Part shown: piece after piece, positions 1 through 64,000 of the stretch
How positions within the stretch are numbered: position 1 is the first letter of the stretch
Layout of the letters: each line of letters starts with the position of its first letter
DNA from: Azonexaceae bacterium
GTDB taxonomy: Bacteria > Pseudomonadota > Gammaproteobacteria > Burkholderiales > Rhodocyclaceae
Assembly: GCA_013335535.1 (NCBI GenBank)
Contig: JAAXVL010000008.1
Coordinates: 1-64,000 of the forward strand
Direction of reading: 5' to 3'
Length of the DNA stretch: 64,000 nt
The notes under the pieces: generated by a model
What the model was told of the DNA's origin: nothing
Databases searched by the model: none
Seen by the model: the letters and a program-made list of their open reading frames with translations, nothing else
Program-made: the position numbers and the translations under genes

Positions 1-756
<756 letters not shown>

Positions 757-791
757 TTACCTCGTAGATTGGACTTAACTTTTCAATCCGC

Positions 792-1238
792 TCAATTTCT
801 TTCTGCATCAACAGCACGGGGTTGACTCAAGCGGTCGCCTACCTGGCGCCAGAGGCTGATTCCCCATATGATCCACACCAAATGAATAGCAAGTGTAGTA
901 AGCCCAAACCACAGGGTCTCGCTACTTAAGACCATGCTATAGACATCCCACATTGCGTCGAAAATCTCGATGAACACAACGACAGGAATAATGCCTGCAT
1001 AGCGAATGGGTTCGCGCAGGGCCCAAAGAGCGAGCACCCCCACAGCGCCAAGCTGCATCCCGACCACGAGCCACGCATCCTGAAGTAGCATCATGAGTTC
1101 CCCTTGAAAGCCATTTCCGACAGAGGGGTACATCAGCATCAGGACGGCAGCACTACGGGCAGGAAGCAGTCCCAAAAAATTTAGTAAATAAAAAATGCCG
1201 ATTGCAGCCAGGAACCAGCGGATTGCTTTATCGTTCAT
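792..1238 (-). CDS. BphX-like membrane protein between oxygenase and ferredoxin genes
   Basis: A 148-aa hydrophobic protein with about four predicted membrane segments (IRWFLAAIGIFYLLNFL, a middle pair around LVVGMQLGAVGVLALWAL and GIIPVVVFIEIF, and a last one near LAIHLVWIIWGISLW). I choose the ATG at 1236-1238 because an AGGAGG Shine-Dalgarno precedes it by five bases; a longer reading from 1265 lacks this. It occupies the position of the uncharacterised orf3 in classical bph operons. It resembles the BphX-like family, whose function is not established; substrate entry or membrane tethering are only guesses. Confidence 0.72.
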   Translation of the reverse strand: MNDKAIRWFLAAIGIFYLLNFLGLLPARSAAVLMLMYPSVGNGFQGELMMLLQDAWLVVGMQLGAVGVLALWALREPIRYAGIIPVVVFIEIFDAMWDVYSMVLSSETLWFGLTTLAIHLVWIIWGISLWRQVGDRLSQPRAVDAERN

Positions 1239-1309
1239 TGCTTCCTCCTGAACGACAGGATTCACACCCCCGGTGCGAACCCTGTCGTCGGTTCTCCGAT
1301 ACCCCAGCC

Positions 1310-1864
1310 TTAGAAGAACATGCTCAGATTGTTGGCCGTGATCGTGCCTTGATCGAGCAATACTGTGCGCTTGTCGATCTTGAAACCCAGACCATCATTT
1401 GCCCGTAGGAGAATATCGCGACGCTCCCCGACGTAAATGTCAGTCATTCGTTCAAGACGATTGCGATAGCACAAGAAGGCGGAACTCACTTCGAGCTTCT
1501 CAGCTGACACTTCGCGCACAATCACATTAGTGATCATGTGACGGGATCGGGAAGGGGGGTCTTCGGTCCAGTTAAGGCCTGACAACCTGCCACGGATACG
1601 GGCAGTCAATCGACTGTGGTCTTCGTCGAAGTGGGCGTTACATCCCGGACCGTAGTACTCCAGGTTCGAATTTTTTGTGGTCTGAGTGGTCCGAATTGGA
1701 ACCCAATAATGGATGTCCTCAGTGAGCAGGGTTAACCATTCTTGATACTTACGATGATCAAGAAGTTGCGCTTCCCGATAGTAAAACTGTTCGACTGCGT
1801 TTTGGAGCTCAAGACTCACAGGCTTTTCGAGATAATTAAACGGTTGTGTCAATTCTATGGACAT
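1310..1864 (-). CDS. bphA2: Aromatic-ring dioxygenase small (beta) subunit
   Basis: The 184-aa beta subunit of the terminal oxygenase, a structural SnoaL-like protein that forms an alpha3beta3 hexamer with the large subunit. Recognisable family blocks are FYYREAQLLDHRKYQEWL near the N-terminus, HYWVPIRTT around residue 52, and the C-terminal end ANNLSMFF. No catalytic metal ligands are expected. It lies 106 bp downstream of the large-subunit gene on the same strand. Length and sequence are normal for the toluene/biphenyl dioxygenase branch. Confidence 0.9.
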   Translation of the reverse strand: MSIELTQPFNYLEKPVSLELQNAVEQFYYREAQLLDHRKYQEWLTLLTEDIHYWVPIRTTQTTKNSNLEYYGPGCNAHFDEDHSRLTARIRGRLSGLNWTEDPPSRSRHMITNVIVREVSAEKLEVSSAFLCYRNRLERMTDIYVGERRDILLRANDGLGFKIDKRTVLLDQGTITANNLSMFF

Positions 1865-1970
1865 GGAACGTCTCCATCATTTCGTTTGGATCGAAGTGTC
1901 AGCAAGACTGGCCTGACAAGTTGATCTGCTTGGTTAGTGCGGAAGGAATAGCGATGTGGCCGGTAGTGAA

Positions 1971-4155
<2,185 letters not shown>

Positions 4156-4470
4156 TGCATCACCTACCTACCTTTTCAGAAATTGAACTTAGAAATCGCC
4201 TAGAAACAGCACGTCGCACTTGTGAATGCACTGTTGCTAAGATAAATGCCACAAAATATAGGTTAACGATAATCGATTTTTTTGATTTATGCACGCTGCA
4301 GTGCAACATTGACGGAACATCATGAAGTGCGAGTACGCTTGCATGAGCGGTCGATCTGTTGACGCTCGTTGAAAACCAACCACAAAAGCGAGGTTGTGCG
4401 CGCTGAAAATTGACCAGGGTGATCAACTCGTCCGCTCATTTTTTGAGTAGGACTTTAGGAGATGATCACC
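4156..4470. other. Upstream region of the GntR gene and left end of the IS21 remnant
   Basis: No gene is supported here. The part next to the GntR start is AT-rich and holds an imperfect palindrome at about 4290-4305 (TGCACGCTGCAGTGCA), a possible operator. From about 4356 (TGTTGACGC) the sequence resembles an IS21-type terminus, with a second related block (GAAAATTGACCAGGGTGATC) near 4403. These look like the tandem IstA-binding repeats usual at IS21 ends. The exact insertion boundary cannot be set by eye. Confidence 0.4.
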
Positions 4471-5975
4471 ATGAAGGATCTAGGAAGGATTCGGCGGTCA
4501 GTTTTACCGGGATGGCGTGTCGCCGTCCGAGATTGCACGGAAGACGGGGTATAGCCGGAACACCGTGAAGCCCTGGCTGCGGACACCAGAAGGAACGGAG
4601 CCGAAGTACGAACGGCAGAACCCGAACATCAAGATCGCGCCGTATGCGGCGCAGCTCATCAAGGCGTTGCAAACCGATGCTCGCCGTCCGAAACGGGATC
4701 GGCGCACCGCGCTGAAACTCTTCGGTGAATTGCAGACGGCCGGATTCACCGGCACCTACTGTCGGGTCACCGAATTCATCCTGCGCTGGCGGACCGATGG
4801 CGGCGCAGCGGTCAGCAAAGCCTTCGTCCCACTCCACTTCGAATTGGGCGAAGCCTTTCAGTTCGACTGGAGCGAAGAGCACCTGGTCATTGGTGGCGTC
4901 TGGCGCAAGATCCTCGCCTCGCATCTGAAGTTCTGTGCCAGTCGGGCCTTTGTCGTTCAAGCCTATCCGACACAAGGTCACGAAATGCTATTCGATGCCC
5001 ACACCCGTTCGTTTGCCGCCTTAGGCGGCATTCCTCGGCGCGGCATCTACGACAACATGAAGACGGCCGTGGATAAAGTGCAGAAAGGCAAATCCCGTAT
5101 CGTCAATTCACGCTTCTCGGCGATGGCCTCCCATTACCTGTTCGACCCGGATTTCTGCAATGTCACCAGTGACTGAAAGAAAGGTGTCGTCGAGAAGAAC
5201 AACCAGGATAGTCGGTTGCGTCTCTGGCAGGATGCCGGCCAGAAACGCTTCAGTTCCTTCACCGAACTGAACGTCTGGCTGCTCGAACGCTGCCGAGGTC
5301 TGTGGCAGGAGTTTCGCCATCCCGAGTACGCGGACCTGAGCGTGGCCGAAATGCTTGAGCACGAGCAACCCAGCTTGATGGCCATGGTGGCACCCTTTGC
5401 TGGGTATGTCGAAACGCTGGGCAAGGTATCCAGCCCCTGCTTGGGGACGCTAGATCGCAATCGCTACTCGGTGGCCTGTGAACTGGTCGACCAGGTGGTC
5501 AGCCTGCGCCTCTATCCGAAGCGAATCGATATTGTGGCGCACGATCTACGGATCGCCAGCCATCCCCGCTGCTTCACCCGGCAACAAACACTCTACGACT
5601 GGCAGCACTACATTCCGCTCATTGAGAGGAAACCCGGCGCCTTGAGAAACGGTGCGCCGTTTGCCGACATGCGGCCGCCGTTGCAATACCTGCGCGGCTT
5701 GCTGTTGCGTCGTTAAGGGGGTGATTGGGGATGGCCAAGGTGCTATCGGCGATTGCCCAGTTCGGCCTGGAGGCTGTGCCGGTGGCGGTCGATCTGCTTC
5801 TGGAATCGGGTTTGCCCAGCGACAAACACGTTGAGAACATGCTCAATCGTCTGTAGTCCGGACCCATGCTTAGGTGCCCCCGCTGGTGGAGACACCGCTC
5901 ACGATTAGCGAAGCCCCGATTACCGATACCGGGCGCTATGACCGGCTGCGTACCGAGGTGATCGATCATGCGTGA
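4471..5975 (+). pseudogene. istA: istA transposase of IS21 family, multiply disrupted
   Basis: The N-terminal helix-turn-helix (MSPSEIARKTGYSRNTVK) and the DDE integrase core (FQFDWSEEHLVIGG, GGIPRRGIYDNMKTAV) are recognisable. Defects, in order: (1) an indel near 4495 puts the ATG at 4471 out of frame with the HTH; (2) an in-frame TGA at 5174-5176 sits where the family usually has Trp; (3) a frameshift near 5714 separates the C-terminal part (MAKVLSAIAQFGLEAVPV); (4) a further stop near 5855 precedes the tail ending at 5975. A complete IstA cannot be made without recoding. Confidence 0.8.
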
Positions 5976-6111
5976 GCTGATGAGCGAGTTCAAGGAATTG
6001 CGCCTGCACTGCATGGCGGGGGCAGGGAAGGAGCTATCGACCAACGGCGGTACCGGACGCCACGCAGGGGATGATCGACTGGAACAAAATCCTCCAGCTT
6101 GGCTATCGTGA
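5968..6111 (+). pseudogene. istB: istB helper ATPase, N-terminal fragment
   Basis: The fragment begins MRELMSEFKELRLHCMAGA, as IS21 helper proteins do, at an ATG inside the last codons of istA. It ends at a TGA after 47 codons. Walker motifs are absent, so no ATPase can be produced. From about 6070 another frame reads MIDWNKILQLGYREETFI and then stops; this is too short to interpret. Confidence 0.65.
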
Positions 6112-6168
6112 AGAGACTTTCATATAAGCCGACGTGCCCTCGCATCGCAGGTACTTGGTTTTGCCGCC

Positions 6169-7758
6169 TTAGACACGGAAGGCACCGACCGATTGTTTCA
6201 AATGGTCGGACATTTTCTTAAGATCCTGTGCCACCTTGAGGCCTGCGGACAGATTGGTGGCACTGGTTTCCAGGTCGCTGGCGATTTGCACGATATGGCT
6301 GGCAATGTCGTTGCTTGCACGGGACTGCTCTCTTACCGAACTGCTGATTTCGACCACCCCATGGCTAGCAGCTTCAACCTTGTTGATCGCCACCGCTAGT
6401 GCAGTCACCGTAGCGTCCATGGTGTTTCGGCTCGCTGCTAGGGATTCAACACCGCGCTCGACCGTGGCCGCGACAGCCTGCGAATTTCGCGCAAGCGTCT
6501 GGGTCAAATTCTCAATATTGCTACCGGACTGGCGCGACTGCTCGGCGAGCTTACGCACCCCATCGGCCACGACGGCAAAGCCACGGCCCGATTCACCTGC
6601 ACGAGCAGCCTCGATAGCAGCATTCAGCGCGAGCAGATTGGTCTGTTCGGCCACGGCCTTGACTTCCTGGGTCAGGTTTGAAATCGAATCGGTATTACTC
6701 ACGAACTCCTCGACCGAACTCTGGATTTCGGTCACTGCATTTCGAACCTCCTCGCTATCCCGGATCAGATTCTGCATGTTATCCCAGCCCTCACGCGTGC
6801 TAGCTAGGCTTTCCAGAGCAAGAGCGCGGATCTCTTCGGCCCGGCAGGCAACTGAGGCAAAGCTGACGGTCACCTCCTCTACCGCGCTCGATGTCGAAGC
6901 CGCCGCCTCGCTTTGTCGATTTACCACTTGATTTCCGCTATCCGACATCTGCTGCAGTGTCGCTGCGGTGGACGCGATTTTAGTCGAGTCATAGCGTGCA
7001 TCGCTGACAAGGCGAGCAAGGTTGTTATTCATCGAATTTAATGCGCGCATCAAGGTGCCGATTTCATCGTTAGCACCGACTATGATCCGAACGGTAAGAT
7101 CCCCTTCTGCCATACAGTTGGCCGCTGCAACCGCCTTGTCCAGAGGACCAAGCGTTCTTTTGCGTAAGGTCCACACGGTGAACAGCAACAACGCGCTGCC
7201 AAACAATGAGAGCACGGTAACTGCTGAATCGATAAAGCGTACTGCCTGTGCGGTAAGCGGTCCGAAACGCATAGATGTCTCCATCACAGTGTTCATGTCG
7301 GGCCGCAACTTCTGCGCCAGCTCATTCGTAACTGGCTCATTTTTCGCACCGGACGAGGCGAGTGTCTCAAGCATGCGGTCAACATTGGCAATGCTTTTCC
7401 GGGGCAGCGTAATCAGATCACCGAAACCAAGCAACTTGAACAAGTGCTGTTCAACACCTAATATCGCATTATCAGCCTGAACGGGAGCCTCACGGACGGT
7501 ATGCAGCCCCTCGATAATACCTCCCACGGTTACCTGATCGGCGTTCTTTGCCTGGTTTTCGATTGCGGAGAGTTGGGCGTCAACCCGAAGTGCGAACTCG
7601 ATATGGTTACGTTCGAGGTAGTGAAAGAGCGCAGCCTTGCCCATCAGACGCACGCCGTACATGGAAACCAGAGTAACTAGAACCGTTACACCAAAACCCC
7701 AACTGAACCATTTTTTAAGAGACCAGTCGCGGGCGCTGAGGTCTGCATCAAATGTCAT
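6169..7758 (-). CDS. Methyl-accepting chemotaxis protein
   Basis: An inner-membrane chemoreceptor of 529 aa. TM1 spans about residues 19-39 and TM2 about 178-198. They frame a ~138-residue periplasmic ligand domain of unrecognised specificity, followed by a HAMP domain (199-250) and a cytoplasmic signalling helical hairpin. The hairpin tip is conserved ([19 protein letters not shown], then GRGFAVVAD), with Gly in [12 protein letters not shown] where most receptors have Glu. There is no C-terminal pentapeptide for CheR docking. It is the only intact gene in the insertion-sequence graveyard and has no che neighbours. It may be cargo linked to the aromatic catabolic genes, but that is a guess. 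Confidence 0.9.
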
Positions 7759-8097
7759 GAAACTCTCTCTATTCTATGGATCCAAAATCAAACAGCAAGT
7801 TTCGCACCAAGGATGCGATATAAATCCCCTGCCTATGAAAAATGGTCAAGCGGCAGGAACATACCCCAATCACAAACCGTAGAAATTGCCTTGTCGTACC
7901 CCAGGTTGCGAAATACCCTATATAACAATGTGATTCCCCGGAGACACGACAGGCTCCTGCCTCTATCTGCCCATTATGCACTCCATGAACCACTGTAACA
8001 ATTGATCGGAGCTAGACGCGGATCGAAAGCGACTGACCGACCGCCAGATGCTGGCGCAGATCCGGGCCATTCATGTCGAACTCAAAAATGACTATGA
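7759..8097. other. Gene-free stretch: upstream of the receptor, duplicated segment, IS3 fragment
   Basis: No intact gene is visible. The stretch holds the receptor's own upstream region (AGAGAGAG ahead of its ATG), the first copy of a ~140-bp duplicated segment (7873-8014), and a piece of an IS3-type transposase (8015-8098) interrupted by the IS701 element at 8098. Confidence 0.6.
7873..8014. repeat. Copy A of a ~140-bp imperfect duplication
   Basis: It matches 10178-10320 in the same orientation, with roughly three-quarters identity by eye. The best conserved blocks are CTATATAACA/CTCTATAACA, GACACGACA and the end ATGAACC..CTGTAAC..TGATCGGAGCTA. The minus-strand translations of both copies also align (GVHN, ACRV, ES.CY, FA.W.TT, FLRF). 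Copy A is followed by an IS3 transposase fragment, copy B by the start codon of a 167-aa gene. Its nature is unknown. Confidence 0.7.
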
Positions 8098-8098
8098 C
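8015..8098 (+). pseudogene. Fragment of an IS3-family OrfB transposase
   Basis: Translation gives DADRKRLTDRQMLAQIRAIH followed by VELKNDYD. This resembles the OrfB segment that usually continues into YGxPRI. The fragment ends exactly where the IS701 inverted repeat begins, so that insertion probably cut it. No remainder is seen beyond the IS701 element. Confidence 0.5.
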
Positions 8099-9524
8099 TA
8101 ATTCTACTTTGTCAGATTCGCCGGAAGTCATCTGATGCTGTCATGTGATAAAACTCATGTCATTGTTTTTAATGATTTTAATGAGGCTTTAAATCACCAT
8201 GACGGCCTCAATATTCCAAATGCATTGGCGGTCTGGTCAAATCGGCGCTCACCCATTTTGACGACCATTTCAGCCCCTACCTGCCCTGTTTTCAACGCCG
8301 GACCCGCTCGGTTGAAGATGCGACCAAACGCTACCTCCATGGCTTGTTCCAGTGTGACCGGCGCAACATGGAGCAGATGGCCGAGCAGGTGGCCGGCAGC
8401 CACTACCAGCGGCTCCATCACATGCTGAGCGAATCGAACTGGTCACGCGCCGAGGTCCGGCAACAACTGATCGTCGACGCCAATGCTCACTTCGGTCGTG
8501 GCGCCGCCCTGGTCTTCGATGAGTCCGCCTTCGCGAAGAAAGGCGACAAGTCCGTCGGCGTGGCGCGGCAATGGAATGGCCGACTGGGCAAGACAGAGAA
8601 CAGCCAGGTGGGCGTCTTTGCTGCGCTGGTGCGGGATCGCGCCTGCGCCCTGGTCGATGGTGAGTTGTTTGTGCCCGAACATTGGTTCGATGACCGGCGC
8701 GAAGGACTGCGTTACAGCCATGTCGTGTTCGATGCCGGGTACGGCCATCTGCCTTGGCTCTTGAACGATCTGGATGACGAGGGCGAAACCTTTCTCGCAG
8801 AGATTCATGCCGACCAGGGCATTTATCTGGAGAATCCGCAGCCGGCCATCCCTGAGCGCGCGTCACCCCGAGGCAAAGCGCCCAAGAACTTGCGCGCACA
8901 AACCGAGATCCAGACGGTCACCGACTGGGCGCGTGCCCAACCGGAGAGCGCCTGGCGCCGTTTGGCGGTACGCGCCGGCGAAAAGGGCGAGGTCATTGCC
9001 GAGTATCTGACCCGGCGGGTCTTCGTCTGGGACGGCGAAGCGGCAAGCGCACGCTGCTGGCATCTATTGGTCCGCCGGGAAATCGACGGCCGCAAACTCA
9101 AGTTCTGTTTCGCCAATGCCAAGCCCCAGGCGTCATTGCGCCGACTGGCCAGCATGCAGGCCGACCGCCACTTCGTCGAACGAGCCTTCGAGGATGCCAA
9201 GGGCACCTGCGGCATGGCCGACTATCAGGCCCGCGGCTAGCAGGCCTGGCATCACCACATGGCGCTCGTCATGATCGCCCTGATGTTCCTCGCCAAAGAG
9301 CGCCTGGTCCATCGGGAAAGCACCGCCAGCATGCTCTCCTGCCACGATCTGATCGACATTCTGCGTCACAAGCTACCCAGCAAGGTCAGGACTGATGATG
9401 GCCTCGTCGCCATGATCGAGGATCGCCATCGACGACGGCTGGAGGCTATGCAATCAGCCTACCGAAAACAGGCTCAAACCCCTGGGGCATCAAATTAAAG
9501 ACCAATCTGACAAAGTAGAATTAG
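8098..9524 (+). mobile_element. IS701-family insertion sequence with intact ends, dead transposase
   Basis: Perfect 21-bp terminal inverted repeats are visible: CTAATTCTACTTTGTCAGAT(T) at 8098-8118 and its reverse complement at 9504-9524. Between them is one transposase gene, disrupted. No clean target duplication is evident: CTAA on the left and TTAG on the right belong to the inverted repeats. The family is assigned from the transposase DDE motifs. With intact ends it might still be mobilised by a related transposase in trans. Confidence 0.8.
8199..9498 (+). pseudogene. IS701-family transposase with N-terminal frameshift and amber codon
   Basis: DDE-fold landmarks are present: ALVFDESAFAKKGDKSVGVA (first Asp), HVVFDAGYGHLPW (second Asp) and RHFVERAFEDAKGTCGMADY (Glu). 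The reading frame is interrupted by TAG at 9238-9240, where the sequence G*QAWHHH implies an original Trp; it then continues in frame to 9498. At the 5' end the likely start ATG (8199) is in a different frame from the conserved region, so a frameshift near 8225 is also likely. Confidence 0.8.
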
Positions 9525-9534
9525 CAGCAAGATG

Positions 9535-9960
9535 CGGCACTGGTATGGGCTTCGAGAAGCAAAACTTTACCCCACGATCCCTGCCGAAGCCAAGACGAAG
9601 GGAGAAAGGATCTACTTTGTATCGATGAATCGGGTATCCGTTCTGGCTACCACACAGAAATGACTTGGGCGCCAGTCGGCGAGACGCTCGAAGTAGAAGT
9701 AACCAAATAGTGCTTCTCGATCAAGATGATTTCGGTGCTCAACCTGCAATAGGAGTTTCGCTTCATACTTCACGAAGGTTCGATGATGGCCGTAGTTTTC
9801 CGGGAATTCCTCAAACGCCTGCTAAGCGGGGCCGAGAAGCCAGTTTTCCGGATCGTCAATGTAAGCCCCTCGGCGAACCCACCTTGCTTTTCAGGCTGGG
9901 GTATCTGGCAGCCAGCGATGCAGCAGCAGTTCGCCGATCCGACTGTTGGGCTGAGTCGGC
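9535..9960 (+). pseudogene. IS630-family transposase remnant
   Basis: Two frames together give HWYGLREAKLYPTIPAEAKT, then DESGIRSGYHTEMTWAPVGE and FREFLKRLLSG. These correspond to the central DDE region of IS630 transposases (the DES/G block and the later loop). The frame changes near 9627 and there are stop codons near 9710 and 9758. N- and C-terminal parts are absent. This is decayed sequence without a product. Confidence 0.65.
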
Positions 9961-10326
9961 ATGCAGGACAGGATGTCACGCCAATTATCCCATTTCGCTG
10001 GATTAGCTCGATAGGCTGCTAGTTAGTGCCCTCGAAATCACGTTCGTCAGCAGAGTTGCTCCTAAAACAAACTGCACCGGCGTCTAGCCTGCCCTGATCT
10101 GCTAGCTCCCACGGGGCACCTCACCACTCCAAGTCCTTGGTCCCGATTCGGTACCTTTTGCGCTTCTGGACATCCACCAAATCGTAGGAATAGTTTTGTT
10201 GTTTCCCAAATAGCGAAACCCCCTCTATAACAGCTTGATTCCCTGAAGACACGACAAGCACTCACCCCTATTTTGTTGTTGTGTACTCCCATGAACCGCT
10301 GTAACGACTGATCGGAGCTAAATACC
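9961..10326. other. Gene-free stretch between IS630 remnant and the transfer region
   Basis: No gene is supported. The right part (10178-10320) is copy B of the duplicated segment and ends six bases before the start codon of the next gene, so it may hold that gene's promoter and ribosome-binding site. The left part (9961-10177) shows nothing recognisable apart from further possible decay of the IS630 copy. Confidence 0.5.
10178..10320. repeat. Copy B of the ~140-bp imperfect duplication
   Basis: It is the partner of 7873-8014. It ends GATCGGAGCTA just before the ATG at 10327, and the GGAG in this end is placed to serve as a ribosome-binding site. The same end in copy A leads into transposase debris. 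One copy may therefore have been carried to its present place by insertion-sequence activity. Confidence 0.7.
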
Positions 10327-10830
10327 ATGTTCGCAATCACACCGACGACTCCATCAGACGAAACTGGGTTCGCAACGGAGAACTGCGATGCAGACATCAT
10401 TGAAACGCGCCTATGGCTCGAGGAGCACGACTGGCTCTACTGCTTGCTGCGAAGAGAAGACAATGTGTCGCCTACCTTCCGCTTTCCCGATCTTATCAGT
10501 GCCAGCGTCTCGCTGGTCTTTACGCACCAGAATGCCCCCTGTCGCATCTTCCGGTTTCTAGGGAGCGAGCTTGTTCTCCGCCCGCCCGAGACCCCGCGCC
10601 GTCGCGAATCGATGTGGCGACACCAGTACCAATTGCTCTTGGACCTGCAACGTTCGCCCGCGAACCGGCACCCCAATCCCAAGTTCCAGCTCGATCAATT
10701 GACCACAGCCTGCGTTGCCTTGTGCCGGGCAGATGATGGATCAGGCGCATGTATCCTGCGGCAGGCACGCTACAACTTGGCCGAACGTTCCCATCGCGGG
10801 CGGGATGCGCCCTCCTGCTTAGGTTTGTGA
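10327..10830 (+). CDS. Hypothetical protein at the head of the transfer region
   Basis: A 167-aa soluble-looking protein with no signal peptide or membrane segment and no domain I recognise. It is rich in Arg, Pro and Leu (FRFLGSELVLRPPE; QLLLDLQRSPANRH) and has several Cys in the C-terminal half. The start at 10327 is supported by GGAG ten bases upstream. It is on the same strand as the conjugation operon, 187 bp ahead of the transglycosylase gene, so it could be a regulator or accessory protein of transfer. No function is assigned. Confidence 0.55.
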   Translation: MFAITPTTPSDETGFATENCDADIIETRLWLEEHDWLYCLLRREDNVSPTFRFPDLISASVSLVFTHQNAPCRIFRFLGSELVLRPPETPRRRESMWRHQYQLLLDLQRSPANRHPNPKFQLDQLTTACVALCRADDGSGACILRQARYNLAERSHRGRDAPSCLGL

Positions 10831-11017
10831 CGCCTTAACTAACGCCCGTGGACCTGGATTCATACTCTCCTGACTCGCTCGCTCACCATCACCCTGCTCG
10901 GCTAATCACCGGACCCACCCGAACCCGACCTTGCCCGTCCGCGCATCGCCGACGGCCCAGACCCTCTATTCCCGCTTACCAGGCGGGGAATTTCTGGTTT
11001 CGTTGGAGAGGTGACTC

Positions 11018-11569
11018 ATGCATCTGCTGCCGTGTTTTGCTGGCTTGACTGCCTTGTCAGTCTTTGCGGCTACGTCTACCCAAGCATTGGCCTGTTGGGG
11101 TGAGGCAGGACAACGCTACGGCGTATCAGCCGATCTGCTCTACGCGATCGCCCGGGTCGAGTCGAACCTGAATCCGAAGGCCGTCAACCGCTCGCACGCT
11201 CAGCGCACCGGATCCTACGACATTGGACTCATGCAGATCAACAGCCGTCATCTCTCGGTGTTGTCCCGGCACGGTATCCAGGAATCAGACCTTTTTGACC
11301 CTTGTACCAACATCCAGATCGGTGCCTGGCTGCTATCCGATCTGTTTTCCCGACGCGGAGCGACGTGGGATGCGGTCGGCGCCTACAACGCGGCCTGCAC
11401 GCAACTCAAGGGCGAGGCTTGCGCCAAGGCACGCGCCCAATACGCATGGCGGGTATACCGCCAATTGCCGGCACAACGCAGCCGCCAATTCGTCGACGCA
11501 CCAAGCACGGTCAAACAAGCAGCCCCGGGCGAAATGCTTGCCCTGATGTCGGTGCGGGTGGCGCCATGA
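11018..11569 (+). CDS. Lytic transglycosylase of the conjugation apparatus
   Basis: A periplasmic muramidase of 183 aa (SLT fold, like VirB1/IagB) that opens peptidoglycan for assembly of the secretion channel. A signal peptide covers about residues 1-27 (LTALSVFAATSTQALA). The catalytic Glu is in AIARVESNLNP, followed by GSYDIGLMQINSRH and AVGAYNAA, the three family blocks. It begins after GGAGAGGTGACTC. Its stop overlaps the start of the next gene (ATGA), so it heads the tra operon proper. Confidence 0.88.
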   Translation: MHLLPCFAGLTALSVFAATSTQALACWGEAGQRYGVSADLLYAIARVESNLNPKAVNRSHAQRTGSYDIGLMQINSRHLSVLSRHGIQESDLFDPCTNIQIGAWLLSDLFSRRGATWDAVGAYNAACTQLKGEACAKARAQYAWRVYRQLPAQRSRQFVDAPSTVKQAAPGEMLALMSVRVAP

Positions 11570-12222
11570 AACTTCGCTCGCTACGCCGCTGCATGCTCGC
11601 CTTTATAAGCGGCTGCACCCTCCTGGCCGCCTCGTGCAGCCTCTTCCCGACGCCGGCATCCCCCAATCGCCAGGCAACCGCGCAGTACTCCACATCGGAA
11701 CAGTTGGCCCAGATCGATTTCGGTCGCCAGGCGACCTTTGCACGCTGCATTCCGCCCGCCTGCCCGACCCGTACTCCCAAAACGCTAGCGCTGGAGACGC
11801 CTGATCAATCAGCCTCCCCGGTCGTCGCATCCACCCCGGCTGTCCCGTCGGCCCCTGCGCCAGCGAAGGAAGTTTCCCGCACGCTCACCCTGCATTTTGG
11901 CCTCGGCAGCGCCAAGCTTAGCATTGCCGCTCGCACCGAACTGAGAGGAGCGCTGCCCGACCTGAAGTCGGCACGTCGCATCACGATCATCGGCCGCACC
12001 GACAACACCGGGCCATTGGCCTTCAATGAGTCGCTGGCGCTCGCGCGCGCCCTGATGGTCCGCGACCACCTGCTCAAAACCTATCCGACGCTGACACCGG
12101 CACTGACCATCAAAGCCCAAGGCGGGTGCTGCTTCATCGCGCCGAACGATACCAAAGCCGGCCGCACGCAAAACCGGCGGGTCGAGGTGGTCTTCGAGAT
12201 GAACGAGGGCCTTCCGCCATGA
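11566..12222 (+). CDS. OmpA-family lipoprotein of the transfer operon
   Basis: A 218-aa outer-membrane lipoprotein. A lipobox LAAS-C24 follows a positively charged start (MKLRSLRR). A Pro/Ala-rich linker is followed by an OmpA C-terminal peptidoglycan-binding domain (about 105-215) with the blocks GRTDNTGPLAFNESLALARA and NRRVEVVF. The ATG at 11566 overlaps the stop of the transglycosylase gene; the frame is open further upstream, but inside that gene. It probably anchors the conjugation channel to the cell wall. Such OmpA lipoproteins accompany some MPF-F systems but are not part of the F plasmid core set. Confidence 0.8.
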   Translation: MKLRSLRRCMLAFISGCTLLAASCSLFPTPASPNRQATAQYSTSEQLAQIDFGRQATFARCIPPACPTRTPKTLALETPDQSASPVVASTPAVPSAPAPAKEVSRTLTLHFGLGSAKLSIAARTELRGALPDLKSARRITIIGRTDNTGPLAFNESLALARALMVRDHLLKTYPTLTPALTIKAQGGCCFIAPNDTKAGRTQNRRVEVVFEMNEGLPP

Positions 12223-12351
12223 CGCCATTCGGCGCCATCTGAGCATTTGCTGTCCTTCACCCGCCGAGCACGCGCTCCCACCCGCCGAGCATTCCAATGC
12301 CTACCCGCCTTCCCACCCCATTCAACGTTCGACTCTTCTCCGGAGGTACTC

Positions 12352-12702
12352 ATGAACACTACTGTACTGGTTTCTTCCCCCCGCCTTGCAACGCGCAAGC
12401 CGATCATGGTCGCCACGCTGCTGGCGACGATCGCCCTTGGTCTCGGCATCGCCTTTCCCGGCTACGCTCTGGACCTGGTCGCCTTCACCGGTATCACCGG
12501 ACCGCTCACTTCGGCGCTGACCCAGATCGCCGCGCTCGGCCCCGGCATCAAGGCCCTGGTCGGCTTCGTCGGTTTTGTGGTCGCGCTCATCTCGCTCTCC
12601 GCGCTACGCAACTTCGGCCCGGTCCTGTTCTATGTCGGACTCGCCATTTTTGCCGCCGTGGGTCTGGTGATCGCCGGCGCGATCATGGGCGCGGTGATCT
12701 GA
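12352..12702 (+). CDS. TraA-like pilin precursor
   Basis: A 116-aa hydrophobic protein. A basic N-terminus and hydrophobic leader end in PGYA (likely signal peptidase site), leaving a ~75-residue mature part with two membrane-spanning segments (GIKALVGFVGFVVALISL and VLFYVGLAIFAAVGLVIAGA). This is the architecture of F-type pilin. The ATG at 12352 has CGGAGG five bases upstream. It lies directly ahead of traL, the position of the pilin gene in F-type operons. Sequence identity to known pilins is not obvious, so the call rests on topology and place. Confidence 0.65.
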   Translation: MNTTVLVSSPRLATRKPIMVATLLATIALGLGIAFPGYALDLVAFTGITGPLTSALTQIAALGPGIKALVGFVGFVVALISLSALRNFGPVLFYVGLAIFAAVGLVIAGAIMGAVI

Positions 12703-12731
12703 AACGCCGGCATCGACCCCAGGAGACCGAT

Positions 12732-13031
12732 ATGCAAGCAGACACCTATATCCCGCGGCGTCTCGATGATCAGTGGAAGATCGGCTTCTGGGATGTCGAT
12801 GTCGCCGCGCCGATCCTGTTCATGTTTTTTGTGGGCTACATGTCTGGCAGCAAGACTTCGTTCGCCGTCTGCATGGCGGCTGGCATCTTCGTCTCGCGCT
12901 GGATATCGCGCATCAAGGCGGACAAGCATCCGGCCTTCGCCATCCACTGGCTGTACTGGCACCTGCCGGCCAGTCCGTTGACCACGATGCGCGCCACGCC
13001 ACCGTCGCACATCCGCCGCATGGTCGGCTGA
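12732..13031 (+). CDS. traL: TraL, inner-membrane component of the F-type pilus assembly
   Basis: A 99-aa membrane protein with the TraL signature: IPRRLDDQWKIGFWDVD at the N-terminus, a hydrophobic pair of segments, then HPAFAIHWLYWHLP and a C-terminal PPSHIRRMVG. TraL is the VirB3 counterpart and works with the ATPase TraC. The start at 12732 follows AGGAG; the frame open to 12297 overlaps the pilin gene and is not used. It is followed by traE 17 bp downstream. Confidence 0.9.
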   Translation: MQADTYIPRRLDDQWKIGFWDVDVAAPILFMFFVGYMSGSKTSFAVCMAAGIFVSRWISRIKADKHPAFAIHWLYWHLPASPLTTMRATPPSHIRRMVG

Positions 13032-13048
13032 GCCAAGGAGAAGAACCC

Positions 13049-13615
13049 ATGGATTTCGAACGACTCAACGGCGACATCAAGGAAATGCGCCGCCGCAACC
13101 GGGGGCTCGGTCTCGCCGTCGGCATCCTGGCTGCCGGCCAGATTCTCGCCCTGGTGGTCATCCTCAACCTGCTCGGCACGGTACGCACCGTCGTCGTGCC
13201 GCCCTCGATCGACAAGACCTTCTGGGTCACCCGCGACAGGGCGAGCAGCGAATACCTCGAGCAGATGGGCAGTTTCATCGCCTGGCTGGTGCTCGACGTG
13301 ACGCCGACCTCGATCGACTGGAAGAAGGAAATTCTCCTCGGCTACGTCGAACCGGAACAGTACGGCCCACTGAAGACCCGCCAGGAAGTCGAAGCCGAAC
13401 GCCTGAAGCGCATCAACGCCGCCACCGTCTTCGCGCCCCAGCAACTGGTTCCCAGCGAAGAAGGCCAGAGCGTCGTCATTCGCGGCCGCCTGCGCACCCT
13501 GGTCAATGGCTTCGAGACGGCCAACGACCTCAAGGCCTATCGGGTCGACTTCAGCTACGCCGGCGCGCGCATGCATCTGAAAAGTTTCAAGGAGGTACCC
13601 AATGTCGGCAACTGA
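13049..13615 (+). CDS. traE: TraE, VirB5/VirB8-class pilus assembly protein
   Basis: A 188-aa bitopic inner-membrane protein. One TM lies near residues 18-42 (GLGLAVGILAAGQILALVVI), followed by a periplasmic domain with VVVPPSIDKTFWV and YLEQMGSFIAWLVLDVTP, which are family blocks. The ATG at 13049 is preceded by AAGGAGAAG. Its last codons overlap the traK start by 14 bases, implying coupling. It belongs to the channel core built around TraB, TraK and TraV. Confidence 0.9.
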   Translation: MDFERLNGDIKEMRRRNRGLGLAVGILAAGQILALVVILNLLGTVRTVVVPPSIDKTFWVTRDRASSEYLEQMGSFIAWLVLDVTPTSIDWKKEILLGYVEPEQYGPLKTRQEVEAERLKRINAATVFAPQQLVPSEEGQSVVIRGRLRTLVNGFETANDLKAYRVDFSYAGARMHLKSFKEVPNVGN

Positions 13616-14477
13616 TACCTGCCAGGCACTATCCCGAGCTGTTCCAATGCCTCGGCGCGGATGGACGATGAGCGCTGTTCAGGTCATTGCCTGTCTCGCC
13701 ACCATGACGGCCCTGCCCGCCCAGGCACTGCAACTCGTCGAGGCCAGCGATGGTGCAGCGGTCGAAGCCATCCTGTCGATCCGCGAACCGACCCGCATCC
13801 GCATCGAAGGGGCATCGATCACCGACGTCTTCGGCAACATTCATTCGAGCCAATGCGGCATGGCGGCAGCGCTTCCCGCCAGCCCGGGCATGACGCCTTC
13901 CGCTGCAGGCTCGTCGCCCGTCAATCCGGCCGGCGAGATTGCCCTGACCTGCGATCGCGACAAGGGCGAAATCTATGTCCGTCCGGTGGGCGATTCCGCC
14001 AAGCCGATCAATCTCTTCGTCGCATCGGCCAACGCCACCTACACGCTGCTGCTGCGCCGTTCGGATACGCCGGCCGACACGATCGTCATCCGCGACAGGA
14101 CGCCGAAGGCATTGAAGCATGCGTCATCGGCTCAGACTCGGGCCGGCCCGTCGCCGAACCAGATACGGGCCATGAAGGCGCTCCTGGTGGCCATGGTTTC
14201 GGATCGGGTACCGCCGGATATCCGGGTCGAAGAGACCCGCGGCACGCTGCCGTTGTGGAACGAGGCGCGGTTTTCCCGGGTGCGCCAGTACGAGGGGCGC
14301 GGTCTGGTCGGCGAGAAATACCTGCTGCAGAACATCAGCGATGCTCCCATGGTGCTAGCCGAACAGGAATTCGACCGCGAACGGGACAGCGTCGTCGGCA
14401 TTGCCATCGAGCACCACAACCTTCGCTCCGGCGAGAGCACCAGCGTCTATGTAATCCGCCGCGGAGAGACGCCATGA
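13602..14477 (+). CDS. traK: TraK, secretin-like outer-membrane core protein
   Basis: A 291-aa secreted protein (signal peptide about 1-43, ending TALPAQA), the VirB9 counterpart that with TraB and TraV forms the envelope-spanning core. A C-terminal domain with WNEARFSRVRQYEGRGLVGE matches the TraK family. An AAGGAGG Shine-Dalgarno lies inside the end of traE, and the gene overlaps traE by 14 bases. Its stop overlaps the traB start (ATGA). The central Pro/Ser-rich stretch (about 85-105) is longer than in F TraK. Confidence 0.88.
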   Translation: MSATDTCQALSRAVPMPRRGWTMSAVQVIACLATMTALPAQALQLVEASDGAAVEAILSIREPTRIRIEGASITDVFGNIHSSQCGMAAALPASPGMTPSAAGSSPVNPAGEIALTCDRDKGEIYVRPVGDSAKPINLFVASANATYTLLLRRSDTPADTIVIRDRTPKALKHASSAQTRAGPSPNQIRAMKALLVAMVSDRVPPDIRVEETRGTLPLWNEARFSRVRQYEGRGLVGEKYLLQNISDAPMVLAEQEFDRERDSVVGIAIEHHNLRSGESTSVYVIRRGETP

Positions 14478-15847
14478 CTACGCCGCGTCAGTGGATGCAG
14501 ACGTGGCGCGGGTTACCGCAGCAATTACTGCAGCGCTTGTCCCCGCGGCAACGCCAGTACGCCATGCTCGGCGCCCTGATGGCTGGCGGCGTCGGGCTGC
14601 TCTGGTCGATTTTCGCATTCACCGCGAGCAAGCCGCCCGCGAGCACCACGCTACCCGCTACCGGGCCGGCCAGTTCGATCACCAACATCGGCGTCATGTC
14701 GCCCGGCGCCCAAGTCAATCCGGTCGATCAGTGGGTCGGCACGGCCGGGCGCAAGCTTGCCCAGTATGAGAACGAACGCGAAGAACAGGGGCGACTGAAC
14801 AAGGATCGCCAGGCTTTCGAAGCGAAAACGATGCAGCGCTTTGCCGAACTGGAACAGCGACTGACGTCGACCCAGCAGGCCGCTGCTACACCTCCGCCAC
14901 CGACGCCAGTCCCGACCATGCCGCCGGCGGCGAGCCTACCCCCCGCGCCTCCTCCGTCCAATGGCTTGTCCACCGGAGCCATGCCGAGCGGCACGCCCAG
15001 CGACCTGCTGGCGCCAAGTCCACTGATGGCGCCAACGTCAGCAATCACCCGGATTACGGTGGCCGAGCGCCCCCTCCTTGCCAACCCCGGCGAGAAAGGC
15101 GAGCGCGCTGCGGGAACTGGATCGCCAGCATCCGCCAAGACCGTATCCACCTTCCTGCCCGTCAGCTTTACCCGTGGCACGCTGCTGGGTGGACTGGATG
15201 CGCCGACCGGCGGTCAATCCCAATCCAATCCGCACCCCGTCCTGATCCGTCTCTCGGACAACTCCTTCCTGCCCAACCGTTTCCGCGCCGAATACCGGGA
15301 GTGCTTCGTGGTGGCCGCCGGCTATGGCGACATCAGTTCCGAGCGCGCCTACCTGCGGACCGAGAGTCTGTCTTGCGTACGGAGCGATGGCGCGACGCTG
15401 GAAGTCAAGATCCAGGGCTCGATCTACGGCGAGGATGGCAAGGTCGGCATGCGCGGGCGGCTCGTCACCAAGCAGGGGCAGATGCTCGCCAACGCCTTGC
15501 TGGCTGGCGTGGTCAGCGGCATCGGTCAGGGCTTGGCCACCTCGTCGACCGAATACAGCACGTCGGCCCTCGGCACGGTCGCCAGTGCCACCGGATCCGA
15601 AGCCTACCGCGCCGGCCTCGGCTCGGGTGTCGGCAAGGCCCTCGACCGGCTGGCCCAGTACTACATCAAGCTCGCCGAGAACACCTTCCCGGTCATCGAA
15701 GTGGATGCCGGCCGCGAGGTCGATGTGGTGATCACCAAGGGCGTGCGCATCGATGTGCCGATGACAACCGGCGAGCCAGCATCCGCCCGCTTCGCCAATT
15801 CCCCTGAAACCCGTTATCTGGAGACCTCGGACGATGGCAACTACTAA
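14474..15847 (+). CDS. traB: TraB, VirB10-class core channel protein
   Basis: A 457-aa inner-membrane-anchored protein that spans the periplasm. An N-terminal cytoplasmic stretch and TM (about 30-50, [19 protein letters not shown]) are followed by a coiled coil (about 92-135) and a Pro-rich segment (140-175). The C-terminal TrbI/VirB10-like domain has blocks including [40 protein letters not shown] and a terminal [14 protein letters not shown]. The start at 14474 overlaps the traK stop; the frame is open upstream within traK but does not code. All expected parts are present. Confidence 0.92.
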
Positions 15848-16652
15848 ACCCATGCGCCGGCGAGCAGTCGTTGCCGCCTTAAGCACGATCCTTTTAGGCA
15901 CCTGCTTCGCCGTCAAGGCGGCCACGCCCGACGAAACGCAACTACTGTCTGCCTTGCAAAAAGCCCATCCGGGAACGCAGTTCTCCAGCATCGCCCGCAC
16001 GCCCGTCGCCGGCCTCTACGAGGTCTGGATGAACGGCAACGTGGCCTACGTGCCGGCCAGGCAGCCACGCTACTTTCTCTTCGGGCACCTGTTCGACACT
16101 AAAGCCATGAGCGACCTGACCGGCCCGAAACTGGCGCAGGCCGGCAAGGCAAAGAACTCCGATGAAGCGCCCCAGAAATACCAGCCAACCACAGTAGCCC
16201 CGATCCGCTTCGAACAGTTGCCCCTGAACGATGCGGTCAAGACCGTGCGCGGCGCCGGCCAGCGCCGTGTAGCGGTTTTCAGCGACCCGAACTGCCCTTA
16301 CTGCAAACAGTTGGAAGCGGAACTGGCCAGCCTCGACAACATCACCACCTACACCTTCCTGCTGCCTTTCCTGGGTGAGACCAAACCGATCGCCGTCTGG
16401 TGCGCGGCGGATCGTGCGGCGGCCTGGCGGCGCCTGATGCTCGACGGCGACGACAGCCTGCTCAACACCGGCGCCGCCTGTGACCACCCGATCGGTCGCA
16501 ACCTGGCACTGGCCCGCCAACTCAGCGTGCAGGGCACACCCACCCTGATCTGGGCGGATGGCACCCGTAGCGAAGGGTTCGTCGGGCGAGCCGTGATCGA
16601 AGCGCGGCTCGCAGCAGCCGTTTCGCCAGTTGCACCGGAGAAGCAGCCATGA
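15834..16652 (+). CDS. DsbC/DsbG-type disulfide isomerase of the transfer operon
   Basis: A periplasmic thiol-disulfide isomerase of 272 aa. It has a signal peptide (about 1-29), an N-terminal dimerisation-like region and a thioredoxin fold with active site C154-P-Y-C157 and a cis-Pro loop [11 protein letters not shown]. It overlaps the end of traB by 14 bases. In SXT/R391-type systems a dsbC gene sits in the same stretch. It likely helps fold the Cys-rich TraN, TraU and TraH proteins made downstream. Confidence 0.9.
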
Positions 16653-17230
16653 AGACGCTGGTCCTGCGAATGGGTACCGTCTGCCTGCTGCTCCCCTTGG
16701 GCGCCTGCATGAACATGTCTGGCCTGGGCGGCGACTCGAAGTACGCCTGCAAGGCTCCCGATGGCGTCGCCTGCGACTCGGTATCCGGCACCTACGCCAA
16801 CGCCCTTCACAACAACCTGCCCAGCCAGCAGGCACAACGCTCCGCTCGCCGACAGAAGGAGGCCCCCGAAGAAAGTTCCTCCCCGGCTGTTGGACGTCCT
16901 GTTCCCTCCGCAACAGCCAACGCTTCCGGAATGGCCGTAACGCGCAGTCCCTTGCGGACCCAGGCCCGCATCCTGCGGCTGTGGATCAAACCCTGGGAAG
17001 ACGCCGACGGCGATCTCTACGATCAGGGTTACGTCTATGTGCAGGTGGACAACGGCCAGTGGCAGATCGACCACGTGCAACGCCAGATCCGCGATCTCTA
17101 TGCGCCACTAAAGCCGCCGCCCAAGCCTGCGACAGAGGCCACTGTCGAACCCGGCACCGGCACACCTTCCCCCCTACCGATGTTGCAACGCCCGCCGCTG
17201 TCCGGGTCCGGCGCCACCCCTGCGCAGTGA
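16649..17230 (+). CDS. traV: TraV, outer-membrane lipoprotein of the core channel
   Basis: A 193-aa lipoprotein (VirB7-like) with lipobox LGA-C20. The family pattern of early cysteines is present ([18 protein letters not shown], then GTYANAL). The C-terminal half carries the block [20 protein letters not shown] shared by TraV proteins of F-type systems. The start overlaps the isomerase stop (ATGA). It supports the TraK ring in the outer membrane. Confidence 0.9.
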
Positions 17231-17237
17231 GGTCAAG

Positions 17238-19805
17238 ATGAACACCGCCCTCCGCGATCCCCACTTCAACGGTCAGCGCGACCACACCCATGCGCCGCGC
17301 TTCCCCTTTGGCGAACCGGCAGACACACCGGCCGAACAGTTCGCCAACTGGCTGCCCTACTCTGGCTATCTCGCCGCCGAGAAGATTTTCGTGAACCGCG
17401 ACAGCATGGGCGTCATGCTCGAATTGATGCCGCAGTCGGGCGCTGACGAGCGGATGGCGGAAGTGCTGATCTCGCTGTACGCCAATTGCCCGCCTGGCAC
17501 CGGCATCCAGTTCCATTTGTTCGCCTCGCCGCAGGTACGCAGCCGGTTGCGCCAGTACGCCAATCTGCGGGTCGAGGATGAGGATCAGGCCGAGCAGGCC
17601 AAACAGTGGGGCCGTCCGGCGCGCAATGGAAACCTGTTTCGCAAACTGGCCCGCCAGCGCGTCGACCACCTGCTGCAGGGGGCACAGAAGTCGCTGACCG
17701 CCGGTTTCCACTACACGATCCGGGATTTCCGGCTGATGCTCAGCGTCGCCTTTCCGGGCGACCCGGAAGACCTCAACAAGCGCGACGAACTGCTCGCCCT
17801 GCGTGACTCGATGTCGTCCAGCCTGCGCTCGGCCTCGCTACCCAATCGCGTTTGCGATGCCGCCGACCTGATCAACTGGTGCGCGCTGTTCACCAATCCC
17901 GACCGCATCTCACAGACCGATGCGCCGGACCTCAATTACGACGACGGCCGCGAACTGCGCGACCAGATCGTGGATTTCGACACCATCCAGGACCCGCATC
18001 CGAGCGGCCTGACCTTGTGGAAGGAAGCCAGTCCCGACGTGCTGGAGGCGCGCTTCTACTCGATCAAGAGTTTCCCGGAACGCTTCGCGCTGTGGCAGAT
18101 GGGGTCGCTGATCGGCGACCTGATGCAGCCGGCCTTGCAGTACAGCGCACCGTTTCTGCTGACCCTCGGCGTCCAGATCCTCGACCCCAACCTCACCAAG
18201 TCGGTGGTCACCGCCAACCATGTGCGGGCAACGCAGAACGCCAAATCGAAGATGGCCGACGTCATGCCGGATGTGAACAAGAAGCTGCAGGACTGGACGG
18301 CGGCGGCCGATGCCATCGACACCGGCGGCAACCTGGTCAGTCTCTACCACCAGCTGGCGATATTCACCGCACCCAACAAGGCGGTCGCCGCCCACGAAGC
18401 CGCCAATGCGATCTGGCGCGGCCGCGGCTTCCAGCTCAATGCCGACGCCTACATGCACCGCCAGGCCTTGCTCGCCAGCCTGCCGATGACGCTGACCGAA
18501 AAATTCCACAAGGACTTGGTCAAAATGCGCCGCGTTACGCGCAAGACGATGGCCAATGCCATCCACATGGCGCCGCTGATTGCCGAGTGGCGCGGCACGC
18601 GCACGCCGGCCCTGGTTTTCGGGGGACGGCGCGGCCAGTTGATGACCCTCGATATCTTCGACAACGATCTGGGCAACTACAACTTCGCCATCATCGGCGC
18701 CCCCGGCTCGGGCAAGTCGGTGCTGATGAACGAAATGGCCTGGTCGTACCGCGCCATCGGCGCCAAGGTCTGGATGCTCGATCTCGGCCGCAGTTTCGAG
18801 AAACTGTGCCGCAAGGCCAAGGGCACCTATATCGAGTTCCGCCCCGACGTGAATATCTGCCTGGACCCGTTCACCCACATCGTCGACATCAACGAAGACA
18901 TCGACATGCTGGTACCCGGCATCGCCAAGATGTGCTCAATGCAGCACACCCTGGAAGAGGTGCAGTACAAGGCCATCTCGGCCATGGTCCTCAAGCTCTG
19001 GCGCGAATACGGTAACGAACTGCGCATCACCGGCCTGCGCGACGCCTTCAAGAGCGGCACCATTGAGGAACTGGGCGTCGTTGGCGACCAGCGCATCAAG
19101 GATCTCGCCATCATGCTCAACCCGTATTCGCGGGGTGGGCAATACGAGCGCTTCTTCGAAGGCCGCAACAACATCGACTTTTCCAATGACTTCATCGTCA
19201 TCGAAAACGAGGAACTGAAACGCCGCCCCGACCTGCACGCGGTGGTCAATATTCTGCTGCTCCATCGGATCACCGGCGAGATGTACCTCACCCGCAACCG
19301 GCGCAAGGTGCTCTTCGTCGACGAGCTGAAACAGCAGTTGGGCGACATCGGCGCCGACGATCCGGTCAAAGCCGCCGTCATCGAGGAAGCCGCCCGGCGC
19401 GCCCGCAAGTACGGCGGCGCGCTCGGCACGGCGACCCAGAGCGCCGACGACTTCTACGGTTCGACCCAGATGGAAGCGGCCTTCAACTGTTCGGACTGGG
19501 TCTTCCTGCTGCGCCAGAAACCGGAGTCCATCGAAATGCTCGACCGCAAGGGGCGTCTGACCATGGACGAACCGAAGAAGCGGCTGTTGAATTCCCTGCG
19601 CACCGAGGCTGGCGTCTTCTCCGAGTTGTACATCTCGTCGCCGGTCGGCGAAGGCGTCGCCCGCAACATCCTCGATCCGGCCACCCACCTGTTGTTCTCC
19701 AACAAGCTGGAAGACAACGCCCCGATCGACGAATTGCGCGCCCAGGGCCTGTCCATCGACGAGGCAATCAGCGAGTTGCTGCGCCATCGGGGGCATACGG
19801 TATGA
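17238..19805 (+). CDS. traC: TraC, VirB4-class pilus assembly ATPase
   Basis: An 855-aa cytoplasmic ATPase that powers pilus assembly. The N-terminal TraC domain begins near residue 30; the Walker A GAPGSGKS lies at about 487-494 and the Walker B VLFVDELK around 690. TATQSADDFYGS and FLLRQKPESIEMLDRKGRL are family blocks near the C-terminus. Length is normal for VirB4/TraC. The stop overlaps the start of trbI (ATGA). This is the most conserved gene of the operon and the best marker for its MPF-F type. Confidence 0.95.
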   Translation: MNTALRDPHFNGQRDHTHAPRFPFGEPADTPAEQFANWLPYSGYLAAEKIFVNRDSMGVMLELMPQSGADERMAEVLISLYANCPPGTGIQFHLFASPQVRSRLRQYANLRVEDEDQAEQAKQWGRPARNGNLFRKLARQRVDHLLQGAQKSLTAGFHYTIRDFRLMLSVAFPGDPEDLNKRDELLALRDSMSSSLRSASLPNRVCDAADLINWCALFTNPDRISQTDAPDLNYDDGRELRDQIVDFDTIQDPHPSGLTLWKEASPDVLEARFYSIKSFPERFALWQMGSLIGDLMQPALQYSAPFLLTLGVQILDPNLTKSVVTANHVRATQNAKSKMADVMPDVNKKLQDWTAAADAIDTGGNLVSLYHQLAIFTAPNKAVAAHEAANAIWRGRGFQLNADAYMHRQALLASLPMTLTEKFHKDLVKMRRVTRKTMANAIHMAPLIAEWRGTRTPALVFGGRRGQLMTLDIFDNDLGNYNFAIIGAPGSGKSVLMNEMAWSYRAIGAKVWMLDLGRSFEKLCRKAKGTYIEFRPDVNICLDPFTHIVDINEDIDMLVPGIAKMCSMQHTLEEVQYKAISAMVLKLWREYGNELRITGLRDAFKSGTIEELGVVGDQRIKDLAIMLNPYSRGGQYERFFEGRNNIDFSNDFIVIENEELKRRPDLHAVVNILLLHRITGEMYLTRNRRKVLFVDELKQQLGDIGADDPVKAAVIEEAARRARKYGGALGTATQSADDFYGSTQMEAAFNCSDWVFLLRQKPESIEMLDRKGRLTMDEPKKRLLNSLRTEAGVFSELYISSPVGEGVARNILDPATHLLFSNKLEDNAPIDELRAQGLSIDEAISELLRHRGHTV

Positions 19806-20170
19806 AACCGAGCACCTCCCAATTATTGCGCCAGGGCTTGCTGACGCTACTCGTGGTGAGTGCCGCCCTGACCGCCTACGACCGTCTCGTCCTGCGCCCC
19901 GCGCTGGTCATCGGCGTGGTCGACGTGGCCGAGGTGTACCGCGCCAAGGAAGCCGATTTTACCCAGATGCTGACCAAGGCCAACTCCGAGGATGAGCGGC
20001 AAAAGGCCCTGTTCATGGCACGTACCTTCGCCCAGCGCCTGCCGCTCGCCCTCGATGAACTGCCGCGCGAATGCGGCTGCCTGGTCGTCCTCAAGTCGGC
20101 TGTGGCCGGAGCGACCCCGAACACCGTCGATCTGACAGCCGCACTGCGCAGAAAGGTGACCGCACCATGA
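19802..20170 (+). CDS. trbI: TrbI-like protein of F-type transfer
   Basis: A 122-aa protein with one N-terminal TM (about 10-28) and a periplasmic domain resembling F TrbI: VVDVAEVYRAKEADFTQML, a helical segment, then CLVVLKSAVAGATPNTVDLT. In F, TrbI affects pilus retraction or length; here the role is inferred from family and place between traC and traW. It overlaps traC upstream and the S26 peptidase downstream by ATGA junctions. Confidence 0.82.
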   Translation: MKPSTSQLLRQGLLTLLVVSAALTAYDRLVLRPALVIGVVDVAEVYRAKEADFTQMLTKANSEDERQKALFMARTFAQRLPLALDELPRECGCLVVLKSAVAGATPNTVDLTAALRRKVTAP

Positions 20171-20763
20171 CCAACGCCCCGCTTCAACCGGCAGCCGCCA
20201 TACCCGCCGTGAGACCTGGCCGTGGGTGGCGAATCCTCGGGTGGATCGGCGACTTCCTGCGCCATGCCCGCCAGCGCTGGTATCTCTACCTGCCGATCAT
20301 CGCCATCTGGAGCTTGGCCTATGTCCGCCTCTTTGTCGATGCGACACCGCGCGTGCCGATTCTTTTCAACTGGACACCGAGCCTGCCCTATCGCGTTGCC
20401 TGGTTGCAGCATGGCCCGCACTCTTTGCAGCGGGGCGACTTCATCGTTTTTTCCTTCGCAGGCGAGGCGCAGCAGCGTTATCCGGGATTGCACGGTCAGC
20501 CCTTCTTCAAAATCGTGCGCGGTTTGCCGGGCGACGCCGTAACCGTCAATGGCCGCCAGGTAGCCGTCAATGGCGAGGACGTCGGGGTGGCCAAGACAAA
20601 GGCCTATGACCGCAGGCCACTAGCGCCGATTGCGCCGACCGTCATCCCGCCTCGCTACTACTACGTGCAGGGCACCAGCCCCGACTCCTTCGATTCGCGC
20701 TACCAGGAAAGTGGCCTGGTCCGGGCGGAGCAGGTGATCGGCGTCGTGATCCCGCTGTTCTGA
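20167..20763 (+). CDS. S26-family signal peptidase (RP4 TraF-like) for pilin or other transfer substrates
   Basis: A 198-aa membrane peptidase. One N-terminal TM (about 38-55) is followed by a periplasmic Ser/Lys protease fold. The nucleophile Ser is in TPSLPYRVAW and the general base Lys in FFKIVRGLPGDAV, with the later block YYYVQGTSPDSFDSRY. The start at 20167 overlaps trbI. Such peptidases process the pilin in RP4 and occur in SXT-type operons; the plasmid F itself lacks one in this place. It may mature the TraA-like pilin of this operon. Confidence 0.87.
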   Translation: MTNAPLQPAAAIPAVRPGRGWRILGWIGDFLRHARQRWYLYLPIIAIWSLAYVRLFVDATPRVPILFNWTPSLPYRVAWLQHGPHSLQRGDFIVFSFAGEAQQRYPGLHGQPFFKIVRGLPGDAVTVNGRQVAVNGEDVGVAKTKAYDRRPLAPIAPTVIPPRYYYVQGTSPDSFDSRYQESGLVRAEQVIGVVIPLF

Positions 20764-20773
20764 GACGCCAGCC

Positions 20774-21172
20774 ATGCCCCGCCCCCTCCTTACCCTCGGC
20801 TTGCTCGGTCTTCTGGCATCTTCCGCCGCCTGGGCCCAGAACCCTCTGGCCGGCGCCCCATTGCCGGGAAAGCAAGTCAGCACGCCGGTGACGCCAAGCG
20901 TTCAGCCCTCTGACAACGTGCCCCTGGCCGACTACCTCGCCCTGCTCCGGCAAATCGCCCCAGCCGCCGAAGCCGGGGCGCGAGATTACCTCGCCGCTTT
21001 CGCGCAGCGCTGCGGCCGCCCCTTGACGGCAGCCGAATTGCGCCGGGCCATGGCTGACGGTGACGGCGATCCCGCCCTGATGGCATTGATCCGCGCCAAC
21101 CACCTGGGCGACACCACCGGGCGCGAACAACTCGCCGGACAAATCCGCTGTCCGGGCAAGGCGGCGCGATGA
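20774..21172 (+). CDS. Secreted hypothetical protein between peptidase and traW
   Basis: A 132-aa protein with a clear signal peptide ending SSAAWAQ (about 1-22). A short mature part has two Cys (FAQRCGRP and GQIRCPG), which could form a disulfide. I do not recognise a family. It overlaps traW by ATGA and is embedded in the operon, so it is translated with it. Unknown accessory envelope protein of transfer. Confidence 0.7.
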   Translation: MPRPLLTLGLLGLLASSAAWAQNPLAGAPLPGKQVSTPVTPSVQPSDNVPLADYLALLRQIAPAAEAGARDYLAAFAQRCGRPLTAAELRRAMADGDGDPALMALIRANHLGDTTGREQLAGQIRCPGKAAR

Positions 21173-21804
21173 AACGCCTCATCGTCGTCCCGTCCCTGCT
21201 CTTCGCGCTGCTGCAGGTCGCACCGGGTGCACATGCTACTGATCTGGGCGTCATCGGGCCGACCTATGAGATCAGCGAACCGCATCTGCTGCACATGATC
21301 GAGCAACGCCTGCGCGACAAGGAACGCAGCGGCGAACTCAAGCGCCTCGAAGACCAGGCCCGGGAACGCGGCATCGCTACGGTGAGAAACCCACCGCCGG
21401 TCACCGGCCTGCACTCGACCGAGACGGCGCGAACCTTCTACTTCGACCCAAGCTTCACTCTTGACCGCAACATCCTCGGCCCCCGGGGCGAGTTGCTGTT
21501 TGCCGCCGGCACCCGCAAGAACCCGCTGGAGGTGGTCTCCCTGTCCCGGCATCTGCTCCTTTTCGATGGGCGCGACGTGCGCCAGGTCAGCCGTGCCCGG
21601 CAGTTGATCGCCTTCTACCAGGGGCGGGTCAAGCCGATCCTGGTCGGCGGCTCCTACCTCGACCTGATGAAGTCATGGCGCATGCCGGTCTATTTCGATC
21701 AGCAGGGTCTGCTCACGCGCCGCCTGGGCATCACTCAGGTGCCGGCCCTGGTCTCGCAGGAAGGGATGCGCCTGCGCATCGACGAACTGGAGGTCGCGCC
21801 ATGA
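21169..21804 (+). CDS. traW: TraW, periplasmic pilus assembly protein
   Basis: A 211-aa secreted protein (signal peptide about 1-23, ending GAHA). TraW family blocks are present: LGVIGPTYEISEPHLLHMIE at the mature N-terminus, RTFYFDPSFTLDRNILGPRG in the middle and MPVYFDQQGLLTRRLGITQV near the end. In F, TraW acts with TrbC and TraU in pilus extension; these genes follow directly here. Start and stop both overlap neighbours. Confidence 0.9.
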   Translation: MKRLIVVPSLLFALLQVAPGAHATDLGVIGPTYEISEPHLLHMIEQRLRDKERSGELKRLEDQARERGIATVRNPPPVTGLHSTETARTFYFDPSFTLDRNILGPRGELLFAAGTRKNPLEVVSLSRHLLLFDGRDVRQVSRARQLIAFYQGRVKPILVGGSYLDLMKSWRMPVYFDQQGLLTRRLGITQVPALVSQEGMRLRIDELEVAP

Positions 21805-22829
21805 GCCAACGCTGCTTCTTGAACAGTCTTCCTATCTCTCTGGTGCTGCTCCTCGGCCTCTACGCACTGCCGACCCTGGGCGCCGGCACCGCCACCTGCA
21901 CCGGCAAGTTTCCGAATCCGATCACCGATATCTGCTGGTCCTGCATCCTGCCGATCAGCATTGGCAGTGCACGCATCGCCAACTTCGGCGACCAGGAGGA
22001 TACCGACAATCCACCCAATCCAGTCTGCAGTTGTCTGGTCAATCCGATCGTCGGTCTGTCCATCGGTTTCTGGGAGCCGGCACGACATGTCGAAGTGGTG
22101 CGCAAACCCTTCTGCCTCGTCTCGCTCGGCGGCGTCGACCTCGATCCGGGCATCCCGGCCCCCGAGGCGGCCCGCTTTACGCGGCCGGAAGGCGATGGCG
22201 ATGGAGGCGGTTTCTATCAGGCGCATTACTACCTGAATCCGGTGATGTACTGGCTCGAAGTGGTCACCGACTTTCCCTGCCTGGAGAAGAGTTCCTTCGA
22301 TCTGGCCTACATGACCGAAGTCGATCCCTTGTGGGCTGATGACGAACTCACCCTGATCCTCAATCCCGATGCCGTGCTGTTCGCCAATCCGGTCGCCATT
22401 GCCGCGTGCGCCGCCGATTGCGTCGCGGCCTCAGTCGGCTTCGGCATCCGCGAGATGTTCTGGTGCGCTGGTTGTCAGGGCGGTATCTATCCGCTCAACG
22501 GGCACGTCCCCTACCACTTGGGTGGCGTGCGCACCGCCGCGCTGATGGCCCAGCGCTTGAGCGCCAAGATGCACCGCGAGTTGGTGGCCTGGGGCTGGCA
22601 TGGCAAAGACGGCCTGTGCGGACCTTACTTCGAGCCGGTGATGGACAAGACCGCCTACAAAACCCAGCTCACCTATCCCATTCCCAACACCGATAAGGAA
22701 GGCGGTCGCTGTTGCCAGCCCTTCGGGCGGACCACCGTGCTCTGGGGTGCCGGCAAGGAATACCCGGTACGCGGCGAGGACTTCGCCTTCATGTTGTTTC
22801 GCAAAAGGAATTGCTGTGTCGGCTACTGA
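21801..22829 (+). CDS. traU: TraU, periplasmic DNA-transfer and pilus protein
   Basis: A 342-aa secreted Cys-rich protein (signal peptide ending near GAGTA). Family blocks include FPNPITDICWSCILPISIG, GFWEPARHVEVVRKPFC and AACAADCVAASVGFGIREMF. The many Cys imply disulfides, which fits the DsbC gene upstream. The start at 21801 overlaps the traW stop; the open frame upstream lies within traW. The last codons overlap trbC. Confidence 0.92.
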   Translation: MSQRCFLNSLPISLVLLLGLYALPTLGAGTATCTGKFPNPITDICWSCILPISIGSARIANFGDQEDTDNPPNPVCSCLVNPIVGLSIGFWEPARHVEVVRKPFCLVSLGGVDLDPGIPAPEAARFTRPEGDGDGGGFYQAHYYLNPVMYWLEVVTDFPCLEKSSFDLAYMTEVDPLWADDELTLILNPDAVLFANPVAIAACAADCVAASVGFGIREMFWCAGCQGGIYPLNGHVPYHLGGVRTAALMAQRLSAKMHRELVAWGWHGKDGLCGPYFEPVMDKTAYKTQLTYPIPNTDKEGGRCCQPFGRTTVLWGAGKEYPVRGEDFAFMLFRKRNCCVGY

Positions 22830-23574
22830 CTTCCCACGCTTTCTCGCCCCCTTGATCCTCGGGCTCAGCGCCGCGCTCGTTGCCGGCAGTTCGGCCCAGG
22901 CCCAGATTTCGCCGGTCGTCACGGAGGCAGACATCGAACGAGCCCGGCGCGAGACCCCCACGGTCACCGAGCAAGACATCGAGTTGGCGCGGCAGAAGTA
23001 CGCCCTGCCAAGCAGTACCGAACACCGACCCGCGCCACTGAATAGCCCGAACCTGGAGGCGCTGCCCCAACCGGCGACGTCCGTGCCGGTCGACCTGGAA
23101 GCGCTGGCGCGGGGCTATGCCGGGCAATCCGACGCGATTGCTCAGGCGCAGGGGCTCGCAACCGGGCCAGGGCTTTTCATCTTCGTCAGCCTGACCATGC
23201 CCCGTGCCACGCTGCAAGGTCTGGTCAATCAGGCGGCGCGGGCCAAGGCCGCTATCGTCATCCGCGGCTTCGCCAAGGGCTCGCTGCGCGATACGGTTAC
23301 CCAGGTCCAGGGCTTGATCGGTAAACAGCAGGTAGCACTCCAGATCGATCCGCTGGCCTTCGACCGCTTCGCCATCAGCAAGGTGCCCAGCTTCGTCTTG
23401 GTGCGCGACGGAACACGTCCCGTTCCCTGTGCCAGCGGCAGTTGCGCGCCCGCTGACAGTTTTGTGCGTGCAACCGGTGACGTCAGCCTGGATTACGCGC
23501 TGGAACATATGCAGCGCTCGGCACCAGGCTTCAGCCCAGCCGCCGAACTCTTCCTGAAACGCCTCGGAGGATAG
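22816..23574 (+). CDS. trbC: TrbC, periplasmic pilus assembly protein (F-type)
   Basis: A 252-aa secreted protein. I place the start at GTG 22816, which follows AAAAGGAA and gives a normal signal peptide ending SSAQAQ; the frame is open further upstream but inside traU. The TrbC_Ftype domain covers about 125-225 (LFIFVSLTMPRATLQGLVNQ; a thioredoxin-like segment ending ISKVPSFVLV). The N-terminal part has a duplicated motif EADIERAR/EQDIELAR. It works with TraW. Confidence 0.85.
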   Translation: MSATDFPRFLAPLILGLSAALVAGSSAQAQISPVVTEADIERARRETPTVTEQDIELARQKYALPSSTEHRPAPLNSPNLEALPQPATSVPVDLEALARGYAGQSDAIAQAQGLATGPGLFIFVSLTMPRATLQGLVNQAARAKAAIVIRGFAKGSLRDTVTQVQGLIGKQQVALQIDPLAFDRFAISKVPSFVLVRDGTRPVPCASGSCAPADSFVRATGDVSLDYALEHMQRSAPGFSPAAELFLKRLGG

Positions 23575-23583
23575 GTAATCCCC

Positions 23584-25704
23584 ATGCGCCGCCTGATCAT
23601 CTGGATCACACTGTTCTGCTTCATCACGACGCAGAGCGCTGCCATCGCCGGGCCGTTTGAAGAGGGCACCGCCGCCGGCCAGGCGGTCAACCCGGTCATT
23701 CGCGGCACAGTGAACATGCCCAGCGCCTCAAGCGCCGTACCGGAGTACACCACCACACCACCGGAAACGGCGTATTACGGCCAGCCCAACCTGTCGGGTG
23801 CAGCCAATACCCGCCTGAGCACCTGCGCGGCCAGCGCTAACGACCCGGTCTGCCAGGCTCAGGACGGCGCGCTGACCTCGGCCAACACGCCGCGACCGGC
23901 GATCTCCGCCTACGATCCTGCAGTCACCGCAGCCCGCGACATCGCCCGCAATCCATCGAGCACGCTAGGCAGTCTGGCCGACTATTACTCGGGCTGCACC
24001 ACCGCCGAGATCAATACCGCGGCGGGCACCACGACCAAGGTCTGCAACCGCTACAGCGGTGTCGGCAACTACACGACACGGCGCGATCTGACGGTTGAGA
24101 TAGACCTCCAGCCCAGTTGCGTTGAAGGCACCTGGGTCGCCCACGGCCAGGTCAACCGCAACGGCGCCGACTACATGGTGGCGGAAGCCCAATGCCAACT
24201 ACGCAGCGATGGGCTGCAGCGCTTTCGTTTTTATGCGGCGGGCGGCCGGGGGGCCTGCATCGGCTGGCAGACTGTAGACCTGCCGACCACACCGGCCAGC
24301 CAGGCCACCTATGTCGCCAACCTTTCCCCGCATTGGGAGGGCAGTTGCTGGAGCCCGTTCACTGTCAACATGATGCCGGGTTCGGGCTGCACGGCCGGGA
24401 CATGCAACTACACCTTCCAGTTCAGCGGCTTTGCTGGCTTCGTGAAATGGAACCTGCCCTTGTCGTTCGTCCAGCCGGCCATGGTGCAACACGAGACCGA
24501 TGTCTGGGTCGACAAGAGTGCCGTGCTGAATGCGGGTGGGCGCTGCACCGTCACCACGGCCGACACCTGTGTCGACGGCCCGGCAACCAAGGCCATCGAA
24601 GGCCGCGCCGTGACCCGTGCCTGTTGGTCCTATGAGCGCACCCTGACCTGCACCTCGGGCGCTCCGGTGGACGAGTGTGCACCGCTGGCCAGCAGCGGCT
24701 GCACGCCAGCCAGCAGCACCTGCAAGCAAATGAATGTCGGCAGCGGGCTGTGTGAGATCACCCAGGACACCTACACCTGCCCGGTCGCTGCGCAGACTAC
24801 GACTACCGCTTCGAATTGCCCGGCCAACGTCTATTGCCTGGGCGCAAACTGCTTCAACACCAGTTACACCAACGATGCCGACTTTGCCCGTTCGATGTCG
24901 CTGATGGAAGCCGGACGCGAGGCTGGAGTTTATCTCGACACCAGCAAAATGCAGGTCTTCAAAGGGGAAGGCAACCGCTGCCGCGATCGCCTGCTGAAGA
25001 ACTGTTGCAGTTCCGATTCGGCTGGCGCCGGCATGACCAATCAGAGCCTGTTCGGTACCGGTTCAAGTTTGGTTTACGACGTGCTGATGAATTCCCAGAA
25101 CCGCGAGTTTCTCTACCAGGGCATGCAAGCCTTGCTGCTGGGTGGGGGTTTCAGCGGCAGCTTCACCACCTATGGCATCACCGTCGCGGTCAACGGTACG
25201 GCTCTGCCGGCCAGCTCGGCCGTGCTCTATTCCGGTGAAAGTCTGGTCGTCGCCTTCGACCCCTGGTCCCTGGTCATTGCGGTGGTGATCTACATCATCA
25301 TGTCAATGTCGTCCTGCAACGAGGAGGAAGGCAAACTCGCCATGAAGGAAGGGGCCGGCCTGTGCCACACCGTCGGCACCTGGTGCTCCTCCTGCATCCG
25401 CATTTTCGGCAAGTGCGTCTCCTGTATCGAACACAGCACCGGCAAATGCTGCTTCAACAGCAAACTCGCCCGCATCGTCAATGAGCAGGGCCGCGTGCAA
25501 GTCAGCAAGGGCTGGGGCTCGGGCGAAAGTCCCGACTGCTCGGGGTTCACCATCGCCCAACTGCAGAGCCTCGATTTTGCGGCGATGGACCTAAGCGAGT
25601 TCTACGCCTCCATCGTCCCGACGCTGCCCAATGCCGGCGCACTGCAGGGCAGCAACGCCGCCCGCCTGACGACTTGCTACTACGGACAGGGGAAGTGCCA
25701 ATGA
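23584..25704 (+). CDS. traN: TraN, outer-membrane mating-pair stabilisation adhesin
   Basis: A 706-aa secreted protein, very rich in Cys, that contacts the recipient surface. It has a signal peptide (about 1-22), many CxxC and CC pairs in the second half (for example RCRDRLLKNCCSSDSAG and CIRIFGKCVSCIEHSTGKCC), and the family tail CSGFTIAQLQSLDFAAMDLS. A hydrophobic stretch near residues 555-575 is seen in TraN of SXT-like elements. The variable region (about 100-400) would determine recipient specificity and does not resemble F TraN closely. Overlaps the next gene by ATGA. Confidence 0.9.
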   Translation: MRRLIIWITLFCFITTQSAAIAGPFEEGTAAGQAVNPVIRGTVNMPSASSAVPEYTTTPPETAYYGQPNLSGAANTRLSTCAASANDPVCQAQDGALTSANTPRPAISAYDPAVTAARDIARNPSSTLGSLADYYSGCTTAEINTAAGTTTKVCNRYSGVGNYTTRRDLTVEIDLQPSCVEGTWVAHGQVNRNGADYMVAEAQCQLRSDGLQRFRFYAAGGRGACIGWQTVDLPTTPASQATYVANLSPHWEGSCWSPFTVNMMPGSGCTAGTCNYTFQFSGFAGFVKWNLPLSFVQPAMVQHETDVWVDKSAVLNAGGRCTVTTADTCVDGPATKAIEGRAVTRACWSYERTLTCTSGAPVDECAPLASSGCTPASSTCKQMNVGSGLCEITQDTYTCPVAAQTTTTASNCPANVYCLGANCFNTSYTNDADFARSMSLMEAGREAGVYLDTSKMQVFKGEGNRCRDRLLKNCCSSDSAGAGMTNQSLFGTGSSLVYDVLMNSQNREFLYQGMQALLLGGGFSGSFTTYGITVAVNGTALPASSAVLYSGESLVVAFDPWSLVIAVVIYIIMSMSSCNEEEGKLAMKEGAGLCHTVGTWCSSCIRIFGKCVSCIEHSTGKCCFNSKLARIVNEQGRVQVSKGWGSGESPDCSGFTIAQLQSLDFAAMDLSEFYASIVPTLPNAGALQGSNAARLTTCYYGQGKCQ

Positions 25705-26075
25705 AGATCGCCTATACCGCCGTATTGATCGCCGGATTCACATCGCTCGTCCATGCCGACGAGGTGCCCAGAGCCCCGGTCCCGGATCCGCGACCAGTTA
25801 TGTTGGCCGCTCTCCAATCAGTCAATGGAGAGGCCCACGGCATCCTCAGCGGCGAAATTGCCGACGCGCTCACCCAGCGCTTCGCCGCCACCTCCCCGAT
25901 CTATATCGATGTCACAACCGAGAAGCGCTACGCCCAGGCCGGTTGTGCCCGCTTGAATGTCAGGTTCTGGCAGGACGGGGTTCTGCTGCCCGGTGCGTCG
26001 AGCCCGCGCCGTCAGACGATCGACTTCGGCATCAATTACTGCCTCGATGGCCAGCCACCGAAATCCCTGAAGTAG
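25701..26075 (+). CDS. Secreted hypothetical protein between traN and traF
   Basis: A 124-aa protein with a signal peptide ending VHADE (about 1-19) and two Cys (QAGCARLNV and GINYCLDG) that could pair. No family is recognised. The start at 25701 overlaps the traN stop, so it is translated as part of the operon. It stands where accessory transfer proteins of uncertain role occur in related systems. Confidence 0.68.
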   Translation: MKIAYTAVLIAGFTSLVHADEVPRAPVPDPRPVMLAALQSVNGEAHGILSGEIADALTQRFAATSPIYIDVTTEKRYAQAGCARLNVRFWQDGVLLPGASSPRRQTIDFGINYCLDGQPPKSLK

Positions 26076-26083
26076 GGCCACGC

Positions 26084-26947
26084 ATGACGACCCGCAACCG
26101 CCCCGCCCTCCTCCTGCTGCTGACCTTTGCCGTGATGCTCGGCAGCCATGGCACAGCGGCCCAGGATACGGCCTCACGCTACTGGACCGACAGTTGGCGC
26201 GGCTGGCATTTCTACGAAGCGCCGCCGCCCGAGGAACGCGAGCATCCATTACCGCCAGGCAAGGCCACGCCAACTGCGCCACCGACCCAACCCTCACGCG
26301 CACCAGAACTGGTCGAATTCGAACGCCTCCAGAAAACCCTGGAGGAAACGCGCAACATCGCCATCATGCGACCGAGCGAAGCCAATGTCCGGCGCTACAT
26401 GGAACTGGAGTCCCAGGTCGTCGCCCGCGCGTCCTATTTCGCCGACGTTGCGCAGCGCGTTGCCTGGGCCACGCCGCAACTCGATCCGACCCTGCAGGGC
26501 CGCCCGGTCAATGCCAAGGCCCTGGAAGTCTTCGACCAGGCCGAGTTGGTGGATCGTTCGCGGACCATCGCCGACCTCGGCAAGGATCACGTGCTGTTCC
26601 TTTTCTACCGTTCGGACTGCCCGTATTGCCATGCCTTCGCGCCGACGCTGGCAGCCTTCCAGGCCCGTCACGGCATCCAGGTCGTCGCCATCAGCGTGGA
26701 TGGCGGTCCGCTACCGGGTTTCCCCAATGCCCGACCGGACAACGGCATTGCCACCGCCCTGAAGGTCAGCCAGGTGCCCGCAGTTTTTCTGGCTCAACCC
26801 TACACCGGAAAGATCAGCCCCATCGGCTTCGGGGTGCTCTCGGAATCCCAGTTACTCGAACGCATTGCCACGGTGTCCGCTCCGCAAGCCGAGGCCATGC
26901 TGCCCACAACCACGCAAGGTCTCGCCCTACCCCTGGAGGCGCCATGA
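26084..26947 (+). CDS. traF: TraF, periplasmic thioredoxin-like pilus assembly protein
   Basis: A 287-aa secreted protein of the F-type TraF family. It has a signal peptide ending GTAAQ, a Pro-rich segment, a helical central domain (about 75-150) and a C-terminal thioredoxin fold. It keeps a CPYC motif at 179-182, which plasmid F TraF lacks but other TraF/TrbB proteins keep. The start at 26084 is chosen from position after the previous stop and the signal peptide; the frame upstream overlaps that gene. It overlaps traH by ATGA. Confidence 0.9.
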   Translation: MTTRNRPALLLLLTFAVMLGSHGTAAQDTASRYWTDSWRGWHFYEAPPPEEREHPLPPGKATPTAPPTQPSRAPELVEFERLQKTLEETRNIAIMRPSEANVRRYMELESQVVARASYFADVAQRVAWATPQLDPTLQGRPVNAKALEVFDQAELVDRSRTIADLGKDHVLFLFYRSDCPYCHAFAPTLAAFQARHGIQVVAISVDGGPLPGFPNARPDNGIATALKVSQVPAVFLAQPYTGKISPIGFGVLSESQLLERIATVSAPQAEAMLPTTTQGLALPLEAP

Positions 26948-28392
26948 CACATTACGACCCCCCTCATTTGCGGCGTAGCGTTGCCGCCTTCATGGGGCTG
27001 CTGCTGGCGATCCTGTCCTTCCAACTGCAGGCCGGCGATCTCAACAACGAGGTCAACAACATGTTCAACAATCTGGGGGCCATCGGCAACTACACTACCC
27101 CCGGCGCCTTCCGTGGCCAGACCTTCAATACCTACACTGGCGGCAACCTAATGATGCGCTCGCCAAACAAGGTCTATCAACTGGCCGCCATCCAGTTCCC
27201 CAGCGCCAAGGCCGGCTGCGGCGGCATCGATGTGTTTGGCGGCTCCTTCTCGCACATTTCGGCAACCGAGTTCAAGAACATGCTGAAAAACATCACGGCT
27301 GCCCTGCCGGGGATCGCTTTCCAGCTCGCTCTGGAGGCGGTCTCGCCCCTGCTCGGTGGGCTGACCAAGTGGGCCAAGGGACTGGAGACCTGGATCAACA
27401 ATGCCCGGATCAACTCCTGCGAAACCGCCAAGGCCATCGTCAGCACGGCGGCCGAATCGATTGGCTACAGCTCCCAGGAAACCTGTGCCGACCTGGCCAT
27501 CGAGATGGGCATGGAAAGCGACCGCGATGCGGCGCGTCGGCGCTGTGCGACGGACCGACCCAGCATTCTGTCCTCGGCACGCTCATCCGGCGACCCGAAG
27601 GTGAAAAACAAGGCGCCCTTCGTCGGCAACCTGACCTGGAAGGCCTTGCAGTACACCGGCGCCTATCTGGATGACCAGGAGCGCGAACTGATCATGAGCC
27701 TGGTCGGCACCATCATCTATTACCCGGAAGAATCGGCCCGCGACCCCGAGCCGATCGCCCCGACGCTGACTTCGATCAGCCAGTTGCTCTACGGCCAGGG
27801 CGCAGCCGCCGGTACGGATGTCGTACAGCATGTCTTGAAGTGCAACGACTACACCAACTGTGACGTGGTCACCTTGAACACCACTTACACCCACACCCCC
27901 TTTACCGCCAAGGTCGAGGCGATCATGCGCTCCATCGCCGAGAAGATCACGACGCGCACCGCCATTCCCAATAACTCGCCCGAAGTCGGCTTCGTGAACC
28001 AGACCACCGAGCCGGTCTACAAGATGTTGTCGATCGGCACCAGCATCCCGGGATCGGGCTTGGCAGACAGCCTGATCGCCCAGTACCGCGATGTGATTGC
28101 CGCCGACTACGCCTATGTTTTTCTCGAACGCAATCTGCGTCTGGGCATGGCCGCGCTGGACAAGAACTACACCCTGCAGCAGTCGCAACGCGAGCAAGCC
28201 AACCAGGTCCGCCAGCGGGCGCAGGCCATGCTCATGCAACTCTCCCAGGAAAAGAACCTGCTCTACCAGAAGGTCGGCTCCTTCCGGGCGGTTTCGAACC
28301 ACCTGGAGCAACTCGAACGCCAGTTGCGCTCCAGCATGCCGCAACACGTGATCGACATGCTCGGCCAGCAGGCCGCTTACCTGTCGCAGTAG
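26944..28392 (+). CDS. traH: TraH, outer-membrane pilus assembly protein
   Basis: A 482-aa secreted protein (signal peptide ending LQAGD). The family N-terminus is NNMFNNLGAIGNYTTPGAF, with GGIDVFGGSFSHI following. The C-terminal third (about 380-470) is a coiled-coil rich in Gln and Arg. Start and stop fit the operon, with overlap to traF. It acts with TraF and TraW in pilus extension. Confidence 0.92.
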   Translation: MTHYDPPHLRRSVAAFMGLLLAILSFQLQAGDLNNEVNNMFNNLGAIGNYTTPGAFRGQTFNTYTGGNLMMRSPNKVYQLAAIQFPSAKAGCGGIDVFGGSFSHISATEFKNMLKNITAALPGIAFQLALEAVSPLLGGLTKWAKGLETWINNARINSCETAKAIVSTAAESIGYSSQETCADLAIEMGMESDRDAARRRCATDRPSILSSARSSGDPKVKNKAPFVGNLTWKALQYTGAYLDDQERELIMSLVGTIIYYPEESARDPEPIAPTLTSISQLLYGQGAAAGTDVVQHVLKCNDYTNCDVVTLNTTYTHTPFTAKVEAIMRSIAEKITTRTAIPNNSPEVGFVNQTTEPVYKMLSIGTSIPGSGLADSLIAQYRDVIAADYAYVFLERNLRLGMAALDKNYTLQQSQREQANQVRQRAQAMLMQLSQEKNLLYQKVGSFRAVSNHLEQLERQLRSSMPQHVIDMLGQQAAYLSQ

Positions 28393-28425
28393 CAGTGACG
28401 CGATAGCGCGACAGGAGAAAGCAGC

Positions 28426-31209
28426 ATGTGGGAAATCTACGCTTACCAGAATGCCGACAGCCTGTTCGGCGTCTTCAATGCCGCGGCGGCGATCCACGCC
28501 TCGGGCGACTACGCCGCGGCGCTGGCGGCCGTGGCCTTCTGCGGTTTTGTGGCGGCCCTGATTGCGTATGCTTTCGCCCCCGAGAAGTTGCAGGGTTGGA
28601 AGTGGCTGGGCACGGTCGTGCTGGTCTTCTCGGTGCTGATTGTGCCCAAGGTCACGGTGGGCATCGTGGACAAGACCGGCGGTTCGGCCGTCAAGGTCGT
28701 CGGCAACGTGCCATTCGGCGTGGCCGCGCTGGGCAGCATCACCAGTACCATCGGCAATACGCTGACCAGTCTGTTCGAAACGGCCTTCCAGGTTATCCCG
28801 GGCGCGGGAGCCCTGCCGGTCGAACTGAGCTATCAGCAGAATGGACTGATGTTCGGCAACCGGCTGATCCGCGAGACTGGCAACGTAGTGTTCCAGGATC
28901 CGGCCTTCCGCACCGACCTGATCAACTTCATTCACAACTGCACGACCTACGACCTGATCGACGGTACGCTCGACCCGGCAGTCTTTTCTGCATCGGATGA
29001 TGTCTGGCCCCTGATGGCCTCACCCAATCCGGCGCGCTTCAGTACGCTGACCGGCGCCGGCGGCAGTGTCGGCGTCGATACCTGTCCCAATGTCTACCTG
29101 AGCCTCAACGGGCGACTGCCGGCCCAGATCAGCCGAATCCAGGGGCGCCTGGCCTTCCAGCTCAACCCAACCTTACCCGGCGCTGCCGCTGCAGCGGCCA
29201 TCGCCGGACAAATCCAGCAGGCCTATCTGAAAAACAGCATCGCCACCGCAGCGGCGACGGCAGCCGATCTCATCCGGCAGAACGCCATGCTCAACGCGAT
29301 CGAGGACACCAGCAAGATCGTCGGCCAGAAGGTCAATGATCCGGCGGCGATGGTGTTGGCGGTCGGCCGCGCTCAGGCGGTGGCCCAGCAGAACGCCTCC
29401 TGGCTCAATTACGGCAAGGTAGCCGAGCAGGCGCTGCCCGTGTTCCGCAATGTGGTCGAGGCCGTGACCTACGCGATGTTCCCCCTCATGGTCCTACTGC
29501 TTTTGCTCACCAGCGGTCGCGAAACGATGTTGGCCTTCAAAGGCTATGCGGCGGTGCTGATCTGGATTCAGTTATGGCCGCCGCTCTACGCCATCCTGAA
29601 CTACATGGCCTCGATCTATGCAGCCTACGACCTCGCCGCTGCGGCTGACCTCGGAACGGGGAGTAAATCGCTGGCATTGCAGACTGCTTCGACGATCTAT
29701 TCGCGTGCGATCTCTGGTGAGGCCGTAGTCGGTTACCTCGCCATCAGCATTCCTTTCATTGCGTGGGCCGCCCTGAAGCGTATGGAAAATTTCGGAACAG
29801 CGCTGGTCGGTGGCTTGTCGGGGTTGCAAGGAATGATCTCGGGCGGCACCTCGGCCGCCACCGTTGGTAATGTCTCGATGGGGAACGTCGGGATGGACCA
29901 GATGCAACTGGCGCCCAACCGGACCTCGGCATTCATGAGCAGTTGGCAAAACGACCTCTCTGGAAATACGTTCTCGTCGAACGCGCTTACCGGCCGAACT
30001 GCGGTCAGCCTGTTGCGCAATCAGGGATTCGCTTCGCGCGTGGTCTCGATGCGTGTATCCGAACAGGACGTGCAGCAAGCCAGCCGGCAGGTCGACGCGG
30101 CGCGCGGTGAAGCCCCGACAGCGACCATGGAGCAATCGGCTGCACTATCCGAAGTGTTCTCTCGCGGGCTCAACAAGCTTCGCTCCACACGCAACAGCAG
30201 CGGTTCCAGCACCAGCAGCTTCGAGCAAATGGGCGACACGCTGAATCAACTGGATCAGATCACGCAAAGCGTTGCCAAAAGCACCGGTCTCAGCCAGGCG
30301 CAGGTCGCACGTATTGCTTTCGGTGCGGCCGCCCATGTCGGCGTGAATGCCAAAGTTGCGGGCGCTGACCTTCATACCAGCGCCGACAAGTCCTATCAGT
30401 CGAGCCTTTCCGCCCAGGAACAGAAAGCGTTGGCCAGCCTGAGCGGGGAGCAGTTGGTAGCCTTCAAACAATTCGGTGACCGGGTATCGAGGGACAGCAG
30501 CTATTTGCAGGCGCTCTCAAACGACGCGAGCGAGGCCCGCGAGATGTCGTCCCGCATCGGGGCGACACGAGCCCGCTCCGAGCGGGCGGATGCCACCCTT
30601 GCCGACCGCACCAGTTTTGCGGAACGTGTATCGTCCGCCTACGACAAGGGCGAATCCATCTCCATCGACATCGCCCAAGACCCGCACAACATGGAGATGT
30701 TCCTCCGGTATGCACAGACCTACGGCGGCAACAGCGCCGCCGCTCACGCCTTGATGTCGGCCGAACTGGCCCGCCAGTCATTGCGCCCGAACCGGGTTAT
30801 TTCGGATGGAAGCAGCCTCCCGGCCTCCTTTGGTGACGTCCGCGACCTCCATCAAGAGCAGTTGCATGATGTCGCCATCACACCGGATATCAATGCAACC
30901 CACCAGGCTCAAGTGAGCAAGGCATCTCGCTTTGGCGGCAACCCAAGTCGTCCGCTGGAACAGAAAACCGAACCACCGTCGCCCGTGCGCGAGGAGGTGC
31001 AGCAACGCGCCACCCGGATTCACGGCGAAACCGCTGCAAAGCGCAGAGAATTCGACGGCAAGGCTGAAATCATCAAGACAGACGACGGGACATTGGCATC
31101 GAAGAAGTCGCTGATGTGGCAATCAGCCAGGCAGGTCTACAAAGATGGAGAGGCGACGGTAGGTAACGCAAAGGATGCCGTGCGGGATCTGATCAAGTCG
31201 AAAAAGTAA
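28426..31209 (+). CDS. traG: TraG, inner-membrane mating-pair and entry-exclusion protein
   Basis: A 927-aa protein and the last gene of the operon. The N-terminal part has several membrane segments (about 25-80, 345-365 and 395-440), and a long cytoplasmic or periplasmic helical C-terminus follows from about 500 with few hydrophobic stretches. Family blocks include FNAAAAIHASGDYAAALAAV near the start. F TraG has 938 aa, so length is normal. The C-terminal part would carry the exclusion determinant. It ends three bases from a convergent small gene. Confidence 0.9.
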   Translation: MWEIYAYQNADSLFGVFNAAAAIHASGDYAAALAAVAFCGFVAALIAYAFAPEKLQGWKWLGTVVLVFSVLIVPKVTVGIVDKTGGSAVKVVGNVPFGVAALGSITSTIGNTLTSLFETAFQVIPGAGALPVELSYQQNGLMFGNRLIRETGNVVFQDPAFRTDLINFIHNCTTYDLIDGTLDPAVFSASDDVWPLMASPNPARFSTLTGAGGSVGVDTCPNVYLSLNGRLPAQISRIQGRLAFQLNPTLPGAAAAAAIAGQIQQAYLKNSIATAAATAADLIRQNAMLNAIEDTSKIVGQKVNDPAAMVLAVGRAQAVAQQNASWLNYGKVAEQALPVFRNVVEAVTYAMFPLMVLLLLLTSGRETMLAFKGYAAVLIWIQLWPPLYAILNYMASIYAAYDLAAAADLGTGSKSLALQTASTIYSRAISGEAVVGYLAISIPFIAWAALKRMENFGTALVGGLSGLQGMISGGTSAATVGNVSMGNVGMDQMQLAPNRTSAFMSSWQNDLSGNTFSSNALTGRTAVSLLRNQGFASRVVSMRVSEQDVQQASRQVDAARGEAPTATMEQSAALSEVFSRGLNKLRSTRNSSGSSTSSFEQMGDTLNQLDQITQSVAKSTGLSQAQVARIAFGAAAHVGVNAKVAGADLHTSADKSYQSSLSAQEQKALASLSGEQLVAFKQFGDRVSRDSSYLQALSNDASEAREMSSRIGATRARSERADATLADRTSFAERVSSAYDKGESISIDIAQDPHNMEMFLRYAQTYGGNSAAAHALMSAELARQSLRPNRVISDGSSLPASFGDVRDLHQEQLHDVAITPDINATHQAQVSKASRFGGNPSRPLEQKTEPPSPVREEVQQRATRIHGETAAKRREFDGKAEIIKTDDGTLASKKSLMWQSARQVYKDGEATVGNAKDAVRDLIKSKK

Positions 31210-31212
31210 CTG

Positions 31213-31476
31213 CTACCGATCCCAGCGCCGAATAGGGACATCTCCCTTGAACAAAGACCCGGGAGTACCCCTTGGCCCTCCACCAATCCGTCGCCGCCGC
31301 AAGCTTCTACGGCCACGTCCAATGCCCGTCAAGGCACTGGCGAGCGGAACGGCAAAGAGTAGCCCAACCCCTACCATGACTGCCCCTGCGCCCCACTCGC
31401 CTTTTGCTTCGATGGCAACCAGCAATCCAATCCCTGCACCCATCGCCAGGATCGCGAAGAAGAAAAATTTCCGCAT
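31213..31476 (-). CDS. Small membrane protein convergent with traG
   Basis: An 87-aa protein with two hydrophobic segments (FFFFAILAMGAGIGLLVAI and AVMVGVGLLFAVPLASAL) and a basic C-terminal tail (RGRRSLRRRRIGG). The ATG at 31474-31476 is supported by AGGAGG six bases upstream, so it is a real gene despite its size. I recognise no family. Its place beside traG recalls entry-exclusion genes, but there is no sequence evidence for that role. Confidence 0.6.
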   Translation of the reverse strand: MRKFFFFAILAMGAGIGLLVAIEAKGEWGAGAVMVGVGLLFAVPLASALTGIGRGRRSLRRRRIGGGPRGTPGSLFKGDVPIRRWDR

Positions 31477-31573
31477 ATCGACCTCCTGACATCAGGCTAA
31501 TCGCAGAAATGCCGTCAGCAAGCCCCTGATTCCAGTCAATCGCCATTGCCACTACCAAGTACCGCCGAAATCG

Positions 31574-32488
31574 CTAGACGGGTCGTTTCTTTCGCAGCAA
31601 CAACTGAATCATCGCAAACAAGCGATGAAACAGATAATCAACGTGATCCACGTCGATGACCGGGATTTGCTTGAGTTCGGTGTGCCGAATGAGGTGGCTG
31701 TTACCGATATCGGTCAGTTCTTTTGCTTCGTCTTCCAGCCGCTGCCGAAGCGCCACCTCTTCGGCGGTAGCATCGAGAATGATCTTGATCGATTTTTTCT
31801 TATCTTCTGGATCTGCAAGCGATTTGAGTCGCTCCCATGCGTCCCACAAACGCTCCAGTCCCTCCCGCCGCAGGAGTGGATTACGGTCGGTAAATTTAGC
31901 GCGGCTTTCTTCCAACATGCTGTCGAGGATTCGGTCCCCCGTCCGGAATACCATCCTTTTGAGGTCATCCCCCAGCACCGGCGGAAGAATACGCACGACA
32001 CGACCATTTGACAGCATTTCGAAGGCCACGCCATTGCGCGCAAAGATGCGATTGAGCGTCGCCCGAAACTCTTCCTGTCCGGATTGCTGATCGAAGGTGA
32101 AATGGTGGTGATTGAAAAAGTCGTGGAGCCTTCCTGGAATCGGCTTCGCCACCGATGCGTAGACGAACTCGACGAAATCCAGGATCAACAACGTGTCCGG
32201 CGCAAATGGCTCATGCTGACGCAGGAACCCGTCATCCACCAGCCGGGACGTTTCGAGCGGCCACGTCAACCCCGGCATTTCCGCAATGACGGAAGCGGCG
32301 ATGACATCCTCGTCACAGCCGCAGATGGCTTGCCCATCCGGGCAGCGCTCCGGAAAACGCAGACCGAAGGCTCCACTGTTGACCAGCGCCTGCACAGTCG
32401 CCACCAAACCAGCCCAGACCCCGGGAGAAATGACCTGCTCGGTTCGTGCCCGAGGTCCGTTTTCCCGGTCGCTAAAGTAGTCGTTCAT
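31574..32488 (-). CDS. Uncharacterised 304-aa protein of the defence-like island
   Basis: A soluble protein without signal peptide or TM. The central part (about 105-200) reads HDFFNHHHFTFDQQSGQEEF, then RATLNRIFARNGVAFEMLSNG and DRILDSMLEESRAKF. The next part (RREGLERLWDAWERLKSLAD, then KKSIKIIL) resembles hypothetical proteins with AbiJ N-terminal-like or HEPN-like arrangement; this is an impression, not a firm match. No nuclease motif is evident. It lies alone between the transfer operon and the AbiE pair, so a role in abortive infection is possible but unproven. Confidence 0.6.
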   Translation of the reverse strand: MNDYFSDRENGPRARTEQVISPGVWAGLVATVQALVNSGAFGLRFPERCPDGQAICGCDEDVIAASVIAEMPGLTWPLETSRLVDDGFLRQHEPFAPDTLLILDFVEFVYASVAKPIPGRLHDFFNHHHFTFDQQSGQEEFRATLNRIFARNGVAFEMLSNGRVVRILPPVLGDDLKRMVFRTGDRILDSMLEESRAKFTDRNPLLRREGLERLWDAWERLKSLADPEDKKKSIKIILDATAEEVALRQRLEDEAKELTDIGNSHLIRHTELKQIPVIDVDHVDYLFHRLFAMIQLLLRKKRPV

Positions 32489-32711
32489 GTAGGTTGTTCC
32501 TCTTGCACCAACGTCTTCACGACCACCGCACGGTAAATGACTAGCGCTAGCCGATTCCTCAGCAAGCTCTGGGAGAATGATGGTCTTGGGGAAAACTCTT
32601 TTGTCACTAAATACCTAGACCTGCTTCCATATACCCAACGGCTTTTCAAGTAGCTACAGAACTGTTTGGATCAGAGGTTATGGCGTATGAGTCTTTACAT
32701 CCAAAAAGCAT

Positions 32712-33623
32712 TTACAGTTGCGCTTCCAAAGCACGGGCTTGGCGCTCGAAGTCTTCTGGGCGGCGCTTCTGGAAGGTCTTCAGGTTTGCCAATTTCCAGC
32801 GTAGTGCCGGTAGTTCTTCTGCATGCGGACATCGCAACAAGGACCAATCGGGGTCGGCCCGCGTTAACCCAATAAGGAACTGACGTTGGTTATTGGTCAA
32901 TCGTTGTGGTAATTCAGCAAATAGCCGCGCACGCGTACTGAGCAGAACATCAAGGCTGACTGACTCGGAGGTCATTCCAACAAAATTATTCTGATACTCG
33001 TCTGCGATATTCTTCTCATTGCCAAACAGCACTTCATGGGTCGGCCTATTGTGTCCCGCGATGTAGGTAACGAAACATTCGACTGCCGAGTCGGACAAGC
33101 CATCCGATTCAAACAACTGCCACACGTCAAATAGATCGCGCGGATGCTGGCGATCCATTGCTGCTACCAGTTTGCTGCCATAGAGTTCCGCAGCGGCCAG
33201 TACGGGAAGATCCAATTCAACACTGAACATTTCGGCCGTCCTGGGGGCCAAAGCACGCCGTTCGGACGGCAACACCGTACCGCGGAAGACCACGTTAACC
33301 TCGACTTTGACTTGGCTCTCGGCATTCTCAATTAGCAGTTTGGTATCACCGAGATCCTTGCTCATCACCTTACGGGTGATCAGCCCAATTTTAGACAAGC
33401 GAGCTGCAATATTTCCCAATTCACCAGCAATGCTTGCCAGAGCCTCATCACGCGGGATCTGCCATGGCGTATAGACCACATCAATGTCAACCGACAGGCG
33501 TGGCATATCGCGCACGAAGAGATTGATGGCCGTCCCACCCTTCATCGCGAAGATGTCGTTGGCAAACACATCTGGCGCCACCTGAAGCAACAGGCGGACG
33601 GTATCGGCATAGGCCTTATCCAT
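32712..33623 (-). CDS. AbiEii-type nucleotidyltransferase toxin
   Basis: A 303-aa DUF1814/AbiEii nucleotidyltransferase. The family signature is FAMKGGTAINLFVRDMPRLS followed by VDIDVVY, with the catalytic Asp pair. A later block is AAELYGSKLVAAMDRQHPRD, then LFDVWQLF. Related toxins transfer nucleotides to tRNA or other targets and arrest growth on phage infection. It overlaps the antitoxin gene by eight bases in the usual order (antitoxin first). It looks complete. Confidence 0.9.
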   Translation of the reverse strand: MDKAYADTVRLLLQVAPDVFANDIFAMKGGTAINLFVRDMPRLSVDIDVVYTPWQIPRDEALASIAGELGNIAARLSKIGLITRKVMSKDLGDTKLLIENAESQVKVEVNVVFRGTVLPSERRALAPRTAEMFSVELDLPVLAAAELYGSKLVAAMDRQHPRDLFDVWQLFESDGLSDSAVECFVTYIAGHNRPTHEVLFGNEKNIADEYQNNFVGMTSESVSLDVLLSTRARLFAELPQRLTNNQRQFLIGLTRADPDWSLLRCPHAEELPALRWKLANLKTFQKRRPEDFERQARALEAQL

Positions 33624-34371
33624 AGGGCTTGAGGGTCAATAGCGTGCCGTCTTTAAGGCGGGACATCCAGCGCTTGTCACTACCCACCCGTAAGACATAT
33701 TGCTGCAACATCGCATCAATATCTACGACTTGGGTTTCACGACCCCACGTGAGAAACAGCCGAACGGTCTTTACACTGGTACAGCACTCCAACAATTTAC
33801 CCAACATTTCTTTGCGCAGGTTTCTCAAGCCATCAAAGACATTTCGGGCCTCTTCAAGTCCCTGGTGTGTGCCTACGTCATGCATCATCTCCAGTACCGC
33901 ACGCTCAGGTACCGACACTCGCAGCCCATCCCTCAAGCCTGGCGGTGTAGTCAGACTCTGAGCATCCAAGAATTCATTCGGCCAATCGAAGAGCTGGGCC
34001 CAAACGTAGCGAGCGGGAAATCGCGTGGTAAACCAGTCCGGTAATGAGAACCTTCCATTACCCCACAGTACCAACTGCTCGCGGGGACCTATATTGTGAC
34101 GTATGCCTTGTAGAGCCAGTGCGCTCTTTCCACCGACGTGCAATCCGGCAACTCGCCCCTGAAGCAATTGGATCGCCCCATGAGCACTCAACTCGTCATT
34201 GGGGAAGGCATACACACCGTATCCCAAACGTTCTATCCAGCCTGTAGAAGCGTAGTAGGCCGCCAACTTGGCCGAAACCCCAAGGCGTTCTAGTTCGCCA
34301 AGACCGAACGGCACGCCACGTGGCAATTCAGTCTGAACGCGCTTGATTAAAGATTGGTCTACAGTTCTCAT
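33616..34371 (-). CDS. AbiEi-type antitoxin and repressor
   Basis: A 251-aa antitoxin. An N-terminal winged-helix region (RGVPFGLGELERLGVSAKLA, then GWIERLGYGVYAFP) is followed by a C-terminal domain typical of AbiEi (GGKSALALQGI, VPERAVLEMMHDVGTHQGLE). I prefer the ATG at 34371 (MRTVDQ); an in-frame start seven codons earlier is also possible and neither has a good Shine-Dalgarno. AbiEi proteins bind their own promoter, and the palindromes upstream could be operators. Confidence 0.88.
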   Translation of the reverse strand: MRTVDQSLIKRVQTELPRGVPFGLGELERLGVSAKLAAYYASTGWIERLGYGVYAFPNDELSAHGAIQLLQGRVAGLHVGGKSALALQGIRHNIGPREQLVLWGNGRFSLPDWFTTRFPARYVWAQLFDWPNEFLDAQSLTTPPGLRDGLRVSVPERAVLEMMHDVGTHQGLEEARNVFDGLRNLRKEMLGKLLECCTSVKTVRLFLTWGRETQVVDIDAMLQQYVLRVGSDKRWMSRLKDGTLLTLKPYG

Positions 34372-34392
34372 AGAAAATGAACAATAGCACAA

Positions 34393-34713
34393 TTCTCAAG
34401 CATGGCAACTTAGGCTGATTAGATTTTGCTCCAATACACCAATAGAACGCGAACTAAAAAACAAAGTCAAATCTCAACCTGAAGGACTCAAACTAAGCCC
34501 CTCTTGAATCTTTTCTCAAGATGGCCCTGCAGGGGGCTTTACGCTCCCCCTCCCGGAAGTTCATGGTCACTGCGATCAACGGATCGCAACCGAGTAAATC
34601 ACGAAGAGATGTCCGAAAACTGTAGGCATAATTCGGACAAATCATAAAAATGGTCTAGCACGATCAAGGTGAAAACCTTCGATTACCTTGCCGCCAGAGC
34701 GAAAGGGCGTGGG
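34393..34713. other. 320-bp gene-free stretch with palindromes
   Basis: No gene is seen. Two perfect inverted repeats stand out: TGCGATC-AACG-GATCGCA at 34571-34588, and TGTCCGAA at 34610-34617 with its complement TTCGGACA at 34632-34639. A GC-rich pair AGGGGG/CCCCCT lies near 34530-34550. None has a T-run as in an intrinsic terminator. They lie about 180-270 bp upstream of the AbiEi start and just downstream of the ATPase gene end, so they may be AbiEi operators or an RNA 3' end. Confidence 0.5.
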
Positions 34714-36696
34714 TTAAGCCTCAGAAAGCCATTCCATGGGCACCAATTTTGTTCCGTCACGCCATTCCGGCAAGCCGACTACTCCTTCGATACCGCCCCA
34801 CACTTCGCTTGATGCATGGTCCAGAACGATGAGTTGGAACTTCTCCTTTTCGCCCTTCACGACACTACCCATTACTTCGAACGCTTTACGAACGGCATCC
34901 ACGTCTTCGTCACGCACCTTGGGGTCGTCTTCCACCTCAACATTTTTGGAGACCACGTGCTTGGGAAAATAGACCTGACTCGGTTGATCAAGCACGAGAA
35001 ATCCTGGCACAGGACTGTTCCTTTGACTCAGATAAAACTGATGAAGTGAAAGCAGCACAGCCAAGTGATAGGAGAGCCAGTTCGAGCCACTTCCGATCTC
35101 AGACAGATAATCATCACGCTCAGAACCCAGCACCTTGATGGTCAGGTCGCTGGTCTCCAGCGAGATGGGATCATTCGGATTCTCGATATCGAGGTGCGGC
35201 AAAAGCTTGCCGGCATTGGTGTTGATGATCCGCAGAGCTCGGCGTTTCCGAGCCTCGACATCTCGTCCGCGCAGTTCCGTTTCTAGTGCCAGGACAGTTT
35301 CCTTGAGCGTTCGGACCTCTTCAACAAGTTCGCTGTCACTGCCCAATTTCCGATGGAGATCCAATGACGACTCGAGATTCCCTATGAAGCGTTCTGTACG
35401 CTTCGCAGAAAATTGCTGCTCATTTGCTTCCTTCGATCTGCTCGTCAATGCTCGCTTTCGGATTTGAACAGACCGCAGGCGCTCGGTCGTTTCACCGACC
35501 TCTGCTGTGACGCGCTGCAACTCTCGATCGAACGCAGCGGGCACCTCTTTATCCTTGTCTGCACCCGCAGCTGTCTCTACCTCTTCTAAACGCTGGGCAA
35601 GAACCTGGAGTTTTTGCTTGGCCGAGTCGGTGTGGCTGCCACACATGGGGCAGTCCGACTGATCGCCTGCATGCGACACCAGCCAACTCGACAGCTGAAG
35701 CCGACCTCGCTGCACCGAAAGTGCAGTTTCGTACTGTTGGACGCCAACGCGCATCCGATTCATTTCTTCCAATCGATGGCGTAGGATGGTGAGTTCACGC
35801 GAGACTTCCCTCTCTTCGCTTTCCAGGCTGTTCAGTTCACGTAGTGCATCCGAAATTGTTGCGGTGCTGACCGCCAAAGTCAGGTCGGTTCTAGTGATAA
35901 CTTCTTCAAGCACCTCAATCATTTGGGTCCGAGAAATCTCCTCATCCTCCCTCGGAATCAGGCCAAGTTCTTGAGCCTCGCTGAATTTAGACCTCAAGTC
36001 GGCAAGCCACCGTGCCGAGACTTCCTGTGCATCCTTGAGCTCTTTCTCTTTGCGACGTAAGAGCTGACGGGTGCGGTTCAATTCGAACTGCTTGGCCATT
36101 AGTGTCGGTGTGATCGCACCAAGCACGTATGGAAAAATCTTCCTCAGCTTCTCTCGGTGCTCGTAGGTGTTTGTCTTAAAGAATAATACGTCGGGGTTAG
36201 CAACCACGTTTTGAGGCTGGAACGTGAAAGCAGCCAAATCCCGGAACGCTGGGCGCCCATCGAACCCTGAAGCGTCTTCACCGCCTGAAAAATCTAGATT
36301 GGAAAGATTAGCGAGGTCATCGAGCAGTCTCTTGACTGCCGTTGCATTGGTATTTTTCGTTAGGCGGCTTGGAATCTTGGATATTTTCTCGGCTTCCAGA
36401 AGAAACATTTCGTCGGTACTGCGTTGAGCTCCTGGTTCTTTTCTAGCCAAAAGCTTTTCACCTTGTGCCGTCGCTACAACAACGCCAAACCATTCGCAGT
36501 ATTTGCGGATGGTGTTCACAGGAATTGAGCAGGTGCCCGAGCCAAGGCAGTAATCGATAATAGGAATAACTGCTGATTTGCCAGTTCGCGATGCGCCACT
36601 GATGACGTTGACCTTCCCCAGCTCAAACTTCAACGTGCGAGGCTCAAAGTCCGCATTGCGCGGCCAGAGCACGATCCCTCGAATCTGAAAATACAT
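34714..36696 (-). CDS. ABC-type ATPase with CxxC hook, ABC-3C-like (DUF3732)
   Basis: A 660-aa SMC/Rad50-like ATPase. Walker A is GASRTGKS (34-41). A long coiled coil covers about 190-500, and at its middle is C349-P-M-C352 (DCPMCGSHTD), the form of a Rad50 zinc hook. The C-terminal head has FLVLDQPSQVYFP as Walker B. The family resembles DUF3732 ATPases of ABC three-component conflict systems. Its start overlaps the stop of the middle component (TAATG), and three genes form one operon. DNA binding and phage sensing are inferred from the family, not shown. Confidence 0.82.
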   Translation of the reverse strand: MYFQIRGIVLWPRNADFEPRTLKFELGKVNVISGASRTGKSAVIPIIDYCLGSGTCSIPVNTIRKYCEWFGVVVATAQGEKLLARKEPGAQRSTDEMFLLEAEKISKIPSRLTKNTNATAVKRLLDDLANLSNLDFSGGEDASGFDGRPAFRDLAAFTFQPQNVVANPDVLFFKTNTYEHREKLRKIFPYVLGAITPTLMAKQFELNRTRQLLRRKEKELKDAQEVSARWLADLRSKFSEAQELGLIPREDEEISRTQMIEVLEEVITRTDLTLAVSTATISDALRELNSLESEEREVSRELTILRHRLEEMNRMRVGVQQYETALSVQRGRLQLSSWLVSHAGDQSDCPMCGSHTDSAKQKLQVLAQRLEEVETAAGADKDKEVPAAFDRELQRVTAEVGETTERLRSVQIRKRALTSRSKEANEQQFSAKRTERFIGNLESSLDLHRKLGSDSELVEEVRTLKETVLALETELRGRDVEARKRRALRIINTNAGKLLPHLDIENPNDPISLETSDLTIKVLGSERDDYLSEIGSGSNWLSYHLAVLLSLHQFYLSQRNSPVPGFLVLDQPSQVYFPKHVVSKNVEVEDDPKVRDEDVDAVRKAFEVMGSVVKGEKEKFQLIVLDHASSEVWGGIEGVVGLPEWRDGTKLVPMEWLSEA

Positions 36697-37196
36697 TAAA
36701 GCCTCACTTTTAGCGTAGTCATAATCTCGTGCACTGTGAGTTCACCGAACCAAGCGCCGAGTTTCTCCGCCAGATCCATGAGGTGCTTTACTTCGTCTGA
36801 CAGCCCTCTCGCTTTAGTTCGCGATAGAGGAATGGCGTCGCCGTTGTCGGCAAGTTTGAGCAGACTCCCTGCGACGGCCAACTCGATGGATTGCAGACTC
36901 AGCTTGCGCCATCGAATTGAGCGGTCATGGATCTGGATCAGCAGGTCCCGTTTAGAGACTGACGAATCTCCAAACTTTGCAGCGAACGCCCTCAAGCCTG
37001 AACTCTTATACGTGCGCTTCACAAATTCTGAGGTAGCCTGGTGCAAAACGATAGGAAGCACGAGGAATAGAAGTGGCAAAGGTGGTGGGGCACTGATGCG
37101 ATGAGTCTCGACATATCCACAACAAAATCGCCAGACGAGCGCAGCACCCAGCGCGGGGTTTTGGACGTTTTGGGCTTCTCTGGCAAGCATCTTCAT
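36696..37196 (-). CDS. ABC-3C system middle component
   Basis: A 166-aa helical protein (NPALGAALVWRFCCGYVETH; PPLPLLFLVLPIVLH; SKRDLLIQIHDRSIRW). The pattern of an N-terminal NPAL/W segment followed by PLPLLFLVLPI matches proteins named middle component of three-component ABC systems. It sits between the effector-type gene and the ATPase gene and overlaps both, as required for a stoichiometric complex. The hydrophobic run is short and embedded; membrane insertion is uncertain. Confidence 0.78.
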   Translation of the reverse strand: MKMLAREAQNVQNPALGAALVWRFCCGYVETHRISAPPPLPLLFLVLPIVLHQATSEFVKRTYKSSGLRAFAAKFGDSSVSKRDLLIQIHDRSIRWRKLSLQSIELAVAGSLLKLADNGDAIPLSRTKARGLSDEVKHLMDLAEKLGAWFGELTVHEIMTTLKVRL

Positions 37197-38404
37197 GCCA
37201 CCTTCTTCGGCTTCAGCTGGGCTTCATAGTTCGGGTGCCAACCCACGACCAAGTCGTCGGCCAACATGTGGAAGCAACCAGGGATGAAATGGCCCGGGGG
37301 TGACATTGCTTGAACAGGCGCAGAGAACTGCATGCAGTCAAAGTAAAGTGCCTGCCCTTGCTGCTGCTCGGACCTGCTACCGTGATTCAGTCCGCAGGTC
37401 CGCTGCTTGTTTTTCCATGCTCGCTTCAGGACATCATCCAGGTCATCAAAGGAGGTCTCGTCAACCTCACCTCGTGCAGCCCAATCAGTCCGGTCAAAGG
37501 AGGCCATGAAGTAATCGCTCGCTGCCCCGAGCATCTCTTCGAATGACAACCCAATGATGTCCAGTTGCCGGATGAAATTATCGGGAAGATATCCCCGCGA
37601 CACCTCCTCCGACGGTGCCCGAGCACGACTCGAAAGAACCGTCTGTCGGTCAATTTTCTGGACGTAAGACGTGTACCAGCCATGGAAGTCATTGCGCGCA
37701 ATAACAGCCGGTTTTCCCGCCTCCAGCAACAGATCGACGTGACGCTTCACTACTCCGCAGAGGTAATTGGTGATGTCGTTGACCTTGGACAGTGAAACGG
37801 GGTGGCTTCGAACGAGCGCTTCAAGATCAGCCTGCGGACTGCCACTGCCCTGCGTCAGCTTAAAATTGCAGATGAGTCGCTCCAAAAGACTCTGATCGGC
37901 GGAGAATACCTTCTCGACGTATGAAGAAATCTCTGCAGCGACCCCATCCTTCAAATCGAACTTTGGAGGACTCCCCCACAACAAAGTACGTGCCTGTGCG
38001 ATCGCCGCTTGGGCGCTTTGCTGGGTGGTCGCGTTGGCGAAGCTCTCAACGATCGTTCCTTCGACCGGACGAGAAACGTAGAGCTCGAAAATCGTTTTTT
38101 CTACTTCGAACCCAGAGGTTGCCGCCAGATCGACCCAATTGGCAAAAGTCTTCCACAACGACTTTGCACGATCCGCCGCGGGATTGGCAGTAAGCGCGCT
38201 CTTGCTCTGAATCAGCTTAACTGTACCTGCGCTCTCCTCCTGAGCGACGTCGTCGAGAAGCTCCAGGCTGCAAAAGCTCCCCTCTGGTGCTTGAAGCAAC
38301 AGATGGGTGAGTCGCGTAAATTGAAGGCTATAACCTAGTGCCTGCCCCGGAACCTCAGTCTTCCGCTTGGTCCTGGATGAGCCTTTCGCTCTTGAAGATG
38401 CCAT
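37193..38404 (-). CDS. ABC-3C system large/effector-type component
   Basis: A 403-aa protein and the first gene of the operon. The N-terminal domain (about 20-110) has PGQALGYSLQFTRLTHLLLQ and a Q-x-KSAL block (KLIQSKSALTANPAADRAKS), reminiscent of the restriction-endonuclease-like or dsDNA-sensing N-domains found in these systems. The C-terminal half (HFIPGCFHMLADDLVVGWHP) is the conserved ABC-3C tail. No catalytic site is certain. The basic N-terminus (SSRAKGSSRTKRKT) suggests nucleic-acid contact. Confidence 0.72.
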   Translation of the reverse strand: MASSRAKGSSRTKRKTEVPGQALGYSLQFTRLTHLLLQAPEGSFCSLELLDDVAQEESAGTVKLIQSKSALTANPAADRAKSLWKTFANWVDLAATSGFEVEKTIFELYVSRPVEGTIVESFANATTQQSAQAAIAQARTLLWGSPPKFDLKDGVAAEISSYVEKVFSADQSLLERLICNFKLTQGSGSPQADLEALVRSHPVSLSKVNDITNYLCGVVKRHVDLLLEAGKPAVIARNDFHGWYTSYVQKIDRQTVLSSRARAPSEEVSRGYLPDNFIRQLDIIGLSFEEMLGAASDYFMASFDRTDWAARGEVDETSFDDLDDVLKRAWKNKQRTCGLNHGSRSEQQQGQALYFDCMQFSAPVQAMSPPGHFIPGCFHMLADDLVVGWHPNYEAQLKPKKVA

Positions 38405-38849
38405 TCAGCTTCCCTTGATACAGATATCCACAACTAATTTTGTCATATCTTACAAGAAGCAAACGGTTATCGACCCGCTGCCCAAGGTGCGTATGCAGCA
38501 TTTTCACATCAGCCTACGAGCAATAAGGCCATGGTAGTCGGGCTTGGTAAGCATCGGAGGGGGGCAGCGCGCAACTAAGTGCCGGCCGTGATGTGAAGTA
38601 ACATTGCCGTCCTTCGCCAACGAAGGAAGCGGCCATCGACTACCATCACTGGTTGAGCGACAGGTAACTGGCGCATAGCCGTCCAATTCTTATGAGATGT
38701 CCAAGGTCAGCTTTGGCCGACGGGAGCCACGAAATTAATCCCATAACATCCCACGAATTTGTGGGGGGAAATGTGGGGGGAATTTTTAATACTCGGGCCA
38801 AAAAAGCAAAAAGGCCAATCCGAAGATTGGCCTAAGTGCTTGATTCTCT
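38405..38849. other. Element end: gene-free stretch next to the tRNA-Pro attachment site
   Basis: No gene is supported; short open frames here are shadows. The stretch holds the promoter side of the ABC-3C operon, a perfect inverted repeat TCCTTCG-CCAA-CGAAGGA at 38610-38627, a direct repeat of GTGGGGGGAAAT (about 38760-38783) and the tRNA-Pro terminator. Low coding content, direct repeats and position against a tRNA 3' end are what is usual at the end of a tyrosine-recombinase integrated element. Confidence 0.55.
38796..38833 (-). terminator. Intrinsic terminator of tRNA-Pro
   Basis: On the minus strand AGGCCAAT-CTTCGG-ATTGGCCT forms a perfect 8-bp stem followed by TTTTTGCTTTTTT. It starts 17 bases past the tRNA 3' end and is correctly oriented to end tRNA-Pro transcription before the mobile element. 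Confidence 0.85.
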
Positions 38850-38927
<78 letters not shown>

Positions 38928-38960
38928 CAAGCCCGCCATTATACCCAAAAAACGTGGGAT

Positions 38961-39338
38961 TCAAAGCTGCAACATCTCGATAATTGACTGTAGCTCGCCA
39001 CGCACGCCACCCGGGACTTTTCCAGCCTCAGACACGTTGACCGCGGCAACTTCGACAGCGCCACCTTCGTCAAGCCGATTTCGCGCACCGCTAATCGTAA
39101 ACCCCTGATTATAAAGAAGCTCGCGAATACGTCGAACCAACAAGACTTCGTGGTGCTGGTAATAGCGACGATTGCCACGCCGCTTTACCGGTTTGAGCTG
39201 ATTGAACTCTTGCTCCCAGTAGCGAAGGACGTGTGGTTTGACGCCGCACAACTCGCTGACTTCACCAATTGTGAAATAGCGTTTGGCGGGGATAGGCGGC
39301 AGTTCTTCTCCGCCCGGAATTTTATGCCGCGGTTCCAT
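38961..39338 (-). CDS. MerR-family transcriptional regulator next to ihfA
   Basis: A 125-aa protein with an N-terminal MerR winged helix ([40 protein letters not shown]). A short C-terminus lacks metal-binding Cys, as in the MerR/YcgE-like protein commonly encoded beside ihfA in beta- and gammaproteobacteria. I prefer the ATG at 39338 over a TTG five codons upstream; either overlaps the end of ihfA, so translation is coupled. Target unknown. Confidence 0.85.
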
Positions 39339-39624
39339 CGAAGGCGAGCTCAACGTCGGACTTCAGCTTTTGGCTGGCGTGGAAGGTCACGACGCGCCGC
39401 GCCGTAATGGGAATTTCCTGCCCTGTTTTCGGATTACGACCCGGACGTTGCGGCTTGTCGCGCAACTGAAAATTTCCAAAGCCAGACAGCTTTACGCCGT
39501 CGCCAGTTTCCAGGGAGTTGCGGATTTCTTCAAAAAAAGCTTCGACCATGTCTTTGGCCTCACGCTTATTAAGACCAACCTTTTCGAAAAGGAGGTCCGC
39601 GAGTTCAGCTTTGGTTAGCGTCAT
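39322..39624 (-). CDS. ihfA: Integration host factor alpha subunit
   Basis: A 100-aa DNA-bending nucleoid protein of the HU/IHF fold ([40 protein letters not shown] with the DNA-intercalating Pro; [14 protein letters not shown]). It follows pheT by 14 bp, the usual order pheST-ihfA. IHF also serves site-specific recombination and many transfer origins, so its gene beside an integrated element may be coincidence but is functionally apt. Confidence 0.96.
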
Positions 39625-39638
39625 CGTTATTATTTCCG

Positions 39639-43205
<3,567 letters not shown>

Positions 43206-43565
43206 TCAGGCGCCGAGCTGTGCCTTGGCCTGGGCGGCCAGTGCAGCAAATGCCGGCTGATCGAAAACGGCCAGATCGGCCAGGACCTTGCGGTCCACTT
43301 CGATATTGGCCTTCTTCAGACCGTTCATGAAAGTGCTGTACTTCATGCCCAGCTCACGAGCTGCAGCATTGATACGTGCGATCCACAGGGAACGGAACTG
43401 ACGCTTGCGTTGACGACGGTCACGGTACTGGTATTGACCGGCCTTCATCACCGCCTGCTTGGCGATGCGATATACATTCTTGCGACGACCGCGGTAACCC
43501 TTGGCCTGAACGAGAATCTTCTTGTGACGCGCGCGCGCTGTTACACCACGTTTAACTCTAGGCAT
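43206..43565 (-). CDS. rplT: 50S ribosomal protein L20
   Basis: The 119-aa ribosomal protein L20 ([40 protein letters not shown] segment; [20 protein letters not shown]). It follows rpmI by 11 bp in the conserved infC-rpmI-rplT order. In enterobacteria L20 represses this operon by binding a leader RNA; whether the rpmI leader here forms that structure cannot be judged by eye. Confidence 0.98.
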
Positions 43566-43576
43566 CTTCTATCTCC

Positions 43577-43774
43577 TTATGCGTAGGGCATCATGGCGCG
43601 GACGGATGCGACGTCGCGCTCGTTAACAGCGGCGGCACCACGCAGGTGACGCTTAACCTTGGTCGTCTTCTTGGTCAGGATGTGACGCTTGAAGGCTTGG
43701 CCGCGCTTGATGGAACCACCAGCGCGAACAGAGAAACGCTTCTTGGCGCTGCTCTTGGTCTTCATTTTGGGCAT
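43577..43774 (-). CDS. rpmI: 50S ribosomal protein L35
   Basis: The 65-aa basic ribosomal protein L35 ([40 protein letters not shown]). It starts 96 bp after infC, a spacing long enough for a regulatory leader, and precedes rplT by 11 bp. Confidence 0.98.
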
Positions 43775-43870
43775 TTAATGCTCCTTAATGACATGCCGCC
43801 AGGTGGTTCCCACTACGGAAACACTTTGACTACCCGAAAGCACTTATGAAACAACTGTTGCTGCTTGCTA

Positions 43871-44392
43871 CTACTTCTTCTTGGCTGGCCCGATGATCAT
43901 GATCATCTGACGGCCTTCCATCTTCGGCATTTGCTCGACTGCACCTACTTCGTCGAGATCTGCCTTAATCCGTTCCAGCTGACGCATACCGAATTCCTGA
44001 TGCGCCATCTCGCGCCCCCGGAAACGCAGGGTCACTTTGACCTTGTCGCCTTCTTCCAGGAAACGCGTCATGTTCCTGAGCTTGATCTGGTAATCGTTTT
44101 CGTCAGTACCGGGGCGCAGTTTGATTTCCTTGACCTGCACCTGCTTCTGCTTCAACTTCGCTTCGTGAGCGCGCTTCTGTTCCTGGTACTTGAACTTGCC
44201 GTAGTCCATGATGCGGCAGACCGGCGGCTTCGCAGTTGGCGCAATCTCTACCAGATCAGCACCGGCTTCTTCAGCCATGTGCAAAGCCTCGCGAATGCTG
44301 ACAATGCCTAGCTGTTCACCTTCTGCACCCTGGAGACGAATCTCCGGAACCGTAATTTCTTCGTTGAGGCGATGCGCCTTGTTCTGAGCTAT
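43871..44392 (-). CDS. infC: Translation initiation factor IF-3, apparent AUA start
   Basis: The 173-aa factor that polices start-codon choice. Homology begins at [20 protein letters not shown], directly after the in-frame codon ATA at 44390-44392; no ATG, GTG or TTG lies between it and the upstream TAA. The first internal ATG, at residue 39, would remove most of the N-terminal domain. A GGGGG tract lies seven bases ahead. Known infC genes use AUU or similar rare starts for autoregulation, since IF-3 rejects them. The C-terminal domain ends IGPAKKK. The gene follows thrS by 26 bp. Confidence 0.93.
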
Positions 44393-44418
44393 GGTAAAAC
44401 CCCCGAAAACAACAAAAA

Positions 44419-46335
44419 TTAAGCCGTGCCACTCCGCGCTGCAACTTCGTTTTGAAGCTGCTTGATCAGGTCATCCAAGGACATCTGTCCGAGATCCTGA
44501 CCACCGCGAGTCCGCACGGCCACCAGTCCGTCCGCTTTTTCCTTATCGCCCACAACGAGCTGATAAGGCAGCCGGTTCAAGCTATGTTCGCGGATTTTAT
44601 AGGTAATTTTCTCGTTACGCAAATCCGACTCGGCCCGGAAGCCTGCCTGATGCAGCTTTTGCGCAACATCTGCAGCGTAATCTGCCTGCTTTTCGGAAAT
44701 ATTCAGGACAACTAACTGAACCGGCGCCAGCCAAAGCGGCAGCGCGCCCGAGAAGTTCTCGATCAGAATGCCTATGAAGCGCTCAAGCGAGCCGAGGATA
44801 GCCCGGTGGAGCATGACCGGCACCTTGCGTGTATCGTCAGCACCCACATATTCCGCCCCCAGACGACCCGGCATCGAGAAATCGACTTGCATCGTTCCGC
44901 ACTGCCACGAGCGACCGATGGCGTCACGAATATGGAATTCGATTTTCGGGCCATAGAAGGCCCCTTCGCCCGGCAACTCCGTCCACTCCAGCCCGGAAGC
45001 ACGCAGCCCCTGGCGCAGCGCGTCTTCTGCCCTATCCCAGACCTCATCGGAACCGACGCGACTATCCGGACGCAAGGCCAGCTTGACGGCCACGTCATTG
45101 AAACCAAAATCGGCATAAACCTTCTTGACCAGCGCATTGAAGGCCGTTACTTCTGATTCGATCTGGTCTTCGGTACAGAAGATGTGACCGTCATCCTGTA
45201 CAAAACCGCGCACGCGCATCAGGCCATGCAAGGCGCCGGCCGGCTCGTTGCGATGGCATGAGCCGAATTCGCCATATCGCAGCGGCAGTTCACGATAAGA
45301 GCGCAAGCCGGCATTGAAAACCTGGACATGGCCCGGACAGTTCATCGGTTTGACCGCGTAATCGCGATTCTCCGACGAAGTCGTGAACATATTGTCCTTG
45401 TAGTGCTCCCAGTGACCCGACTTTTCCCAGAGGGACTTGTCGAGAATCTGCGGACAGCGGACTTCCTGATAACCGTTGTTCCGGTAGACCGCACGCATGT
45501 AGCTTTCGATTTCCTGCCAGATCGCCCAGCCCTTGGGGTGCCAGAAAACCAGACCCGGCGCTTCGTCCTGCATGTGAAACAGGTCGAACTGCTTGCCAAG
45601 GCGGCGATGATCGCGCTTCTCGGCCTCTTCCAGCATGTGCAGGTACGCGTCGAGATCTTCCTTCTTGGCCCAAGCCGTGCCATAGATGCGCTGAAGCATC
45701 TCATTCTTCGAGTCGCCGCGCCAATAGGCGCCGGCCACCTTCATGAGCTTGAAAACCTTGAGCTTGGCCGTCGTCGGCACGTGCGGGCCACGGCAAAGGT
45801 CGATGAAATCGCCTTCACGATAGAGCGAAACCTGCTGGTCAGCCGGAATGGCGCCGATCAGTTCAGCCTTGTACTTTTCGCCGAGGTCAAGAAAGAACTT
45901 GACCGCATCGTCACGCGCCCAGACTTCGCGCGTCACCGGAAGATCCTTTTTGGACAGCTCGGCCATGCGTTTCTCGATGGCCACCAGGTCTTCCGGGGTA
46001 AACGGACGCTTGTAGGCGAAGTCGTAGTAGAAGCCGTTCTCGATGACCGGACCAATGGTGACCTGAGCCTCGGGGAACAACTCTTTGACGGCATAGGCCA
46101 GCAGGTGTGCCGTCGAGTGACGGATCAGCTCCAGACCTTCGGGATCACGCTCGGTGATGATGGCCAGATCGACATCTTTTTCTATCAGATACGAAGTATC
46201 AACGAGATTGCCATCGATCTTGCCGCCAAGTGCTGCACGGGCCAGACCGGCGCCGATGCTGGCCGCCACTTCGGCGATTGTTACCGACTGTTCAAAAGAA
46301 CGGATGGAACCATCGGGTAGTTTGATATCAGGCAT
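44419..46335 (-). CDS. thrS: Threonyl-tRNA synthetase
   Basis: A 638-aa class II synthetase. It has an N-terminal TGS domain (1-62), an editing domain with the [16 protein letters not shown] zinc-type motif and a catalytic core with [20 protein letters not shown]. The C-terminal anticodon-binding domain starts near [12 protein letters not shown]. The start ATG (46333-46335) lies only 16 bases after the T-run of a terminator, so expression probably depends on attenuation. The Shine-Dalgarno is weak (TAGAGA). Confidence 0.97.
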
Positions 46336-46351
46336 GGCAAATCTCTAGGCG

Positions 46352-46386
46352 AAAAAAAAGTGCGGGGGTGAGCCGCACTTTTTTGG
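46352..46386 (-). terminator. Terminator hairpin in the thrS leader (probable attenuator)
   Basis: On the minus strand AAGTGCGG-CTCACCC-CCGCACTT forms a perfect 8-bp stem with a 7-base loop, followed by eight T. It ends 16 bases before the thrS ATG, leaving no room for a promoter between. Upstream lies a leader peptide with Thr codons. The 5' arm (GTGCGG) can alternatively pair with TTGCAC in the leader-peptide codons, using two G-T pairs. It may also end tRNA-Val transcription. Confidence 0.7.
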
Positions 46387-46406
46387 TCAAACGAAGGCTG
46401 ACTCGA

Positions 46407-46445
46407 TTAGCGTTTCTGAACTGTGGTGCAAGTTCGGAAAATCAT
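46407..46445 (-). CDS. Putative thrS leader peptide (12 aa, three Thr)
   Basis: A short reading frame, MIFRTCTTVQKR, with Thr at positions 5, 7 and 8 (codons ACT, ACC, ACA). The ATG follows CGGAG at eight bases, a good ribosome-binding site. It lies 24 bases beyond the tRNA-Val 3' end and 21 bases upstream of the thrS terminator hairpin. The arrangement is that of a classical amino-acid attenuator: ribosome stalling at Thr codons would change folding and let transcription continue. It was recognised from codon content and position only. Confidence 0.55.
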   Translation of the reverse strand: MIFRTCTTVQKR

Positions 46446-46468
46446 CAATTCAGCTCCGTCAGGAATTT

Positions 46469-46545
46469 TGGTAGGCGGTATTGGAATCGAACCAACGACC
46501 TCCACGATGTCAACGTGGCGCTCTAACCAACTGAGCTAACCGCCT
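46469..46545 (-). tRNA. tRNA-Val (anticodon GAC)
   Basis: A 77-nt cloverleaf with encoded CCA (46469-46471). The acceptor stem AGGCGGT/ACCGCCT is perfect and the D arm starts TAGCTCAGTTGG. The anticodon stem CCACG/CGTGG has loop TTGACAT (anticodon GAC), and the T loop is GGTTCGATT. It is transcribed toward thrS and may share its transcript. Confidence 0.96.
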
Positions 46546-46645
46546 AAAGAAGCGCGCATTTTACAGACGTAAACACCGATGTCAACAGCCCTTCGCGATT
46601 TTTTCGAAGGCAAGTACACTTGCCGCTTAAGCAACGGAGGAAGCC

Positions 46646-46786
46646 ATGAACGAAGGCTGGATTATTTTCGGCATCTGTTTGATCGTCGTGCTCGGTGGCG
46701 CGTTGCCGCTACTCCGACCACCACGCAACGACACTCCCCCGCCACCACCCAAGGAAACCCTGCGCGACTGGCGCAGCGAAGAATAA
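46646..46786 (+). CDS. Small membrane-anchored protein (46 aa)
   Basis: A short gene reading MNEGWIIFGICLIVVLGGAL at the N-terminus (one TM) and a Pro-rich tail ending KETLRDWRSEE. It has an excellent Shine-Dalgarno (CGGAGGAAGCC before ATG) and is followed by slyX ten bases later. The shape, one TM plus PPPPP and a charged tail, looks like a conserved small protein, but I do not recognise a named family. Confidence 0.65.
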   Translation: MNEGWIIFGICLIVVLGGALPLLRPPRNDTPPPPPKETLRDWRSEE

Positions 46787-46795
46787 GGACACTTT

Positions 46796-46996
46796 GTGGA
46801 ATCGCGCATTACCGAACTTGAAATCAAGATCAGCTATACCGAAGACCTCGTCGAGGAATTGAACCGCCTGGTTTTCCGCCAGCAGGAGCAGATCGATCTG
46901 CTCTTCCGGGAAATTCGTGCCTTGCGCGAACAGGCACAAAATGCCCAGCCGTCCGAACAGCACAGCCTGCGCGACGATCTTCCGCCGCATTACTGA
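46796..46996 (+). CDS. slyX: SlyX family protein
   Basis: A 66-aa coiled-coil protein (ESRITELEIKISYTEDLVEE followed by LNRLVFRQQEQID) ending in the typical SlyX tail LRDDLPPHY. It starts with GTG at 46796 after AAGGACA. Function is unknown in general. It is followed two bases later by the DHH phosphoesterase gene. Confidence 0.88.
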   Translation: MESRITELEIKISYTEDLVEELNRLVFRQQEQIDLLFREIRALREQAQNAQPSEQHSLRDDLPPHY

Positions 46997-46998
46997 GC

Positions 46999-48093
46999 AT
47001 GCCGGCTCAGCCTCCGGTTTTTGTCATTTACCACGCGGACTGCCTTGATGGCTTCGGCGCGGCCTACGCTGCCTGGCGCCATTTTGGCGATGCAGCCACC
47101 TATCGACCCATGCACCATGGCGAGCCGTGGACGCCGACTGACATTACCGGCCACGCAGTTTTCATCCTCGACTTCTCGTTTCCGCCTGAAGCCCTCGAAA
47201 TGATGGCGGCCCTTGCTGATTCGGTCACCCAGATCGACCACCACGCGTCAGCGCTCAAGGGCTGGGGCGACAAGGTTGAAGCCGGCGAGAACGGCCTCCT
47301 CTGTTATCAGCATCCGAGTTTGCCGTTAAGCGTCGTGTTCGACCTGGAAAAATCGGGGGCACGGCTGGCCTGGGAGCATTTTCACCCTGGAACACCAACG
47401 CCGCTGGCGCTCCGGCACATCGAAGAGCAGGACATGTGGCGCTTTACCCCGGAAACCCGGCCGTTCTGCCGCGCCCTGCGCTTGCTGCCGTTCGACTTCG
47501 CCACCTGGCATCAATTGGTCCTCGACACCCCCGGCCAAAGCGCCCCGCGTTATCTCGACATGCAGGCGCAAGGCGGGGCCATCGAGCAGTTTTATCAGCA
47601 GGAAATCGCACGTCTGGCACAGGGCGCATTGCGCATGCCGGCCAGCCTTCGTGGCGAACCAGTCGATACATTACAGGCGCAGCGCCACGGCCAGACTATC
47701 GTTACCCACGAGGAACAGGCCTGGCTGGCCATACCCGGCATCGCCATCAATGCCAATGCACTGTTTGCATCGGAGCTCGGCAATTCGCTGGCCGAGCAAA
47801 GCGGCAGCTTCGGGCTGATCTGGCAGTTATCGGGGGATGGCGAAGTCAAGGCTTCGCTGCGATCCAAAGGCAAGGCCCTTGATGTTTCGGTGATCGCCAC
47901 GCGCTATGGCGGCGGCGGCCATCCGAATGCGGCCGGCTTTCGAATGCCGGCTGACCAATTTTTCAGCGAAGTGCTGAAAATGGTGCCCAGGAAGGGACTC
48001 GAACCCCCACACCTTTCGGCGCCAGAACCTAAATCTGGTGCGTCTACCAATTTCGCCACCTGGGCAGGCGGGGCGAATTCTAGCACCGACTGA
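46999..48093 (+). CDS. DHH-family phosphoesterase; C-terminus overlaps antisense tRNA-Leu
   Basis: A 364-aa DHH/DHHA1 phosphohydrolase of the oligoribonuclease-like class. The N-terminal block FVIYHADCLDGFGAAYAAWR carries a metal-binding Asp, the DHH motif is VTQIDHHASALKGW, and the DHHA1 block is TRYGGGGHPNAAGFRMP. The last ~36 residues (MVPRKGLEPPHLSAPEPKSG and on) are the translated complement of tRNA-Leu, because no stop occurs before that gene. Family members end near the DHHA1 block, so this tail is acquired by read-through. Substrate unknown. Confidence 0.85.
   Translation: MPAQPPVFVIYHADCLDGFGAAYAAWRHFGDAATYRPMHHGEPWTPTDITGHAVFILDFSFPPEALEMMAALADSVTQIDHHASALKGWGDKVEAGENGLLCYQHPSLPLSVVFDLEKSGARLAWEHFHPGTPTPLALRHIEEQDMWRFTPETRPFCRALRLLPFDFATWHQLVLDTPGQSAPRYLDMQAQGGAIEQFYQQEIARLAQGALRMPASLRGEPVDTLQAQRHGQTIVTHEEQAWLAIPGIAINANALFASELGNSLAEQSGSFGLIWQLSGDGEVKASLRSKGKALDVSVIATRYGGGGHPNAAGFRMPADQFFSEVLKMVPRKGLEPPHLSAPEPKSGASTNFATWAGGANSSTD
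47981..48065 (-). tRNA. tRNA-Leu (anticodon UAG)
   Basis: An 85-nt type II tRNA with encoded CCA (47981-47983). The acceptor stem is GCCCAGG/CCTGGGC and the D region is TGGCGAAATTGGTAGACGC. The anticodon stem CCAGA/TCTGG has loop TTTAGGT (anticodon TAG). A long variable arm (CGCCGAAAGGTGT) and T loop GGTTCGAGT follow. It is antisense to the 3' end of the DHH gene and divergent from hpnC. Confidence 0.96.
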
Positions 48094-48118
48094 GCCGCAA
48101 TCTCCAGAGCAGACCACG

Positions 48119-48928
48119 ATGTCCGTCGATCATTACGAAAACTTCCCTGTTGCCTCACTGCTGGTGCCGGCCGAATTACGCCGGCCGATAGAGGTGATTT
48201 ACCGCTTTGCTCGCAGCGCCGACGACATAGCCGACGAGGGCGATGCGTCGCCAGCCGAGCGTCTGAGCGGGCTGAACGCCTACCGGGCCGAACTGGATCT
48301 GATCGAAGCGGGCAAGGTGCCACAGACGCCGTTATTCGTTGCACTGGCCGATGTAATTGCCCGTTACCAACTGCCCATCCAGCTCTTCCGCGACCTGCTC
48401 GATGCCTTCGCGCAGGATGTGGTCAAGACGCGCTATGCCGACTATCCAGAACTGCTCGATTATTGCCGGCGCTCGGCCAATCCGGTCGGGCGACTGGTCC
48501 TGCATCTGTTCGGCCGCACCGAGCCGGAACACCTTGAACAGTCCGACTGCATCTGTACGGCCTTGCAGCTGATCAATTTCTGGCAGGACGTGGCGATCGA
48601 CTGGAAGAAAGACCGGATTTACATCCCGCTCACCGACTTCCCGCATTTCCACGTCGGCGAGGACGACATCGCGCACAGCCGCTGGTCGGCCAACTGGGCG
48701 GCGCTCATGGATTTCGAAATCGACCGGGCGATGGCGCTCATGAAGCGCGGCGCCCCGCTCGTCCATGCCCTGCCCGGCCGCCTTGGCTGGGAAATTCGCC
48801 TGACCATGCAAGGCGGGCTGCGCATTCTCGAGCGCATCCGTCAGGTGCGCGGCGACGTTTTCACGCAGCGGCCGAAGCTTGGGAAATGGGATTGGCTCGT
48901 TCTGGCCGGCCGTTCCATTAGAATGTAG
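48119..48928 (+). CDS. hpnC: Squalene synthase-like HpnC (hydroxysqualene synthase)
   Basis: A 269-aa prenyl-transferase-like enzyme. Asp-rich motifs are SADDIADEGD and NFWQDVAIDWKKDRIYIP. In the three-enzyme bacterial route HpnD makes presqualene diphosphate from farnesyl diphosphate, HpnC converts it to hydroxysqualene and HpnE reduces that to squalene. All three genes are here in order. The ATG at 48119 is chosen by homology (SVDHYENFPVASLLVP); the frame runs open upstream across the tRNA region. Followed by hpnD four bases later. Confidence 0.93.
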   Translation: MSVDHYENFPVASLLVPAELRRPIEVIYRFARSADDIADEGDASPAERLSGLNAYRAELDLIEAGKVPQTPLFVALADVIARYQLPIQLFRDLLDAFAQDVVKTRYADYPELLDYCRRSANPVGRLVLHLFGRTEPEHLEQSDCICTALQLINFWQDVAIDWKKDRIYIPLTDFPHFHVGEDDIAHSRWSANWAALMDFEIDRAMALMKRGAPLVHALPGRLGWEIRLTMQGGLRILERIRQVRGDVFTQRPKLGKWDWLVLAGRSIRM

Positions 48929-48932
48929 CCCC

Positions 48933-49766
48933 ATGAATCCCGACCAATACTGCCAGGAGAAGTGCGCGGCCAGCGGCTCCTCCTTCTACTACAGTTTCCT
49001 GTTCCTGCCGCTGCAACGCCGACGCGCCATCATGGCGCTCTATGCTTTCTGCCGCGAAGTCGATGATGTGGTCGATGAATGCAACGATGTTTCCATCGCC
49101 TCGACCAAGCTCGCCTGGTGGCGTCAGGAAATCGAACGCGTTGCCGAAGGCCAGCCGCAACACCCCGTTGGCTTGGCACTAAAGGGGCTCGACAAGAGCA
49201 TCAACCTGCCGAAAGAGCAGTTGCTGGAAATCATCGACGGCATGGAGATGGACCTCACGCAGTCGCGCTATCTCGACTTCAAGGGCCTGTCGCTCTACTG
49301 CTACCGCGTCGCCAGCGTCGTCGGCCTGCTTGCCGCCGAAATTTTCGGCTACACCGACCGCCAGACGCAGAAATACGCCCACGACCTGGGCATGGCTTTC
49401 CAGCTCACCAACATCATTCGCGACATCGGCGAAGATGCCCGGCGCGGCCGCATCTACATTCCGATGGACGAACTCAAACAGTTCAACGTCCCGGTCGCCG
49501 ACATTCTCAACGGCAAGTATTCGGACAATTTCACGGCCCTCATGCAGTTCCAGTACGAACGCGCCGAGAAGTACTACGAACAGGCTTTCGCCCAGTTGCC
49601 TGCCGTCGACCGCAAGAGCCAGCGCCCCGGCCTGATCATGGCGGCGATTTACCGCACCGTGCTCGACGAAATCAAGCGCGAGGATTTCCGCGTGCTGCAT
49701 CAGCGCATTTCGCTGCCGCCGACACGCAAGCTGTGGCTGGCCGCCAAGACCTGGATCAAGGGCTGA
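48933..49766 (+). CDS. hpnD: Presqualene diphosphate synthase HpnD
   Basis: A 277-aa enzyme of the squalene/phytoene synthase fold. The two Asp-rich motifs are CREVDDVVDECND and NIIRDIGEDARRGRIYIPMD, and the block SSFYYSFLFLPLQRRRAIMA is typical. It condenses two farnesyl diphosphates. The start at 48933 comes shortly after the hpnC stop. The product feeds hopanoid or squalene synthesis; no squalene-hopene cyclase is in the window. Confidence 0.93.
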   Translation: MNPDQYCQEKCAASGSSFYYSFLFLPLQRRRAIMALYAFCREVDDVVDECNDVSIASTKLAWWRQEIERVAEGQPQHPVGLALKGLDKSINLPKEQLLEIIDGMEMDLTQSRYLDFKGLSLYCYRVASVVGLLAAEIFGYTDRQTQKYAHDLGMAFQLTNIIRDIGEDARRGRIYIPMDELKQFNVPVADILNGKYSDNFTALMQFQYERAEKYYEQAFAQLPAVDRKSQRPGLIMAAIYRTVLDEIKREDFRVLHQRISLPPTRKLWLAAKTWIKG

Positions 49767-49770
49767 ACGG

Positions 49771-51003
49771 ATGCGCATAGCCGTCATCGGTGGCGGCTGG
49801 GCTGGCCTTGCCGCCGCGGTCGAGCTGACTGCCGCGGGGGCTGAAACCACGCTGTTCGAAGCCGGCCGCATACTCGGCGGCCGGGCGCGAGGCGTTAACA
49901 TCGATGGCCACCAGCTCGACAACGGCCAGCACATCCTGCTCGGCGCCTATCGCGACGCGCTGGCGCTCATGCGCCGGGTTGGCGCCGATCCCGACGAATG
50001 CTTTGACCGTCGCCCACTGCAGGTCGTCGACAACACAGGCTTTCGCCTAGCGCTACCCAAACTGCCGGCACCGCTCAATGTCGCCTGGGGTCTGCTCAGC
50101 GCCCGCGGAGTCAGCCTTGGCGAAAAGCTCCGAACCGCGCTGTGGATGGATGGCATCAAACGCCGGGGGTTCAAACTGGCCAGCGAAACGACCGTTGCCC
50201 AATGGCTGGACGACGCCGGTCAGACCGGCGCCTTGCGCCGCCACCTGTGGGAGCCGCTCTGCCTCGCTGCACTGAACCTGCCGGCCGAACGCGCCTCGGC
50301 GCAGTTGTTCGCCAACGTACTGCGCGACAGCCTGGGCAGTTCGCGCCGCGCGGACACCGATTTGCTGCTGCCCCGCGTCGATCTCGGCCGACTGCTGCCG
50401 GAGCCGGCCGGACAGTGGCTGCAGGCCCATGGCGCGCAAATCCGCTTGAGCACACGAGTCAGCCAGATCATCCCGACTGAAAACGGCATCGACATCGACG
50501 GTGAAACCTTCGCCGCCGCCATCATCGCCACCGCCCCGCAGCATGTCGGCGCCCTGTGGCCGGCGGCAGCCACGGATTACACCTACGAGCCGATTGCCAC
50601 GGTCTACCGGAATTTTGAGCCAAAAATGAAATTGCCGTTCCCGCTGAGCAACCGCCTCGGCGGCCATTGCCAGTGGGTGGTTGATCGCGGCGATGGCGTG
50701 CTGGCGTGCGTCCTGAGCGGACACGGCGAGTGGGAAAAGCTGGATGACGCGGCGCTGGCTGCCACGCTCGACCAGGAACTCGGCTGGCCAAATCCGACCG
50801 GCTGGCAAAAAGTCATCCGCGAAAAACGGGCTACTTTCTCGGCCATTCCCGGCCTGCATCGCCCCGATGCACGAACGAACGACCCGCGTGTTTTCCTGGC
50901 CGGCGACTACACCTGGGCGGATTACCCGGCCACGCTCGAAGGCGCCGCCCGCAGCGGGCTGCGCGCAGCGCAACTGGCGATGGCAGTCCACCGCCCGCGC
51001 TGA
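49771..51003 (+). CDS. hpnE: Hydroxysqualene dehydroxylase HpnE
   Basis: A 410-aa FAD-dependent amine-oxidase-like enzyme. The N-terminal FAD motif is RIAVIGGGWAGLAAAVELTA, and the family blocks DNGQHILLGAYRDAL, CQWVVDRG and the C-terminal FLAGDYTWADYPATLEGAAR are present. It starts four bases after hpnD. Residues about 275-289 (ATVYRNFEPKMKLP) are encoded by a segment (50593-50636) matching the dispersed ~40-bp repeat found between other genes; the protein length is not changed. Confidence 0.93.
   Translation: MRIAVIGGGWAGLAAAVELTAAGAETTLFEAGRILGGRARGVNIDGHQLDNGQHILLGAYRDALALMRRVGADPDECFDRRPLQVVDNTGFRLALPKLPAPLNVAWGLLSARGVSLGEKLRTALWMDGIKRRGFKLASETTVAQWLDDAGQTGALRRHLWEPLCLAALNLPAERASAQLFANVLRDSLGSSRRADTDLLLPRVDLGRLLPEPAGQWLQAHGAQIRLSTRVSQIIPTENGIDIDGETFAAAIIATAPQHVGALWPAAATDYTYEPIATVYRNFEPKMKLPFPLSNRLGGHCQWVVDRGDGVLACVLSGHGEWEKLDDAALAATLDQELGWPNPTGWQKVIREKRATFSAIPGLHRPDARTNDPRVFLAGDYTWADYPATLEGAARSGLRAAQLAMAVHRPR
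50593..50636 (-). repeat. Dispersed ~40-bp repeat, copy inside hpnE
   Basis: Read on the minus strand it contains AAAATTCCGGTAGACCGTGG followed by CAA, against the intergenic consensus TCCGGTTGACCGTGG. It retains the flanking TTTCATTTTTGGC part as well. The copy is inside an intact coding sequence and keeps the frame. Confidence 0.6.
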
Positions 51004-51088
51004 ACCAGCCCCATCGCTCAAGGCACTTGAGCCGCATCAACGCCCAACATGCTGCTCCGAATCAGAATACGATGGCACGGTTCCCGTG

Positions 51089-52831
51089 ATGGATGCGCCG
51101 ATGAGACCATTGTTGATTCGCAAGTCGCCTGTTGATTCGCCCTCGGCGGCGAATGGTGCCACGTTCTCGTGGGAACAGATCCGCCGCGAGCTTGGCCTAT
51201 CCGCCGATGGCCCAATCAACATCGCTCAACTGGCCGTCGATCGCCATGCCCTCTCGGCCATTGCCGACAAAACTGCATTCCGCTTCCTGGGTGCCGATGG
51301 CAACACGCGCAACCTCAGCTACCGCGAACTCGCCAGCCTGACTGACCGTTTCGGCAACGCCCTCAAGTCGTTGGATGTACAGAAGGGCGAACGCGTTTTC
51401 GTGCTCTGTGGCCGCATCTGCGAACTTTACGTCGCCGTGCTCGGCGCGCTCAAGATCGGCGCCGTCGTCTCACCGCTTTTCCAGTCCTTCGGCCCCGAGC
51501 CGATTCGCGGCCGCATCGCCCAGGCGGCCGGCAAAGTGCTGGTCACGACGGCCAGCGCCTATCAACGCAAAGTCGCCCCGCTCCGCGCCGAACTTCCCAC
51601 ACTCCGCCATGTGCTGCTGGTCGATGACCTGGGTAGCGGCGCCATTGCCGATACGGTGGACCTGCACGCTCTGCTCCGCGCCGCTCCCGATACCCCGGCG
51701 CTCGTGACAACCCGCGCCGAAGACCCGGCCCTGCTGCATTTCACGAGCGGCACGACCGGCCAGCCCAAGGGCGCGCTCCACGTCCATGGCGCCGTCTTGA
51801 CCCACTACACCACCGCCCGCAGCGCCCTCGACCTGCGCCCCGACGACGCTTTCTGGTGTACGGCCGATCCAGGTTGGGTGACCGGCACCTCGTACGGCAT
51901 CATTGCGCCGCTGGTGCTTGGCGTGACGAGCATCGTGGACGAGGCCGACTTCGACCCGCTGCGCTGGATCGACATTCTCGAAACCCAGCAGGTCAATGTC
52001 TGGTACACCGCGCCGACGGCCATCCGGCTGCTCATGAAAGCCGGGCTGGAACTGTTCGCCGGCCACCATTTCCCCGACTTGCGTTTCATCGCCAGCGTCG
52101 GCGAGGCGCTCAACCCGGAAGCTGTGTGCTGGGGCCAGGAGGCATTCGGCCACCCGATCCACGACAACTGGTGGCAGAGCGAAACCGGCGGCATCATGAT
52201 CGCCAACACCGCCGCCCAGGACATCAAACCCGGTTCGATGGGTCGCCCTTTGCCGGGCATCACCGCCCACGTCGTCCGCCACCAGGAAGGCGAACCGGTG
52301 ACGCTGATCGCCCCCCCCGACACGGTCGGTGAACTGGCGCTGGAAGCCGGCTGGCCCTCGATGTTTCGCGGCTATCTCGACCAGCCGGCGCGCTACCGCG
52401 AGTGCTTTGCCGGCAATCTCTACCTGACCGGCGATCTGGTCCGACGCGACGCCGACGGCTACTTCTGGTTCGTCGGCCGCAGCGACGATGTGATCAAGTC
52501 ATCCGGCCATCTGATCGGCTCGTTCGAGGTCGAGAGCGTGTTGATGGAACACCCGACGGTCGCCGAGGCCGGCGTCATCGGCAAGCCGGATGCGCTGGCC
52601 GGCGAGCTGATCAAGGCCTTCGTCGTTCTCAAGCACGACATCGTACCAAGCGAAGACCTGCGCCTTGAACTGATGGCCCACGCCCGCCGTCGTCTCGGGG
52701 CGGCCGTAGCGCCCAAGGAAATTGCATTCACGCCATCGCTGCCACATACTCGTAGCGGAAAAATAATGCGCCGGCTCCTCAAGGCAAGGGAACTCGGACT
52801 GCCCGAAGGCGACAGTTCGACGCTGGCCTGA
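51089..52831 (+). CDS. AMP-forming acyl-CoA ligase (acetyl-CoA synthetase-like, AcsA type)
   Basis: A 580-aa ANL-superfamily ligase. The P-loop is LLHFTSGTTGQPKGALHVHG, the WWQSETGG block is A5-like, the hinge is YLTGDLVRRDADGYFWFVGR, and the catalytic Lys (about 556) lies in PHTRSGKIMRRLLK, a PxxxxGK site of the kind acetylated by Pat enzymes. The start at ATG 51089 is by homology; upstream the frame lies within hpnE. Downstream, within 22 bases, are an acyl carrier protein and a GNAT enzyme, so the ligase may load an acyl group onto that carrier. Acetate or another short acid is likely. Confidence 0.85.
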   Translation: MDAPMRPLLIRKSPVDSPSAANGATFSWEQIRRELGLSADGPINIAQLAVDRHALSAIADKTAFRFLGADGNTRNLSYRELASLTDRFGNALKSLDVQKGERVFVLCGRICELYVAVLGALKIGAVVSPLFQSFGPEPIRGRIAQAAGKVLVTTASAYQRKVAPLRAELPTLRHVLLVDDLGSGAIADTVDLHALLRAAPDTPALVTTRAEDPALLHFTSGTTGQPKGALHVHGAVLTHYTTARSALDLRPDDAFWCTADPGWVTGTSYGIIAPLVLGVTSIVDEADFDPLRWIDILETQQVNVWYTAPTAIRLLMKAGLELFAGHHFPDLRFIASVGEALNPEAVCWGQEAFGHPIHDNWWQSETGGIMIANTAAQDIKPGSMGRPLPGITAHVVRHQEGEPVTLIAPPDTVGELALEAGWPSMFRGYLDQPARYRECFAGNLYLTGDLVRRDADGYFWFVGRSDDVIKSSGHLIGSFEVESVLMEHPTVAEAGVIGKPDALAGELIKAFVVLKHDIVPSEDLRLELMAHARRRLGAAVAPKEIAFTPSLPHTRSGKIMRRLLKARELGLPEGDSSTLA

Positions 52832-52853
52832 GGTGGAACGCAGGGGAGAGAAA

Positions 52854-53120
52854 ATGAGTCAGCAGCAAGAACACATCCGCGCGGAAGTGCTCGCCATCGT
52901 CAAGCGCCTGGCCCCGGAAATCGATCTGGCGAAGATCATCGCCGACAAGCCGCTGCGTACCCAGATCGACCTCGACTCGATGGACTGGCTCAACGTGCTG
53001 GCCACCATCCACGAGAAGCTGGGTGTCGATATCCCGGAAACCGACTACGGCAAGGTCCAGACCCTCGACAGCATCGTCATCTACCTGACCGGAAAAATGC
53101 CCGCCGCCGGGCAGGAGTAG
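52854..53120 (+). CDS. Acyl carrier protein (phosphopantetheine-binding)
   Basis: An 88-aa four-helix carrier protein. The phosphopantetheine Ser is in TQIDLDSMDWLNVLATIHEK, the usual DSL/DSM context. The ATG at 52854 is preceded by GGGGAGAG; a GTG seven codons earlier is less likely. It sits between the ligase and GNAT genes and is not the fatty-acid AcpP (no fab neighbours). Confidence 0.88.
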   Translation: MSQQQEHIRAEVLAIVKRLAPEIDLAKIIADKPLRTQIDLDSMDWLNVLATIHEKLGVDIPETDYGKVQTLDSIVIYLTGKMPAAGQE

Positions 53121-53123
53121 ATC

Positions 53124-53651
53124 GTGGCCGACTATCCAGCCGAACTCGTCCGCAACCGCTTTCTGTTCGACGGCAGCCCGGTCACCATCCGTCCCATCCG
53201 CGCCGACGACAAGCCGATGGAACAGGATTTCGTCCAGCATCTTTCGGCCGATTCGCGCTACAAGCGCTTCATGTCCACGCTGAAAGAATTGCCCCCCGGC
53301 AAGCTCAAGTACCTGACCGAGATCGACTACGTCCGTCACCTGGCGCTGGTCGCCATCATCCAGCGCGACGGGCAGTACGTTGAAATCGGCGTGGCGCGCT
53401 ATGTCGCCAACCCCAATGGCGACGATTGCGAATTCGCCATCGCCATCGACGACGCCTGGCAGGGCAGCGGCGTCGCCGGCATCCTCATGCTGACGCTGAT
53501 CGACGCCGCCCGGGCGCGCGGCATGCAGAAGATGGAAGCCTTCATCCTGGCTTCCAACGACAAGATGATCAAATTCGCCCGCCAGCTCGGCTTCGACGTC
53601 CGCCGCGACCCCGACGACCCGGGCATGATGCACGCGGTGCGATCGCTGTAA
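53124..53651 (+). CDS. GNAT-family acetyltransferase of the ligase-ACP cassette
   Basis: A 175-aa GNAT enzyme; the acetyl-CoA pyrophosphate loop is near DAWQGSGVAGILM. It begins with GTG after CAGGAG. It resembles the C-terminal GNAT domain of the large synthetase at 57059-59770 (shared TIRPIR, SRYxRFM, TEIDY/TQIDY, IGVARYV, Q.SGV). It may be a protein acetyltransferase acting on the neighbouring ligase, or it may take acyl groups from the carrier protein; both are inferences from linkage. Confidence 0.85.
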   Translation: MADYPAELVRNRFLFDGSPVTIRPIRADDKPMEQDFVQHLSADSRYKRFMSTLKELPPGKLKYLTEIDYVRHLALVAIIQRDGQYVEIGVARYVANPNGDDCEFAIAIDDAWQGSGVAGILMLTLIDAARARGMQKMEAFILASNDKMIKFARQLGFDVRRDPDDPGMMHAVRSL

Positions 53652-53670
53652 AAACCTCGGCCAACCGGGC

Positions 53671-53710
53671 TTGCCACGGTCAACCGGAAAAAATGGCCAA
53701 AATTGAAAGG
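53671..53710 (-). repeat. Dispersed ~40-bp repeat, intergenic copy
   Basis: It lies between the convergent GNAT and ybbA stops. The minus strand reads CAATTTTGGCCATTTTTTCC then GGTTGACCGTGGCAAG. It is one of three intergenic copies and contains no hairpin or T-run, so it is not a terminator. Confidence 0.75.
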
Positions 53711-53712
53711 TT

Positions 53713-54387
53713 CTAGCCAGCCAATCGCCCGGACTGAATGCGCAGCACACGTCCGCAGCGGGCGGCGATGGCTTCGTCGTGGGTGACGAGCAGCAGGGTC
53801 GTTCCCTGTTTCGCATTCAGTTCGAACATCATGTCGATGACCTGCTGGCCGGTCGCCGCGTCGAGATTGCCGGTCGGTTCGTCGGCCAGCACCAGTTGCG
53901 GATTCGGGGCGAAGGCGCGGGCCAGGGCAACGCGTTGCTGCTCGCCGCCGGACAGATGCTTCGGGTAGTGTTTGAGGCGATGGCTCAGGCCGACGCGTTC
54001 GAGCCATTCGCTCGCGGCAGCGCCCGACTTGCCTGAACCGGCCAGTTCCAGCGGCAGCATGACGTTCTCCAGCGCATTGAGCGAGGGTAGCAACTGGAAG
54101 GACTGGAAGACGAAGCCGAGCAGACGGCCACGCAATTTGGCGCGCTGGTCTTCGTCGAGCGAATTGAGCGAAACGTCGTCGAGCCGGACCTCGCCAGCCG
54201 TCGGCAAATCGAGCCCGGCGAGCAGCCCGAGCAGCGTCGATTTGCCGGAACCGGAGGCGCCGACAATCGCCACGGTTTCACCCGGCATGACCGAAAAGGA
54301 AATATCCTGCAGAATCGTCAGCGGTTCACCGCCGTTATCGACGGTTTTGCCCAGTCCCAGCACTTCAATTACCGGTTTCCCTGCCAT
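53713..54387 (-). CDS. ybbA: ABC transporter ATP-binding protein, YbbA/LolD-like
   Basis: A 224-aa ATPase from the ATG at 54387 (MAGKPVIEVLGLGKTV). It has Walker A GASGSGKS, signature HLSGGEQQRVALARA, Walker B LVLADEPTG and switch His in LLVTHDEA. Its start codon overlaps that of tesA on the other strand (CATG). The ybbA-tesA divergent arrangement is known from enterobacteria, where the permease ybbP follows ybbA; here the gene after it is on the other strand and no permease is present in the window. Confidence 0.88.
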   Translation of the reverse strand: MAGKPVIEVLGLGKTVDNGGEPLTILQDISFSVMPGETVAIVGASGSGKSTLLGLLAGLDLPTAGEVRLDDVSLNSLDEDQRAKLRGRLLGFVFQSFQLLPSLNALENVMLPLELAGSGKSGAAASEWLERVGLSHRLKHYPKHLSGGEQQRVALARAFAPNPQLVLADEPTGNLDAATGQQVIDMMFELNAKQGTTLLLVTHDEAIAARCGRVLRIQSGRLAG

Positions 54388-54988
54388 GCGCTTCGCTCTC
54401 TTCCTGTTTGCCCTGCTCTTCACCGCCACACCTGCCCTGGCCGCCAAGACCATCCTGGTCATGGGCGACTCCCTGTCAGCCGGCTACGGCATCCAGACGG
54501 ACCAATCCTGGCCGTCGCTGCTTGACAAGCGTCTGGCCGAAAAGCGCCTCGATTATAGCGTTGCCAACCTGTCGATCTCCGGCGAAACCACAGCCGGCGG
54601 ACGCTCGCGCCTGCCGCAGGCGCTGATCACCCACAAGCCGGCCATCGTTGTCATTGCGCTCGGTGCCAACGACGGCCTGCGCGGCCTGCCGCTCGGGCAA
54701 ATGCGCGACAATCTCAACGCCATGATCGACGCCTCGCGTGCCACAGGCGCCCGGGTCGTGCTCGCCGGCATGCGCCTGCCGCCCAACTACGGGCCTTATG
54801 CGGCCGACTTTTTCGGCAGTTTCAAAAGCATCGCCCAGGCCAAGAAAACGCCGCTCGTCGACTTCCTGCTTGAGCCGCTCAACACCAAGCCACAGCTTTT
54901 CCAGGCCGACAACCTGCACCCGCTGGCCGCAGCCCAGCCATTGATCCTCGACCACGTCTGGCCGACGCTGGCACCACTGCTAAAATAG
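54386..54988 (+). CDS. tesA: Arylesterase / lysophospholipase TesA
   Basis: A 200-aa periplasmic SGNH hydrolase. It has a signal peptide ending ALAA (about 1-20), block I VMGDSLSAGYG with nucleophile Ser29, block II SGETTAGG, block III GANDGLRG and block V DNLHP (Asp/His). It hydrolyses thioesters, aryl esters or lysophospholipids. Its ATG overlaps the start of ybbA on the opposite strand, so its promoter lies inside ybbA. Confidence 0.93.
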   Translation: MRFALFLFALLFTATPALAAKTILVMGDSLSAGYGIQTDQSWPSLLDKRLAEKRLDYSVANLSISGETTAGGRSRLPQALITHKPAIVVIALGANDGLRGLPLGQMRDNLNAMIDASRATGARVVLAGMRLPPNYGPYAADFFGSFKSIAQAKKTPLVDFLLEPLNTKPQLFQADNLHPLAAAQPLILDHVWPTLAPLLK

Positions 54989-54992
54989 CCGG

Positions 54993-56054
54993 ATGAAGCA
55001 TAACCGCCCCACCGTGGCCGATCTCGCGGCCTACGACGAGATCATCGACGTCCGCACCCCGGCCGAATTTGCCGAAGATCACATCCCCGGCGCCATCAAC
55101 TGCCCGGTGCTCGATAACGAGCAACGCATCCAGGTCGGCACGATCTACAAGCAGGTATCGCCTTTCGAGGCCAAGAAGATCGGCGCCGCGCTGGTTTCGG
55201 AAAACATCGCCAGGCATCTGAAAGAACGCTTCCTCGACCGGCCGAAAAGCTGGAAGCCGCTAATCTACTGCTGGCGCGGCGGCGACCGCAGCGGTTCGAT
55301 GACCACCGTTTTCAAAGCGATCGGCTGGCATGCCGGGCAACTCGATGGCGGCTACAAGGCCTGGCGCAGCCACGTCATCACCCGGCTTGAAGCGTTGCCC
55401 CAGCACTATCGTTTCACCGTCATCTGCGGCGCCACCGGCAACGCCAAGACGCGCATCCTGCAAGCCATCGGCGAGCTCGGTGAACAGATTCTCGATCTCG
55501 AAAACCTGGCCAATCACAAGGGCTCGGTCCTCGGCGTCCTGCCCGATTCGCCGCAACCCTCGCAAAAAGGCTTTGAAACGGCCCTGATGCTCGCCCTTGC
55601 CGCCCTTGATCCGACCCGTCCGGTCTATGTCGAGGCGGAAAGCCGCAAGATCGGCAACCTACACGTGCCCGAGGCCATGATCGCCCGCATCCGCAACGGC
55701 GAATGTGTCGCCGTCGAGGCCACGCTCGACGCCCGCGTCGCCTTCCTGCTCAAGGATTACGACTATTTCCTGACCCTCCCGGCGTTTCTCGGTGAACGTC
55801 TCGATGTCCTGCGCTCGCTGCAAAGCCGCGAAACGATGGCGCGCTGGCAACAGTTCATCCTGGACGCCGACTGGCCGACGCTGGTCCGCGAACTGCTCGA
55901 ACTGCATTACGACCCGCTCTATCGGCGCTCGCAGGAGCATAACTTCGCCGGCATGCCGGATTCCGGCAAGTTTTCGACCGACGATTTGTCGGAAGATGGC
56001 ATCAAGCAGCTGGCCGCCGCCATCGTTCACTCACGGACGGCGCAGATGGCCTGA
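54993..56054 (+). CDS. mnmH: tRNA 2-selenouridine synthase
   Basis: A 353-aa enzyme that converts 2-thiouridine in tRNA to geranylthio- and selenouridine. An N-terminal rhodanese domain (1-130) has its Cys in LIYCWRGGDRSGSM, and a P-loop follows near residue 147 (CGATGNAKTRIL). The P-loop reads GATGNAKT, with Ala in place of the last Gly of the usual GxxGxGKT. The rest is typical (LGVLPDSPQPSQKGFETAL). It starts four bases after tesA. Confidence 0.92.
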   Translation: MKHNRPTVADLAAYDEIIDVRTPAEFAEDHIPGAINCPVLDNEQRIQVGTIYKQVSPFEAKKIGAALVSENIARHLKERFLDRPKSWKPLIYCWRGGDRSGSMTTVFKAIGWHAGQLDGGYKAWRSHVITRLEALPQHYRFTVICGATGNAKTRILQAIGELGEQILDLENLANHKGSVLGVLPDSPQPSQKGFETALMLALAALDPTRPVYVEAESRKIGNLHVPEAMIARIRNGECVAVEATLDARVAFLLKDYDYFLTLPAFLGERLDVLRSLQSRETMARWQQFILDADWPTLVRELLELHYDPLYRRSQEHNFAGMPDSGKFSTDDLSEDGIKQLAAAIVHSRTAQMA

Positions 56055-56566
56055 CGCATGGCCGGCTTCGGGCTGGCCGTGTAACCTTCCTCGAAGGCGA
56101 TTTCGCGCAAGCCGGCCGCCTGTGCCACCTCACGCAACTCGCCCGGGCGGAGTAAGAAGGCGGGACTCGACGGCTTGCCATAAGCCTCGTTACCCCGCAT
56201 GAAGGTCTCGTAAATCAGCACGCCACCAGACGCCAGCATGGCCAGCACGTCGGGCAGGCGCGGTCGCCACAGGTAGTTGGTGACGACGATGCCATCGAAT
56301 GTTCGGCCAGCCAGCGGCCAGTCGTCGCCCTCAAGATCGGCCTGCATCGCGGAAATTCCCGGTACCGCCTGCAATTGCAAAATTGCCTCAAAATCCCGGT
56401 CGACCGTGGAAACCTCGAATCCGAGCCCGGCCAGCAATCGGGCGTGGCGCCCGCTGCCGCAAGCCAGATCGAGCACGCGTCCACCCGGCGCAATCCGCCC
56501 GCAATGGCGTTCCACCCAGGGCGATGGCGGTATGATTTGCGGCAATTCATTCAAGGAGTCGGTCAT
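56027..56566 (-). CDS. SAM-dependent methyltransferase
   Basis: A 179-aa class I methyltransferase (TehB-like size). Motif I is GGRVLDLACGSGRHARLLAG, followed by VSTVDRDFEAILQL and a motif VVTNYLWRP. It is convergent with mnmH, overlapping its end by 28 bases. The start overlaps the OsmC start on the other strand. Residues around VSTVDRDFEAILQLQ are encoded by a segment (56378-56413) with 28 of 36 bases matching the dispersed repeat. Substrate unknown. Confidence 0.85.
   Translation of the reverse strand: MTDSLNELPQIIPPSPWVERHCGRIAPGGRVLDLACGSGRHARLLAGLGFEVSTVDRDFEAILQLQAVPGISAMQADLEGDDWPLAGRTFDGIVVTNYLWRPRLPDVLAMLASGGVLIYETFMRGNEAYGKPSSPAFLLRPGELREVAQAAGLREIAFEEGYTASPKPAMRQAICAVRE
56378..56413 (+). 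repeat. Dispersed ~40-bp repeat, copy inside the methyltransferase gene
   Basis: It reads CAAAATTGCCTCAAAATCCC then GGTCGACCGTGGAAAC. Against the intergenic copy at 60165 it has 28 of 36 identical positions, including GACCGTGGAAAC without a change. It lies in the strand between motifs I and II of the enzyme. Confidence 0.55.
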
Positions 56567-56969
56567 GTCGGGGGTTGTTGTCGCGGAAAATGGTCAGGGA
56601 AGATACCAGCAGGCAGTCACCGTCGGCCAGCATCGATTGATTGCCGACGAGCCGGTCAGCGTCGGTGGTGCCGATGCCGGCCCGGCGCCTTTCGATTTCG
56701 TCATGGCCGGACTCGGCGCCTGCACCTCGATGACACTGCGCATGTATGCCGAACGCAAGGGACTCGCGCTGACCCACATCAGCGTCGCACTAAGCCACGC
56801 AAAAATCGAGGTCGACGGCGTTTCCCGCGACCGCATCGAACGCACCATCCACCTCTCTGGCGAGCTCACCACCGAACAGCGCCAGCGCCTGCTCGAGATC
56901 GCCAACAAATGCCCGGTACACCGCGCCCTCTCGTCATCGCTGCTCATCGAAAGCGCCCTTGCCACATAG
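56565..56969 (+). CDS. OsmC/Ohr-family protein
   Basis: A 134-aa OsmC-like peroxidase-fold protein. The two redox Cys are in GLGACTSMTLRMY and NKCPVHRAL. The AAGGAG five bases before the ATG at 56565 marks the start. OsmC/YhfA-type proteins reduce organic hydroperoxides. The divergent methyltransferase begins on the same CATG. Confidence 0.9.
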   Translation: MSGVVVAENGQGRYQQAVTVGQHRLIADEPVSVGGADAGPAPFDFVMAGLGACTSMTLRMYAERKGLALTHISVALSHAKIEVDGVSRDRIERTIHLSGELTTEQRQRLLEIANKCPVHRALSSSLLIESALAT

Positions 56970-57058
56970 GGAATAACCCTATAACCCCAATGACAATGGA
57001 CGGGGGTTGTGCCAGAATTCCGCATTGCACAAAAATATATCCTGACTAGGGGTTTGCC

Positions 57059-59770
57059 ATGTTGGAACAGCACTATTTAACCTCGCTTTTCGAACCGAAA
57101 TCGGTCGCTGTCATCGGTGCATCAGACCGTGAAAACTCGGTCGGCAACATCATCTTCAAGAACATCCTGAGCTCGGGGTACAAGGGCCGCCTGTACGCCA
57201 TCAACCCGAAGCACGACACCATTCAGGGCCAGCAGTCCTACAAGTCGATTGAGGAAATCGGCGCCCGCGTCGAAATGGCCGTCATCTGCACCCGTCCGCA
57301 GACTGTCCCGCAATTGATCGAGCAATGTGGACGCTCGGGCGTGCGCAACGCTATCGTCATCGCCGCCGGCTTTTCCGAAGCCGGCCACATCGGCGCTGCG
57401 CTCGAGCGCAAGGTCATGGAAATCGCCCGTTCCTACAACGTGCGCATCCTCGGCCCCAACTGCCTGGGCATCATCCGCCCCGATCTCGGCCTCAACGCCA
57501 CCTTCACCAAGATCACCGCCAAGCCGGGCAATCTTGCCCTCGTTTCGCAGTCCGGCGCCATGTGTTCCGCCGTGCTCGACTGGGCCAAGGCCAATGACGT
57601 CGGCTTCTCGTCAGTCATTTCCATCGGCATGACGGCCGACGTCGATTTCGGCGAAATCCTCGATTACCTGATCTACGACAGCCGCACGCACTACATCCTG
57701 ATGTACGTCGAAGGCATCCGTAACGCCCGCCGCTTCATGAGCGCCCTGCGTTCCGCCGCCCGCATCAAGCCGATCATCCTGCTCAAGGCCGGTCGCCATG
57801 CCGCCGGCTCGGCCGCCGCGTCGACCCACTCGGGCATGGCTGCCGTTTCCGATACCGTCTTCGACGCCGCCGTGCGCCGCGCCGGCGTGGTTCGCGTCCA
57901 GAACGTCGGCCAGCTCTTCTATGCCGCCAAGGCCCTCGCCTCGAAATTCCGCCCGATGGGCAACCGTCTCGCCATCATCACCAACGGCGGCGGGCCGGGC
58001 GCCATGGCCGCCGACCGGGCAGGCGACATGGGCATTCCGCTGGCCGAGTTGTCCAACGAAACGATGGCCGTGCTCAACAAGGCACTACCCACCAACTGGT
58101 CGCACAGCAACCCGATCGACATCGGCGGCGACGCGACACCGGAACGCTACCGCGACGCCATCATGGCCGTCACCCACGATGCTGGCGTCGACAGCACGCT
58201 GGTCATGCTCTCGCCGCAGGCCATGACCGACCCGCTGGCTGTCGCCCAGGCCATCATCGAAGTCGCCGACAAGCTCAACCGTTCGCTGATCTGCTGCTGG
58301 ATGGGCGAAGACCAGGTGCGCGAAGCGCGCAACCTGCTCGAAAGCGCCGGCATCCCGGCTTTCCGCATGCCGGAAACGGCGATCGAGCTGTTCCACCATA
58401 TTTCCAAGTACTACCGTAACCAGAAGCTCCTGCTGCAAACGCCGGAACCGACGCGCCAGCACGGCCGGCCGGAAGCCGAAGGCGCCAAGATGCTGATCGA
58501 GGCTCTGCTCGCCGAACGCCGCAAGGTGCTGTCGGAAATGGAATCCAAGGCCATCCTGCGCGCCTTCAAGGTACCGGTGGCGCAAACCATGGTCGCCCGC
58601 ACGGCAACCGAGGCATTGCTGCTCGCCGAACAGATCGGCTTCCCGATCGCCATGAAGGTCGATTCGCCGGACTTGCCGCACAAGTCCGACGCCGGTGGCG
58701 TGCGCCTCAACATCACCAACGCACCAGCTGTCCGCAACGCCTATCACGACATTATCGATACCGTGCAAAAGCGCCACCCGAGCGCCAAGATCAATGGCGT
58801 CTCGATCGAGCCCTTCCTGTCGCGCCCGAATGGCCGTGAAGTGATGATCGGTGTCTTCCGCGACCCGATCTTCGGGCCGGTCATCACCTTCGGTGCCGGC
58901 GGTTTCGACGTCGAAATCTTCAGCGACCGCTCGGTGGCCCTGCCCCCGCTCAACGAATTCCTGGCCAAGGATCTGATCGATTCGACGCGTGCCTCGATCA
59001 TCCTCGACCAGTTCCACAACATGCCGCCGGTCGACCGCGCCGCCCTCAAGGAAGTGCTGTTGTGCATTTCCGAAATGGTCTGCGAGCTACCGTGGATCCA
59101 GGAACTCGACCTCAACCCGCTGATCGTCGATGAAAACGGTGCGATTGCCGCGGATGCCCGCATCGTCATTGATCACGCTGCCAGCTCCTCGGGCGACCGT
59201 TACGCCCACATGTCGATCTATCCCTACCCGGTGCATCTGATCCAGGAATGGCAGATGAACGACGGCAAGGTCGTCACCATCCGCCCGATCCGCCCGGAAG
59301 ACGCGGAACTGGAGCAGGAATTCGTCAAGGCGATGTCCGACGAATCACGCTACTACCGCTTCATGGACACCTTGCGCGAGCTGACCCAGACCATGCTGGT
59401 CCGCTTCACCCAGATCGACTACGACCGCGAAATGGCACTCGTTGCAACCATCGCCAAGCCCAATGAGGACGGTGTCGACGAAGGCAAGGAAGAACAGATC
59501 GGCGTGGCGCGCTACGTTGGCAATCCGGACGGCGAGTCGGTCGAATTCGCGCTGGCCGTCGGCGACGACTGGCAGAAGTGCGGCGTCGGCCGCAAGCTCA
59601 TGACGGCGCTCATCGAATGCGCGCGCACCAAGGGCTACCGTGCCGTGGTCGGCGACGTGCTGTCCACCAACGCCAAGATGTTCCGCCTGATGACCAGCCT
59701 CGGCTTCACCATCCATCCGCACCCGGACGACACCGCCGTCAAGCGCGTCGTCAAGCCGCTAACGGGCTAA
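57059..59770 (+). CDS. ADP-forming acyl-CoA synthetase fused to a GNAT domain (Pat-like)
   Basis: A 903-aa fusion. A CoA-binding Rossmann domain (8-100, PKSVAVIGASDRENSVGNII) is followed by a ligase-CoA domain with the phospho-His region SAAASTHSGMAAVSD. An ATP-grasp domain begins near KAILRAFKVPVAQT, and a C-terminal GNAT domain (about 735-900) contains KVVTIRPIRPEDAEL and GDDWQKCGVGRKLM. Salmonella Pat, which acetylates acetyl-CoA synthetase, has this architecture but lost the His; here His is kept, so synthetase activity is possible as well as protein acetylation. Confidence 0.88.
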   Translation: MLEQHYLTSLFEPKSVAVIGASDRENSVGNIIFKNILSSGYKGRLYAINPKHDTIQGQQSYKSIEEIGARVEMAVICTRPQTVPQLIEQCGRSGVRNAIVIAAGFSEAGHIGAALERKVMEIARSYNVRILGPNCLGIIRPDLGLNATFTKITAKPGNLALVSQSGAMCSAVLDWAKANDVGFSSVISIGMTADVDFGEILDYLIYDSRTHYILMYVEGIRNARRFMSALRSAARIKPIILLKAGRHAAGSAAASTHSGMAAVSDTVFDAAVRRAGVVRVQNVGQLFYAAKALASKFRPMGNRLAIITNGGGPGAMAADRAGDMGIPLAELSNETMAVLNKALPTNWSHSNPIDIGGDATPERYRDAIMAVTHDAGVDSTLVMLSPQAMTDPLAVAQAIIEVADKLNRSLICCWMGEDQVREARNLLESAGIPAFRMPETAIELFHHISKYYRNQKLLLQTPEPTRQHGRPEAEGAKMLIEALLAERRKVLSEMESKAILRAFKVPVAQTMVARTATEALLLAEQIGFPIAMKVDSPDLPHKSDAGGVRLNITNAPAVRNAYHDIIDTVQKRHPSAKINGVSIEPFLSRPNGREVMIGVFRDPIFGPVITFGAGGFDVEIFSDRSVALPPLNEFLAKDLIDSTRASIILDQFHNMPPVDRAALKEVLLCISEMVCELPWIQELDLNPLIVDENGAIAADARIVIDHAASSSGDRYAHMSIYPYPVHLIQEWQMNDGKVVTIRPIRPEDAELEQEFVKAMSDESRYYRFMDTLRELTQTMLVRFTQIDYDREMALVATIAKPNEDGVDEGKEEQIGVARYVGNPDGESVEFALAVGDDWQKCGVGRKLMTALIECARTKGYRAVVGDVLSTNAKMFRLMTSLGFTIHPHPDDTAVKRVVKPLTG

Positions 59771-59810
59771 GACTCAGCTCCCGCGCCGGCCAGCCCGGCG
59801 CGCAGGCAAA

Positions 59811-59839
59811 CAAAAAGCCGGTCAGCGACCGGCTTTTTT
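59811..59839. terminator. Bidirectional intrinsic terminator
   Basis: AAAAAGCCGGTC-AGC-GACCGGCTTTTTTT is a perfect stem with A and T runs on each side. It serves the synthetase gene (plus) and the DUF3460 gene (minus), which converge here. Confidence 0.92.
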
Positions 59840-59860
59840 TCGACTGAAACCTTGCAGCGA

Positions 59861-60070
59861 TTATTCGCCGAAGAAATTCACGTCATAGGGATAAGGCTTC
59901 TGCGCCACCTTGGAACCGGCATTGCGGGCCGTGGTGTCGACATCCTGCTTCTTGTCCCACCACAGGGCGCGACCGACCTTCTGGTCTTCGACCCACTCGG
60001 GATGCTTTTCGAGTTGCTCGTTCATCCAAGTTTGGTGATCGGACACGTAGCTCGTATTGACGTCAGCCAT
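59861..60070 (-). CDS. DUF3460 family protein
   Basis: A 69-aa soluble protein (YVSDHQTWMNEQLEKHPEWV; RALWWDKKQDVD; KPYPYDVNFFGE). This is the compact DUF3460 family found mainly in betaproteobacteria; function unknown. It is downstream of hflX in the same direction, with a dispersed-repeat copy between them. Confidence 0.88.
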   Translation of the reverse strand: MADVNTSYVSDHQTWMNEQLEKHPEWVEDQKVGRALWWDKKQDVDTTARNAGSKVAQKPYPYDVNFFGE

Positions 60071-60164
60071 TTCGCTGCTTCCTCAAGATATTCAAGACAA
60101 TGCCGCGATTCTAGCATGGCTCGCGCCGGATGCTGCCTCGCAACGCTGAACAGCCATGGGGAGG

Positions 60165-60205
60165 CTTTTCAATTTTGGGCAAAAATTCCGGTTGACCGTG
60201 GAAAC
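60165..60205 (+). repeat. Dispersed ~40-bp repeat, intergenic copy
   Basis: It lies between the DUF3460 start and the hflX stop. It reads CTTTTCAATTTTGGGCAAAA then ATTCCGGTTGACCGTGGAAAC. This copy is close to the consensus of the others and is used here as the reference. Confidence 0.75.
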
Positions 60206-60221
60206 GCGTGGAAATCGCCCA

Positions 60222-61592
60222 TCACGCCTCCGTAAGAGCAGACGGACCGGCCAATCGGTCGCGCAATGCCTCGATGGCAGCGCTGTCGCCTCGAACCGTG
60301 AAGAAAGCACCGGCTTCATCGGCCCGTTCGTCGAGCACCTCGCAACTGGTAAAAATATCCTTGCGCAACTGCTGCGCCGACCACGGCAGGAACAGCTCAG
60401 CCTCGACATGATCACGCTGGAAAAAGGCGATGATCTGGAGGCGCAGCGCGGCCACGTCATCCGGCTGGCGGGCGCTCATCACCACGCAGTCCGGGTACAT
60501 CGCCCGCAAGTTCGCTGCGCACTCGGCCTGCGCGGCGGCATCGCCGACGTGGTCGATCTTGTTGAAGATGCGCAGGCGCGGCACGACATCGGCGCCGATT
60601 TCTTCGAGCACTTTGTCTGTCACTTCGAGCTGACGCTCGAAACCGGGGTCGCTGGCATCAATGACGTGGAGCAGCAAGGAGGCATCGAGCGCCTCATCGA
60701 GCGTGGACTTGAACGAAGCAACCAGGCCGTGGGGCAGATTCTTGATGAAACCGACCGTATCGCTGACCAGCACGCGCGGTACGCTGTCCGGATAGAGGGC
60801 GCGGACGGTGGTGTCGAGCGTCGCGAACAGCTTGTTGGCGACCAGCACTTCGCTGCCGGTCAGCGCCCGCATCAGCGTGGATTTGCCGGCATTGGTGTAA
60901 CCGACGAGCGCGACAGCGGCCTGGCTCTGGCGTTCCTGGCGGCGGGCGCGCTGCGTCTTGCGCTCGGCTTCCATGGCGAGGATTTCGAGCTGCAGTTCGG
61001 CGATGCGATCGCGGATCTTGCGTTTGTCGAGTTCGGTATGCGACTCGCCAGCCCCACGACCGCCAACGCCGCTGCGCTGCCGCCCCTGCGAACCGGCCAG
61101 CTTGGCCGCTTCGCGCAGACGCGGCGCCATGTAGCCGAGGCGGGCGATTTCCACCTGCGCCTTGGCCGCCCGCGAGCGGGCATTGCGATGGAAGATTTCG
61201 AGGATGACCATGGTCCGGTCCATGACCTCGCAACCGGCCTCGATTTCCAGATTGCGCGCCTGCGACGGCGAAATTTCGTGATCGACGAGAATCGCTTCGA
61301 TCTCCGGCAAATTCGCCTCGGCCAGCGACAGCACCTCGTCGCCCGCCTCGTCAAAAATCGGCTCGCCATGCACGAAAGCGCGTATTTCCTGCCGCTTGCC
61401 AACGCCCAGATAACCGGTCGTATCGAAGCTGTTGCGCTTCTGCACGAAGGTATGAACGACCTTGAAACCCAGCGTCTTGGCCAGCTCACGCAACTCCATG
61501 AGCGATGACTCAAACTCCATGTCACTCACGTTCGGCAGCTGCACGGCTGCGGCAACGGCCACCCTGAGTTTTTGCTCTACTTCCATCTGCAT
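60222..61592 (-). CDS. hflX: GTPase HflX (ribosome-associated)
   Basis: A 456-aa GTPase that splits stalled or idle ribosomes. The N-terminal domain (1-190) carries KVVHTFVQKRNSFDTTGYLG. The Gly-rich linker is GRQRSGVGGRGAGESHTELD, and the G domain has G1 ALVGYTNAGKSTLM, G3 SDTVGFI and G4 NKIDHVG. I place the start at ATG 61592 (MQMEVEQKLR); the frame is open far upstream but overlaps the divergent peroxidase gene. Unlike many relatives it has no hfq neighbour. Confidence 0.93.
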   Translation of the reverse strand: MQMEVEQKLRVAVAAAVQLPNVSDMEFESSLMELRELAKTLGFKVVHTFVQKRNSFDTTGYLGVGKRQEIRAFVHGEPIFDEAGDEVLSLAEANLPEIEAILVDHEISPSQARNLEIEAGCEVMDRTMVILEIFHRNARSRAAKAQVEIARLGYMAPRLREAAKLAGSQGRQRSGVGGRGAGESHTELDKRKIRDRIAELQLEILAMEAERKTQRARRQERQSQAAVALVGYTNAGKSTLMRALTGSEVLVANKLFATLDTTVRALYPDSVPRVLVSDTVGFIKNLPHGLVASFKSTLDEALDASLLLHVIDASDPGFERQLEVTDKVLEEIGADVVPRLRIFNKIDHVGDAAAQAECAANLRAMYPDCVVMSARQPDDVAALRLQIIAFFQRDHVEAELFLPWSAQQLRKDIFTSCEVLDERADEAGAFFTVRGDSAAIEALRDRLAGPSALTEA

Positions 61593-61736
61593 CCGAAAAT
61601 TTTTCTCTTGATTTGGCGAAGGCAGATAGTAACCGGCCAAGCCTTGATTGCTGGCATCGCTTGCGCCATTCAACACGTAAAATACCCCCCGCCGTCCTTC
61701 TGACACTGACTCCTCCGACCCCAAAACGAGATCGCC

Positions 61737-62285
61737 ATGAACGCTTCCCTGTACGACATCCCCCTCCAAAGCCTCGATGGGCGCGACCTGACGCTGGGTG
61801 ACTTCCGTGGCCAAGTATTGCTGGTGGTGAACGTCGCCTCCAAGTGCGGGCTGACGCCGCAGTACGCCGGGCTGGAAAGCCTGTTCAGGCAATATCGCGG
61901 GCGCGGCCTGCAGGTGCTGGGCTTTCCGTGCAACGACTTTGCTGCGCAGGAGCCGGGCTCGGCTGAAGAAATCATGAACTTTTGCACGGCCAATTTTGGT
62001 GTCGAGTTCCCGATGTTCGAGAAGCTCAATATCAACAGCGAACCGCGGCACCCGCTCTATGCGCAACTGATCGCCGCGCAGCCGGAAGCAGTGTTCCCCG
62101 CTGGCAGCGACTTTCGCGAGAAACTGGCCGCTTATGGCTGCTCGCCGAAACAGCCTGGCGATGTCTGGTGGAACTTCGAAAAATTCCTGATCGGCCGTGA
62201 TGGCCGGGTTGTACAGCGATTTTCGCCGGACACCACGCCGGACGACCCGACGCTGGTCGCCGCCATCGAAGCCGCACTCGCCTGA
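61737..62285 (+). CDS. Glutathione peroxidase family protein
   Basis: A 182-aa thiol peroxidase of the Gpx fold. Peroxidatic Cys37 is in VNVASKCGLTPQY, Gln in FPCNDFAAQEPGS, and Trp in VWWNFEKFLIGRDG. The loop reads CNDFAAQ where CNQFGGQ is most common. Such bacterial enzymes usually use thioredoxin. It is divergent from hflX, with a 144-bp shared upstream region. Confidence 0.93.
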   Translation: MNASLYDIPLQSLDGRDLTLGDFRGQVLLVVNVASKCGLTPQYAGLESLFRQYRGRGLQVLGFPCNDFAAQEPGSAEEIMNFCTANFGVEFPMFEKLNINSEPRHPLYAQLIAAQPEAVFPAGSDFREKLAAYGCSPKQPGDVWWNFEKFLIGRDGRVVQRFSPDTTPDDPTLVAAIEAALA

Positions 62286-62317
62286 ACCCCACCCCACAAC
62301 CGATAACAAGAAGATCG

Positions 62318-63343
62318 ATGCCCCGCACCCGCAAACCTGATGTCTGCCAGCCGACCGGCTCGGCCGAACTCGCCATGCTCGACGTTTACATGCCGATGAT
62401 GAAATCCTCGGCAATCATTTCAGCCGGACGGCTGGGCCTTTTCGAGGCGCTGGTCGATGGTCCGCTGACGGCAGAAGAACTCGCCACGAAGATCGATTCG
62501 AGCCTGCGCGGCACGACGACACTGGTCGATTTCCTGGTCGCCATCGGCTATCTGGAAAAGGAGGACGATGCCTTTGCCAACACGGCAAGCACCCAGCGCT
62601 GGTTCACCAGTGCCGGCCAGGTGGATTACACCCCCGGCCTGCTATGGACGCACGAAGCGTGGGCGATGATGGGCAGCCTGGCCGAAACCGTGCGCAAGGG
62701 CGAACCTGAGCAGACGCTGTGGGAAGCGATGATCGAAAAGCCGCATCTCGGCCCGCTGTTCTCATCCTACATGGGCGCCTTCGCCGCCGACCTCGGGCCG
62801 GACCTGATTGCGCATGTGCCGGTGGCACCGGACTATCGCCGCCTGCTCGACCTCGGCGGCTCGCATGGCCTGCATTCGATCCGCTTCTGCCAGCACTACC
62901 CGCAACTCGACGCCGTCATCGTCGACATGCCCAGCGCCCTGACCGAAACCGGACCGGAGATCGAGAAAGCCGGGCTGGCCGGCCGCGTCAGCCTGAGCCC
63001 CGGCACCTTGCAGGAACACGACTGGGGCGGCGCCAACGACCTCGTTTTCTACCTGTCGGTCGCCCATAACCATTCTGCCGAGGAAAATCGCCTGGCTATT
63101 CGGCAGATTGGCGAGTCGATGAATCCGGGCGGCCTGCTGGTCATACACGAATACCTGGCCGAAACCTCGCTCGACGCCCTGAACGCCGCCTTCCGCCTCA
63201 CGCTGCTGCTGGAAACCGGGACCCAGACGCACCGCCATGAGGACTATTGCGCATGGCTGACGGCGGCAGGGTTTTCGGCTATCGAACGGATCGACCTCGA
63301 ACCGCGTGAAAAAGGTTCGCTGATCCTGGCTCGGCGCACATGA
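62318..63343 (+). CDS. O-methyltransferase family protein (acetylserotonin-type fold)
   Basis: A 341-aa protein with an N-terminal dimerisation/winged-helix domain (AIISAGRLGLFEALVDGPLT) and a C-terminal SAM domain. Motif I is RRLLDLGGSHGLHSIRFCQH, and VIHEYLAE lies near the end. Members methylate small aromatic or carotenoid-like hydroxyls. The family's catalytic His appears as VAHNHSAEEN, with two His candidates. It starts 32 bp after the peroxidase gene. Confidence 0.85.
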   Translation: MPRTRKPDVCQPTGSAELAMLDVYMPMMKSSAIISAGRLGLFEALVDGPLTAEELATKIDSSLRGTTTLVDFLVAIGYLEKEDDAFANTASTQRWFTSAGQVDYTPGLLWTHEAWAMMGSLAETVRKGEPEQTLWEAMIEKPHLGPLFSSYMGAFAADLGPDLIAHVPVAPDYRRLLDLGGSHGLHSIRFCQHYPQLDAVIVDMPSALTETGPEIEKAGLAGRVSLSPGTLQEHDWGGANDLVFYLSVAHNHSAEENRLAIRQIGESMNPGGLLVIHEYLAETSLDALNAAFRLTLLLETGTQTHRHEDYCAWLTAAGFSAIERIDLEPREKGSLILARRT

Positions 63344-63380
63344 AGCGGTGGTTCCCGCTGGTACGGAAAAGACGGTAGCC

Positions 63381-63420
63381 AATTTGATTTTTGGCCGTTT
63401 TTCCAGTTGACCGTGGCAAC
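63381..63420 (+). repeat. Dispersed ~40-bp repeat, intergenic copy
   Basis: It lies 37 bases past the methyltransferase stop and reads AATTTGATTTTTGGCCGTTT then TTCCAGTTGACCGTGGCAAC. One base differs from the CCGGTTGACCGTGGCAAC form of the copy at 53671. Confidence 0.75.
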
Positions 63421-63451
63421 AGCTGCAGAGCGCACGACTCGCCTGCCCAAA

Positions 63452-63485
63452 ACGAAAATGCCATTCAGCCTGCGCTGAATGGCAT
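63452..63485 (-). terminator. Terminator of the PEP-CTERM gene
   Basis: ATGCCATTCAGC-CTGC-GCTGAATGGCAT is a perfect 12-bp stem with a four-base loop. On the minus strand it is followed by TTTTCGTTTT, as for an intrinsic terminator. It lies 37 bases past the PEP-CTERM stop codon. Confidence 0.85.
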
Positions 63486-63521
63486 CCGGGCCGAAGCCCT
63501 TTCATTGCGGATTTGGTCCAA

Positions 63522-64000
63522 TCAGGCGCGACGACGGCGAACCACAGCGGCCAGAATACCCAGACCGGCAAGCAGCATCGAGGCGCTACCCGGTTCCGGG
63601 ACGGCCGTTACCGTTATGTTGTCGAGCGAACCGCCGAAGCTGTCCGAGGTGCCAATGGCCGCAAATTTCAGGACGCCAAAACCGTTTGCATCAGCCTTCA
63701 AGTCATAGAAATGCTCACCCCAGTCGGAGCTATTGATTCCACTGAGCTTGATGGAGCCAACTGATTGGTTGTTCCAGTAAACTCGGATGCCATTGCTGTC
63801 TTCCGAAACACCGGCACGTGGCGCATAGAAGAAGGACAGTTCCAGCGACTGGAAGGGGTTGGTGTGGATAGTCTGGGAAATCCAGCTATTTCCGTAGGCA
63901 TCCAGTTCGGCGAAACGAACTCCTTCAGCGGCTGTGCCAGCGATCGCGTTCCGGATTTCAACGCCATTGGCACCCGTCGTCCAGCCATAACCGGCGCCAT
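63522..64000 (-). CDS. PEP-CTERM sorting-domain protein, partial (N-terminus beyond the right edge)
   Basis: The visible 158 residues run from GAGYGWTTGANGVEIRNAIA to the stop. The C-terminal signal is VPEPGSASMLLAGLGILAAV followed by VRRRRA: the Pro-Glu-Pro motif, a TM and a basic end, the target of exosortase. The domain before it (VELSFFYAPRAGV-like segment; GIRVYWNNQSVGSI) resembles beta-sandwich DUF642/choice-of-anchor folds. Such proteins are exported and linked to exopolysaccharide in floc-forming betaproteobacteria. Confidence 0.85.
   Translation of the reverse strand, partial: GAGYGWTTGANGVEIRNAIAGTAAEGVRFAELDAYGNSWISQTIHTNPFQSLELSFFYAPRAGVSEDSNGIRVYWNNQSVGSIKLSGINSSDWGEHFYDLKADANGFGVLKFAAIGTSDSFGGSLDNITVTAVPEPGSASMLLAGLGILAAVVRRRRA

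Follow-up and report, generated by a model that had tools for sequence, protein, structure and literature searches.

A 39-bp sequence motif, with a consensus of approximately ATTTCAATTTTGGCCNTTTTTTCCGGTTGACCGTGGMAA, is repeated across the chromosome of an Azonexaceae bacterium, where it probably serves as a DNA uptake signal resembling the USS of Haemophilus and the DUS of Neisseria, having evolved independently of both; the features of the motif match the published description of these signals, and an uptake signal is the best explanation for it. The motif is abundant and has a defined form and distribution, it arose by point substitution in the two genes that were compared with their orthologues, it occurs in several dialects, and in the genomes sampled it is restricted to a single genus, in part of which it is scarce. 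With rather more caution, it appears likely that the motif represents a third independent system for the uptake of self-DNA, confined to one environmental betaproteobacterial genus, in which the signal is longer than in Haemophilus or Neisseria, receptor specificity lies in something beyond the presence of a ComP-family pilin, and half of the genomes are signal-rich while a third have close to none. The repeat had been noticed in a first-pass annotation of a 64,000-nucleotide stretch of this genome (the window), which read it as a chromosome-wide protein-binding site, as a mobile micro-repeat, or as a mixture of true copies and chance matches. That interpretation is partly supported, in that one of its three options stands, namely the protein-binding site, in favour of which the form of the motif speaks; the micro-repeat is contradicted at two in-gene sites, where orthologues carry no indel within the 39 columns, and the mixture is rejected, since controls gave 0 matches both for the window and over 800 kb. 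An uptake signal was not among the options.

The core proposed in that annotation, CCGGTTGACCGTGGAAAC, has 5 matches in the window when up to three mismatches are allowed, against a mean of 0.02 in shuffled sequences, and matches to it in the whole genome number 605 (300 and 305 on the two strands), compared with 2 for the same pattern read backwards. A 39-bp profile (51.8 bits) was trained on 77 copies, including five of the six in the window, and in the window it finds the six copies already reported and no more, with scores of 36-66 bits and 0 matches on Markov and reversed versions of the same sequence. Copies within genes are found in pheS (42459-42497, plus strand, 36.5 bits), in hpnE (50594-50632, minus strand, 53.4 bits) and in a methyltransferase gene (56374-56412, plus strand, 41.2 bits), with the gene on the opposite strand in each case. 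An intergenic copy is flanked by an acetyltransferase gene and by an ABC-ATPase gene, whose 3' end faces it (53671-53709, minus strand, 66.2 bits), another lies at 63381-63419 (plus strand, 50.4 bits), and a further copy, intergenic according to the first-pass annotation, at 60166-60204 (plus strand, 60.7 bits). All six copies, between and inside genes, are in this way confirmed, including the one in pheS, which had been put forward as a sixth candidate and is recovered although it is absent from the training set. Contig C1 has 97 profile matches at 10 bits or more in its first 400 kb, where Markov and reversed controls give none, and at a 12-bit threshold 188 copies are found in C1:1-800000, or one per 4.3 kb (reversed control 0), with 91 of these falling in the half of that region outside profile training. 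The repeat is genuine and chromosome-wide, and extrapolation from these 800 kb gives perhaps about 1,000 copies for the whole chromosome (4.25 Mb).

The edge of the motif is sharp, with little information beyond 39 bp, and its layout is that of a GC core, GGTTGACCGTGG, with two AT tracts upstream. Columns that are nearly A/T-only run from -16 to -13 and from -5 to -2, numbered from the first C of CCGG, so that the tract centres are 11 bp apart and some 11 bp separate the nearer tract from the core's midpoint. Across these eight tract columns, 291 of the 311 departures from the majority base are swaps between A and T and 20 are changes to G or C; because A and T are exchanged and G or C is rare, the tracts are read as a mark of groove-shape recognition and not of repeat decay. 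A 12-bp core is present in 98 exact and 72 one-mismatch copies (0 and 7 in the reversed control), a modest excess of exact over one-mismatch copies at a core length chosen by the analyst. The earlier statement that the repeat has no stem-loop holds for a single copy but not for three close, overlapping inverted pairs found elsewhere in the 800 kb, one of which was folded and forms a long hairpin of -54.7 kcal/mol (z=-9.85 and -9.24 for the two strands).

When the replication origin is placed near C1:115 kb by parS-like sites and GC skew, the copies in C1:1-800000 show no overall orientation bias, with 86 of the 188 on the leading strand (p=0.27). Local unevenness between the strands, which is counted against the uptake reading, is seen at C1:0-60 kb, where the minus strand carries 17 of 20 copies, at C1:120-160 kb, where the plus strand carries 12 of 13, both bins having been picked after seeing the data, and along the right arm, with 94 minus and 64 plus copies. 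Each 100 kb of this region has 17-26 copies, at intervals more regular than random placement would give (gap CV of 0.69 versus 0.99), with none of 2000 simulations as even. By context, 60 copies are intergenic, where the expectation is 5.6%, 109 are genic and 19 partial; the gene calls behind these classes come from our own simple script, so the classes are approximate. Intergenic copies are closer to the consensus than genic ones (56 and 43 bits), and genic copies are spread over the six frames as 45, 22, 21, 14, 6 and 1, the single copy falling in the frame that gives the consensus a TGA. Gaps between convergent genes hold 21 copies in 9.7 kb, compared with 8 copies in 14.4 kb for divergent gaps (p=0.0005).

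The origin of copies by substitution was tested at the two in-gene sites, in hpnE and the methyltransferase gene, and the intergenic site at 53671 was checked through its neighbouring genes. Among the loci fetched, 25 hpnE and 55 methyltransferase orthologues passed a filter of at least 45% identity and 80% coverage, and the columns of the motif span 39 bases in all 25 of the former and all 55 of the latter, whether motif-bearing or not; the methyltransferases of L129, L150 and L126 have indels beside the motif and none within it. Since the orthologues lack an indel in the motif, the hpnE and methyltransferase copies arose by point substitution. The first-pass annotation had held that its interpretation would fail if these protein stretches were conserved in species lacking the repeat, and half of this was found: the VDR part in the methyltransferase and the ATVY part in HpnE are largely conserved there, but an arginine of HpnE is not. 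Read from the DNA alignment, R follows VY only in our sequence and in L101, both of which bear the motif, and the residue in other orthologues is mostly L. The motif adjoins the end of the ABC-ATPase gene in six of the seven own-clade loci that contain this gene (L153 stops short of it and is outside the seven), and in L102 it is found beside the acetyltransferase gene instead; it is present at this gene end in none of the five motif-less loci with a near-complete gene (L103, L109, L136, L140 and L142).

Positions 1-42458 of the window hold 0 copies where 10 would be expected, and they contain the 38 kb mobile element as delimited in the first-pass annotation, whose observation that the element is free of the repeat is upheld. 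A ~34 kb insert in comEC likewise has 0 copies against 7.9 expected. When plasmid records were searched with the consensus, 18 matched and none did so over 80% of the query. Three stretches of viral contigs contain an exact match to 18 bases of the motif, and of these two have two profile matches each and one has none; the former, the IMG/VR stretches L250 and L251, may be prophage flanks or motif-bearing phages of the genus.

Relatives were compared at 72 loci recruited by a window protein and arranged by a tree of that gene; to judge from record titles, these loci put the window in the Azonexus/Dechloromonas group. Most members of the nearest clade share the dialect of our genome, and L103 and L108 are without it in the DNA examined; L108 pairs in the tree with the motif-bearing L102, a possible recent loss. 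Several other clades of the tree are rich in related cores, and no such cores are found at the tree loci of the D. agitata clade. One locus, L161, from a record titled Desulfobulbus, groups inside Azonexus and is probably a mis-binned contig. In 300 kb of G029 and 100 kb of G030, related cores are the 10-mers with the strongest over-representation, and in the dialects of relatives AT tracts stand upstream of such cores at a like spacing. Profiles of these dialects have 41-217 matches and 1-6 in controls, leaving out the G014 profile, which drifted to a codon-period signal (808 matches against 51 in its control). A degenerate pattern was applied to 76 genomes of the Azonexus/Dechloromonas genus, our own included, some of them only 70% complete; 38 genomes gave at least 100 matches, 12 gave 15-99 and 26 stayed below 15, with controls at no more than 3 per genome. 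Low counts may partly reflect dialects that fall outside the pattern, to judge from L110 and L115, which have matches to the profile of our genome but few cores. In G016, G108 and G120, there are 351, 215 and 92 matches when the first tract is set 3 bases further upstream, which suggests dialects whose upstream AT tract is longer or displaced. In a sample of 250 genomes from the order, the three that belong to this genus have 558, 350 and 28 matches, and the 247 from other genera have at most 4 matches each.

Comparison with known systems brings out a close likeness to the Pasteurellaceae USS, which, in the available portions of PMC1626085, also has a core with two AT-rich motifs on one side, at about single helical turns. 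The same portions describe USS and DUS as regularly spaced and without significant orientation bias, as favouring non-coding DNA with many copies nonetheless in coding sequence, as including some oppositely oriented pairs, and as having a strong consensus and being present in relatives, with variants of USS by subclade; USS were tested there and argued not to be insertions. Abundance, absence of orientation bias, regular spacing, preference for non-coding DNA with genic copies besides, inverted pairs, origin by substitution and dialects are all found in the present motif, and a strong consensus is found modestly. Narrow grooves in the AT tracts of USS, with an effect on uptake, are reported in the part of PMC7811141 available. 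Like the DUS of Neisseriaceae, as partly covered in PMC3630211, the motif has many copies, dialects among relatives and inverted pairs; the genome also has a pilin that matches the Pfam ComP_DUS family. The differences are also clear: the core GGTTGACCGTGG is unrelated to the USS cores AAGTGCGGT or ACAAGCGGT and the sequence is unrelated to DUS, which lack flanking AT motifs (PMC1626085, in part); the motif measures 39 bp, whereas USS reach up to 32 nt (PMC12616744, in part); and, unlike the Pasteurellaceae signal, it belongs to a betaproteobacterial genus and is known from sequence alone. At ~1 per 4.3 kb, its density is about a quarter of the ~1 per kb given for USS and DUS in the same portions of PMC1626085, and this lower density, together with the modest excess of exact cores, was counted against the uptake reading.

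We infer a receptor, preferential uptake and a drive that spreads the motif. A surface receptor for DNA uptake by the type IV pilus would recognise the GC core and would also read the groove shape of the AT tracts, which lie roughly one and two turns of the helix upstream, so that free DNA bearing the motif would be preferentially taken up and recombined. An allele in which a point mutation improves the motif would be passed to other cells at a higher rate, and this more frequent copying is proposed to lead to accumulation in place wherever genes tolerate the motif; newly arrived elements would be without it. According to the available part of PMC12616744, such motifs are known only in Neisseriaceae and Pasteurellaceae, and our search of the open-licence literature found no paper on uptake sequences in Rhodocyclales or Rhodocyclaceae, Dechloromonas or betaproteobacteria, nor any on competence in the Azonexus/Dechloromonas genus; a wider search likewise gave none, and the three papers that a further one turned up concern Pasteurellaceae, going by their titles. 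The D. aromatica genome paper (PMC2907700), in the portions available, describes no such repeat and considers the organism likely to be transformationally competent, arguing from tra clusters and partition genes. If an uptake signal is indeed present, it would be the third such case, this one from environmental bacteria, and, since a single genus includes both several dialects and many relatives poor in the motif, would offer a natural series for how uptake signals arise, spread, change specificity and vanish; the receptor would be searchable by comparison, L103 and L108 being useful for finding the gene of the reader.

The state of the competence genes was in part counted against the uptake reading. 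In our genome comEC is split near codon 254 by the ~34 kb element (C33:109611-143311; L171-L173), which begins with a large serine recombinase, and with comEC interrupted the strain may now be non-transformable. The comEC domain was matched in 28 of 29 genomes searched, our own included, and the state of the gene does not track the motif, also a point against: comEC is split in the motif-rich G007 and G018 and full length in the motif-poor G015 and G026. In G018 and in G017/G077, the latter two apparently a single genome, there are partial matches to PF03772 that begin at the same point of the profile (26-27) and may represent further insertions or assembly breaks. The pilin of our genome, which adjoins a FimT-like gene, matches Pfam ComP_DUS at 44.2 bits (cut-off 27.3), and a pilin of this family is present in 70 of the 76 genus genomes whatever their motif count, so that its presence shows no visible relation to that count and, unlike ComP, the specific receptor of Neisseriaceae, the family does not track the motif. 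A profile made from nine pilins of this family has its better match in a solved PilE (1.9e-15), ahead of the solved ComP structures (0.0004 and 0.0034). Net charge of the pilin did not differ between motif-rich (at least 100 matches, n=30) and motif-poor genomes (fewer than 40, n=19; p=0.71), in a comparison of 51 proteins from 53 genomes in which G125 and G027 were filtered out and counts of 73 and 78 omitted. Minor-pilin clusters in our genome and in regions of 10 relatives (L219-L228, L176) alternate between two layouts, with the ComP-like pilin either directly before fimT or last in a cluster that fimT begins, and neither layout tracks the motif among the matches listed, in which pilin genes are given for at least 11 relatives. 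The FimT-like protein of our genome was also considered as a receptor marker and has a match in 29 of 29 genomes, a strong one in only a few. At L174 (G000:C45 near 89388), a motif copy codes for the leader region of a type IV pilin-like protein, with the peptide FRPFFPVDRG just before GFTLVE.

That no link was found between the motif and comEC or the pilins leaves room for another reading, in which the motif is bound by a chromosome-organising (nucleoid-associated) protein with a need for roughly one site per 4 kb. Even spacing, the lack of an overall strand bias, a density that stays within 17-26 copies per 100 kb throughout the 800 kb and the swapping of A and T in the tracts would all suit such a protein, but a structural function would not be expected to leave 26 of 76 genus members with fewer than 15 matches, and a motif of 39 bp and roughly 50 bits is far more than nucleoid-associated proteins are known to require; this explanation is judged unlikely. 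That the motif acts in recombination or segregation, as Chi or KOPS do, seems very improbable. Chi in E. coli has a density similar to that of the motif, and the copies near the origin are locally co-oriented with replication, in bins picked after the fact; signals of this kind, however, are 8 bp long and have a strong leading-strand bias, whereas the motif is 39 bp long and, with 86 of 188 copies on the leading strand, neutral overall, which speaks against them.

There is similarly little likelihood that the copies are regulatory sites or terminator elements. Such elements would account for the richness of convergent gaps (21 copies in 9.7 kb, as opposed to 8 in 14.4 kb of divergent gaps) and for the strong hairpin of the folded inverted pair, but 109 of the 188 copies are inside genes, only three inverted pairs occur among them, and the divergent gaps, which carry promoters, are the poorest per base, which also disfavours a promoter element. 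Hardly credible at all is a mobile micro-repeat, whether REP or MITE-like: high copy number and a sharp boundary agree with it, but the comparison with orthologues of two genes revealed no insertion within the motif, as a REP or MITE would require, and the departures in the tracts are A/T swaps instead of general decay.
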